From assembly GCF_026210795.1 (NCBI RefSeq), contig NC_089431.1, forward strand, positions 4,836,001 through 4,900,000: 64,000 bases of DNA. Direction: 5' to 3'. The DNA comes from Rhizophagus irregularis. Lineage: Eukaryota; Glomeromycota; Glomeromycetes; Glomerales; Glomeraceae. Position numbers and translations under genes: made by a program. Positions 1 through 64,000 of the stretch are shown here, piece after piece (positions within the stretch are counted from its first letter, which is position 1; each line of letters starts with the position of its first letter). The notes below the pieces were generated by a model. That model was not told where the DNA came from. It worked only from the letters and a program-made list of their open reading frames with translations, and ran no database searches.

Positions 1-1259
1 TTAATAATTGCCACGGTACGAGATTGATCATCACAAATATTATGAAATTTTTTAGGGGTAAATCCATCACGAGATCCACGAAAAATTAATTTAAACTCAT
101 AAAGATTTTTCATCGCATGCTCAACCTTTAACTTATCGATCCATTTTGAAATTAATACTGCATGTTGAATTGTAATAATTTTTGAATCAATAATTATCTG
201 TGATTCTAACTTGATACTTGGGTTATAATCATTATTGATTTCATGACTAACCTTAACTGTCTGTAGTTCTAATTTGCTGATTGGGTTATAGTCATTATTA
301 TTCATTTTATAACTGATTTCTTTAACCTCTTGTGGCTTTAATTTATTACTTGGATTATAATCGTTATTCAAAAACCATTTATTTAAGTTTTCATATAACC
401 TTTCAGGCATAATCATTTTATAAGGATATACTTTGTTTAAAAATTCCTTAGAAGTAAATTTAATAAATTTGATAAAAGGAATACATTGTTGCAAAGTATT
501 CTTTAAGGCGACAAAATCATCGTTTGAATAACTTAAAGGATCAGAAGAAAGTCCAGGATTCTGAGCAATACCCCATTTAAACACATGTTCCCAAATTTGA
601 ACTTCACTTATTTGTAGGTTATCATTTTGAATAATTGAGATTAAAGATTTTTCTGAAATTGAAGTGAAATCAGGTGAATTGAATATTTTTTCTGGTTCTT
701 TAGACATTAATTTTGTACAAAACTTTTGAAGTTCCAAGAAGGCATCATTTTCAAAGCTAATCTGATATATCAAACTAAAATTTTGTTCCATCCAGCTTGC
801 TTTATTATTAATTAAAAATGATTGTAAACGAGGAATCAATTCGTGAAGACTTAGTTCACTTGCGGTGACTAAAACCTTAATGATATCTAAAGTATCACAT
901 TCATCCAACGAAAGTTTTCCTCCATAAATATATCTATAAAACGTTTATAAAAAATTAAAAATAAATTCATAGGAATCATTTACTTATACATACATAAATT
1001 AATTAATTTACCTTAAAATTATTTGAAAAATTTCTGGTAAAATATTTGATAATTTAATATTTACCAATGTTCCGTCATTTTCCTTTTTATTTGTTGATAA
1101 AATTCTTCGCAAATAAGGAGAACGATAATTTAAAATAACCATATGAGCACGAAATACTTTTACGTAAGGGTCATTACCAACTTCAATTGTAATGTCATAA
1201 TATTCGTCATCATCCAAAATTTCGAGTAAATTTTGTGATAATTTTGGTAATAATTCCAT
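1..1259 (-). CDS. BTB-BACK-TLDc domain protein, 3' end beyond window edge
   Basis: Two exons are visible: exon 1 at 1012-1259 (Met at 1259) and exon 2 from 933 to the window edge. The donor is AAG|GTAAAT and the acceptor TTATAG, splitting an Arg codon (R-YIYGG). Exon 1 encodes the BTB/POZ domain (LSQNLLEILDD, YYDITIEVGNDPYVKVFRAH, then VILNYRSPYLRRIL). Exon 2 continues with the BACK helices (TSISEKSLISIIQND, VQIWEHVFKWGIAQNPGL), an Asn/Lys-rich linker and the start of TLDc (LIFRGSRDGFTPKKFH). The reading frame is open throughout. Family knowledge: BTB proteins often act as Cullin-3 substrate adaptors, and TLDc is linked to oxidative-stress resistance. The actual role here is unknown. The TLDc C-terminus lies outside the window. 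Confidence 0.88.
210..380 (-). repeat. Coding tandem repeat in BACK-TLDc linker (3 units)
   Basis: The linker of the partial BTB-BACK-TLDc gene holds three degenerate units that each contain NDYNP followed by Ser/Ile, Lys-Leu and a Gln-x-Val-Lys type stretch. At DNA level the gg(t/a)ttata(a/g)tc core recurs at about 221, 284 and 353, so units are 63 and 69 bp and stay in frame. Related paralogues at 2.2 kb and 45.9 kb carry one unit or none. Confidence 0.7.
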
Positions 1260-1427
1260 TATAATCGTTAGAAAGAAAAAAAAAATTTTTTTAAGGCTGA
1301 ACCTTATATAGTACTAATAGTAGCACAATTCCTAAAATTAATTAGTATGGCTGCAGATCATAAATCTTAGATCATCATTTTCAATTTTAAAAATTTATTC
1401 ATTCAGAAAATATACAATATCAATTTT

Positions 1428-3064
1428 TTATATAATCTGAAATACTTCATATTCTTCTATAGAAAAAGTACCATTGTTTCTCTGATCAATTTTTCATAAG
1501 ATCTTTTTCTACAATAATTTTAATTATTATTATTATAAAAATCATAATCGTTCTTTACAGAAACTTCAAGATCGTAGCGATGGCTTAATGCGCAGTAACT
1601 GCGTTATAAATACATAGTGACCACATTATGTAATCGTAAAGAAATTACATATATGTAGTTACTGTGCATTAAGCCATCGCTACGATCTTGAAGTTTCTGT
1701 AAAGTTACTAGAACTTCTATACATTATAAGATCTCCATAACCAAATGATGAACCATAACGATTCCAATAATTCATAGCATTTTTTTCATCTTTTACTCAA
1801 CTTATAATATGATCATTAATATTTTTTTTATTCGTAAAAGAAAATATGAAACTATCTTTAGTAATACCGTAACCACTAGACTTCCACTCAATTGGATTAT
1901 ATCCTCAAAGAATTTTATCACTATTTTTTACCTTAATAATTGTTACAGTACGAAATTGATAATCAAAATTTCATGAAATTTTTTAGGCATAAATCCATCA
2001 CGAGAACCACGAAGAATTAATTTGGAATTCATATAAATTTTTTGTTTTGTCTGTAATTTCCAATCTATCAATCCATTTTGAGATTAATTCAACATGTTGA
2101 ATTGTAATAATTTTTGAATCAATGTTTTCATGATCAATCTCTTTGATTATCTCTAGTTGTGGCTTGCTATTATGATTACAATCGTGAACCAAAAAATATT
2201 TTATTAAATTTTCATACATCTCTTTAGGAATTACCTTTTTATATGGATATACTTTGTTGAGAAATTCTTTTAAGGTTAATTTGAAGAATTTAATAAAAGG
2301 GATACATTGTTTTAAAGTATTCCTTAAAATATTAAAATCACCCTTTGAAAAGTTCGAAGGGGTCTAATGAAAGTTCGGGATTTGAGCAATACCCCATTTA
2401 AGTGCATATTCCCAAATTTGAACTATACTCATTTGAACATTATCATTTTGAATAATTGAGATTAAAGATTTTTCTGAAATTGAAGTAAAATCAGGTGAAT
2501 CAAAAATTTTCTCAGGTTCTTTAGAAATTAATTTTATACAAAACTTTCGAAGTTCTAAGAAAGATTCATTTTCAAAGCTCGGTTTGTATATTAAACTAAA
2601 ATTTTGTATCATCCAATCTACTTTGTTTTCAATCAAAAAGAATTGTAAATGAGGAATTAATTCATGAGGACTTAATTCACTTGCAGCGATTAAAATTTTA
2701 ACGATGTCTAAAGTATCACACTCTTTCAACGAAAGTTTTCCACAATAAATATACCTTAAGAATAAAAAATGGATTAAATCAAACATTTAAAGAATTAACT
2801 TTTAAATTAATTAATTTACCTTAATATCATTTGAAAAATTTCAGGTAAAATATTTGGTAATTTAATTTCCATCATTTTTCTTTTCATTTGTTGATAAAAC
2901 TCTTCATAAATAAGGAGACCTATAATTTAAGATAACCATATGAGCATGGAAATACTTTTACGTAAGGATCATTACCAACTTCAATTGATATATCATAATA
3001 ATTTCATCATCTGAGATTTCTAATAATTTTGTGCCAATTTTGTTAAAAACTTATTTTCAGCCAT
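1428..3064 (-). pseudogene. BTB-BACK-TLDc pseudogene with many frameshifts and an inserted MITE
   Basis: The exon layout matches the neighbouring intact copies: exon 1 at 2820-3064 (ATG at 3064), intron, exon 2 at 1428-2754, ending in the family C-terminus EEYEVFQII. The frame is broken repeatedly. There is a 1-nt loss after MAENKFLTKLAQN, an extra base near the VFHAH motif, a CGA-to-TGA stop in the BTB part, a lost A then an extra C around 2360-2375, an extra C near 2032, and a further shift near 1970. A 152-bp inverted-repeat element sits inside the TLDc part (1553-1704). The long open pieces (BACK region about 2364-2754; linker and early TLDc about 1998-2340) show that decay is fairly recent. 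No single full protein can be made. Confidence 0.88.
1553..1704. mobile_element. MITE-like palindromic element inside the TLDc pseudogene
   Basis: Two inverted arms of 48 nt (1553-1600 and 1657-1704) match at all but one position. Both begin CTTTACAGAAACTTCAAGAT from the outside. The ~56-nt centre is A+T-rich. Comparison with the intact paralogue at 5.6 kb shows that the host coding sequence resumes after the right arm (acattataagatctccat), so the element is an insertion. TT flanks both ends, but I cannot define a longer target-site duplication. It has no coding capacity. Confidence 0.8.
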
Positions 3065-5497
3065 TTATAATGTTACGTGAAGAATTAAGTTAAAAAGAAA
3101 AAAAATATAACCAAACCTATACCGACCAACTTTATATATTAACACGGTTATAACTTCCTGAATTGGAAATTAACCGTCCGTTCGATCATCATATATATGC
3201 ACCGGTTAAAATTTGAGGAAATAAACAAAAACTTCACTAGATAATTGCTTACATATTATTTATTTTTTTTATTTAGAAATTTGTTTTATTATCAATTATA
3301 AATTTAAGAGGACCATGAAAAAGAATAAATAGATAAAATAAAGTAAATCTCGTTAAAAAAGAGATAAAGTTAATTTTTTCCTCTCCAGATTAAACATTTT
3401 TTTAAGTACCATATAAAAATACTTAAAAAAATATAATAAACTCATTATACTGCACAATTTAGCTTAATTACTTTACGACTTTTTGATCTTCAGGTTCAAT
3501 ATTTCCTTGGTCGTTACGTGCCATAATACACACAAAGAAGATGGTTTCTTGCTTTTTTTTTCTTCCCCTCATTTGTCTTTAATTTTCTTTTCGTTACTTC
3601 TCAAAGTTGAGTAAAAAAACTTACCCAAATCGCGATTGGAAAAAATCAAAAACAAATATAGATTTTTCTCTCGTTTCGCTGGGCAGAAAAGAAACAAAAA
3701 AAATGAATAAATTTTTGTCGGATTATCGAGCGGCAAAATAAATCCTTTAAATTAGTGAATCAAGTCAACTATGATCATTGATCGAGAAAGCTAAATTTTG
3801 TTCGATCAAATCATTGATCCCGAATTTTTCAGTCACATAAATTGATTTTTAAAATTAGAATTATTAAGATATAATGATTTTTATTTTAAAATAATCACTG
3901 CGAGTATAGTTTGAATTTAGACACAAACTGATAAAGTAAATATAATTTGCGATATCGTAACTCATTATTTCACTGATCTATGATCTATTTGAAATAATTA
4001 AATAATTTCAATTCGTATTTTTGTTTATCTTGTATAACAAAAAAATTGTTTAATCTTCTGATGAAATAGGATGAGTTTTTTTTTAAAATGGATTTTATGT
4101 GACGTGCTTAATTGCTTCAATAAAAACAAATATTCTTACAAATCACAATTCTCAATAATATTTATATCGAAAAAAATAAAATTGTTATTCTCTCATAACT
4201 TTTATCCTCCCGTTCATTTTTTAGTAATATTTCTCTAAACTTTTACTATATTTCATGATGACGATCTGTGTCATAACTTTCTTTAGTATTAATAAAATGG
4301 CCTAATCTTAATTCATACTCTTCTAACTTGTTTTCATTGTAAGTTCCATGAATTATATTCTTTTCGTACATTAAACTATTCTATAGTTTAGACTATATAA
4401 TAATTACTTTATTATTAATTGAAATTTAAAGGTTAATTAACTACAGGAAGCGTATCAAATTCACGTGATCATAATGTTGACCAGAACTATTTATTTAAAT
4501 TTAGTCAGAACTACCGGAATCAATGGGCTCAAACCATATAATAAATTGTTCATAATTTTAGTGATTGTATACTAATTAAATGTATTTATTCAAACAAAAA
4601 ATATATTTATCTCAGTTATTTAGCAGCAATGATCCGATTCAAACCTAAGAGATGAAGAAACGAAAAAAAAATTATTAAAGGAAAAAGTTAGTAAAAAAAA
4701 ATAAATAAAAAAAGAAGAAACGGCGCCTCAGTATCAATTTTTTCTATCCAACGATAGGAACGAAAAAGAACTTATTAAGGGAAAAAATTAGTAAAAAAAA
4801 AAATAAATAAACGGGAAAAAAAGGGCTAATCCGATTACCGATCCCACCCTAAATGGTGGTAGAATGAAAAAAAAGGGAAAAAAAATTTCAGTTTGAAAAA
4901 AAAAAAGTGAAAAAGGAAAATTAAAAATATTAAATATTTGAAAGAAAAATTCTCCACTTCACACCAAAAAATCAAAAATCAGGAAAAAAATTTTGTGTTA
5001 ATCCTATTCGTAATGAGTAGGGTTACGACATCAATCAACGCCTAAACTATCTAATTCAGTTGCAAAAAAAAAAATAAAAAAAGAAAAAAAAACCGAAAAA
5101 GGAAAAATTTAAAAATACTAAATTTCATAAAGTCCATCGGAATGTGCACATGCCACATGATAATAAATACGAGTGCAGCATGTCACGCCTTTTGTAAGTT
5201 TTTCTTTAAGGGTTTTAGGGTTTGTTGTGTATGCGTACAAAAAAAAATTTGAAACTATTGTCACGAGTTTTCATATAGCGGCACGACCGGCACGTATTTC
5301 ATGTTAAATAATATAACTAATCCGCCGTCGAAGTTACAAATAATTTGAATTATGTAAGTTACTTTTATTACTTATCCATAATAAGTTTATTAGTTATCGA
5401 AGATAGTAGTTTTATTTGTATGTCTATGTTTATTGCGGTGAATTTAATCAAAAATAACTACACATTTAATACGATAGAAAAAAAAAATAACTGTACA
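3065..5497. other. Intergenic, A-rich low-complexity sequence
   Basis: This is the divergent-end spacer between two minus-strand BTB-BACK-TLDc genes. About 4640-5110 is dominated by A-runs with short G/C punctuation. No ORF with family resemblance, RNA gene or clear transposon end was seen. The open frame near 5345-5671 on the plus strand overlaps the antisense of the TLDc C-terminus and is not credible. Confidence 0.6.
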
Positions 5498-7442
5498 TCA
5501 ATTTTGTTTTATAACCTGAAATATTTCAAAATCTTCTATAGAAAAACATTCATTGGTTTTTCTAATCGGTTTTTCATAGGAACTCATTTTACAATAATTA
5601 CTATTACCATCGTAAAAATTGTCATAATTTCCGGGACCTCCATGCATTATAAGATCTCCATAACCAAATGATGGACCATAACGACTCCCATAATTTATGG
5701 CATTCTTTTCACTTTTTACTCGACTTATAATGTGATCATTAATACTTTCTTTATTCGTAAAAGAAAATATAAAACTATCCTTAGTATTACCGTAACCAAA
5801 ATCAGATTTCCATTCAACCGGATTATATCCTCCAAGAATTTCATTACTATATTTCACTTTCATTATTGTTAATGTATCGGATTGATTATCGCAAATTTTA
5901 TGGAATTTTTTAGGCGTAAATCCATCGCGAGATCCCCGAAATAATAATTTGAATATATAATTTTGTTTACGTGTAAATATAAATTTCGAAACTAAATTAT
6001 AAGTGGTTGAGCTTTTCACAATATCTACTTTATCAATCCACTTTACAATTAATTCAGCATGTTGACTTGAAATTATTTGAGATTTTGATTGAACCTCTTT
6101 TGTCATCTGAGGATCTGGTTGTATTTGATTTGTCTCTTCAGCCATCAAAGGTTTTGATTGATTCGCCTTGGTTTCATTTTGAGATTTCGGTTGAATTTGA
6201 TTAGTCTCTTCGGCCATCAAAGGTTTTGATTGATTCGCTTTGGTTTCTTTCTTAGGTCTCGGTTGAATTAGATTTGTCTCCTCAGCCATCAAAGGTTTTG
6301 ATTGATTCACTTTGATTTCTTTCTTAGGTCTCGGTTGAAGTTGATTTGTCACTTCAGCCATCAAAGGTTTTGATTGAGTACCTTTAGTTTCTTCAATCTT
6401 CTCAAGTCCTACTTGAATCGGTTCAGTCTCATTTGTTGTTGTAAAAGTATTTAGATTGTTTTTAGATTCCAAAAAATAGATAATTAAATTTTCATATAAA
6501 TTTTCAGGTATAACCTTTTTATAAGGATATACTTTATCTAAAAATTCTTTAGGAGTGAATCTAGTAAATTTAATAAAAGGAATAAAATTTTGTAAAATAT
6601 TTTTTAAAATAATAAAATCATCATTTGAATAATTTGAAAAAGGTTTAGAAGAAAGTTTTAAATTTTGTTTTATACCCCATTCAAGAATATAATCCCAAAT
6701 TTGTACTTCATTCATTTTAATAATAATATTAATATGAATATTAATATTATTATAATTATTATTAATATTATCTTCTTTATCTTTTAAGATTGTTAATAAA
6801 AGATCTTCTGATATAGAAAAAGTATTTAATGATTTTAATATTTTATCAGGATTTTTAATTATAAAATCTTTACAATAATTTTGTAATTTTAAAAATGAAT
6901 CATTTTCATAACTCATTTGATAAATTAAATCAAAATTTTGTTCCATCCAATTTTCTTTATTTTCAATTAAGTAAGATTCTAAATATGGGATTATTTCTTG
7001 TAATCCAAGTTCTTTTGATGTTTTTAAAATTTTAATTATATCAGAAGAATCATAATCTTTTAAAGAAAGTTTTCCACTATAAATATATCTAAAAAAAAGT
7101 AAAGAATTTTTTTTTTACGTAAGTAAAAAAAATAAAATATAATTGAAATAATGACTTTTTTTGAAAAAAAAAAATTTTTTTTCACCTTAAGATTATTTGA
7201 AAAATTTCAGGTAAGATATTTGATAATCTAATATTTATTAAGGTTCCATCATTTTTCTTTTTAATTGTTGATAAAATTTTTTTAAAATAAGGAGAACGAT
7301 GATTTAAGATAACTCTATGGGCGTAAAATATTTTAACGCAAGGGTTGTTACCAACTTCAATTATAATATCATGATATTCTTCATCATTTAAAATTTCAAG
7401 TAAATTTTGTGATAATTTTGGTAATAATTTATTTTGAACCAT
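5498..7442 (-). CDS. BTB-BACK-TLDc domain protein, intact, ~615 aa
   Basis: Exon 1 is 7186-7442 and exon 2 5498-7088. The intron has donor TTAAG|GTGAAA and acceptor TTTTAG, and the join is in frame (616 codons including TGA). BTB lies at about residues 20-95 (LLPKLSQNLLEILNDEEYHD, then VEVG-like IIIEVGNNPCVKIFYAH). BACK is about 110-250 (WMEQNFDLIYQ, VQIWDYILEWGIKQN). A repeated linker covers about 320-430, and TLDc about 465-615 (LLFRGSRDGFTPKKFH, EILGGYNPVEW, DSFIFSFTN, FGYGDLIMHGG), ending in EDFEIFQVIKQN. Family members are normally about 450-500 aa. The excess length comes from the 72-bp linker repeat and from an Asn/Ile-rich insertion in BACK. It is probably a cytosolic adaptor-type protein; substrate unknown. 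Confidence 0.9.
6085..6400 (-). repeat. 72-bp coding minisatellite (4 units of 24 aa)
   Basis: The motif SKPLMAE followed by a TNQIQP-type stretch and a Lys/Glu-rich tail recurs four times in the linker between BACK and TLDc. The gccatcaaag anchor occurs at 6141, 6213, 6285 and 6357, exactly 72 bp apart, so the repeat is in frame and low in divergence. The encoded segment is hydrophilic and likely disordered. Confidence 0.92.
6713..6777. repeat. (ATT)-rich microsatellite within BACK coding sequence
   Basis: Imperfect AAT/ATT triplets encode an Asn/Ile-rich loop (NINNNYNNINIHINIIIK) just before the conserved NEVQIW of BACK. Paralogues have a short NDNVQ/NENVQ-type segment here, so this is an in-frame expansion. 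Confidence 0.75.
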
Positions 7443-8038
7443 TGTTGTTTACCATTTATTATTGTCGTTATTATTGTATCGTTATTATTGTTGTTATTAT
7501 TGAAAAAAAAAATGTTTATAGAGCGAGTTAATGAAGAATTGATAGAGTGAAAAAATTGATTTAATGCCTAAAATGGAATTGAATGAAAGAGCTTATAAAG
7601 TTAATTTATCAAAAATAGTTAATTTATAATTTAATGAATTTAATGGAAATATTTATTATTAATAATTCCGATTACATTCATTGATGATTCGAAAAAATTG
7701 TTGAAAATAGAAAATTTTCAACTATAAAATCACGTGCATTTAATCATTCGATCTTCGAGATCTTCCTTTTACATTGCGTCATTGACATAATAAGGAGTTA
7801 TACTGCTAAATTTTTTAAAAAATAGGGAGTAGTAGTACCCTTTGATTTAATAAGTAGATCTTAGCGAGTTAGCGTTGTCAAATTAGTCAGTTAGTCAATG
7901 AATAATATTAGCTATAAATAAAATTTTTTTAGGCATAAATGACTATTTTATTGGTTATCATTATAATAAAAAATAATTTTTTTGTAATACATTCTGTAAT
8001 AATAATTATCTGTTGTACAAAAAAAAAAAAATTTTTAT
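7443..8038. other. Intergenic spacer between BTB-TLDc gene and dehydrogenase
   Basis: A+T-rich. A short ATT/GTT-type microsatellite lies next to the BTB-TLDc start (7440-7500). No other feature recognised. Confidence 0.5.
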
Positions 8039-10051
<2,013 letters not shown>

Positions 10052-11915
10052 TTTTTTTGTAAAAAAAAAAAAAGAATTAATGAATTAATTTAGTAAAGAA
10101 GAATAGGCTTTAAATAAATAAATCTCTCCTTGTAGAATTTCTTGTATTTCTATTAAGCTAAATTGTTTCAAAAATATTTCTCATAATGAGAATGTTTTAC
10201 AAAAGAAAGGTCGATCCAGTAAGGAGTTCACGACGATCCATAACTTTTAAAATTTTCCTATATAAGTATTAAAGCTAAAAAAATTTTTTTAAAGCCTAAT
10301 TATATTTGAAACATCCGAAATAATTCCAAATTTTTTCATAATTTAAGAATTATAGAATACAGAATCTTGCAAATGAAAATGCCGAAAATTAATTATTCGA
10401 AACAAGTAATATTGAAAAAAGTAATTATTATATATGCATGTGCTACCAAAAATTAAATTACGATGATCAACAACTATAAAAAGTTTAAGTTTAGACATTT
10501 GGCGCACCTTTAAAATTTTTTACATTGGTTTAATCAATGATCATCAAGGGTAATTTAATAGCCAGTTATCGACAAATTCTGTCTGAGTGGTACCAAAATT
10601 TCAACAGCATCACCAAAGGGGATCAATCAAGCAATATAGTGACTAGTGAGTCAGAGATTCACCCTCCTAAGAGTTAATACACTGGACAATCTACAACTTG
10701 TAAAGCATAATACTACAATAAAAAACAAATTCCTTTTTTATTTTTCCATTAAATATCTAAGATATTGTATTAAAATTATAATACTATTATAATTATGAAT
10801 TTTTCCAATCAATCTTAAAAGAACGCAAAGGTAAAAGGAATAACGATCATTTTATTAATTTATTATATTTAATATTTTGCTCATTACATTCGTCATATTT
10901 ACTACTTATATTTGCCTGTTATTTATAGTTCAATTATATATCGTATATACTAGTTATAAACGTAAATATTAATTTTATAAGAATTTTTTAATCTTCAGTT
11001 CTTCCTTTCGTTCTGATAAAAGAAATGCTAAAATTATATGTTTACATAATAAATTACGAAATATATAAAATTCGTTCAATATTGGATAACAACGCTAAAC
11101 TTGAAAGATTTTTCAAAGTAGCACAAGGACTTTTAAACCGTATAATATACAAATGAAGTTAAAAAAAGTTAATTAAAATACAAAGCACACATAAAATATA
11201 CAGTATAATATGAATAAGAAATATTTTCAACACATTACAACCTTATGTAAGGTAGTAAATACACAGTATATAATGTCGCCAAATTTATTATTTTAGTGTA
11301 TAGTATAAAATTATCAATAATAATAAAATAAAATTTAAAGAAAAATTTTATCGACAGAATCAGATGTTATACAAATCCTCATTTATTATTTTATTCATTT
11401 GAAGTCTTGGGCCGAATGAAGTTAGAGTCATAATCGCTATATTCTTAAACTATTGTTTAAATAATATGATTAAAAGATTTGTTAATCGGTATGGTCGGAC
11501 GAAATGCTAAAAATGGAATGGTCAAATTCAATGACAAGGATTATAGATTGGAAATTGTTCGTCTTTGTAGTTAAATTTAATTTTAAATTTAACGTTAAAT
11601 TTTAAATTTGCCTTGTCAGGAATAAATTCATGACCACCCATCCACACATCAAATAAAGCCATAAATGGTGATAATAAATATTGTCAATATGAAAATCTTT
11701 ATCGATAATGTGATTACATAATAACTAGGAAAAGGAAACCGTTAAAGTCCTTCGCGTCAGTATTGCTTAATATAAACAAGTGAACTATTTACTGTGATTT
11801 GTAACATAAATATTTTATTGTACATTTAAATTTTTTTTAATTTGGTTACATCAAGCAATTAATTAATATATATATTCATTTTAGTAAGTACATTTGTACT
11901 TGTACATCAAAATAG
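10052..11915. other. Intergenic, no gene recognised
   Basis: A+T-rich spacer upstream of the dehydrogenase. A slightly more GC-balanced patch at about 10560-10690 has no extended frame. No transposon ends or RNA gene recognised. Confidence 0.45.
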
Positions 11916-11992
11916 AATAAAGTTAGAAGACTTTGGTTTATCAAGAAAAAAAATGCCTTGTATAATCCAGCAGATATCAATGGTGTAGTTTC
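11916..11992 (+). pseudogene. Kinase activation-segment fragment
   Basis: On the plus strand LEDFGLSRKK is followed, after a +1 shift, by NALYNPADINGVVSY. This resembles the DFG-to-activation-loop segment of the local kinase family (ADFGLS, then GV-V/I-PY). The fragment is about 75 bp, frameshifted, and has no recognisable kinase sequence on either side. It is probably a relic. Confidence 0.5.
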
Positions 11993-12139
11993 TTATCAAA
12001 ATATTTAAATAATATTAAAAATAAAAGTCAACAAATATAAATTAAGTATAATCAGCTATTGAAATAAGTATAAAACAGTTTCATTATCATTAGAAATGGT
12101 TTTATATTATTATTTTGATAATTTATATCTCATAATTGG

Positions 12140-12350
12140 AAAAGTTATAAAAAAAAGATTTATTTAAATTACAAACTAAGAAACTTGTAAAATATTTTCT
12201 ACTCTAATCTTAGTGTTCAAATAATTCTAAGTATAATAAAAAAACGTGAATATAAGCTAAAAAAAAAGAATTATCTAAATTACAAACTAAGAAACTTGTA
12301 AAATATTTCACTACTCTAGCCTTAGTGTTTAAATAAATTTAAAAAGAATA
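12140..12350. repeat. Duplicated ~100-bp 3'-flank repeat of kinase genes
   Basis: Two direct copies (about 12157-12235 and 12270-12345) share ttaaattacaaactaagaaa, cttgtaaaatattt and ctactctaxxcttagtgtt. The reverse complement of the same block lies downstream of the plus-strand kinase gene at about 61525-61610. It is therefore a conserved 3' flank of this kinase family. Confidence 0.7.
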
Positions 12351-12479
12351 AAATAAAAAAAACAATTTCTTTGAATGTTGTAATGTAAAATATCACTTAA
12401 AAAAACTATAAATTTTTTTAAAAACGAACAATGATTGGTTAATTTTTATCTGCTTTAATATCTAAATAAAAAATTATTA

Positions 12480-12860
12480 AATAAAATTAATTTCACATAA
12501 ATAATTTGCAAGATTAATACTTTTATATATATAATACATACCTAATAACCCCAGACCCTTAATTATATATATAATCATTCAAATCTTCACTTACTAGCAT
12601 TTCATTTGCTTTTACACTAGCTTGTGAATCTTCACTTTCAGGAATTTCATTCAACTTTTTACTAGTACTCTCGTCTGTTTTAATAATTAAATAAATAAAT
12701 TAATTTCATATAAATAATTTGCAAGATTAATTTTTTTTATATATTATAGTATATACCTAATGACCTCGAATCTCTGATTAAACAATCATTCAATTCTGAA
12801 TGACTTGCATGATATGCTTTTTCACTTTCAAGAATTTCATTCAATTTTTTACTAGTAAAA
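12480..12860 (-). repeat. Tandem duplication of terminal kinase exon plus intron
   Basis: About 12755-12860 (encoding TSKKLNEILESEKAYHASHS, then ELNDCLIRD) and about 12559-12675 (encoding TSKKLNEIPESEDSQASVKA) are similar. Their flanking intron sequence (aatttcatataaataatttgcaagatta at 12700-12730 and near 12490-12520) is also repeated. The unit is about 190 bp and is a local exon duplication. Confidence 0.65.
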
Positions 12861-14063
12861 TCAAGTAAACGACTTTTAAAACAAGCTTTAGGATGAGATC
12901 TAGTAGCAAGATTTTTATGCCCAATTGGTGCATTTATAAATTCCATAATGTTGCTTTTTAATTCTTCATTAATATCTTCAACTTTCACTTTATATGGGAG
13001 AAAATTCCATTTTTCAATAATTTCAAATACTTCTTTAGAAGATGGTCTTTTTAGTGGATCTTCATTCCAACATTTTTTCATTAAATCTACATAACATTGT
13101 GGAGTATTTTCAATAATTTCAGGACGTTCACCTTTACAAATACTTAAACTAAGATGAATATCATGTGCTCTATTATTAAATGGTGGTATTCCAGATGTAA
13201 ATTCCCACATAATCATAGAAAAACTATATATATCACTAGCTGGAGTATAAGATTTGCCTCTCAAAACTTCAGGTGCCATAAATGGTATAACACCATAAAT
13301 ATCATACTTTTTCAAAAACGATTTTACGGGTTGACATAATCCTAAATCACTAATATAAATTTTATCCTTATTCTCAACATTATGATTTAAAATATTACCA
13401 TCATGAAAATCACAATGAATAAGTTTTTCTTCATGTATATTATTAAGTCCAGAAATAATTTCGTACAACATATATAATTTTTGACTCCAATTATTTACAA
13501 CTATTCTTGTTAAATTTTCTCTTAAGTTACCTTTATTTGCATAATACATTACTACCATATATTTTGATGTATTTGGATCTTCTGTGAATCCATAAAATTC
13601 TATAATATCTTCTGAACTTAAAACACTTGTATGATATTCCCACTATAAAAAATAATAATAATTTATTAATATAAATAAATTAAAAATAGAAAATAATATA
13701 CTATCATACTTCTTTCAAAAATTCATTTAAATCTTCATTTAAATTCTTGTGACATTTAAGAATTACTTCTTCATCTTCTTCATCATCATCTTCTTCATCT
13801 TCTCCATTTCTATTATTCTTTAACCAAATAGCTTTGTATATAGTACCAAATCCTCCTTCATTAAAATATTCAACATTTTTAAATTTGTTATAAGGAAACC
13901 ATCTTAATCCTTTTTCAAGAATAAAATCGTCTATAATTGTATTACCACTTTTCCCAAATCTATAAATTTAATTAATTAAATTTATTATTATAGATTGATT
14001 ATAATTTATACATATAAATTATTACTTACTCTAAATTTAAATAGGAATTTAATGAATACAAGC
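12559..14063 (-). CDS. TKL-type protein kinase
   Basis: Core exons are 14030-14063, 13710-13959, 12757-13642 and 12559-12674, in consistent frame. The encoded N-terminal part reads SYLNLEFGKSGNTIIDDFI, matching the family YL-x-x-EFGKWTSGN-DDFI signature but lacking WT. Kinase landmarks in order: glycine loop NEGGFGTIYKA, acidic insertion (EEDDDEEDEE), VILK lysine, gatekeeper region MVVMYYANKGNLRE, catalytic loop HCDFHDGN, DLG in place of DFG, MAPEV, SDIYSFSMIMWEFTSGIPPF and CWNEDPLKRPSS. The HRD Arg is Cys, so activation-loop control should differ (RD-minus). The C-terminal exon (DESTSKKLNEIPESEDS) looks like a duplicate of the end of the previous exon. An alternative stop lies at 12737 if the donor at 12756 is not used. 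The first exon is uncertain; a candidate lies beyond the tandem array at 19431-19449. Confidence 0.85.
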
Positions 14064-14109
14064 CTTAATTTTTAGATAAATACATATAATAACCTATGAT
14101 TTACGATTT

Positions 14110-17100
14110 ACAACTTACTGACTAAAGTGACAGATATTTTTCAAATAAAAGAATGAATTCAGTTAACAAATAAATATTATATAAAATATATAACTTTAGA
14201 GATACTTACAAGCTAGATCATAAACAATTTTAAATAAAGAAATTAGTTAGTTTAAATTATATGTAAATATTATAACAATAAGTAATAATAGAATTAAATA
14301 AATAACTTATAACTTACAATCTATTAAATAAAGAAATTAGTTAGTTTAAATTATATGTAAATATTATAACAATAAGTAATAATAGAATTAAGTAAATAAC
14401 TTACTCCCTATATTATTTAATAATTTTTTAAATAAAAAAATTAGTTAGTTTAAATTATATGTAAATATTATAACAATAAGTAATAATAGAATTAAATAAA
14501 TAACTTACCATCTATATTATTTAATAATTTTTTAAATAAAGAAATTAGTTAGTTTAAATTATATGTAAATATTATAACAATAAGTAATAATAGAATTAAA
14601 TAAATAACTTACTCTCTATATTATTTAATAATTTTTTAAATAAAGAAATTAGTTAGTTTAAATTATATGTAAATATTATAACAATAAGTAATAATAGAAT
14701 TAAATGAATAACTTATAACTTGCCAACTAAAATAAATTACAAAATAATTTTAAATAAAGAAATTAGTTAGTTTAAATTATATGTAAATATTATAACAATA
14801 AGTAATAATAGAATTAAATAAATAACTTACTCTCTATATTATTTATGTATTTTTAAATAAAGAAATTAGTTAGTTTAAATTATATGTAAATATTATAACA
14901 ATAAGTAATAATAGAATTAAATAAATAACTTACTCCCTATATTATTTAATAATTTTTTAAATAAAGAAATTAGTTAGTTTAAATTATATGTAAATATTAT
15001 AACAATAAGTAATAATAGAATTAAATAAATAACTTTTACTCTCTATATTATTTAATAATTTTTTAAATAAAGAAATTAGTTAGTTTAAATTATATGTAAA
15101 TATTATAACAATAAGTAATAATAGAATTAAATGAATAACTTATAACTTGCTAACTAAAATAAATTACAAAATAATTTTTAAATAAAGAAATTAGTTAGTT
15201 TAAATTATATGTAAATATTATAACAATAAGTAATAATAGAATTAAATAAATAACTTACTTCCCTATATTATTTAATATTTTTTTAAATAAAAGAAATTAA
15301 ATTTAGTTTAAATTATATGTAAATATTATAACAATAAGTAATAATAGAATTAAATAAAGCAACTTATAAACTTACAATCTATTAATAAAGAAATTAGTTA
15401 GTTTAAATTATATGTAAATATTATGTAATAAGTAATAATAGAATTAAATAAATAACTTATAACTTACAATCTATTAAATAAAGAAATTAGTTAGTTTAAA
15501 TTATATGCTAAATATTATAGCAATAAGCAATAATAGAATTAAGTAAATAACTTACTCTCTATATTATTTAATAATTTTTTAAATAAAGAAATTAGTTAGT
15601 TTAAATTATATGTAAATATTATAACAATAAGTAATAATAGAATTAAATAAATAACTTACTCCCTATATTATTTAATAATTTTTTAAATAAAGAAATTAGT
15701 TAGTTTAAATTATATGTAAATATTATAACAATAAGTAATAATAGAATTAAATAAATAACTTACTCTCTATATTATTTAATATTTTAAATAAAGAAATTAG
15801 TTAGTTTAAATTATATGTAAATATTATAACAATAAGTAATAATAGAATTAAATGAATAACTTATAACTTGCCAACTAAAATAAATTACAAAATAATTTTT
15901 AAATAAAGAAATTAGTTAGTTTAAATTATATGTAAATATTATAACAATAAGTAATAATAGAATTAAATAAATAACTTACTCCCTATATTATTTAATAATT
16001 TTTTAAATAAAGAAATTAGTTAGTTTAAATTATATGTAAATATTATAACAATAAGTAATAATAGAATTAAATAAATAACTTATAACTTACAATCTATTAA
16101 ATAAAGAAATTAGTTAGTTTAAATTATATGTAAATATTATAACAATAAGTAATAATAGAATTAAATAAATAACTTATAACTTACAATCTATTAAATAAAG
16201 AAATTAGTTAGTTTAAATTATATGTAAATATTATAACAATAAGTAATAATAGAATTAAGTAAATAACTTACTCTCTATATTATTTAATAATTTTTTAAAT
16301 AAAGAAATTAGTTAAGTTTAAATTATATGTAAATATTATAACAATAAGTAATAATAGAATTAAATAAATAACTTACTCCCTATATTATTTAATAATTTTT
16401 AAATAAAGAAATTAGACCAGTTTAAATTATATGTAAATATTATAACAATAAACAATAATAGAATTAAATAAATAACTTACTCTCTATATTATTTAATAAT
16501 TTTTAAATAAAGAAATTAGTTAGTTTAAATTATATGTAAATATATAACATGCAGTAATAATAGAATTAAATGAATAACTTATAACTTGCCAACTAAAATA
16601 AATTACAAAATAATTTTTAAATAAAGAAATTAGTTAGTTTAAATTATATGTAAATATTATAACAATAAGTAATAATAGAATTAAATAAATAACCTCCCTA
16701 TATTATTTAATAATTTTTTAAATAAAGAAATTAGTTAGTTTAAATTATATGTAAATATTATAACAATAAGTAATAATAGAATTAAAATAATAACATAACT
16801 TACAATCTATTAAATAAAGAAATTAGTTAGTTTAAATTATATGTAAATATTATAACAATAAGTAATAATAGAATTAAATAAATAACTTACTCTCTATATT
16901 ATTTAATAATTTTTTAAATAAAGAAATTAGTTAGTTTAAATTATATGTAAATATTATAACAATAAGTAATAATAGAATTAAGTAAATAACTTACTCTCTA
17001 TATTATTTAATAATTTTTTAAATAAAGAAATTAGTTAGTTTAAATTATATGTAAATATTATAACAATAAGTAATAATAGAATTAAATAAATAACTTACTC

Positions 17101-19345
17101 CCTATATTATTTAATAATTTTTTAAATAAAAAGTAGTTAGTTTAAATTATATGTAAATATTATAACAATAAGTAATAATAGAATTAAATAAATAACTTAC
17201 TCTCTATATTATTTAATAATTTTTTAAATAAAGAAATTAGTTAGTTTAAATTATATGTAAATATTATAACAATAAGTAATAATAGAATTAAATGAATAAC
17301 TTATAACTTGCCAACTAAAATAAATTACAAAATAATTTTTAAATAAAGAAATTAGTTAGTTTAAATTATATGTAAATATTATAACAATAAGTAATAATAG
17401 AATTAAATAAATAACTTACTCCCTATATTATTTAATAATTTTTTAAATAAAGAAATTAGTTAGTTTAAATTATATGTAAATATTATAACAATAAGTAATA
17501 ATAGAATTAAATAAATAACTTATAACTTACAATCCTATTAAATAAAGAAATTAGTTAGTTTAAATTATATGTAAATATTATAACAATAAGTAATAATAGA
17601 ATTAAATAAATAACTTATAACTTACAATCTATTAAATAAAGAAATTAGTTAGTTTAAATTATATGTAAATATTATAACAATAAGTAATAATAGAATTAAG
17701 TAAATAACTTACTCTCTATATTATTTAATAATTTTTTAAATAAAGAAATTAGTTAGTTTAAATTATATGTAAATATTATAACAATAAGTAATAATAGAAT
17801 TAAATAAATAACTTACTCCCTATATTATTTAATAATTTTTTAAATAAAGAAATTAGTTAGTTTAAATTATATGTAAATATTATAACAATAAGTAATAATA
17901 GAATTAAATAAATAACTTACTCTCTATATTATTTAATAATTTTTTAAATAAAGAAATTAGTTAGTTTAAATTATATGTAAATATTATAACAATAAGTAAT
18001 AATAGAATTAAATGAATAACTTATAACTTGCCAACTAAAATAAATTACAAAATAATTTTTAAATAAAGAAATTAGTTAGTTTAAATTATATGTAAATATT
18101 ATAACAATAAGTAATAATAGAATTAAATAAATAACTTACTCCCTATATTATTTAATAATTTTTTAAATAAAGAAATTAGTTAGTTTTAATTATATGTAAA
18201 TATTATAACAATAAGTAATAATAGAATTAAATAAATAACTTATAACTTACAATCTATTAAATAAAGAAATTAGTTAGTTTAAATTATATGTAAATATTAT
18301 AACAATAAGTAATAATAGAATTAAATAAATAACTTACTCTCTATATTATTTAATAATTTTTTAAATAAAGAAATTAGTTAGTTTAAATTATATGTAAATA
18401 TTATAACAATAAGTAATAATAGAATTAAATGAATAACTTATAACTTGCCAACTAAAATAAATTACAAAATAATTTTTAAATAAAGAAATTAGTTAGTTTA
18501 AATTATATGTAAATATTATAACAATAAGTAATAATAGAATTAAATAAATAACTTACTCCCTATATTATTTAATAATTTTTTAAATAAAGAAATTAGTTAG
18601 TTTAAATTATATGTAAATATTATAACAATAAGTAATAATAGAATTAAATAAATAACTTATAACTTACAATCTATTAAATAAAAGTAGTTAGTTTAAATTA
18701 TATGTAAATATTATAACAATAAGTAATAATAGAATTAAGTAAATAACTTACTCCCTATATTATTTAATAATTTTTTAAATAAAGAAATTAGTTAGATTAA
18801 ATTATATGTAAATATTATAACAATAAGTAATAATAGAATTAAATATATAACTTACTCCCTATATTATTTAATAATTTTTTAAATAAAGAAATTAGTTAGT
18901 TTAAATTATATGTAAATATTATAACAATAAGTAATAATAGAATTAAATAAATAACTTATAACTTGCCAACTAAAATAAATTACAAAATAATTTTTAAATA
19001 AAGAAATTAGTTAGTTTAAATTATATGTAAATATTATAACAATAAGTAATAATAGAATTAAATAAATAACTTATAACTTACAATCTATTAAATAAAGAAA
19101 TTAGTTAGTTTAAATTATATGTAAATATAGTAATAATAGAATCAAATAAATAACTTACCATCTATATTAATTAATAATTTTTTAAATAATGAAATTAGTT
19201 AAATTATATAAATAATATAAATATAGATATCATATAACTTACACCCTGTAGTATTATTAATTATTAATTAGTTAAATATAAAGATAATATAAAAGTATTT
19301 ACTTGTAAATTATATATATTACTTACAATCTAGTTATTTAAATTA
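14110..19345 (-). repeat. ~5.2-kb tandem array of splice-signal-bearing units (~48 copies)
   Basis: Units of ~85-120 bp, mostly about 105 bp, share the core ttagttagtttaaattatat followed by gtaaatattataacaataag. Read on the minus strand, each unit ends in an acceptor-like TAATATAG, then 3 nt, then a donor-like GTAAGTTAT. The 3-nt variants are AGA, GGA, ATT, TTG (with a GC donor, GCAAGT), ATG, and at the ends TCA, CTT, GGT and ATT. A few units have indels (15255 and 17525, 4 nt; 16690, signal damaged). The array lies immediately 5' of the kinase exon at 14030-14063 and most likely sits in its first intron. A higher-order period of about 717 bp is visible between about 15.2 and 18.1 kb. Confidence 0.92.
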
Positions 19346-19430
19346 AGAATATAATTAGTTGAATTATGTAAAATATTAAACATGAATTGTTTATAAATAA
19401 AAACTTAATATTTCAGCTTGTTTGATATAC

Positions 19431-19449
19431 CTTTAATACATTTGTCCAT
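19431..19449 (-). other. Candidate first exon of the kinase gene (MDKCIK)
   Basis: ATG at 19449 gives MDKCIK and then G|GTATATC. It resembles Cys-containing starts in this kinase family. The exon is 19 nt (phase 1). Joined to the 34-nt exon at 14030-14063, with or without 3-nt exons in between, it enters the kinase frame without a stop. The call rests on a very short match, so it is tentative. Confidence 0.35.
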
Positions 19450-20100
19450 TACTATATCAAAATTCTTTAAATTACTATATCAAAATCTCAAATTCTCCCC
19501 AACCGGAAAAGTTAAAGTAAATATCTTTTTTTCTTTTTTTTTTTATTATTAAGCGCCTTTAATGCAAAATACATTATGTGCAAAAATGTTGATCACAAGT
19601 ACATCATTGCATATATGACAAATAAACCGGAAGTCCGGAATGTAAATCAATTATTACAAAAATCGCAGTAACTGATTAATCATTTAATTATTAAGCACCA
19701 ATGAAATGATTATCATTCATTAACCCAAAGATAAGATTTTCTGGTAATTTTTATCTTTAAGGGGAAAAAATTTTAGTCGATCATCCCATTTTGACCAGAT
19801 TTTCGCCAAAATTTTCCCATTCCATTTTTAAAAATCACCACATGCACAGTTGCCGTGGATACGAAAAAAATTGCCTTTTTGGTAAAAAAGTCTCCAGTTA
19901 ATCTTTATATTATTATTGTACTTGTACATGTACATGAACATGAACATGAACATGAACATGAACATGTACAGTACATGTACATGTACAGAGAAAGTGAACA
20001 TTCACTATGGAAACTTTTTGCGCTGAGTTTAACTGTGCTGCTCAAAAAGAATGTTAATTTGACAGATCATGAAATAGTATGTTGATCATTTTTTATTAAA
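19450..20100. other. Intergenic with (CATGAA)n microsatellite
   Basis: About 19917-19986 has five CATGAA units bordered by GTACAT palindromes (gtacatgtacatg and its mirror). The open frame over it (His-Glu repeats) is a by-product of the repeat. No gene is supported. Confidence 0.6.
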
Positions 20101-20104
20101 ATGT

Positions 20105-20925
20105 GAAAAAAAAAAAATTTTTTTTTAATCAAAAACGTCAAAAATTTGACGTTTTTGTGATTGAAAAATCAAAAAAAAATTGATTTTTTTTAATCAAAAC
20201 GTCAGACTTGACGTTTTTGTGATTGAAAAATCAAAAAAAATTAATTTTTTTTAATCAAAACGTCAGACTTGACGTTTTTGTGATTGAAAAATCAAAAATA
20301 ATTGATTTTTTTTAATAAAAAACGTCAAAATAATTGATTTTTTTAATCAACTTGACGTTTCTGTGATTAAAAAATCAAAAAAAATGATTTTTTTAATCAA
20401 AAACGTCAGACTTGACGTTTTTGTGATTAAAAAATCAAAAAAAAATGATTTTTTTAATCAAAAACGTCAGACTTGACGTTTTTGTGATTAAAAAATCATT
20501 TTTTTTTGATTTTTATTAGCTAAGAACGTCAGACTTGACGTTTTTGTTATTAAAAATCAAGAAAATTTGATTTTTATTAGCTAAGAACGTCAGACTTGAC
20601 GTTTTTGTTATTAAAAATCAAGGAAAAATGATTTTTATTAGCTAAGAACGTCAGACTTGACGTTTTTGTTATTAAAAATCAAGGGAAAATGATTTTTATC
20701 AGCTAAGAACGTCAGACTTGACGTTTTTGTTATTAAAAATCAAGGGAAAATGATTTTTATTAGCTAAAAACGTCAGACTTGACGTTTTTGTTATTAAAAA
20801 TCAAGGGAAAAATGATTTTTATTAGCTAAAAACGTCAGACTTGACGTTTTTGTTATTAAAAATCAAGGGAAAATGATTTTTATTAGCTAAAAACGTCATA
20901 CTTGACGTTTTTGTTAGCTAAAAAT
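20105..20925. repeat. Tandem array of palindromic CGTCA-TGACG hairpins (~13 copies)
   Basis: A ~61-66-bp unit is repeated about 13 times. Each unit holds ACGTCAGACTTGACGT (inverted TGACG half-sites with a 4-nt spacer) inside wider A/T palindromes (aaaaatcaaaaaaaatgattttt). A first subgroup has gattgaaaaatc spacers and a later subgroup has ttattagctaagaac spacers. No coding capacity. Confidence 0.9.
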
Positions 20926-20934
20926 CAAAAAAAA

Positions 20935-22403
20935 TAGTGTACTTTTGTAAAAGTATACTAATAAATTAATAAAAGATTTTTTTATAAACAATAGATTGTG
21001 TTTAGTGAGATTTATAAAAAAATTTAATGAGACTTTTTTTTAATAATAGTTTGGTATAAAAAAATTTTCTAGGATTTTTTTTTTTAATAATATAATGGTA
21101 TAGTACAATAGATAGATATAATAAAATTTTCTGGAATTTATTTTAATAACAATAGGTATGATAACATTTTTGGTGATTTTTTTTTAATATTAAACAATAG
21201 ATTGGTATCATAGTACAATAGATTTATTTAACAAGATTTTTGTGATTTTTTTAATAACAATAAATTGGTAATAACAATCATTAACTTATTAAGTTAATAA
21301 TTGTTTTTTAGTAAAATTTTTTCCAGTAATACTAATACTACTAATAGGTAATAGATAACTTAATAAACTTTAATAAAATAGATTAAGATATATAAAAAAA
21401 ATTTGAGATTTTTTTAACAATAGATTGGTATAGTACAATGAATAGATATAAAAAAATTTTCTGAATTTTTTTTTTAATAATAGATTGATATAAATATATT
21501 TTCTGAACTTTTTTTTAACAATAGAGTCATTAGATCAATATAAAAAATTTTTTGATAACAACAGATTGGTATGTTATAACTTATAATGGATAGATATAAA
21601 GAATTTTCTAAGATTTTTTATTAATACAATAGATCAGTTTCTGGAATTTTTTATGACAAATTAATTGGTATAGTACAAAAGATACTAGGTATAAAATTTC
21701 TTGGGATTTATTTTAACAACAATAGGTATGATAAAATTTTTGGTGACTTTTTTTTAATAACAATAGATTGGTATTACTGCGACTAGTAATTGAAAACCAA
21801 TATGATTTGCCAATTCATTATCAGTTCAGTTTTTAATGTTTTTGCAACATTTTTTATTGTCTATTACCAATCTATTGTTATTAAAAAAAAACACAAAAAA
21901 TTTTATTAAATCAATCCATTGTACTATACCATCCATTGTATTATAATACCAATCTATTATTGTTATTAAAAAAAAAATAATCACCAAAAATTTAGCATAC
22001 CTATTGTTATTAATATAAATCTCAGAAAATTTTATTATATCTATCTATTGTACTATACCATTAAAAAAATCTTGGAAAATTTTTTTATTAACCTTATTAA
22101 ATGTAATCTATTGTTTTATTTATATTACTTATCAGTAATATTAGTGTTACTGTGAACTATAAAAAAAATCTTACTAAAAACAATTATTAACTTCAGTTAA
22201 TAAGTTAATTGTTTATTACCAATATATTGTTATTAAAAAAAATCATAGAAAATTTTTTTATACCAAACTATTATTAAAAAAAAATCTCATTAAATTTTTT
22301 TATAAATCTCACTAACACAATCTATTGTTATAAAAAAATCTTTTATTAATTTATTAGTATACTTTCAAAAATAAACTCACTCACTATATCCAAAAGTACA
22401 CTA
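20935..22403. mobile_element. 1.47-kb foldback / long inverted-repeat element
   Basis: The outer ends tagtgtacttttg (20935) and caaaagtacacta (22403) are inverted. The next ~150 bp of each arm match closely, including attgtg(t)ttagtgagatttat, aaaaaaatttaatgagac/t and aatagtttggtataaaaaa. The interior is a patchwork of degenerate ttttaataacaatagattgg units in both orientations. No ORF is present. It is probably a non-autonomous foldback transposon, or a collapsed palindrome. The right arm has an extra ~24 nt near its tip. Confidence 0.75.
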
Positions 22404-25315
22404 GTTTTTATATATAGTTTTAATAGTTAAATAAACTATTCATTAATTTAAAGAACAATTAAATATTAATAAAATTTCATTTTTACAATTAAATTACTAA
22501 AAATCTAATATTGAAATATGATTGGACAGAAATAAATGAATTAAAAATAACAAATATTTTGTAGTTTTATTTAATTAAAGATAATGCACCGTCCAAAAAT
22601 AAGTATAGTAATGTTATATACTTCTTGTTTCCTATAATAAATAAAATTTTTCATTATTTCACATTGACTGCTATTTGGATATTTTGGCTAACTATACTAT
22701 TATTTAAAAAAGTGTATTTAGCTGAAATATTCAGCTAAAAATAGTAGTTGTTGAACCAATAAAATATTCAAGATCAACATGAATTTTTTTTGGCTGGATG
22801 TTGTAAGCCAAAAATTTACTATGCCTTCGGCTGAATTTTTTGGCTAACTACACCATTATTGAATCATTTATTTTTTTTGCATAGCACCGTAACTTTATAT
22901 AATAATAATATAATAAGGTTTACAAATTATTTATAGAAATAAGTATATATTTTTTTCATTAAACTGCGACCATAGACAAACATTTTAAATACTGAAAAGT
23001 GAAAACACCAAAAATACTTACATCACATGTTGATTAACTGAAGTTTAAAATGTAATAATTTACTAAACAGAGAATCATTTTTCACATTCAAACATTCAAA
23101 AGAAAAAAAATTATTATTATTTTTTTACTATGAAATAATATTATTATTTTTAAATGAAAAATTATTTAGAACAAATTACAAAAAATTGAAATATTATAAA
23201 ATTTATATAATTATAACAACTTTTTTTAAAAATTAAAATCTTAGCATTATAATTTGATTCAAATGATTCTTTAATTTTTGTAAGAAGAAACAAATCCTTT
23301 TTAACATTTTAAAAATTGCCTTACTAACCCAACACATCAATATAGTAATCTTTAGCTGTATATAAAAATATCTTGTTCATCCAAAATTTCATAATTAGTT
23401 AATATGCTAAACAATAGTCTGAGACAATACTATAAAATCAAAAAAAAAATTTTTTTAAAGGAGAGTGACGAAAAAAAATTTCTTTTTAAAGGGAGGTGAC
23501 GAAGAAAGAAGATTAAAAAAAAGTATTGAATAAAATTGGAATTATGAAAATTTCGCGGTCCTAGATAATTTTGGCCAAATTTGTAATTCTGGCCGGCGTT
23601 ATGAATTCTGGCCAGAATTATTGCCGATCAGTTGTAAATCTAATCTGGATTTCAGTTTCTATCTGGATTTTTTGACCCGGATAAAGAATCCAGATCAATC
23701 CGGATAAAACCTGGATTTTTTTTGTGTAATCCGGACGACAGTTTTCATCTGGATCGAAGCACTACTCTGGACAACTATGATTACATTTGTTATAATTATT
23801 AAGATTACAATATAATCATACATAAGCACGAAAATCAAACACATAATATTGTATATAAAAGAAAAAAAAATGCTTGTTTTAAAATAACAAGTTTCTGAAA
23901 AACACTAATGATCATTATACAAGACCAATGATCGCTAGTATTGTTTTCACAAAGATATCATAGAGTTTATGGTGTTTTATTGATTTCTGAATTCTGATGC
24001 TTACACAATTTCAAATCTTTTGTTAATCCATTTATTTGGTAACAGCTATTTTCGTTCTCATTATCAAAAACAAATTCTGATTTACCTTAAATATTATCCT
24101 CCTGCCAAGCTTTACAATAAATAAATTAAAATTAAAATTAAAAAGAATATTCATAATGTTAAATTACTCATGAATTTAGCTTAATAAAATCAGATATAAT
24201 AACACGCGTTCGGAAAATAATGAGAATCAATTTGCTCCCATATTAGAACCTCATATACAATATACATTTAATTAAATAAATTAAGTCGCTGTATTTTAAA
24301 ACTAACAAATATTCAAAAATTTGCCTTCAGTGGCTGGTATAAAAACATTAAACTACAGATGGTTACAATGATGTTAAAAGTGAAAGAAATGGGACGTCGC
24401 ATACATAGTAAGCGCTGCTGATTGTGGTTTATACTAATAATGATAGAGTTCATAAGCTTTTTAATAAGCATTTAGAATTTTTTATTTTTATTTTTATAAG
24501 GAATTTAAAGTAATCACGTTGTTAGATTGAGTGAGATAAAAATAGATTAGTGAATACAAACTACATTTGTTATTAGGGGAATCCACTAATTTTCCACTCA
24601 ACAAGTTTCTGAAAGTATTTTTTTTTATCCATCGATAGACATAATTTCAGAATCATACCATTTTATCGTAAGTTGAGGCAAAGATGTATTTAAACATGTA
24701 AAATAATTTCACATATTTACTGATGACACAGATTATACTATGAAATGAATGGCCGATCATAATAAAATGGAGATATGATAGCAGAAAAACATTCATGTGC
24801 ATTTCTAAATTGATACTTGAACAACATCCAAATCAAACGAAAAGTGGCTTAATTTAGAAATGATCAATTTCTCAAAAATTAGAATATAATATAGATTTTT
24901 AAAGGAAACATAAATATTTACTACTCTTTTTATCTTATACTATTTCTTATCAGCAGAAGGTATTCTATGTGCTAAAAACTGCTATAAAACTATCATAGTA
25001 AGGGCAGAAGTATATGTTATCTGGATAAATTCGGATTGGATACTCAGATAACGGATAATGGATACCTGATAATCATTATGTATAAAGGATACCACGAGTT
25101 ACGCATGATGATGATACATCGTTCCATTGCAATTTTGTATGACTATTGATTTACCATCATTAGTACCAGGTATAGGTCATGAAGTAATTATCATTACAGA
25201 ATGATTCATTTATGAATTAGTCATCACTTGTTATGACTACAAAAAAGTAATTAAATGATCTTAGATTATCTATTCTTTAATCATTTCTTAGATTTACTGT
25301 ACGATTTTCATAATT
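22404..25315. other. Long intergenic stretch, no gene recognised
   Basis: A+T-rich. Small repeats are present: a ttttggctaactaxaccattatt-type pair at about 22675-22700 and 22835-22860, a cluster of ATCCGG/CCGGAT words at 23640-23770, GGATA-rich sequence at 25020-25090, and a tctggccagaattat motif at about 23580-23625. No coding or RNA gene seen. Confidence 0.5.
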
Positions 25316-26674
25316 ATGTTAAATAACTCTCTATTGACAAACTCTTTTTTCATTAATGGCTCTAAAAAATTTCAGTTACGCTCATTACGCCCATTCTCAT
25401 CAACAAGATATAATATTGTCGCATCACACGTAGAGAAAAGACTTGCTGTGTTAAATAAAGTAATTTTATTTTTTAAATTATTATCAAATAACATATAGCA
25501 AATAATCAGTTCTTTACTCGTTTAACTTAACAGATTTACTCACCACTTATGATTTATCATAAAGAGAAACTTGATTGGGCTAAACTTATCAGATCCGGAA
25601 AGGTCTGGGAAAATTATTTTGGTCCATTTGAATGGCGAGAAAAGGATTATGGTATGAACTAAAAATATTTTTATTTTGTTTTAATTTTGACTAATTAATC
25701 AATTTAATTTTTTTTTTTTCATTCAAAAGAATTTCGATCAAAATATGCTGATGTATTGAAAGAAATTGATGCATTCAAAGACTCTAAGAAAGTTACAGCT
25801 GCAAACTTTTTACAAAGTATGACTGCTAGTTTTACACAACAAAGTTGTGCATTGGAAGGAAATAAATTAGGGATAATAGATACGCAAAAAATTTGGAATT
25901 CACTGAAAAAAAATTATAATTTTGATAATATTATGACAAATTGGAATATACCATTACCTGCACCAAGCTCTCTTTCTGATAAAGAAGAAAATAAAGTTAT
26001 TGAAATCCGGAATCATCTAATTGCAACTTATTATCTTTATAATACTTTGTATGTGACAAAGAAAAAAATTGATTTTGACGAAATAAAAAGAATTCATCAA
26101 ATTCTTTTAAAAGGTACACCAATGGAGAATGTCCAATTAAATGATTATGATTTTTGTGAGGATAAATTTCAAAGAGAGTTTATTCTACATAGTGGAAAAT
26201 TTCGTAAATTGAGTGTAGATTCATGTATTTCTAATGATGTAATTCATCCAGTAAGTTTTAACTATTTAAGTTTTTTTTATTTATTAATATTTTATTGTAA
26301 TTGATTTAATTGATTTCATACTTTTATAATTCGTGTAGTTTCCCATTGAAGTACCTGCATTGATGAGAAGTCTTTTACTATTTATAAATTATGGTATTCC
26401 TGATAAGATTCACCCTATTATGTTTGCGTGTCGTATACTTTCTGCCTTTCATCATATTCATCCATTTAGTACTGCCAATGGACATGTTGGTCGTTTAATT
26501 ATGGCACTATATCTCATCCGCAATGATTATCCGCCTGTTATTTTCCATCAAATAAATCAAGAGGAATATAATTCTACTCTATTAATGTCACAAGGAGAAA
26601 TGGATTCAACTTCGTTATATGCTTTAGCGGTAGTAAATATTCTTAACAATTTTATAAAGATGCACACAACATGA
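25316..26674 (+). CDS. Fic-domain protein (predicted AMP-transferase or deAMPylase)
   Basis: Four exons (25316-25459, 25534-25651, 25730-26250, 26339-26674) join in frame to 372 aa. The N-terminal ~45 residues are basic and Ser/Arg-rich with no acidic residues up to SSTRYNIVASHVEKRL, which would suit a mitochondrial presequence (inference). SCALEGN at about residue 120 fits the (S/T)xxxE(G/N) inhibitory helix of class II Fic proteins. The Fic core near residue 300 is HPFSTANGHVGRL, against the usual HPFxxGNGRxxR. The catalytic His and Asn-Gly are kept, while the first Gly is Ala and the central Arg is His. Known Fic enzymes transfer AMP from ATP to Ser/Thr/Tyr hydroxyls of target proteins. 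The altered core leaves activity open. The nearest protein-coding loci are a kinase gene and a BTB-TLDc gene. Confidence 0.88.
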
Positions 26675-28047
26675 AGAGATTATACACAATCTTAAAAATT
26701 GTATAATAAACAACTTATAAATTACAATTAATTAATTATAAAATTATGATATATTTTCTTTTATTGCTATCTTATGAATTTGAAATAGTGTAGTTGTTTC
26801 ACAATATAAGCCGTTAAAATATATGAATCACTATTACTCAAGACGAATATAATAATTGACTGATCATTTGATTATTATTATTTTTTTGTTTTTTATAACA
26901 TTCTCTTTATTTTTGGATTCTTTAATATTATATCAATATGGTCTTTCTGGTTGCCTCCTGGAACTTCTGGACAGTATGAGTATATAAAATGTATAAGCTT
27001 GGTTTCTAGTTTGGACAATTCAACTGAGTATTTTAATTCAAAGAGTAATGGACTCGAATCAAAGCAATAATGCGGGCCAATTAACTTTAGCATACTCCGC
27101 ACTATGGTCTTTCTCTAGACTGACATTATGACAGAATTATGAACACGTGCACTCGAGTTACATTGTGCTCTAAGTAAACTGAAGAATATAAACAGACTTA
27201 AAATTTATCTTTATTATCATTTGTTAGAAATTCTTCTTTGATTAAGCCTATATATACCCTATGAAAAAAATATATATATACTTAAATGTGCTTATCGTTA
27301 AATGGACTTAAAATATACTCAAGATTTTAAAATATGCTTAAATTAGAAAATGTTAAAAAATCACCGCGCGGCGATCTTCACGGCACCAGCATTAGCAAAT
27401 ATTAGCGGGCGGAGTTTCATGTCATTTTTAATTCTGCCCAAAATTCTACCTAATTCTGGTAAGAAGAAAATAACCAACAGTGATACTCCTTTAAATTATA
27501 CTTAAAATTGCAATTTTAAATATAATTCAAATACATTTTTAAGGTGTAAAAAATTTAAAAAATTTACACTTAAAATACTTAAAATATACGTAAAGTTGCA
27601 ATTTAAGTTAAGTGATAGTTCTGCATTCAACAGGAGAAAATGATCGGTAAATCTATAATTAAGTTTACGGGCTTCGTTATTAATAAAAAAATTTTTTTTG
27701 GAATTTCATGTTCTTTATTATACAAACTTTTTTAATGAACAAAAAAACAGTATACAGTACTAACTCTTTTGGCTAAGGAAATTGTTTTAAAAACTCGTAC
27801 TATGGGATATATACATAAAACTGGTGGGAACCATACAAATATAAAGATAAAAAAAAAAGCTAAACTAAAACTAAATAAAGGTTTAAAAACTAAATTAGAA
27901 CCAAAATTAACTTATTTTTGGTCAAATGGTTCAAAAATAAATCATTTGAAACTAGAAATTTACGGTCGGAATCTTACGTTCCTCGAAGACTTTGAAACTT
28001 TAGCGACTTCAAACTCTGCATTCTTAGTCATGATTGACACTCATTAC
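26675..28047. other. Intergenic, no gene supported
   Basis: It contains A+T-rich stretches with repeated cttaaaatatac words (27260-27610) and a GC-richer patch near 27360-27425 (ccgcgcggcgatc). An open frame at 27769-28056 starts at TTG, is Lys-rich, runs into the MITE terminus and has no recognisable domain. A minus-strand frame at 26893-27102 also has no convincing similarity. Confidence 0.45.
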
Positions 28048-28682
28048 GAGCAGTAATCCCGCACCCGTGATAAAAATAGTTTACTATTTTTACCACGTGT
28101 TTATTAGCCTCAAAATTAAGATGTACCGGGATTTATGAAAATGTTTTTTTTCAAGTTCGAACTTGTGTTTTTTTTCGTTCGAACTTAACTTTTTTCGCGT
28201 TTTTTACTCAATTGCAAGCAGAAGAAGCTTATGTATATAAAAATTTATGTTCTAAGTGTTTATTAACATACTTCTTTTTAATGTTTACTAATTATTTATA
28301 GTTTTTTAATACGCAATTTTATAAAATAAAATATATAAATATTTATTTATTTGCAATATTAAAGTTTTAAAAATATTATTTTTTATTTATTATTTAAAAA
28401 AAATGCCAAAGACACTTTATTTTGTGTTTCAATTTATATTATAATATTATGTCAAAAAAAAATATTAAATACATAGTAAAATTAATTAACTAAAGTACTG
28501 TATTTAAAAAGAAAAAATTTTAAAACATAATAATTTAAATATTTAATAAATATAAAATAAATTTTTGTTACAGTAAGAATTTTTTATTTTTATTTTTTAC
28601 AAAGTTAATGCATAACCTTTTGTCCCAAATTAATTTAGAGACGATGCTAAAAATTTTTATCACGGGTGCGAGATTACTGCTC
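28048..28682. mobile_element. MITE-like element with 29-bp terminal inverted repeats
   Basis: The left end gagcagtaatcccgcacc (28048-28076) and the right end (28654-28682) are inverted copies differing at one of 29 positions. The 635-bp element has no ORF and an A+T-rich interior. The flanks cactcatta (left) and cactatta (right) are similar but not identical, so the target-site duplication and superfamily stay open. Confidence 0.78.
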
Positions 28683-29232
28683 CACTATTACGTATAATAT
28701 CACATGATGAGATGATCCAGTAAAAAAGGTATTAACTAATTTTTAAGCGATTCGTCCCTTAATTTTTAAAAATTTTAAGCGTATTTTAAGTATATTTTAA
28801 AATATAAGTATCATGTATTTTTAGCATAATTTAAAGAATTTCTTTTATAACGATAATTTTTTTTTAAAAAAAAAAAAACTTTAACAATTTTTGCAAAAAC
28901 AAATTGTCACAATTTAAGGATAATGTTTTAAGAAATTTCCCAAATAAATACCCTATTATAAATATTCCTTTTTTATTTAAAATTAACTTAGACGGTTACT
29001 TCAACCTGATACACAAAAAATTATCCGTGCGCCATCACGTTTATTAATTGTTTGATACCCCTGCGTCGATTATTAATTTGTGTAATATATCACCATATAT
29101 AATAATTTTTCTTTATCCCGTTTCTTTGTAACGGAATACCACCAGTATAATTTATACATTTTTATATCTAAAAAAATTTTGTTCTTACTGTTTTCACTAT
29201 TTCTTTTCTTTTCTTTTTTTTTCTTTCAAAAA
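28683..29232. other. Upstream region of BTB-BACK-TLDc gene
   Basis: A+T-rich, with ttttaagtatattttaaaat words near 28775-28805 and a T/C-rich tract just before the ATG at 29233, a common pre-start arrangement in these paralogues. No defined promoter element. Confidence 0.4.
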
Positions 29233-30722
29233 ATGTTTTCGAAATTTTTGGCCGAGTTATCCGATGATTATAAGAAACTTTTTGAAACTGAAATAGGATA
29301 TGATGTTATTATATATGCAGGAGAAGAACCAAATGTTAAAGAAATTCATGCTCATTCAAATATTTTAATCGTTAGATCACAATATTTTCGTGCCGCATTG
29401 TCCAATGAATGGGCAAAAAAAGTAAATGGGAAATTTATTTTAAAAAAACAAAATATTAAACCACATTTGTTTGATATCATTCTTAGGTAATACTATATTT
29501 TTATGGTAATTTTTAATTTTTTTTTATATTTTTAAATAAATTATTAATCATTAATTTGTATTAAAATTATGTTTATAGATTCATTTATTATGGAGATATT
29601 GAATTGAAAAATTTACAAGGTCCTAATGTATTGAACTTATTGATCGCAGTGGATGAACTTAATATTCATTCATTGATTACTTATATTCAGGAATATTTGG
29701 TTGAACATCAAATTGAATTCTTACGTCAAAATCCAACCAGTATTCTTGAAATTATTTATAAACATGAAACTTTTACAGATTTATGGAATTTTTCTCTTGA
29801 AAGAATTTGTGAAGAACCTAAAATATTATTTGATTCTGATAATTTTATTAATTTAAAAGCTTCTTTATTAGAAATATTATTGAAACGGGATGATTTGAAT
29901 ATGGATGAAATTGAAATTTGGGACAACTTATTGAAATGGTGTTTGGCACAGCATAATATGATCAGTGATCCAACAAAATGGAACAAAGATGATATTTCAA
30001 AGATTGAAAGGACATTGCACAAATTTATTCCATCAATTCGATTTTATGATATTGAACCAACAGAATTCTTTTACAAAGTCTATCGTTATAAAGAAATTTT
30101 ACCACGAGACTTAATTCACGATCTTTTGGAGTTTCATATTGTTCCTAATAAGAAACCTAAAACTAATATACCACCTTCAAGAAAACAAAATTTAAAATTA
30201 AATCTTATTATACCAAATCATAATCATCTTTTTGCTTCATGGATTGATAAAAAAGATTCTTCATATTATAATAAAAAGAATGTTCCATATGATTTTAAAT
30301 TATTATATCGTTCAAGTAGGGATGGATTTGATGCTAGAATATTCCATAGAAATTGTGACAATAAAGGAGCTACTATTTGGATAGCAAAAATTGAAGACTC
30401 AACAAATGTAATTGGAGGTTATAATCCACTTGATTGGAATGGAGATGGTTGGAAATATACTAGAAATAGTTTTTTATTCAGTTTTGCAGATTGGAAAAAT
30501 ATTTCTAATACCACAACAAAATTATCTTATATCAATAATAATAAAAGCAAAAATTATGCTATTTATTGTGATAATAATCATGGACCACATATGGGTGATT
30601 TGTATTGCTCTAATTCCAATAATTGGACTTATGATGGTTATTTAGATTACTATCCTAATTTAGATATTCCAAAAAACATTATAATAGAGGATTATGAAGT
30701 ATATCAAGTAATTAAAAAATAA
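29233..30722 (+). CDS. BTB-BACK-TLDc domain protein, intact, ~465 aa
   Basis: Exon 1 is 29233-29486 and exon 2 29579-30722, joined at a split Arg codon (TTAG|GTAATA; TTATAG|ATTC). The ATG at 29233 (MFSKFLAELSDDYKKLFETE) is preferred over upstream non-ATG frame because the paralogue at 40 kb starts at the equivalent place. BTB covers about 20-95 (IGYDVIIYAGEEPNVKEIHA, RSQYFRAAL), BACK about 100-215 (EIWDNLLKWCLAQHN, RFYDIEPTEFFYKVYRYKEI) and TLDc about 300-465 (LLYRSSRDGFDARIFHRNCD, NVIGGYNPLDWNG, SFLFSFADW), ending in IEDYEVYQVIKK. It belongs to a second subfamily (FETEIGYDVIIYAG type) distinct from the 0-7 kb copies. The role, probably as a cytosolic adaptor, is inferred from family. Confidence 0.93.
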
Positions 30723-31215
30723 ATGAAAATGGAAAAGGAAATTTTAATAATCTATGAATTATATAGCAGCTTTTATAATTTAGGCAATCGTTGTATTTAT
30801 TTTTTGTTAATATACTACGCTAGTCGTTATTTATAATAATGACTAATCAAATATTGTATTTTTCTACAATTAAGCCTAATCCAATAATTTTACTTTTTGG
30901 ACCTTTCTAATTAAATTTATCTGTGACGTCGAAGATTAAATATTATAAAGTACGTTTAAATCTTTAATTTTTTTTATTAACAGGTATAAATTTATTTGCA
31001 ACTTTAAAAACAAATGTTTTTATAAGTTTAAACTAATGCAAATAAAAAATATCTTTCAAAAAGTATAAATCTCTCAATTATATAAAATTTTATGCGTGTT
31101 AAATATTTCACTATATTTTCTGTCTAACGGGAATGTAGGCCGACGTTATGATAGTTCTGGCCAGCATTATGGATCACGTGCACTTGAGTCAACTTGAGTC
31201 AAAAAAATACACAAA

Positions 31216-31341
31216 GCATGAATTTCTTTGACATTTGGTTCTTCTCCTGACTCCTGCATATATAATAACATCATATCCTATTCTAGTTTCAAAAGGTTCC
31301 TCATAATCATTAAATAACTCTGCCAAAAGTTTTGAAGCCAT
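31216..31341 (-). pseudogene. BTB exon 1 fragment, 5' half, inverted
   Basis: The minus strand from 31341 reads MASKLLAELFNDYEEPFETR then IGYDVIIYAG. A ~7-nt duplication breaks the frame, and the fragment stops after EIHA-coding sequence. It matches the first half of exon 1 of the 29-kb gene. The matching second half lies on the opposite strand at 31611-31729. Confidence 0.75.
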
Positions 31342-31610
31342 TTTTTTGGAAATAAAAAAATAAGTCTAAACCTAAACTGGTTTAATTTATTAAGCTCTAT
31401 AAAAAATTTTATCCATTATTTTCATAAAAACTTCGTAAACTTAGCCATTAACAGATACATTCACGGAAAATGAGATAATTCGATAAATTCCATGATATAG
31501 GGTTATTAATTCCACAAATATGAGCCTTTTGCGGAAAAAAATGGAATATAAAAAAAGGATCAACTTTTTTTTACAGGGAAGAGGAACCTTAACAAAGATA
31601 ATAATTTAAA

Positions 31611-31729
31611 GTCTCAATATTTTCGTGCTGCATTTTCTAACGTATGTCGTATGGGCTAAGAAAGAAGATAAAAGATTTATTTTTGAGAGAACAAAATATT
31701 ATTCCACATTTATTTGATATTGTTATTAG
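31611..31729 (+). pseudogene. BTB exon 1 fragment, 3' half
   Basis: The plus strand encodes SQYFRAAFSN, then after small indels WAKKEDKRFIF, then QNIIPHLFDIVIR, and reaches the family donor site (TTAG|GTAATA). It corresponds to the second half of exon 1 of the 29-kb gene, split from its first half by an inversion. No exon 2 follows. Confidence 0.75.
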
Positions 31730-31786
31730 GTAATACATGCAATTGACTTATACTTTGATAAAGTTCAATATATTTAACATTCGTGC

Positions 31787-32530
31787 CTGGAATAGGTTTT
31801 TCTCTTTCTCCCTTAAGGATTTCTAACATAACAACATTATCATGTCTTGTTTCAAAATTGAAAGGGGATGAACGGCTTACTTGTTAATTCCCAGAATATT
31901 ATTCCCAAACTGTATATATCAGACTTCTCGTTTATCTTATGGGAAGTAAACGTTTTAGGATTTAGGATCCATATAAGGAATTACACCATAAACTCCAGTA
32001 TTATCGCCATGCTTTCCTTTTTTAAGTGAACGGCCGAAATCTGCTAATTTTATTGTATCATTGTGTATTAATATATTGTTGGGGTGCTAAAAAGATACAT
32101 TAATTAGTGGACTAGTTCCGCTATATAATTTTAAAACAAATAAGAATGCGCTTACAAGATCCCCGTGTATGATTTCCTTAACATTGTGTAACCATAAAAT
32201 CGTACTTGCAATCTCTTTAGCAAACATTAATTAGTCCTCCCATTTAAAAGTTATATTACTGTTCCTTAAATAATTTCTTTATGTCCACCTTCTGCATATT
32301 CAAGAACAAGCAAATATTTTTCTTTACCTTGTCAATGAAATAATAAGTTTATTTACATAATTGTTATTTTTATCGTCTAATTTTGTAACTCCGTATAATC
32401 GAATAATATTTTGATGACTATCAGCTATTCTCGTAACTAAAAAATTTGTTTTACGTTTGGATTATTAGTCATTGTGTAACTTGAAATCCCATGCCATATA
32501 ATTAAAACCCGGGACATGCCTCCCCCTAAT
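31787..32530 (-). pseudogene. TKL kinase pseudogene
   Basis: Minus-strand kinase pieces occur in order: RIADSHQNIIRLYGVTKLDD, KYLLVLEYAEGG, FAKEIASTILWLHNVKEIIH then GDL, intron, HPNNILIHNDTIKLADFGRS, GVYGVIPYMDPK, EKSDIYSLGIIFWELTS, and LKGEREKPIPG. Frameshifts and stops separate the pieces. The second part of the lobe order is intact, so this was one gene. It is of the classical HGDLHPNN/DFG kind, different from the HRD..DLG genes at 34 and 59 kb. Confidence 0.85.
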
Positions 32531-32575
32531 CTATTTATGGTTAAAATCTATTCGATCCGTGTGAATTTCAACCTC

Positions 32576-33015
32576 AGAATTTTTTTTTGTCCGATTTTTT
32601 TTTCAAACTGAAAAACATTTTTTTCTCCCTTTCTTTCGGCTTAGTTTTTTTTTTCAAACCGAAAAATTTGTTTTTTTTTATTCTTTTCCCGTTTAGGTTT
32701 AAATATTTTCCCAAACTGAAAAATTATTTTTAAATAATCCCATTGTTTCGGTTTTTTAAGACAGATTTTTTTATATTATTTTTCTTCGATCTTTTTTTTT
32801 AGACCGTATTGTTATTTTTTAAAAAAAAAATTTTGTTTTTCACTCCTTTTGGACCGAATTATTGTCCTTTTTTTTCAGAATTTTTTTTTTCAGTACTTAT
32901 TTTTTTTTCGAATTCCTTTTTTTTTGGAAATTTCCCTTTTTTAAACCGGTTTCTTTCTTCATCTTTTTTCTTTCCCTCCAAATTTTTTTGATTTTTTTTT
33001 CTTTTTCTTTCAATT
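32576..33015. repeat. T-rich low-complexity tract
   Basis: Long T-runs are broken by ccgattttttttt, caaactgaaaaa and accgaaaaa words that recur about every 55-60 nt. It has no coding value. A similar T-rich core lies inside the transposon at 46.4-46.8 kb. Confidence 0.6.
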
Positions 33016-33874
33016 TTTTTTTTATCATTAAATAAAGAAATAAAATATTATGTTAAATATATTTACAAAATTATTTTTTTATAAAAAAAATCAATATAAC
33101 ACGTAGGAAATTGATCTACGTTGATAGCAATTAAATTGAACGCTGGATAAATAGTTTGATTTTCAAATTCATAAAAATCAAAAAAAATTAATATTTTTAC
33201 AATATTTTATAATTAATTAATTAAAGAAATTGTTGATTTAATAATAGACTATTATAACTGAATCCATATCCGGAATTCTCTAAATAATCACCAGATTTTT
33301 GAATAAAAGATTTTAATTCAAATGGTTTAGTTAAATTAATAATTTATTCAAGTAAAATGAGTATCAAAAGAATAATAATAAATGAAATGAACAAATTCTA
33401 ATACATTTAATTGTTCAAAACTTCAAATATTTTTCCCAAGTTGGTTATAAGTTTAAGATTGACGTAATATAAAATAATAAGAAATAATTATAAAATATTT
33501 TATAATTTAATTAATAAAAATATTTTGTAGTATTTTTTTTTTGACAACATGACACAATTAAATGAAAAAACTATGGCAAGCCGAGTTGGACTAAACTATC
33601 AGGCATTGGGCGGGTGAAAATCAAGCATGGATTGACAAAATGTTACACCGTATCTGATATTTGACCTGTTATTAAATCAATTTTGCCGGACTGAGAGATA
33701 TCTACAAAATCCGCAGATTCCGCAGTAAAATGCACATGACTGTACCGCGAGTAAGGATATACTCATTTACAAATACAAACAATTGTTTTCTACGACGAAT
33801 ATTCAGCTCCGAAATTCAATAATTAATTTAACTAGTTTTAATACGTTTTCCTACTTTAAAAATTTTAGATTTGG
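33016..33874. other. Intergenic, no gene recognised
   Basis: A+T-rich sequence downstream of the kinase gene. No ORF, repeat end or RNA gene recognised. Confidence 0.4.
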
Positions 33875-36244
33875 TTAAAATAAAATATACATACAAAAAA
33901 TCAAAATATACACAGACAAAGATTGATATTTACCATCGATTTCAAGATTTAATTCTTCAATGTTTCGCTTTTTAAAAGAGGTTGAAATATTTTGAATTTT
34001 TAAACTTAAATTTTGTGATGATGAACTAAATAATAAATTAGTGTCAATTAATTAATTAGTAAACATCGTACTACCATTTACAATGAAAATACCTTTCAAT
34101 GTCTATATCAAACTCTTGTTCTTCCGAAACATAAATATAATTAGAATCTAAGGAAGATAACGTGTGTTTTAACTTTTAAGATTAAGTAGTATTTTTATTT
34201 ACAATAGATTTTTCTTTATTAATACCTTTTTTATTACCAATTGAAATTGATGATGAATTTGTGGATAAACATTTAGAAATTAAAGCGCTTAATGGCCTAC
34301 TTATATAATTGGCTTCTGAATGTCGTTTTTCAGCAAATTCTGGTCCAAGCTTCTTTGATTGTATAAGTTCCATTCTTTTTGTTTCAGCTTGAATAAATTC
34401 TGCTTTATTTTTACCTTTAAAAGTCCATCTACCAAAAGTTAAACGAATATCTTTTATAGAAGGTCTTTTTGTTGGATCAGGATCCCAACAACTTTTCATT
34501 AAATTAGCATAACATTCTGGTGTATCTTCTGTAATTTTGGGTCGTTCACCATCAAGAATGTTATAAATAAGATTATGATCATGTTTAACATTATCAAAAG
34601 GTTTACAACCTGTTGTAAGTTCCCACATAACCATACCCAAACTATAGACATCAGCTTTTTTAGAAAATGAAGACCCCTTAAATATTTCCGGTGCAATGTA
34701 AGGTATAATTCCATATATCTCATTATTTGATGATTCATTATTTATTTCTTGTGATAATCCTAGATCCCCAATTTTCCATTGATAATTTTTACCTGCACTG
34801 GTATTTAAATCAAATAACATATTTCCGCTATGAAAATCTCGATGTATGAATTTATTTTTATGAACATGTTCAAGTCTAAATAAAAAAAGTTAATACAGTA
34901 ACTTAAATTAAGAATATAATGAATACATTTTAAAATATACATACCCCTCTGAAATTTGCCACAATATACGTAGTTTTTGATAATTCCATGTAATATTTGT
35001 AAATTCCTTTTGTAAATATTTATGTAAATCTCCTTCTGTTGCATATTTCATAATTAATACATAATCCCCTAATTCAGGATCTTTTGTAAAGCCATAAATT
35101 TTAATTATATGATTTTGAAAATTTCTACTATAACAATGGTGACTTGATTTTAACTATTAAATTTAAAAAGTTTAATTAAAAGATCAAATATTAGTAAATT
35201 AAGTTAATAAAAATTATTCAAGAAAATATGTAAAAGTAGTAAATTCACCTCATTTAAGAAATATTTAATATTATTTTTAGAATTTTCAAATCTTTTTAAA
35301 ATGACTGTTTCATTATTACTTAACCAAGTTGCTTTATATATAATACCATATCCTCCTCTTGTCATTTCTTTTACATCTTTAAATTGAGAATATGGTATCC
35401 ACTTAATTGGTATTATAATATTTTTTTTAAGCATAGCATCTAATATGTCCGTAGGCATAAAATATTTATCAAGATTATTTACAGTATTTTCAAACTTAGC
35501 TAAGTTATCACATAAAATAATGATAAATGATATTCTTTTACATTTTTTACATTGAGTTTGACCTGTAGGACCAAAAATAATATTTGTTGTTAAACAATAT
35601 CTGCATCCAACATAAAATATATAACAATTTGAACAATACTTTTGACAGTCTGATGTAAATATTAATGTTGAATAACAGACATCACATTTATAAACAGTAT
35701 GCCACCATGGTATGTAAAAAATTGAAATTTTTTTTTTAATCAAAGATGATTCCATACGTTCAGTAAACATTAAATAACAATTTGAACAAAATATAAATTC
35801 TTTTGTAACATATGTTTCTCGATGTAATAATGATTTCCCACATAATTTACAATATTTTTCACTTTTATACACTTTATCATATTTACCACCAGGAGTTGAA
35901 TGATTTTCTAATATTTGTTTAAATGATAAAATTTTCAAGTCTCCACAGAATTCTTGAATACTTTGTGGTACTTTTGTCTTATTTATTTCATGATCACTAC
36001 ATTCTAAGTCTACTAATACGTCTAAATACAAATTATAATCAGTTGTATCGTTAATATAACTTGATAAACATTTTTTACAATATTTTTGTTCATAACTTAG
36101 AAGTGATTGAATATATTTTTCTCCACAACTGATACAATTTTCATCACCCTTATTAAAAGAAATAAATTTAATCGGTATAGGACTAGATTTTAATCTTGGT
36201 GTTGGGTCAAAAGAATTTTCGTCAATTGTATTTACAGGCTCCAT
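33875..36244 (-). CDS. TKL-type protein kinase with CxxC-rich N-terminus
   Basis: Exon 1 is 35249-36244, exon 2 34945-35153, exon 3 34238-34875, exon 4 34093-34147 and exon 5 33875-34025. Exon 3 can alternatively run to a stop at 34182. The first ~280 residues hold repeated CxxC pairs (CISCG/CKKC, CKLCG/CSNC, CDVC/CSNC, CRYC/CKKC), likely zinc-binding modules. Kinase landmarks follow: WIPYSQFKDVKEMTRGGYGI, IYKATW, VILK, LIMKYATEGDLHKYL, HRDFHSGN (intact HRD), DLGLS, IAPEIF, ADVYSLGMVMWELTTGCKPF and CWDPDPTKRPS. The 3' exons encode DSNYIYVSEEQEFDIDIE and FKKRNIEELNLEID, which I recognise as the usual C-terminus of this fungal family. This supports the spliced end over the 34182 stop. The final stop at 33875 comes from reading on past a possible donor at 33933 and is uncertain. 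Confidence 0.88.
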
Positions 36245-37612
36245 TTTGTTATATTAATTAATAATAACGATAATGAATTTGGAATTTTTTATATACATAT
36301 CAGCATGATACATTATTAAATAACTTTCCATTTGGAATTTTAGAAAGCCCGTTTTAAATTTAGAAGTACTCTATCGATCGAAGAGCAAATATGCATAATG
36401 ATATGTAATTGATGCATCGGCTTTATTATTTTACTTGTTTAGTTGAGAAGCAGTTGATCAACTAGCAGAATTATCTTTTAATTATTGGCGAAAAATAATT
36501 TTGTACGACCAACCTTCTGTTAGTGATACGGAAATATTCCTTGATCGTCTCATGGGATTTTAGAATTATTACGGAAAGTCCGTTTTAAATTTATATGTAA
36601 TAATATAATCGATGCATTGGCTTTATTATTTTAGTTGAGACGCATGTGATAAACTAGCAAAAATATTTCTTTATTATTGGAGTAATTATTAAACATTTCA
36701 TCATAAAGGATAATGATGAAACGAAATGAACACAAATTAAGAAAGGGAACAAATAAAAAATGAAAAAAATTAATATTTGAAAAATGATGATTTTAAATAA
36801 TAATGAATAAAGAAAAAAAAAATCTGTCTAAATATAAACGAGTAAACATTTAAAAAAACGGGAAATTCTGACTAATAATTAATAATATACTTATATAATC
36901 GCAAAACAAAGTACATTATTTTGTGGTTATCAATTTTTATTAAATATATTTATTATTTTATTAATTAAATTGCCAGTTGTTAATCAGATAAAACCTTATT
37001 TGGTTAATTACCATTAAGGCAAGTGGTAATGCTCATGTGTAATAAATGTCTAAAAAATCTTAATTTTGGTTTTTTTTTTTGTAATAAGACATAAATGTGC
37101 TTTTTTAGACGTTTCTTACACACGAACACAAATATAAAACATTTTTTTATTGGGAACCGTTTAATGTATTAAAAGGAAAGGTGAATTTTTAAATGTATTA
37201 AGTAAGCATGACTAAATGATGATCAACATCCAAAAAAGGAATCCCGATGAGAACAAATTTTGTTGTTTTAACGTTAGTCTACTTAACAGTTAAGAAGTGA
37301 TTAGCCGATCAATCAATGGACCAATAGTTTCGCTGGTACACGTTACACCAACAATCATAAAACATGATCGTTAAATTTATATTGTATCATTTTTTTTTTG
37401 ATAAGATAATCATAATCATAAAAACTAGATAATATAAATAAAATATTAAATATTGATAGATAATTTAACTAAATTTGAAATTATTGATAATTTATTAATT
37501 TAACAATATTATTTTTTTTTTTACATTATTGAACAAAAATTTTAATTGTTTTATCATGATTTAATTGGCATAATAAAGATTGATATTTCTATCATGATTA
37601 TCATAATAAAAA
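36245..37612. other. Intergenic with diverged direct repeat
   Basis: Blocks at about 36330-36480 and 36560-36690 are direct copies (gaaagxccgttttaaattta, tgatgcatxggctttatt, tagttgaga). An inverted pair (gtgtaataaatgtctaaaaaa near 37040; ttttttagacgtttcttacac near 37105) could be a tiny MITE. No gene. Confidence 0.5.
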
Positions 37613-38005
37613 ATGGATTTAGATAATTTTATTTCAAACAAATATTATATCTACAAACACCTTACTTATCATATGCCTCCACCGCTTAGACGGTCATATA
37701 TCCGCCGACACCAGTGCAAAATTATTAGACACCTTTATACAAACAACTACGGACCTTTAACAAAATGCATCATTCTATACCTGACAGTATTTACATATAG
37801 TATTATTATGATAAAAGAAAAATACGGAAGACTAAATTCCCTTTTACTAACCTTTTGTTCGCTTGTCTGGTTCATTGTTTATTTCTTTTTCCTTTTTCTT
37901 ACCCCGGTGAGTCCGGCGGTACTTGTCAAGCAACCCCATCCATTTTTCCTTTATTTTTTCACCAAGGTGACATCGTCCTGTAGTGATTTGGTTATCAGTT
38001 ATTAG
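37613..38005 (+). CDS. Hypothetical small membrane protein
   Basis: A 130-aa frame runs from ATG at 37613, in an A-rich context, to a stop at 38005. A basic N-terminal half (PPPLRRSYIRRHQCKIIRHL) is followed by two hydrophobic stretches, about residues 52-68 (CIILYLTVFTYSIIMI) and 75-97 (LNSLLLTFCSLVWFIVYFFF). Base composition is more balanced than in the surroundings, which favours coding. I recognise no family. A donor-like GGTGAGTCC near 37907 means the 3' part could be intronic. It could also be a chance ORF. Confidence 0.35.
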   Translation: MDLDNFISNKYYIYKHLTYHMPPPLRRSYIRRHQCKIIRHLYTNNYGPLTKCIILYLTVFTYSIIMIKEKYGRLNSLLLTFCSLVWFIVYFFFLFLTPVSPAVLVKQPHPFFLYFFTKVTSSCSDLVISY

Positions 38006-38469
38006 AGTTACTTTCAATTCTAGTATATAATTTCTTTGTAATTTTTACTGTAATTTTGTTCACTTTGAGAAATAAAAATAAAATAAAAGTAAAAATTATA
38101 TGACCAATGTGGCAACTGAACTTGTTTATTGAAATCTGTTGAATAACTATTTGTCCAAGGATGTCGTTATTCCTAAATGTTGGGATACATCAAAACCCTA
38201 GGGTAATGGTCATTAATAGTTACTATTAATATATGTGTGCAAGCTCGACAATCTTTGATTCTATCACGTATACAAGTAAATTTTAAGGATGGAATCTTTG
38301 AGAGGAGAGTGTTTATAGTAAAACATAGGTTTTTGCGGGTTACAGAGTGAAAATATTTATTTTTATTTGGAAATAAATGTTCGTAAAAAATTAATGTCCA
38401 TGATGAAATAAAAAGTAGTATACAATTAATCTAAGAATCTAGACATATTCACATTTAAATTATCCTTTT

Positions 38470-38930
38470 CACGATTTGACAAGTCAACTCCACTAAAAAT
38501 GTCTAATATGATCGTTTATCGTTTCATAATTGAAAGGGGAGGAGTGACTTAATTCCTCGGAATACATCATATACTCCATTATTACCTCTTTCCTTCTTTA
38601 AATAACGGCATCCTTGTGCAAAATATTATTGGCATGCTAAAATAAGAATGCGTTAATTACGCATTATAGTAAATAAAAAAAAACATTTTACTTATGAGAT
38701 TCCCTTTTCATGTAACTATAAAATCACACTTGCAAATTCTTTAGCGAATTTTAATTGTTTTTCGCGAATAAAAGTTAATAGTATCGTCCTTTAGATATTT
38801 GCCTAATGTTCCACTGTCCACATATTCAAGAACAAACGAATACTTTTCAAAATTAAACATATCAAAATACTTATAAATTTATTTCAAAATTGTTATTTTA
38901 CCTTCTGAGAATATATTTGTATGAAATAAA
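38470..38930 (-). pseudogene. TKL kinase pseudogene (second, more decayed)
   Basis: Minus-strand pieces: YSFVLEYVDSGTLGKYLKDD, then with frameshifts KFAKEFASVIL and LHEKGIS, intron, HANNILHKD, GNNGVYDVF, and SPFNYETINDHI. The order matches the hinge, helix E, catalytic loop and helix G of the pseudogene at 31.8-32.5 kb, so the two are paralogues. Several stops and a large internal deletion are present. Confidence 0.75.
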
Positions 38931-40028
38931 CTTAGAAAGAAAATGTTATGGGCGGGTTTGGTTCATCGCAATTATTAATTATAGATGGTTTTAGCCCATC
39001 AGGTATTTGGAAATTGCCCGATAGCCCTTCATGTGACCAGTAATGTGTATTTGCATCAGCATCATTCAACAATTTTTTCTTCCTTTTATCATATTTATAA
39101 TAAAAAAAACTACTCATCTCAAGAAAATATTCTACAAATTTTAGGCTATTGATATGTTAGTTAATCTATCTTTGCGATGCAAAGCATTTTCGATATGTGA
39201 GGAATATATTAAAGCAACATGGAATTGTGAAATTATTTTGCACTGTAACAGCCATTAAAATACGAATTTTATTATACTGTAATTGAATATAAGATTCACT
39301 TTAAGATAAATATCTTCGAATAATGCTAATAAATTGCTAATTATTATATTTGGTTTTAAAGTTCAGTAAAATGAGCAAAATATAACTAACTTATTGGTTA
39401 TCTGGCTCTTTTAGGCTGGTTCGGAGTCTGGTTAATTTTATAATATTCCATTCATGTAAATTCAGAATCTACTGAATTTAGGTCCGTTCCAAAATAGAAG
39501 TTCTAGAATCTAGATTTGAGCAAATCTTCATTTAATCACATGCTTCCAAACGACAGACGTTAGGTGCAGGAAAAATTATGTTGATTACATAATTACATTA
39601 AAGTATTTTTAAACTACATAAATCTTTTTTTTTTATGAGGTTTAACTTAAATAAACCTATAAGAATATAATATAATTCTTCAAAATTTACAAAATTTCCC
39701 AAAGAAATAACTTATAAATATTTTAAGAATTGAGGGTTACACCAAATGATGCAAACATAGAGATGATGATTTTCTGCGGTGATTAAGGATGGTGATAAAA
39801 ATTAATTCTGTAAATTCTCGTGATTTGGCCAGAATTATATAAGGCCAGCCAGCATTCTTATTCTCAAATTCCGGCCAAATTTAATGTTAAGCCGATGATT
39901 ACATTATCTCTGTAACACGGAGAAAATCATCCCAAAATAAGTGATTGTTTATATTTACACAACATATATATATAAAATTTGCAGTCTATATTATTCAATT
40001 TTTTTTTTCTTTGAAAATAAAAAAAGAA
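38931..40028. other. Intergenic upstream of BTB-BACK-TLDc copy
   Basis: It includes a short minus-strand open frame (38932-39117) with no recognised domain. At about 39820-39900 there is a ggccagaattat / ccggccaaattt / gccgat motif cluster, also found near 23.6, 31.1 and 55.8 kb. A T-rich tract precedes the start at 40029. Confidence 0.45.
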
Positions 40029-41522
40029 ATGTCTTCAAAATTTTTGGCAGAATAATCCAATGACTATGAGAAACTTTTTGAAACTGAAATAGGTTATGAT
40101 GTCATTATTTATGCAGGAGAAGAACAAAATGTCAAAGAAATTCATGCTCATTCAAATATTTTATGTGCTAGGTCTCAATATTTTCGTACTGAATTTTCTA
40201 ATGAATGGGCTAAAAAAGAAGATGAAAAATTTATTTTGAGAAAACAAAATATTAGTCCACATTTATTTGATATTATTCTTAGGTAATACATGAATGACCT
40301 TTATGATGTTATTTTTTTTTTCATTTTTTTAAAAAAAATCTAGATAAATTATTAATAAATTTGTTAAATTACATTTAGATTCCTTTATTGTGGAAATATT
40401 GAATTAAAGAATTTACAAGGACCAGATGTATTGAACTTGTTGATAGCGGTGGATGAACTTAATATTCATTCATTGATTACTTATATTCAAGAATATTTGA
40501 TAGAACATCAAACTGAATTTTTACATCAAAATCCAACTGGTATTCTTGAAACTGTTTATCAACATGAAACATTTATGGATTTATGGAATTTTTGTCTTGA
40601 AAAAATTTGTGAAGAACCCAAAATATTATTTAATTCTGATGATTTTATTAATTTAAAAGCTCCTTTATTTGAATTATTATTGAAACGGGATGATTTGAAT
40701 ATGGATGAAATTGAAATTTGGGATAATTTATTGAAATGGTGTTTCACACAACAGAATGTAATGAATGATCCATTAAAATGGAGTAAAGATGATATTATAA
40801 AAATTGAAAGGTCATTACACAGATTTATTCCATTAATTCGATTTTATGATATTGAACCAACAGAATTTTTTTACAAGGTCTATTGTTATAAAGACATCTT
40901 ACCACAAGACTTAATTCATGATCTTTTGGAGTTTCATATTGTTCCTAATAAGAAACATAAAACTAATATACCACCTTCACGAAAGCAAAATTTAAAACTT
41001 GATTCAAACTTAGTTGAACCAAATCTTATTTCACTTTTTGCTTCATGGATTAATAGAAAGGAATCTTCATATTACGATAAAAAAGATATTCCCTATGAAT
41101 TTAAGTTATTATATCGTTCAAGTAGAGATGGAATTGATAATAAATTATTTCATAGAAATTGTGATGATAAAGGAGCTACTATTTGGATAGCAAAAATTAA
41201 AGACTCAACAAAATTAATTGGAGGTTATAATCCACTTGATTGGAATGGAGATTGTTGGAAAAATACTGGTGATAGTTTTTTATTCAGTTTTGCAGATTGG
41301 AAAAATATTTCTAATGCTACAACAAAGTTATCTTACATCAATAGTGGAAAAAATCATGCTATTTATTGTAATAATAATTATGGGCCACAAATGGGTGATT
41401 TAAGTTGTGCTAATTCTAATAATTGGACTTATTATGGTAGTTTAAGCTACTATCCTAATTCAGGTATTCCAAATAATATTACAATAGAGAATTATGAAGT
41501 ATTTCAAGTAATTAAAAAATAA
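40029..41522 (+). pseudogene. BTB-BACK-TLDc copy with one early nonsense codon
   Basis: Exon 1 is 40029-40282 and exon 2 40379-41522, the same exon lengths as the 29-kb gene. The only lesion I see is codon 9: TAA at 40053-40055, where the paralogue has a Leu codon (GAG-TTA), so a single T-to-A change. BTB (IGYDVIIYAGEEQNVKEIHA), BACK (EIWDNLLKWCFTQQNV) and TLDc (LLYRSSRDGIDNKLFHRNCD, IGGYNPLDWNGD) are otherwise open to the VIKK end. It is either a very young pseudogene, an allele, or a sequence error. No downstream in-frame ATG before the BTB core would rescue it. Confidence 0.85.
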
Positions 41523-43209
41523 CGAAAATGAAGAGAGAAATTTTAATAATGGGTAAATTATGTTAACAGTCGATGTATAAATTAATGTCAGTATTTTATT
41601 TTATTTATTAACATAAATAAACTATTTTAGTTTATCAATCTCTTGCTAATTCATATAATATTTTTATTTTTGACTTGACGGAGGAGATTTTATTATAAAC
41701 ATTGTATATTAATACTTTACTGAGTTACCTGATTTCTAAATTCATTTACAAGATTAATGGTCTCAATTATTAATGTATTGTATTTAGCAGGTTGTTTAAA
41801 TTAATAATTGCATACTATTAAACAAAAGATGTAAAATTCTTTTATAACATATACATTTTCTTTGAAGTAACAATTTATATAGGATACAAATCCAATTTTT
41901 TATTATGATTGAAATATTTGTTTAATTGGCCTTATTTTATTATAACGAATGAATTTCTAAAAAATATTTAACAATTAGAAAAGATTGAAGTAGATCGATT
42001 TCATTCTTAACATGCTAATTTAAATTTGTTGTACGAGTCTTGCTTTATTTGATAATCATTATTTTAAACTCAAATAAAACTCTGATTAAATGTTTGTTTC
42101 AAACCATGAAAATGTAAAATAAAATCTTATTTTTTTATTATTAAATTTTTTTTTTCCGTAAATCGGAATGAATTCTAGTAATTAATAATCAATTAAATGA
42201 CTGTAATAAATCTGTTTTTGTGTTATGGGTTAAATTGTAAATTAAACTCATTCAAACTTCTAATCACTTTTAATCTTACTAATTGGGAAATCGAAAACTT
42301 TAATGAGAATATGATAAAAATTAATTGATGCAAGTAATCCAGTATAAATCTTGGACCGTTTCAGCAGATATAAATTTTTTGCGAGTTATTTTGTATTTCA
42401 TTCCGTCTAACGTCAAAAATCAAAATATTTTTATATCCGCCGTAACCTGTTATATTATCTGTATTTCTAGTTATTTACCTTGATTATTCGTAACGAACAA
42501 TACCGAAGTGCCAAGTGAGGAAGAATCCCGTTGATAATCATATAATTTTACGATAATTACGCCAGTCATACTACTTTTATTTACCGTTACAGCCGGTAAC
42601 AATATCACCACAATTTTCTGAAAAAAAATCACATTAATATAAAAATAGGTTTTTGTAGAGAAACACTTTTTTCTCGTCTATCTTAAAATATTAACAGCAG
42701 CCATGTTTGCTTAAGAACATCATAATTAATAATAGGGTTTATTTGTTTTAAAATACTTTATTTTAATCATAAAATATAACTAAGAAAATTTGTGACGCTT
42801 AGAATAATAAATTGAATTGTGTAGCGCCTGATTTATTTATAGTCAAAAACTGTTGGGTCAATGGGTCATGTGCTGATCGGAATTTTTAATTTCATCATGT
42901 TGATGCAACAGGTTACAACAGGTTACAACCAATATTTAACTAAGTAAATAGACGTTTCATTGAGATTCTTGAGATTCTTTTATATATAATTATTAAATAT
43001 TAATTTTCAAATAATATTAATTGCGAAAAGAAATTATCACATGAAAATTCGTGAAAATGAAACTATTTTCGGTATTAATTACGCAATTTGTGTATAGCAC
43101 AAATTTTGTAGATCATAAATAATTATACGCCATTCTTATAAATAAAACCTAAATACGTTTGATTTGTCCTAAAAAAAAATTCCTTTTTTTTTAAAAAAAA
43201 AAAATTATA
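41523..43209. other. Intergenic, no gene recognised
   Basis: A+T-rich. A tandem caggttacaa pair lies at about 42909-42928. No coding frame with similarity. Confidence 0.45.
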
Positions 43210-44697
43210 ATGGTTGACAATAAGCTTTTACCAAAATTATCACAAAATTTACTTGAAATTTTAGATGACAACGAATATTATGATATTACAATTGAAGTTG
43301 GTAATGACCCTTATGTAAAAATATTCCGTGCTCATATGGTTATTTAAGTAATCGTTCCCCTTACTTGAGAAGAATTTTGTCAACTAATGAAAAGAGAAAT
43401 GATGGAAATTTGGCATATATTAAATTACCAAATATTTTACCTGAAATTTTCAATGTAGTCTTAAAGTAAGAAATCAGTAATTGTTAATAAAAGTGCGTGC
43501 TCTGTATATATATTTTGTTAATTTATAAACGCTTAATTCAAGGTATATTTATGGTGGAAGGTTACCTTTAGAAGAATTTGATATTTCAGATGTCATTAAA
43601 ATATTGGTCGCAGCTAATTAGCTTAGTCTTCAAGAATTGTTCCCTTATATAGAAACCTTTTTGTTAGAAAATAAAACAGTTTGGATGGAACAAAACTTCG
43701 CTTTGATATACCGGACGAGCTTTGAAAATAATTCTTTTTTACAACTTCAAAAATACTGTAATTATTTAATATCAGAAGAACCAAGTAAGATTTTCAATTT
43801 TCCCATCTTTTCTTCAATTCCAGAAAAACTTTTGGTCTCACTTATTCAAAATGAAAATGTTCAATTGAATGAAGTACAAATTGGGAATATGTAATTAAAT
43901 GGGGACTTGCACAAAATCCGGAACTTCTCACTGACACTGAAAGCTATTCAAAAGATGATTTTAACACTTTAAAGAATACTCTACAACAATGTATTCCTTT
44001 AATTAGATTTCATAATTTAACTTCCAAGGAATTTTCAGACAAAGTTATGCCTTACAAAAAAATTTTGCCAAAAGATTTATACAAAGAATTATTAAAAGAT
44101 TTCTTGAATAATAATAGTAGTCCAATTAAGAATTCATTGCGTTCCAAAAATAAGGATGATAAAGAAATTCATATGAATATTAATTCTAAAATAATTTCAT
44201 TACCATATATTGAAATAGTAACAAAATGGATTAATAGACTAAAAATTACGGATAGGTTAACAAATTCATACAAGTATAAATTATTATTTTATGGGTCTTG
44301 TAATGACGGGTTTATAATTAATAAATTACATGATATTTGTAATAATCAATCTCATACTATAACATTTATTAAGATAAAAGATAGTGACGAAATTTTTGGA
44401 GGATATAACCCAATTAAATGGAAATTTGATAACAGTTTTGGAATTACTAAAGATAGTTTTATATTTTCTTTTAAAAATAATAATTTTATTTTAAGTCGTG
44501 TAATGGATGAAAGGTGTGCTATAAATAATAGTCCTTATTACGGGTTGTCATTTGGTAATGGAGATTTATGTTTATACCAAACCCTGCGCGAATTAAGGAT
44601 TCATTGCAAAAAAACTAATTGTGAAAAACAGATTAGAGAAAACAATAGTAAATATATTGTAAAAGAATTTGAAGTATTCCAAATTATGCAAGATTGA
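43210..44697 (+). pseudogene. BTB-BACK-TLDc pseudogene (three lesions)
   Basis: Exon 1 is 43210-43465 (MVDNKLLPKLSQNLLEILDD) and exon 2 43543-44697. Lesions are a 1-nt deletion right after the AHMVI codons (about 43346), an in-frame TAG at about 43618-43620 in the ANxLSLQEL segment, and a 1-nt deletion in VQIW (about 43881). After that the frame is open through TLDc (LLFYGSCNDGFIINKLHDIC, EIFGGYNPIKW, DSFIFSFKN) to EFEVFQIMQD. It belongs to the same subfamily as the 0-7 kb genes. Confidence 0.88.
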
Positions 44698-44937
44698 CGC
44701 TTAATTGTTATAAGTTTTTACTATTATTAAATAAATTATTTTATTTTATATTCGTTTTTTTTTTGAATCACATGACTCATTATAAATATGTACGATTAGC
44801 ATGTTAATTGACAAATTTTGTATCACCGAGTTTACCATAACGTTACTTTAAGATCTGCACAAACTAGAAGGTCGGCGTTTACGTGACTAAGAATAAATTT
44901 TCTTTTTTAAAGAAAAAAAAATCATGTTAGGATTATT

Positions 44938-46129
44938 ACGGCTAAAAACAAATTTTTAACAAAATTATCGCAAAATTTACTCGAAATTTTGGATGACAAT
45001 GAGTATTATGACATTACAATTGAAGTTGGTAATGACCCTTACATAAAAGTATTCCGTGCTCATATGGTTATCTTAAATTGTCGTTCTTCTTATTTTAGAA
45101 GAATTTTATCAACAAATAAGAAGAAAAATGATGAAACATTAATAAATATTAAATTATCTAATATTAAACCAGAAATTTTTCAATTAATTCTTAGGTAAGT
45201 AGTAATTAATAAATATTGAATTATAAATATTATGAATAAATCATCATTTTATGAATTTATTTTTAATTTCACAAAATGTTTTTTGTTATAGGTATATTTA
45301 TGGAGGAAGTCTTTCATTAGAGGAATTTGATACTTCAGATATCATTAAAATTTTGATCACTGCAAGTGAATTAAGTCTTCAAGAATTAATTCCTCATTTA
45401 CAATCCTTTTTAATTAAAAACAAAGAAAATTGGATGGAACAAAATTTTAATTTAATATATCAAATTAGTTTTGAAAATGATTATTCTTTCTTAGACCTTC
45501 AAAAATTTTGCACAGAATTATTTTCTAAGCAACCAGGAAAAATTTTTAATTCACCTGATTTTACTTCAATTTCAGAAAAAATTTTGACCTCTCTTATTCA
45601 AAATGATCTTCAAATAAGTGAAGTTCAAATTTGGGAACACGTTCTTAAATGGGCTATTGCTCAGAATCCTGGACTTTCGTTAGATCCTTCAAGTTATTCA
45701 AAGGATGATTTCAATGTTTTAAAGAATACTTTACAACGACGTATTCTCCTTATTAAATTTATTAAATTTACTTCAAAAGAATTTTTGATCAAAGTATGTC
45801 CATATAAAAAGGTTATTCTAAGAAATTGTATAAAAGTTTAATTGAATGCTTTTTTGATAATGATTATAACCCAAGCGACAAGTTGGGACCAAAGATAATC
45901 AAGGAAACTATTATTCGTGAAAGCATTGATTCAAAAATCATTACAGTTCAATATGTTGAATTAATTTCAAAATGGATCGGTAAGTTAGAGATTATGGACG
46001 AGATAAAGGATTTATATGAATTCAAATTAATCTTTCGTGGATCTCGGGATGGATTTACTCCTGAAAATTTCATGAAATTTGTGATAATCAATATCATACC
46101 GTAACAATTATTAAAATAAAAGATAGTAA
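44938..46129 (+). pseudogene. BTB-BACK-TLDc pseudogene, lost start, truncated by a transposon
   Basis: Exon 1 is 44938-45194, starting ACG-GCT-AAA where paralogues have ATG. Exon 2 begins at 45292. BTB and BACK are open (YYDITIEVGNDPYIKVFRAH; VQIWEHVLKWAIAQNPGL). Single-base deletions occur near 45827 and near 46063, and the TLDc stops after IIKIKDS at about 46129, where an element with CCCTATAA ends begins. The rest of TLDc does not resume on the far side. Confidence 0.85.
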
Positions 46130-47521
46130 TCCCTATAAGAAATATGTTAAGAAATATGTATACGGAAAGGATACGTTTTGTATACATTTTATGTACGTTT
46201 TTATAGATTCCGTATACAAATTCCGTATATTTAATAAGCAATTCATTTTTGAACATTTTTTAAAAAAACTAATGTATACGGAAAAAATTAATCATGCGGA
46301 ATGTATACGGAATTTTTAAACTTAAGATAATTTTACCCATCATAACACGAGATCACATGATTGTTTATTGTTTTGTTATGATACGTTTTTTGTTTTTTAT
46401 ATAAACCCTTACTTTGATGAGTTTGATCTTCCGATCTTCCTTTCTGTCTTTCCTTTCTTTTCTCTTTCTCTTGTCTTATTTTTGTTATTTTTTCTAAATT
46501 TTTCTTCTCACTTTAAAAAAAATTTTTTTTCGTTCTCCTTTGAAAAAAAAATTTTTTTCGTCACTCCCTTAAAAAAAAATTTTTTCTTTTATTGCCACTC
46601 TTCTTTTTTTTTTTAAAAAAAATTTCTTCTTTCTATTTCTATTTCCTCTTTATAAAAAAATTTTTATTTTTCTAACTTTGACGTCCTCTCTTTAAAAAAA
46701 AATTTTTTTTTAACTTTCCTAACTTCGTTATCCCTCTTTTTTAAAAAATATTTTTTTTGGTTTATCCTTTCTTCTTTATTTATATTTAATTTCATAGGCC
46801 AGCAGATTTTTTTTGTGAGAATATTCAGTTTCTTTTTTTTTTTGTAGATCAGTTTGGGAGTCCTTTTCTTTTTGTAGGTTGTTTCAGTTTTGTTGCTTTA
46901 GAGTCTTCTTTTTTTGTAGGTCAGTTTTGGATTTATTTTGTTGTTTTGGTTTCTTTTTCATCAGATGCTTCATAATTCTTTTCATTTATGTAGGTCAGAC
47001 ATTCTGGAGTTCTCTTTCTTTTTTTGTAGGAATGCTGACCTTTAGTGACTTGGACGATTGCAGATACTATATGAAGGGGGGGTTTTGTTTCCAATTAAGT
47101 TAGACGTTCTTATGTTTTTTTTTTTGTTCTTTTAGGTTGTTTGATCCAAATGAACCTGAACCTATAGATAATTTAGGTTGCAATAGGTGGTTTTAATAAA
47201 GAGGGAATTTTCATAATGTATTTGTACTTTATTAAATTAAATAAAAAATAAAAAATAAACAAAGTGAAATTAGATTTATGTAAATACAATTATAGTAAAC
47301 TGTAATACAAATAGTAAATTCAGTGACCAAATCGTACAAATTTCGTGATAAAATCAGTGATGTAAATTCCATATAAATCCCGTGCAAATTCCGTATCCAA
47401 ACCATATTTTTGGTGATACGGAATTGTGCATTTTTCCGTATCCTATTATGATACGTTATTTCTAAGGAAAAAAAATCGTATAAAAACTTTATAAAAAACG
47501 TATCCAATTTTTTTATAGGGA
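46130..47521. mobile_element. 1.39-kb TIR element with subterminal GTATACGGAA repeats
   Basis: The ends are tccctataa(g)aaat (46130) and the inverted tttttataggga (to 47521). Both subterminal regions are full of tatacggaa/ttccgtatac words: left 46165-46320, right 47370-47510, including gatacggaattg and tttccgtatcc. The centre is T/C-rich (46380-46800) followed by a ttttgtaggtcag-type repeat (46840-47040). No transposase ORF, so it is non-autonomous. The flanks (gtaat; gttaat) give no clean target-site duplication. Confidence 0.75.
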
Positions 47522-48300
47522 GTTAATATATAATCATAATGTTCACGCGTTATATTCAGGATTTTACTAGACTTAGTGATATGATTTTGCGATAAAGTAT
47601 AAAAGAAATAAAAATTTTATAAAAAATAAAATGAGATTATAATATTACTATCACTGTTAAGTCCGTCCTTCGCTTTTATATCGATTTATTCGGATATAGA
47701 GGATTGGAATATTTGACTTTCTGTGCACGAGTTATTTTTTAATTGTTTATATTTTATAGTTCAATGCAAATAAATAAAATGTACATTTAAGTTTGGTATA
47801 ACGTAAATATTTTAAATCCGCATGCTTCACTGTAATCACAATCATACGTACGGTGTACCATGCTAAAATAAAAAAACTATTTTAAAATGTAAATCTCAAA
47901 CATAGTAACATGAGCAGGTCATTTGACTTTGAAATAACCTCTTAAATCCTAGTCGGTAAGATCATTTTTCATTTAAGTCATTTTACAATCCCAATTTAAT
48001 AAGCGTATTGTGTTGCCAGAAATAGGATAAAATAATCTAGGTAAAACCAATGTTATTTTTATATGATTACGTGAAATAATTTCATTTCGATTTCAGATAT
48101 AATTGATTAGTCAATTTTGTTCAAACGGTCTGCTGGTAGGATCTCAATTTTAGAAAGTAAAAAAAAAAAACATTTAAAAACCAGCTGAACTTTGCGTCTC
48201 GTATTTCATTAAGCGAAATTATATGAAGAGTCATTCTACGATTCCAGCAATTTATTAGTAATATGATGAAAACGAATTTATTCAATTTTATACATACAAA
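47522..48300. other. Intergenic, no gene recognised
   Basis: A+T-rich sequence between two mobile elements. No continuation of the interrupted TLDc domain and no other feature found. Confidence 0.4.
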
Positions 48301-49256
48301 TCTATCTTATTAAAAAAATTCCTGTGAAACCGTTATTCGATATTTATACAGGTTAATCTAAATTTCTGAGTTATGCAACGTATCATTCCCCTGCGCCAGA
48401 TTTGCGCCTGATCTATACTTAAGTGTGTTTTTGATCGGCAAATTTGTGATTGCTAATACCAATTTTTATTTTCCCGAGTAACTGGCATTTTACCAATACA
48501 AATAACTATTAGAATAGATAGATTATTAGCTTTTTTTAATAATGATGATACTGTAAATTTCTATAATGGATAATGAATTTTTCTCCCCATAATAATAGAT
48601 CAATTTAATAGACTTTAGTATATAAAAGAGAATTATTTGGCCTTTTCCCTAATAAAATTTTTTTATATTGATTTTTTCTCCCGATAATAATAATTCAGTG
48701 TAATAAAGATAAAGATTTTTTAGCGTTTTTTCTCCTAATATCAATAAAACTATTTATAATAAATTTGAAAATATTCTACAGTACTGTAACATCTACTTTA
48801 TACAATAAATAAAATTTATATTAATTTCTTATCAATATAATACATTATTAATATATTTCTTCAGACCAAAAACATTGTATATAATGAAATCTTTCAAAAT
48901 ATTTAAACATGCTATAATAATACTACATTTTTCAAATATACAAAAAAAAGTTTATCTCACACATAAAAAAATCTTTTTGTAATCATATACAAAAAAAAAA
49001 TTCTAGCAAATGAAAAGAGACGTTTTCTAAGCTCTAAGAACTCCATCTTAGCCTTTTTTTTATCACCTTTTTTAAATTTATTAAATTTATTTTTTATTTT
49101 ATTATCATTTATTTACACTCCTTTAGATTTCTAATTATGAACAATCATAAAACTTGAAGTTTTTAAACATATATCATAATTTTTTTTCATTATTCATTAC
49201 TACATTAATATAAAACAACTTACTAATCCCGGTGCGAAGCAACGGGCTATCGCTAG
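48301..49256 (+). mobile_element. Helitron-like non-autonomous element (3' end clear, 5' end tentative)
   Basis: The 3' end has a GC-rich hairpin at 49228-49246 (CCCGGTGCGAAGCAACGGG), then ctatcg and CTAG, with T as the next base. This is the Helitron arrangement of hairpin, CTRR end and insertion between A and T. A candidate 5' end is TCTATCTTATTAAAAAAATT at 48301, preceded by A. The interior is A+T-rich with no Rep/helicase coding. Only the 3' end is convincing. Confidence 0.6.
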
Positions 49257-51900
49257 TTGTAATTTAATGAATATTGTTGCTAAACAAATCAATTTTTGGC
49301 ACTAATTTTACTCTTACATTCTCATATTAGACACATTTTATCTGCCACCATTCATTTTTAACTCTCTTTTTTTTTAGAATTATATCAATTCTATTTATAA
49401 TTATTACTCAATTTAGTTATTTTTGTTTTGCTTTAGTTTATTAGTTAATGTTAACTTGATCTCTTGAAAATGATTCTCCAATTTTTATTATGATTACAAT
49501 AATGATTTGGTAAACATATATCCAAAGGGAGTATATAGTAAATTAGTACAGTGCGGTAATACAAATTAGTACGGACACTCAAAAAAAAAAAATATTTCAA
49601 TTTTCAAAATAAATTTTGATTTTCCGTACTAATGAATAAATATCATGTGGTCAAATTTGCGAGAATGAATGAATAATATACTATGGACTCCATAGACTTT
49701 TTTTTTTTTTGACCGAAAAAATTATTTTCCAAATCGCTTATCCCTGAGCTTTTTAATTAATTCCTAAATTTCTAATTAAAAAAATAAATTAAAGCATTAT
49801 TAACTTTCTTGTGGTATCCTTATTGTTCTTGGCGGAAAAAGTTTAATTTGGTTTAATATTTTCTCTTTTCTTTCCTGGAGTTGAATTTGGTTTTCTTCTT
49901 CCTTAAATAATCTCAACATAATTAGCATGTTATAATATTTTTAATTGCTCTAGGAAGTGGTTTTCAGTTTGGATTTTTGCTTCAATTTCCTCTACTGTTT
50001 TTACAAAAATAATTCCTCATGGAAGAAATAACTTCTGCCAATTCAACCAATCAAAAACAAATGAAAATTGACAATTCAAGTTAAACTACCTTGAGGGTGA
50101 TGTTGTATAACCGGAGAAAAAAGACAAATCTTTTGAATGATAACTTTAGTTATTACAAATTTCAAAATGTAAAAATCAGACTACTGTATTACATCAGGAA
50201 AGTTTTTCGTTTTCTATTCACAGATAATCCATAACTAATTAGAAACACCATTAACATCTCTTGAAATATACTACCACCAAGAAAATTACACACTGGTTCT
50301 GATTATAAATAAAATATAATTAATTAATTAGTCCAAAAAATTATTCACATTAGAAATATATTCTTACCACTTAAATAAACCTGAGCTACATAGCGTAAAC
50401 AAAAGATAATATGGCTACCGCCTATTGTTTAAACTTGAGACGATGAATCTGAAGTAGCAGCATCTTATCTTACGCTATTATTTTGAACTAGCTTTTTGAT
50501 TACCTGCATCTAGTATATCCTCGTGATCCTAATACATATAAATGACTTATTCTCTTTTACCGTAATTCTAAAACTGCAAAAATTGTACTATATACGTACT
50601 TATTATATTAGTACAATATTTTATAAAGACAACCATCAATTATCTCAGTTGTTTATGCAGAAATTGTTGAATAGTAACGGGATATAAAATTACATGAACG
50701 GCCCGCACTACGTGATTAATCATCAAGTGTTAAATAATTATTTATCTAAAAAAAAATTGTTTTTTAAAATAAACCAAACGTAAAATCAATATATTTATAA
50801 GGTAAAAAAAATTTAAAATTTAAGGAACATCGTTTATAATCTCAAAGTATGAAAAAATGTCCTTATTCTTAAAACCCTCAAAAACAAATTTACATAATTG
50901 TGGACAAATGTCGTACCCTCACATAGTTACCTCTATATAAGAACATCATATATAACGATAAGTACATAGGAGCTTTAGGTCGGACGAGCATTCCATGTAG
51001 TAACACTATAAGCCTCACTAAAAGAAACTAAAAGGGACGACTTAATGTTAATAAAGTAAATCCAATCCTCTATAATTATATGAAATTTATAATCAGTAGC
51101 GGGACATTTTTTTTTTTTACCTTGTTCATTAACCAACTTTTCGGGAATATAAATCTTTGATAGAACAACACCGAACTTTCTATATAAAGAGAATTATGAT
51201 TAAATTGGTTATTGAAAAAGAATAAACCTATTAAACTGATTAAACCCATTAAACTGATTAAATGATTAAAACTATTAACTAGATTAAAACAATTAACCCG
51301 ATTAAAATGATAAAAATGTACCTCAATGTTTCCATATATCACTTTAAACGACATTAACTAAGTAAGTCTAAAAAGTTTATTATAATTAAATTCTATACAT
51401 TCTAAAGAAAGAAATAGATTACAAGTCCAGCGGTTACTTCAAGAAAATAGATATAGTTTCAATACATTCTTCCATAATAGATACACCAGTATAGTTTCTT
51501 TGAAGGTTATCAAAATAAGTAGTCATTTTCTTTTTTTAAAAAATAGAGAAATAATAAAAGTTTATATTTTTTCTAATATATACAGTATATTATATAAATA
51601 TATTAGATTTTGCGTAAAAGAAAGGCAGAATTATTAAAAAAAAGTATGAACGGAGTTCCGTTATATTGAATTAGTAACGGATTTACAGTATACTTGCATG
51701 GTATTTATTGATACTTGATTGAAATTACATCTAATCAGTAAATAGTAAAATAACAATATTAAAATCGAAATGATTATGCGATATTGATAATCGCGAATCG
51801 CGTAACAGTTGTAACACCGCATCTGAGTCACAGTTAGTAAAAATTAATACTGTAATACATTTCTAAGCCTCATATTTTTTATATATATAAGACTCATTGG
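49257..51900. other. Long intergenic stretch, no gene recognised
   Basis: It contains short attaaac/attaaaa tandem words at 51215-51310 and an attagtac-type repeat at 49538-49630. No frame with recognisable domains on either strand. Confidence 0.45.
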
Positions 51901-51907
51901 GGCTTTT

Positions 51908-52096
51908 TTGTTTCTTATAGTTCTGCAGTTTTATTACTGTTATCATCGAATCTTCGCTCTGGAAAACTCTTTTTTTGACGCCTCTATTCACACTCCAGCT
52001 TCTGGTTCCGTTTCTTTTCGTTCTCCTGTGGATCCCTCTTCTACTACCAGAGCTTCTTCCGGACCGGACACTGTCCAAGACGCTATTCAGACGTGA
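51908..52096 (+). other. GC-richer coding-like fragment, strand uncertain
   Basis: The stretch 51940-52095 is clearly less A+T-rich than its surroundings. It is open on both strands: plus gives a Ser/Thr/Pro-rich peptide ending in SSGPDTVQDAIQT, minus an Arg-rich one from ATG at 52078. No domain was recognised. It may be a remnant of a transposable-element gene or an exon of an unrecognised gene. Confidence 0.25.
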
Positions 52097-52299
52097 CTCT
52101 ACAAAATTTTTTCAACAGAAGGTTTGTTTTTTTCAGATAATATTGTAAAGTATTATGATATGAATGGTATGAATAAATAATAACAAATATATTATTTATC
52201 GTTTTAAGAAACCTAAAGTGCATGGATCATATTAACTGTAAGAATCTCCGAAGACTACGGCTTGGGTGTGGGTTTGTGTGTGTATGTTTATGTTGTGTA

Positions 52300-53155
52300 T
52301 TTCCTTGCTCCCTTTCGTTTTCCCTTTCCTTTTCCCTTTCCTTCCCCTTTCGTTCTCCCCTTTACCCTTCGTTCTCCCCTTTTCCTTTTTCCCTTCGTTT
52401 CCTCCTTTCCCTTTCGTTATCCCCTTTCCCTTCGTTATCCCCTTTCCCTTCGTTATCCCCTTTCCCTTCGTCTTCCCTTTTCCTTTCGTTATCCCTTTAC
52501 CTTTTTCCCTTCGTTTCCTCCTTTCCCTTTCGTTATCCCCTTTCCCTTCGTTATCCCCTTTCCCTTCGTCTTCCCTTTTCCTTTCGTTATCCCCTTTACC
52601 TTTTTCCCTTCGTTTTCTCCTTTCCCTTTCGTTATCCCCTTTCCCTTCGTTATCCCCTTTCCCTTTCGTTATCCCCTTTCCCTTCGTTATCCCCTTTCCC
52701 TTTCGTTATCCCCTTTCCCTTCGTTATCCCCTTTCCCTTCGTTATCCCCTTTCCCTTCGTTATCCCCTTTCCCTTTCGTTATCCCCTTTCCCTTCGTTAT
52801 CCCCTTTCCCTTCGTTATCCCCTTTCCCTTCGTTATCCCCTTTCCCTTCGTTATCCCCTTTCCCTTCGTTATCCCCTTTTCCCTTCGTTATCCCCTTTTC
52901 CCTTCGTTATCCCCTTTCCCTGCGTCAACCCGCTTCCCCTTCGTTATCCCCTTTCCCCTTCGTTATCCCCTTCCCTTTCGTTATCCCCTTTCCCCTTCGT
53001 TATCCCCTTTCCCTTTCGTTATCCCCTTTCCCTTTCGTTATCCCCTTTCCCTTTCGTTATCCCCTTTCCCTTCGTTCCCTCCTTTCCCTTTCGTTATCCC
53101 CTTTCCCTTTCGTTCTCCCCCTTTTCCCTTCGTTATCCCTTTTCCCTTTCCCCCC
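52300..53155. repeat. 18-bp C/T-rich minisatellite (about 45 copies)
   Basis: The unit ttatcccctttcccttcg and 17-20-bp variants (cctcctttccctttcg, tcttcccttttcctttcg) run for about 850 bp. All three plus-strand frames stay open because the unit lacks stops, giving Phe/Pro/Leu/Ser repeats. I regard these as artefacts of the repeat. Confidence 0.92.
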
Positions 53156-56100
53156 TGATCAATGTTGCTGCACCTCAACGTGGTGATCAGGTGACAACAA
53201 GTTTTGAAAAGACTTGGCTAAGTCAGCAACAAATACTAATTACACATTTGACTTTCCATTGCTTAAATGATTTGTTTTTAGGAAGCACTTGTGGGTTTTC
53301 TCTAACTTTTTGTCTTTCTTGTCTTTCTACTAAAAGCATTTTAGACTTATTTTTGTCGATTGTGTGATAATAGAAAACCTAAACAAACATCTAGCAACGG
53401 ATGGATCTCTATTTACTAAAGAATTGCCATATCCAATGGATACATCCTTATTTTTAGATTCTTCAATTTTCCAAAGTACTGAAATGCAAGCTTAAGTATC
53501 CTTATTAAGTCATATGATGCATTTCCTTTATCAAGTTCTTTATTAATGATCAATTTTACAAACATATAATAAGCTAAAAGCTATTATGCTTACTGTTCTG
53601 TGATTAAATCGATTTGTTCACTTTATTAATTTATTAAATTGATTTCAAATAAATAAATAATTTGATAAATCTAATTTTTTAAGATTATTTGATTTTGCAA
53701 GTTTTCCATAATAACGTTTTTAGGACTAGAATTTTGATGAAATTTTTAATATTCAAATTTAAACAATGATTTTCTATATGTTTTGAACTACGAAAAAAAA
53801 AATTATCATAATTAAACATTGGTTTATAAAAGTCATAGGATTCAGTTATTAAACGTCATAGTGTTTCAATTTAGCCTGTGAAAATTATACAATTGATATG
53901 GGATGTTTATTTTTTATCAAATTGATAGTGTTACCAAAATTTTTGCTATTTAAAATTATTGTTAGGGTTACCCATGAAAATAGTTGAAGATCGAACAATT
54001 CACGTGATGTAGTGCACAGAAATCCCATGATTATGGCTGAGTTTATTACAATATGGAACATTTCTTATAATATATTTTAGTTTTATTTAATTAACCACTT
54101 TTAGTATTATTATTGCTTTTGACTCATAAATATTCAAGTATAAGCATCAGTTTAATTATCATAACATTAGTAAAACTGCTTTATTAGTTAGCTAGAGAAG
54201 TTCTTGAGATTTACATAGTTGATGAATCATATAGACATATGGAACTTACACAAAATGGTAACAGAAAGGTTTTTACAGATAATTGCGATGAGAAAAGAAC
54301 AATTGATTGATTAATCAATCATATTAGTATAATAAGATAATATTGATAAATTCAAACTGTCATTCATAAGTAATAGTTATTTCACGAGGATCAATGATTT
54401 CACGGCGCAGCCGTAAAAATCATGATATTCCAGTGACTCTGTGAAATAACTTTTACCTATGTCACAGTCGTATGAAGATGTAAACATATATAGGGCAATA
54501 TTTTCTTCTGAATAAAAGTTGTTAACACCTGAGTAGATTTAACAGAGAGTTTAGATTGTGTTATCCGAAGTATTGTTTGATTTGATTGTTAGTTTCTTTT
54601 TTTTTACAGTAAACTTTTCGCGTGTTTTACTTGTTTTACCTTGTGTTTTGTCATTATTTGTTTAATAGATTTTTATTTTTAAGAGACTTTTACATTATTT
54701 ACCAGAATTATACTTTCATTATTAATTTCTATTGAGAATTATTATGATACTCCGATATTTTGTTACAAAATTATTGAAACACCTATAATCTTACTGTTTG
54801 ACCTTTTTGTCACAACTGATCAGTTTGACATCTCCGACGTTAGTTATCGCTCCAAACCAAATCAGTGATAACAATAGAAACTTTTATTGCTTAAAATACT
54901 GTAATAACTATATGTAACCTTAAATATAAATAGTTTATTAAAAAAGTTATTAAGCAACTCAATTTTGTCATGAGCGTACTAAAAAATTCAAGATGTTATG
55001 AATAATTCGCCCAATTGAACATTTTATAACTTTAATAATCTTGCTCTTGTAACTTATACTATAGTATAGATCACATGACATTTTAGTTGCTGCGTCACAA
55101 ATTAAATAATAATATACCCAAAAATTTTTTATATGATTTATTTATTATTACTTTGTATCATAAACCGAATGTTTCACTATAAAAGATTTTAAATATATAT
55201 TATATCATAATCACAATTGGATTTATATATTTTTTCTCAATTACATTTTCATATAATTGGAAAAAGAAGAGATAAAGGCACGATTTGTTTTGTACAATAT
55301 AAACAAAGTTTTCTATCTTTTATAAAAAATTTTAATAATAAATCATAGGCGCAAAAACAATTAAGCAATGCATCGATTTTAACGCGTCCATTCACATCTC
55401 CTGTTTTAAAATATACGCGAACAGATACATTATAAGTAATATATAAAAAATAACTAATATGTGTAGATGAATGTTTATTGTATCGATTATTTGTCATTAG
55501 GACCTATACATGGTTTAATATTTAAATAATTTATATATTATAAATATGTCGTATCTTTTTTTTTTATCTCCTCGCATATTATTCGTTATACTGCCTTCTC
55601 AAAAAAGACAGAAACAACTAAAAAGTCAAAAATTATAAGAAGACATTTTTGACCTAACATACCATTAATAATAGAAACACATTGAGGCTTATCGCGAACC
55701 TTCCACTAGGTCGTTTCTGCCAAAATCGAAATCGGAATCGATTAAACTCGATTATCAAATAAAAATCGAAACTATAGTGCCGGCTCGTTTTAATCACGTG
55801 ACATCAGATCTTTGCGTTTATACTAAAGTTTTAATTTCGGCCGGAATTATAAACTTTGGCAGAGTTACCGCCGATTACTGATTATTCGTGCAATAAAACG
55901 TTTTATTTTAAATGCAAAATCATACAATTTAATAATCAAATGATTTATATGTTAAATTTGTGATCATTGGAAATTTTCCACAAATTTAATGATTCTAATT
56001 ATGGAAATCGATTCCAATCCCTACCCTCCACAGCAAGGTACAAATGTTTTATTAATTACTCAATTTATTTTTCAACGGATTTTCTTTTTATTAACTCTAA

Positions 56101-56200
56101 CAAATTATAGCCAATTAAAAAAATGAATAAATTTGACAAGTAAAAAATTTATTAATCAGAATTTATTTACAATATAATACTTGGAATCTATAAAAATATC
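53156..56200. other. Intergenic with one short hairpin element
   Basis: A stem-loop (cctgatca ... tgatcagg) lies just after the minisatellite at 53154-53191. A gccggctcg / cggccggaattat / gccgat motif group lies at about 55785-55875. An open frame at 55249-55497 on the minus strand has no recognisable domain. No gene supported apart from the MITE listed separately. Confidence 0.45.
54356..54468. mobile_element. 113-bp palindromic MITE-like hairpin
   Basis: The outer arms actgt ... agttatttcac (54356) and gtgaaataact ... acagt (to 54468) are inverted. An inner stem, atgattt-c-acggc / gccgta-aaatcat, is centred near 54405-54412. Nested pairing covers most of the unit, with no coding capacity. 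Confidence 0.6.
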
Positions 56201-56204
56201 ATAT

Positions 56205-56940
56205 TATGTATTGTATGTAAAATGTTTGGTATTTCTTTATCGACTTCTTTAAACGCTGTTCGAATTTCTTCCCTTTTAAAAACAAACTGTTGGTCCTTCA
56301 TTTGAATTAGCATTCGTGCATTTATAAGCTAATTTCTTATAAAATTTAGGAGTTCCTTTTTTTTATTATAAAAAGGTAGTTTCCCAAATGATAATCTGTC
56401 ATAATTACACCAAAACTATAAATATCAGATGATGATGTATATGATTCTCCATTTAAGCCTTCTGGTGCAATATATGGTAACTGTGTATACTTTATCGTCT
56501 GGTTTCATTTCCACTATGAAAATCTAAGAATTCACATAGTATACGGATGAATCACTTAATAATTCAATTTTTTTTTTCTCTTATAATATTGCTAAAATTA
56601 TTTGAAAAATTATTTCTCGAATTTCTTTATCGGCAAATTCTTTAGTATATCTATAAAATAGTAATCCATAACCTTCAATGTATTTTAAGCTATATTCGCA
56701 ACAAATTACGGAATATACTTTGGGCAAATCCTCATCTATCAAATGTTATTCAAGAAATTCATCAATATAATCTTCATCAACTTTACTAATTATTACATCA
56801 TACATCGTATGATCGTATCTCAGGATTTCCAATGGTTCATTCTTTCATTATCCTATATGGGAAATTCTATACACTAATTCTTCGGTAAAAGTTTTATCTG
56901 ATGAGATATTTAATTTGTTAAACTCGGTTTTCATTGGTTA
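56205..56940 (-). pseudogene. Kinase-related pseudogene
   Basis: The minus strand starting near 56935 (MKTEFNKLNISSDKTFTEEL) carries stop-broken sequence. It includes EYSLKYIEGYGLLFYRYTKE and FADKEIREIIFQIILAIL, which look like the hinge and helix E region. After a degraded catalytic-loop region it reads LPYIAPEGLNGESYTSSSDI YSFGVIM, the APE-to-helix-F segment of the local kinase family. Several stops and frame changes are present. Confidence 0.7.
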
Positions 56941-58538
56941 ATTTTGAAATTTAATTTCACTGAAGAATAAATTTTTTCTTTTTCAATTTTTTTTTATTAT
57001 TTCTTTTTTATGTTTATTATTTATGTTACCATAAATTCAAAAGTTTATTTTCTTTCGGGGAATATCTTTGCGACGCAATGATCTGCGTTAAGTAAATTTC
57101 TAAATTTTTGCAAGGATTCCTTAAAATAAACCATGTCAATAAATAAATAAATGTTAATGAAAATAATGAGAGAGATTGATCTTACAGAAATTTAAGATTG
57201 TAAGAAGCAGGTTTACTATGAATAAAATATATACTTAAAATGTACTTTAAAATAGACTTAAATACTTAAAATATAATTAAAATTTTAACATCTACAGAAT
57301 ACATCTAAAATGTAATTAAATTATTGTAATTTAAGAAAATGCATTTGGCGTTGCTAGGTTGGTAATATGTAAAAAATGCAATTTTAAGTATATTTTAAGT
57401 ATAATTTAAAATTTAGATATACTCTTAGTAAATTTTTTTTTTTTTCATACAGTAAGGTTATCTGCGGTTTGATTCAGGAATAAATTAGTATGTAAAATGT
57501 GTACAAACTGAACGTCCCAACAAACAAAAACTCAATACCTAAATACCCATAAAAACCATCTTTACACCGACTCAGCCAAACATCGTCGGAACTTTTTTGG
57601 CTCAACAGTTACGTGGTACGTTTGTTGACAAGTCACGTTTATCACGCTTAAACGTTCCTAAAAGACCCTTTATCTCAAAAAAAGCTAGAAACTATTAAAA
57701 ATTTTCTTATTTAATTATTTCATAATTTGATTACTTTTTGTATAAATAAATTATAATTTACAAAGTTGAAATTTATTTTAAGATATGGAAATATAGATAA
57801 ATTCAAGTATGTTTTCATCCAACCTTCAAAAAATGACTGTTTTAACAATCGCTCAAAAGTTTTGGAATACTATATATATAAAAATGTATGACATTAGTAT
57901 GACGGTAATCCAAAGAACTAAATCATTAATTCAGAGATAAAAAAAATGCAGTAATATAAATACACAGTATTTAATTTGTTAGTACGAAAATTTAAAGTTG
58001 TACAAAATTTAAAGTTGTTCTTATGTATTAGTATAATTTTATTAGATTTTGTAAACGTACGTACTATCAAAATATAAGGGCGTACGCCCATCAACGTTCA
58101 GTATTATTACCTATCCAAAAGGATGAATAAATGTGATTAAGCTACATATGATTTATTATAAGTGTCATGTCGTACTATAATTGTGTGCCAGTTTTATCGA
58201 TCATTTACTATAATCAGAAGGGATGTTTAACTGTCACCGATCATGTGATTGACGAGTTCATGTTGTTCTCAGCTGACGTTTTTTTTTGAGTGGTCTAAAA
58301 CTTATTTGCCATCCGTTATTTGTCATCGCTGCGCTACCAACCTGGTACACAAAAAAGTTGTGCAGTAAAACATATTGCTACACAAATCGAAAGAAGAGGC
58401 AGCTTATATATCACAAGCTTAATATTTATGTTAAAACGATCTGTAAAAGATTAAATAATTTTTTTGTCAAAAAGTTGTTTATTAAAACTGTACCATTAAC
58501 AAATTGGAAATATTTTTTTTTTATAAAAAAAATTATAT
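56941..58538. other. Intergenic with A+T-rich dispersed repeat
   Basis: About 57225-57430 holds acttaaaatataxx words in both directions, like those at 27.26-27.61 and 28.77-28.81 kb. Otherwise nothing recognised. Confidence 0.4.
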
Positions 58539-58690
58539 ATGGACGATAATAAATTTTTTACAAATGATGATGATTATTATGATGTAACAATTGAAATTGG
58601 TAATGAGCAGCCTTATGTAAAAGTGTTTCATTACTGCGTCTGATCTATTCCTTATTTATTATTACGCCAAATTGTTATTAGCATGTAATT
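58539..58690 (+). pseudogene. BTB exon 1 fragment
   Basis: ATG at 58539 gives MDDNKFFTNDDDYYDVTIEI then GNEQPYVKVFH, the start of the 0-7 kb BTB subfamily with the QNLLEI segment missing. It then decays (stop near 58643; a SIPYLLLRQI echo of RSPYLRRIL). No BACK or TLDc follows. Confidence 0.75.
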
Positions 58691-59117
58691 AATGATGTAA
58701 TAATTTCTTTTATTTATTCAATTTTATTTTTTTTTTTCATTAAGCCATATATTTTATTAAAAACCTATATTTGCAATCCATTATTACATAATCAATATAA
58801 TCAAGGAATAACTATCTATTCATTAAGTATAACAACCAAATTTGCTTAAACATGCATTAAAAAAAAAATAAATAAAAGTATACTAAGTATAGCTAGAAAA
58901 AAAAAATTAGAAAGTCGATAATATGGAGTAGAAACATATTATATCAGTATATTTTCTTTTTTTGGTCATGAGGCGTCAAATACTACGCCTAAAGGTTACA
59001 AATTTATGTGGCACAACATGAAGTTTGATCAACAATTTGCATTTTATTAATTTATTACGGTTTGAATGAACGAACTTAAAATAATTCTTTCTTTTCCCTT
59101 AATTTATAAATTACATT

Positions 59118-61461
59118 ATGTCCACTCTTCGACATGAATTAATTAATGCAACAATTGGTAGGACATTTATATTATTAGATACTAATATTTACAATAATAT
59201 ACACAAACAATTTGAATTTCAAAAACAAACAGTCCTTGCTGATAAAATTCTTACAAATGATGAAAAAACTGAAGCAATAAGATTATTAACTAAAATTTAT
59301 GATCGAAGTAAAGTTATTTTTAATTCAGGAACAAAAAGAATTTGTGAAAATTGTAACCAAGAATGTTTAGCCACATTATATTGTGAATATTGTGTCTGAA
59401 AATATTTAAAAGAAAATTTTTCAAATTGGACATCTGGGAATGATGATGTTGATGATTTAATACAGAAATGTCAAATAGAATCACTTAATCCACAAATGAT
59501 AGTTGAATGGATTCCATATAATAATTTGGAAAATATTAATTATTTGACAAAAGGTGGATTCTCTGAAATCTATACAGCAGACTGGATTAATGGATATTAT
59601 GAAGAATGGGATTCTGAAAAAAAAACAATTAATAGAGTTAAAAGACTTGGAATACAGAACATAGTGGCAAAAGTAGTACTTAAAGCGTTAGAAAATGTTG
59701 AAAGTGCAAATCAAAGTTGGTTTGAAGAGGTTTGTATTATTATATTCTAAATTTATTGTATAAAATTATACAATCTTTATATTAATATGAGTATTTTCAC
59801 AAATTATTATCTTTTAGGCTAAATCACATTTAGCTATAAGTAATAAATGGGCGTGTGTTGTTAATTGTTATGGTTTAACACAAAATCCATCAAATGGAAA
59901 TTATATGCTTGTAATGAATGAAATGGATATAGATTTAAGAAAATATTTACGACAAAATCATAATCAACTTACATGGAAAGATAGAATTAATATTTCTTAT
60001 GAAATAATTTTTGCACTTTATTATATTCATGATGAGAAAGCAGTTCATAGAGATTTACATTCCGGAAATATATTATATTCAAAATTTAATGATAGGTGGT
60101 TAATTAGTGATCTTGGATTTTGTGGACCTGCTGATAAATCTTCAACAAGTATATATGGAAACCTTCCTTACATAGCACCCGAAGTTATCGTTGGAAGAGA
60201 GTATACTTTTACATCTGATATTTATAGTATTGCAATTCTTATGTGGGAAATTTCATCTGGACAAACACCATTTATAAATTATGAACATGAAAATGATATT
60301 GTAATGAATATTATACACGGTATAAGGCCAAAAATTGTGACAGGAACTCCATTAGAATATAAAAATTTAATGAAAGAATGTTGGGATGCTGATCCATTAA
60401 AAAGACTTGACGCTTATGCACTTATGAAAAAAATGGAAAAAATTCATTTAGATTATCAAAATATACCAGATGAATTGATCAAATCAGTAATAGATAATTT
60501 AGAAATGAATAAAGTAGAAGAAAATTATACGAGTAGCGAATTATTTACAAGTAAAATTCACAACTTTGAAAATCTACCTGAACCAAGAAATGCAACAGAA
60601 GGTATAATTGTATAATATTTTATTAATGAATGTATTTATTTTAAAATACATTATTAATGTTATCTTTTATTATATTAATAGAAGAACAAGAAGGTATAAC
60701 CGTATAATAATAATTTCCACTATTTTTTTAGTTACTAAAATAATTTACTTTATTTTACTACCAATAGCGTTTCATAGTAAATTGTATGATTTTAACATTC
60801 CTAATAATAGTAAGTATTTATTAACATTACAGCGTTGAATTATCATATAATGATGTTTAATAATTGATATTTATTTTAGTTAACGATTTTAATAAATCAA
60901 ATAAGCAGAACAGTAACAAATCATCGAAAATAGTTACCATTTTTAGAGGTAATGTATTTTAATTATTTTCAAATCAAAGATTGATTTTTATATATTAAAT
61001 CAATAACTTAAATTTTAGATAGTAGTAAAAAAATATCTAAATTATTTAAAAAGTTGCAAATAAATTCAAATGGTAAGAATAGTAATAAATTACTAGCAAA
61101 TAAAATGCATTATTATATCAATTTTATTTATTTATTAAACACGACTTTATTTAATTTAGATGATGAAAAAGAAATAACTCAACAACAAATAAAAGGGCAA
61201 AATATTAATGTCGATGGTAGGTTGAAAATTTTACGTAATAATAAACAAATTTTATATTATTTTAATTCTATTTATTTATTTTTTTTCTTTATAGATGAAG
61301 ACGAAGTATATAATAATCCAAATTTTCATTCAAAAGAGCAAGATGAACTGGAAATTCCTGATGGTAAGATCTTAAAATAAATTAGAAAAATAATAAATTT
61401 CTTTATAAAGCAAATAATTAATTTATAATTTGTTATTTTTTAATCTTTAGATGGATTTTAA
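59118..61461 (+). CDS. TKL-type protein kinase with one in-frame TGA
   Basis: Eight exons join in one frame to 555 codons plus stop: 59118-59729, 59818-60601, 60682-60693 (12 nt), 60880-60948, 61019-61072, 61160-61216, 61295-61363 and 61451-61461. The N-terminus has a CxxC pair (CENCNQECLATLYCEYC). A TGA at 59397-59399 falls where a CGA Arg codon is expected before KYLKENFSNWTSGNDD. The kinase domain is intact: GGFSEIYTADW, VVLKAL, VMNEMDIDLRKYL, HRDLHSGN, DLGFC, IAPEV, SDIYSIAILMWEISSGQTPF and CWDADPLKRLD. Translation could restart at Met 59496 (MIVEWIPYNNLENINYL), leaving the whole kinase domain. The tail exons are Lys/Asp/Gln-rich, end ELEIPD-DGF, and all break after the first codon base. 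It may be functional, an early pseudogene, or a sequence error. Confidence 0.85.
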
Positions 61462-62700
61462 ATTATTTAAATCAATAATTTTTTTTTTTGTATATTTTAA
61501 ATTATTATCATTTATTTATTTATCTTGGATTATTTAAACACTAAGACTAGAGTAGTAAATGTTTACAAAATTCTTAGTTTGTAATTTAAATAATTTTGAT
61601 AAATTTATTCAAATTATTAAATGTATAAATAACCAATAAAAATTAAAAATACTTACAACCGTATATTGATTTAAGTATCTTAACGTAATTTATGTAATAA
61701 AATTTGTAAAATCATGACAGATTATTCCATTCGTTAATTAAAACAAGTTGAAAGAAAGTATTACAAGAAGCGACGTAAATATTGTCAGTGTACATGATCT
61801 ATGTTAAAATTTTGTTTTTATTTATAATAAATTGGTTAAATTGTTAAAAATCTTTTGTTTAAACTTATAAATATTAATTTTACACAAGATAGTTAAATGG
61901 CTTCAATTATTGAAACAATTCATATAACACATAACAAGTAGCGAAACATTTTTTTTTGAAAATCACAATGATCCTAATATTTGATCGAATTTTTCAAACA
62001 AAAATTATTTCAACATTTATAATAATAAGATTTCATACATAAAATTTCCTAGCTTATAATTTACTATCTAATAAATTTTAAGTTATTAGTAAATATGCAG
62101 TATAGCTTTCAACTTTTTCTTTTTTTTGGTTATAAACTTTTAATGAATCTATAATAAAATAAAAAAATTCTAGAGTTAGAAAATTAAATAATATAAGTAA
62201 TAAAATAAGGGAATTAAAGGATAATATAAAAAGAAAAACTATAATCAATATGTGTGATAAGAAAGTTAAAGTTGATAAAAATGAATTGATAACTTGGGAT
62301 AATAATAATAGCGTAATTTATAGCATGTAAGAAGAAAATAGCAAAATAAAAAAATTATCATAATATTGTGTTACATTTGATATCTATAGCAGAAGATAAG
62401 GATGAAAATTCACCTAGTTTGGAATTGTGTGGAGATTGTAATTTAAATATAAGTAAATTAAATGATAAGAGAAAGAAAAGTAATTTATTTAGAGAATAAA
62501 GAAAATAAGATTATTAATTATAGGAAAGAAATGGAAATATAATAATTTGTGTAAAATGTTACGTAAGATTAATAATGAAGAAGTTTAATATGAAAATTGA
62601 TGTAATTTGATTATTTGATAAATGGGAATGGAGAAAAATTATTGAAATTAAAAAATTAATTCTAGAGATGATAAAATAGTTTGTTATGTAATGGTTTCAG
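61462..62700. other. 3' flank of kinase gene and A+T-rich spacer
   Basis: About 61525-61610 is the inverted counterpart of the repeated 3'-flank block at 12.16-12.35 kb (aacactaagactagagtagt; cttagtttgtaatttaaata). From about 62150 onward A-rich broken coding-like sequence begins, probably the upstream part of the relic at 62.7-63.2 kb. Confidence 0.55.
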
Positions 62701-63235
62701 TGTGTAAGATATCAGGATCTGATTAATGATAAAAGAATAAAATTTTTCAACGCTATAATTAATATAAGAAATTAATATGATAGAGGAATCTTGCTTGGAA
62801 TAATTATAAATTTATTGGTGGTAAAAAATATATAACAATTTATTTGTTAACCAAAAAAAGAAGATGGGATTACATCAATAAAACAAAAAAAAATTCCATA
62901 TTATTAAGGAAATAGGTTTAATGATAAACCACATAATTTTGAATGATTATGTCTTGTTTTAGAAGAAAAATATTGTATATGGGAATTGTAGAAATCGGGT
63001 CAAGAGAAAAACAAATAGTTAATGTGTAGAAAATTAGGATATTATTGCTAAAAGTATACTTCAAATCAAAAAAATGAACAAATCGATGAGTTATTATGAA
63101 AGAACATACAAGATTAAAAATCTATTAAAAGAATTATCTACGTACAGTATTTATCTAATAAAATTTATGCCCAAGATGTGAATCAAATATAGAAGATTGG
63201 AGGCACATACAGATTTGCAGATAATGAATATACAA
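62700..63235 (+). pseudogene. Decayed transposable-element ORF remnant
   Basis: Plus-strand pieces include NLAWNNYKFIGGKKYITIYL (62784-62845), SYYERTYKIKNLLKELSTYS (63080-63145) and, after a shift, LCPRCESNIEDWRHI with a following IC (63165-63215). The CPRC..EDWxHI..C pattern is a zinc-knuckle-like motif that I recall from multi-copy retroelement-like ORFs of these fungi. Frame breaks are frequent and no reverse transcriptase or transposase core is visible, so the class is uncertain. Confidence 0.4.
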
Positions 63236-64000
63236 AATTGGATATAACGATAATGATTAAAACAATTATAGAATAAAAACTATGTATATTGAAAGATTGC
63301 TCAAAAACAATCTGTAATATAAGTTGAAAACAATTGTAAGAAATCATTTGAAATTAATCACACATGGTTTGTTTAATAGAAAATTTGAAAAATTAGCATA
63401 AATTAATCCTTGTTGCAATGCAACATTTACAGCTAGTTAAAAAATATTAAAATATCAAATTAATAAGCTTTAAAAATAGAGATGTGAAAAACACAATTTT
63501 AGGAGAGTTCTGATCTAGATCTGTATTGGTCAGATTTTTAGCATTTATATTCTGACCAGACCAAGTTTTAATTAGGTAATGAATTTATACTTCTAAAGAC
63601 TAAAATAAGATTGCTGATTATTACATTAGAATTATACAAATTATTATTTTTAATAATCCTTCAGAACTAGAAATAGAATCATGTAACAGAAAATCTTTTG
63701 CTGCAATTCTATGCCAGAATTACACGAGTAAAAATCTTTTTCAAAACTTGAAATAGGTTTTTTGGCCACAAGATCGAAAATCTTTAGAAGTTTTTTCAAC
63801 TGGATACTTGAATTATGTAAATCAATTTTCTATAAACTTGAAATATACTACTGAATATCTTTCAGAATTGCACGAATAAAAATCTTCTACAAAACATGAA
63901 TATGCTACGATTTCTCTATTAAAATCACATAGCTGAAAATATTTACTAGTCTCAAAATTTTTTTCATAATAGCTTCTAATCTAAACCACATCGTGGCAAC
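63236..64000. other. Intergenic with a diverged direct repeat
   Basis: About 63710-63760 (gccagaattacacgagtaaa) and 63860-63910 (ttcagaattgcacgaataaa) are related direct copies about 150 bp apart. Nothing else recognised. Confidence 0.4.

Follow-up and report, generated by a model that had tools for sequence, protein, structure and literature searches.

The window, a 64,000-nt stretch of the Rhizophagus irregularis genome, contains a protein kinase gene on the minus strand, preceded on its 5' side by a long array of 3-nt units. The kinase (Pfam PK_Tyr_Ser-Thr, E 2.7e-30 for the open reading frame at 12737-13558) is TKL-like. Exon 1 (ATGGACAAATGTATTAAAG, 19 nt, 19431-19449), as predicted from sequence, ends in phase 1 at a GTATAT donor; an earlier sequence-only reading of this DNA had proposed a 19-nt candidate first exon, and this exon is confirmed at 19449-19431. 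On the other side of the array, a single-nucleotide exon (A) is predicted at position 14030 of the minus strand, between TTTAG and GTAAGTAA (a TTTAG/A/GTAAG site, slashes marking exon boundaries). The first kinase exon (13710-13959, minus strand) begins A/TTT GGG AAA AGT GGT (FGKSGNTIIDDFILEKG...) and must be entered after two bases of a codon; its 3' end was placed by eye, as was the start at 13642 of the second kinase exon (12737-13642, minus strand), which carries the protein kinase domain and runs through the stop codon. A 34-nt second exon had also been proposed, and this did not hold: among the 48 loci with a 1-nt site that were compared, it combines the right length with an open frame in the window only. 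A candidate upstream acceptor was found in 41 of the 48, with a length of 1 mod 3 in 2/41 and an in-frame stop in 32/41. The element conserved in its place is the TTTAG/A/GTAAG site.

The array itself (14119-19329, minus strand) comprises 49 junctions called by frozen matrices, 47 of 3 nt and two of 4 nt, and a further 3-nt unit at 15378 was caught by a strict pattern. Scanning of positions 13900-20000 with this pattern (AG/NNN/G[TC]A[AG]GT) yielded 48 junctions on the minus strand, from 19329 to 14121, in agreement with the earlier estimate of about 48 units with an acceptor-donor gap of 3 nt; the genome-wide counts given below exclude chance. The gap had been ascribed to almost every unit, which stands for the 48 strict sites but omitted some exceptions: the 4-nt junctions GATT (17531-17534) and GGAA (15259-15262), both on the minus strand and both breaking the frame as assembled, and two damaged donors, seen by eye near 16700 and 15036. 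The triplets are AGA, GGA, ATT, ATG and TTG, with ATT, GGT, CTT and TCA at the edges, all as previously listed, plus one TTA that was absent from that list. GC donors were found in all seven TTG units, as had been claimed, and in the TTA unit. The array introns have the form GT(C)AAGT...TAACTAA-like...TAG, with a median length of 96 nt in a 54-locus set. The units of the window also form tandem repeats with longer periods.

Throughout the R. irregularis genome, arrays of this type are found 5' of kinase exons, with 149 matches to a 5'-end unit. They were present in 62 of the 63 further loci read beyond the window (L014-L053 having been selected for possessing landmarks), and the spacing and splice signals hold both in these 62 loci and in the diverged edge units, bearing out the earlier observation that the gap is kept in units of unlike sequence. 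For the first 100 of the 150 kinase exons scored, an array landmark was found upstream in 85. An array-free ancestor was sought among the 15 kinase exons without a landmark; nine of the 10 read have arrays, and the exception (L055) has none, retains the 1-nt site and appears truncated. Among the sites listed, 55 of 100 5' ends have a 1-nt site no more than 9 kb downstream. Exact TATAG-N3-GTAAGTTA sites number 2129 genome-wide, against 15 for a reversed-pattern control, and the corresponding counts for other spacings (reversed control in parentheses) are 27 (28) for N2, 9 (22) for N4 and 38 (19) for N6. Donor-like sites that had an acceptor no more than 40 nt away showed a spacing of 3 nt in 680 of 713 cases across 34 loci, and in 617 of 650 (94.9%) across 20 hold-out loci, marginally under the >95% expected; array copies are related, so these counts are not independent. 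Called units were of 3 nt in 1612 of 1632 cases, in 63 of 64 loci, a proportion that leans to 3 because unit calling demanded a higher score for other spacings; the two spacing counts and the exact genome-wide census are free of this lean. Frame-breaking units of 2 or 4 nt were found in 6 of the 64 loci, the window included.

The exons flanking the arrays close the reading frame. Within the 54-locus set, exon 1 was found in 39 loci and not in the other 15; its length (13, 19, 22 or 31 nt) is 1 mod 3 in all 39. The 1-nt exon site follows the array in 48 of the 49 loci that extend far enough (it was not found in L008, and the stretches of L001, L009, L010, L011 and L013 end too early), and the kinase exon has an offset of 1, needing two bases, in 43/43 loci in which it was found. 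Exon 1 leaves one base, the 1-nt exon supplies another and the kinase exon needs two, so the array must contribute a multiple of three bases. This closure, together with the phase-1 reading described next, places the internal array exons in a single phase.

The phase-1 expectation was set before the first sequences were read, and that for the hold-out loci before their sequences were obtained. Stops across ordered adjacent triplets in phase 1 occur at 2 of 1426 junctions in the 64 loci (one each in L012 and L015), as against 34.2 ± 4.6 in order-shuffled arrays, none of 5000 of which had as few as 2. The same count was 2/669 in the 34 loci and 0/625 in the 20 hold-out loci, and reversal of the triplet order gave 24/669 and 14/625 stops, respectively. 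With within-locus repeats removed, T-ending triplets were followed by AA, AG or GA in 2 of 161 cases versus 51 of 378 in the 34 loci, a contrast that thus persists, and in 0/145 versus 48/329 in the hold-out loci. Where the two triplets of a pair lie on either side of an array gap, a stop arises in 2 of 46 cases (34 loci). Phase 2 was rejected, with 214 stops in 1426 pairs, and the same test at 12 shifted intron places gave 8-235 stops. Phase 0, in which the triplets are read alone, is also nearly stop-free (5/1426), because TAA and TAG are absent from the called triplets, and phase 1 is singled out by the order effect and the exons on either side of the array alone; phase 0 was rejected because it leaves the order effect unexplained. 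Stops between triplets two apart number 9/584 in the 34 loci and 9/574 in the hold-out loci, roughly two thirds of what shuffling gives, and the contrast with neighbouring triplets favours full inclusion as the predicted main product, alongside which some skipping may occur.

The triplets also differ from their surroundings in composition and divergence. Their GC content is about 40%, versus 9-11% for the introns. Where flanks are near-identical, the per-site difference is 0.267 for triplets versus a median of 0.018 in other 3-nt windows (about 15-fold), and unlike triplets lie between identical 96-nt flanks in 221 of 654 within-locus pairs. Some types of preceding intron end are tied to one triplet (ATAACTAG with ATT in 36/36 cases, TACTACAG with GGT in 38/40), and another (TAATATAG) is paired with 37 different triplets. 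Repeated peptide blocks occur in some arrays of the hold-out loci.

Taken as a whole, the sequence evidence makes it highly probable that the array is a series of codon-sized, phase-1 predicted microexons of the kinase gene, joined in order and translated. The frame closure in 54 loci, the ordered stop avoidance in 64 loci and the composition strongly support the sequence-only suggestion of a 3-nt microexon array joined to the kinase. Each 3-nt coding exon would precede an intron of about 96 nt and, all array introns being in phase 1, each codon would take its first base from the end of one triplet and its other two bases from the start of the triplet that follows. The mRNA would consist of exon 1, the triplets in genomic order, the 1-nt exon and the kinase exon, with an extra phase-1 exon beside exon 1 in some paralogues. 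For the window copy, the predicted joined string is ATGGACAAATGTATTAAAG then ATT GGT ATG ATT TTG GGA GGA ATT GGA TTG, and for another locus (L035, G000:C6:1473500-1478300) it is ATGGACCAATGTATTGAAG then ATT GGT ATG CGA CGA CGA ATT GGG ATT ATG. The product would be an N-terminal segment of about 4-49 residues, differing among some 150 paralogues. The introns may be spliced out singly, each removal bringing the next donor to no more than 3 nt from the exon being assembled.

The units could instead be a plain minisatellite, consisting of intron-derived repeats in one large intron, never singly spliced, with look-alike sites persisting by copying. Copying alone preserves spacing within one array, and the longer repeat periods fit such an origin; however, the persistence of spacing and splice signals over 62 further loci and diverged edge units, the exon-like GC content of the triplets and the avoidance of neighbour stops in forward order, in the phase dictated by the flanking exons, a coding constraint foreign to a minisatellite, make this explanation very improbable. 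Recursive-splicing ratchet points, with 3-nt steps aiding the removal of a long intron and the triplets being incidental, seem less credible still. Stepwise removal would work at about 100 nt per step, and two true zero-length AG/GTAAGT sites exist (L034 and L052), but such sites account for 0/713 and, in the hold-out loci, 2/650 junction-like pairs, and a ratchet needs neither a 3-nt spacer nor a frame nor stop avoidance. Both the ratchet and a stack of introns with no output had been offered as alternatives in the earlier reading, and neither predicts the observed stop pattern.

Two further possibilities concern how real microexons are used and how they arose. Largely alternative inclusion, giving many N-termini per gene, is compatible with the microexon interpretation and would keep the frame with any subset of triplets; the codon-sized microexons of truffles are reported to be alternatively spliced, and stops two apart are somewhat under the shuffled rate. 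Nevertheless, with 9/584 and 9/574 such stops, frequent skipping would sometimes terminate the protein, and we consider this variant rather unlikely. It is also conceivable that an ordinary coding exon existed first and that proliferating introns entered it at every third base, as the unlike triplets between identical introns would allow, but many triplets track the kind of intron end that precedes them and some peptides are repeated in blocks, which fits the duplication of intron-plus-codon units and renders proliferation improbable.

Among the organisms and genes that invite comparison, the truffle is an ascomycete, and the exons of aphid bicycle genes are longer than one codon. The earlier statement that no array of this kind had been described must be withdrawn, because codon-sized (3-bp) microexons have been reported in the NLR (NACHT-ANK, nank) genes of Tuber melanosporum (Iotti et al., 2012, as cited in PMC10197012, PMC4986451 and PMC3689799); the citing passages mention alternative splicing and, in one case, 'tens' of microexons. 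The two systems share tens of 3-nt exons (predicted here) and an expanded paralogous family, both in mycorrhizal fungi, and they differ in that the truffle genes encode NLR sensors with alternative splicing, whereas here the exons front about 150 kinase genes, with a 1-nt site after the array, as judged from sequence alone. The window gene is a kinase rather than a NACHT-ANK gene, and would work like the nank type. Schistosome MEG genes also have numerous short exons whose lengths are mostly divisible by three, but there are 10-20 exons of 6-81 bp (3-81 bp in the abstract), mostly 15 bp, introns of up to about 5 kb and secreted proteins (PMC10526429), in contrast to the kinases described here, with predicted exons of 3 nt and introns of about 96 nt. 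Aphid bicycle genes form a fast-evolving expanded family in which the numerous small internal exons almost all share one phase, and one megacycle gene has >100 microexons, but they have about 17 exons on average and encode putative plant-gall effectors (PMC9168663). Single-nucleotide exons needed for the frame are described for Arabidopsis APC11 (PMC4674806) and Fusarium CYP621A (PMC12940212), in each case isolated, confined to a single gene or set of orthologs and backed by transcripts, whereas the 1-nt exon predicted here follows an array in 48 of 54 paralogous loci. Among the literature matches listed, none described arrays of this kind in this fungus.

The microexon interpretation, if true, implies an extreme spliceosome load, with tens of 3-nt exons and a 1-nt exon per gene in some 150 genes of one genome, which would provide natural replicates for testing exon-size limits, the order of intron removal and fidelity. 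Such exons are likely to be missed by gene annotation, so the N-termini of these kinases in databases may be wrong. Unequal crossing-over between near-identical introns could add or remove whole codons with the frame intact, and the segment may serve the kinase as a recognition or docking tag that has diversified rapidly. We tentatively propose, as a plausible but by no means secure reading of the sequences, a codon-cassette mode of diversification, in which the introns would serve as recombination handles, one-codon exons would be under diversifying selection, and the N-terminal tag of about 150 kinases would gain, lose and reshuffle single residues without loss of frame, with an origin independent of the truffle NLR device. 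The predicted microexons would be the counterpart, in an unrelated gene family, of those in truffle NLR genes, pointing to a shared route to variable protein segments, and, if the codon-cassette proposal is correct, arrays of codon-sized exons would be a recurrent fungal means of making variable recognition segments.

The array is carried by the minus strand of the window, where a strict-pattern search found 48 junctions of the form AG/NNN/G[TC]A[AG]GT (slashes enclose the triplet, a predicted 3-nt microexon) between 14119 and 19329, at steps of 77–115 nt, doubled where one junction was missed. The array coordinates, triplets and GC donors described in the sequence-only reading were all recovered in this way. 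The kinase ORF of the window matches PK_Tyr_Ser-Thr (E 2.7e-30) and Pkinase (8.6e-29). The array is a feature of a gene family, not of an isolated locus. In the genome scanned (146.7 Mb, 32 contigs), the core unit motif has 2694 matches at ≤2 mismatches (reversed control, 0), a unit near the 5' end of the array 149 at ≤3 mismatches (control, 0), and a 3' landmark 99 at ≤2 mismatches (control, 6). All of the first 13 loci fetched (13/13) hold arrays of the window kind. A kinase-exon query gave, as a lower bound, at least 150 scored matches from 3806 candidates; among the first 100 of these, a same-strand landmark lies upstream in 85, the site of a predicted 1-nt exon within 450 nt upstream in 70 (0 when the strand label of this site was reversed) and a listed 5'-end unit within 9 kb upstream in 60. 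A listed 1-nt site lies within 9 kb downstream of 55/100 listed 5'-end units, so the landmarks alone give no one-to-one pairing of arrays and kinases. Ten of the 15 kinase exons without a landmark were read, and nine have arrays of 4–25 units; the tenth, L055, has the 1-nt exon site and no array upstream, and looks truncated or relocated.

The spacing of acceptor and donor is nearly invariant. With weight matrices trained on the strict sites of 34 loci, and a partner defined as an acceptor within 40 nt of a donor-like site, the distance was 3 nt for 680 of the 713 donor-like sites with an acceptor; 146 others had no acceptor within 40 nt. Most of the exceptions were either a further donor-like word next to a 3-nt junction or words resembling the 1-nt site in introns that follow, and there were three 2-nt junctions, four 4-nt junctions and three 6-nt junctions, plus one more readable as 3 nt. 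For 20 hold-out loci, scored with frozen matrices, the 3-nt spacing was predicted to exceed 95% and was found at 617/650 sites (94.9%), with three 2-nt, two 0-nt and five 6-nt spacings (three of the five readable as 3) and 114 donor-like sites lacking an acceptor. An exact, matrix-independent census of the genome counted 2129 junctions with a 3-nt insert, 27 with 2 nt, 9 with 4 nt and 38 with 6 nt, against 15, 28, 22 and 19 in reversed controls; it was well above control for 3 nt only, 6 nt reaching twice its control. Zero-length AG/GTAAGT junctions inside arrays at L034:2062 and L052:4291 (0-based, sense strand) are recursive-splice-like sites that keep the frame.

The flanking exons set the frame. 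Exon 1 (ATGG...AAG; 13, 19, 22 or 31 nt) was located in 39/54 loci, always with a length of 1 mod 3 (39/39). The 1-nt site, TTTAG/A/GTAAG, lies 3' of the array in 48/54 loci; among these 54, five stretches stop short of it, and it was not found in L008. The kinase exon was recognised in 43/54 loci and requires entry with two codon bases in 43/43. Use of the 1-nt exon would close the frame as 1 + 3n + 1, and the array must then add a multiple of three. The 34-nt second exon proposed earlier had to be abandoned: it is open and 1 mod 3 in the window only. Read by eye, five loci (L001, L002, L006, L010 and L013) have an extra exon upstream of the array, with acidic, SSNIEEFEESGTEEFEGSGT-like repeats and apparently phase-1 entry and exit. 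Exon 1 of L015 and L026 predicts the N-terminus MGQCIGK, which we take to resemble an acylation site; many paralogues, unlike these two, have D at position 2.

In this frame, codons would form from the last base of one triplet and the first two of the next (phase 1), a reading set down, with the forbidden pair ATT-AGA, before the first fetched sequences were read; the hold-out result was likewise predicted. An initial, less strict scan of 14 loci, which also took overlapping words (14 TAA among them), found one stop among 355 pairs of neighbours. In 34 loci called with the matrices the count was 2/669, compared with 15.6 ± 3.2 when the order was shuffled (0/5000 shuffles as low), 24/669 in reversed order, 9/584 two apart and 12/508 three apart. 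AA, AG or GA came next after T-ending triplets in 2/161 locus-unique pairs, and after others in 51/378. The hold-out gave 0/625 (shuffled, 14.2 ± 2.9, 0/5000 as low; reversed, 14/625; two apart, 9/574; three apart, 15/529; phase 2, 98), and L054–L063 gave 0/132. Over all 64 loci there were 2/1426 phase-1 stops (shuffled, 34.2 ± 4.6), 214 in phase 2 and 5 in phase 0, and pseudo-exons at 12 shifted places had 8–235 stops per 1423–1426 pairs. Because introns of about 100 nt separate the triplets, it is difficult to conceive of a cause at the DNA level for an effect dependent on both order and phase. Against phase-1 translation, phase 0 is likewise nearly free of stops, two phase-1 stops persist, stops occur in 2/46 pairs spanning array gaps (34 loci), and 6/64 loci contain 2-nt or 4-nt units. 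The window belongs to these six, so its frame is broken as assembled, by either decay or assembly error. Odd small changes, read by eye, cluster at 15030–15600 and 16480–16700, include damaged donors and a 4-nt unit at 15262, and could likewise be decay or assembly error.

The triplets differ from their surroundings in composition (40% GC, 43% in the hold-out, vs 9–11% in introns) and in divergence. Of the 64 possible triplets, 51 occur among called 3-nt units, from which TAA and TAG are absent. In 54 loci (1445 units), pairs agreeing in ≥94% of other bases differ at the triplet by 0.267 per site within loci (other 3-nt windows: median 0.018, maximum 0.052) and by 0.466 between loci (median 0.025, maximum 0.184). 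The triplet is unlike in 221/654 pairs with 96 identical flanking bases, at all three bases in 36, and diverges more than the intron in 35/38 loci having at least five near-identical pairs. As judged from sequence, this pattern fits diversifying selection on the residues together with homogenised introns; homogenised introns with little-constrained triplets may also account for it. Certain triplets are associated with the end of the intron before them, so that units have been copied whole, at least in part.

Among array introns of the 54 loci, the donor is GTAAGT in 1379 and the acceptor TAG in 1367, and the introns carry a putative TAACTAA-like branch site. Such short introns are probably recognised across the intron. 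With 3 nt between them, two neighbouring introns could not be assembled simultaneously and would have to be removed in a staggered way, each step leaving the next donor at the end of what would be a longer exon. Whole codons would be moved, with the frame unchanged, by crossing-over between near-identical introns, the price being an occasional T/AG, T/AA or T/GA stop, which selection appears to remove.

Other repeats are present in the window. Tandem arrays of ~61 bp with internal GACGTTTTT...AAAAACGTC inverted symmetry (20107–20935) lie ~0.7 kb upstream of exon 1. An 18/37-bp, TCCCTTTCGTTA-like minisatellite (52309–53150) falls within long ORFs of every plus-strand frame (52222–53367, 52262–53158 and 52266–53186). 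Two TLDc-domain genes are found at 5498–6946, with a 72-bp repeat in the coding sequence, and at 29604–30722, with a weak BACK match.

The predicted phase-1 segment often starts with (AL.)DW[WYF] and ends with [PA]F, followed by E-FGKSGN and the kinase. Called units number 4–49 per locus (54 loci; loci clipped by the fetch understate the range), and the predicted tag therefore varies in length by single residues. Our best guess, a tentative one, is a variable recognition or docking segment. Codon-sized microexon arrays are already known as a kind: those of the NLR (NACHT-ANK) genes of Tuber melanosporum (Iotti et al., 2012) are described as 3 bp long in a passage of PMC10197012 and also appear in passages of PMC4986451 and PMC3689799. 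Looser parallels to the kinase arrays are the MEGs of schistosomes (PMC10526429) and the bicycle genes of aphids (PMC9168663), and single-nucleotide exons are known in Arabidopsis APC11 and Fusarium CYP621A. The literature matches listed, which were open-access papers, included no array report for this fungus. Here, such arrays are predicted from sequence in another gene family, of about 150 genes, with a predicted 1-nt exon and a reading order that can be taken from the sequence.
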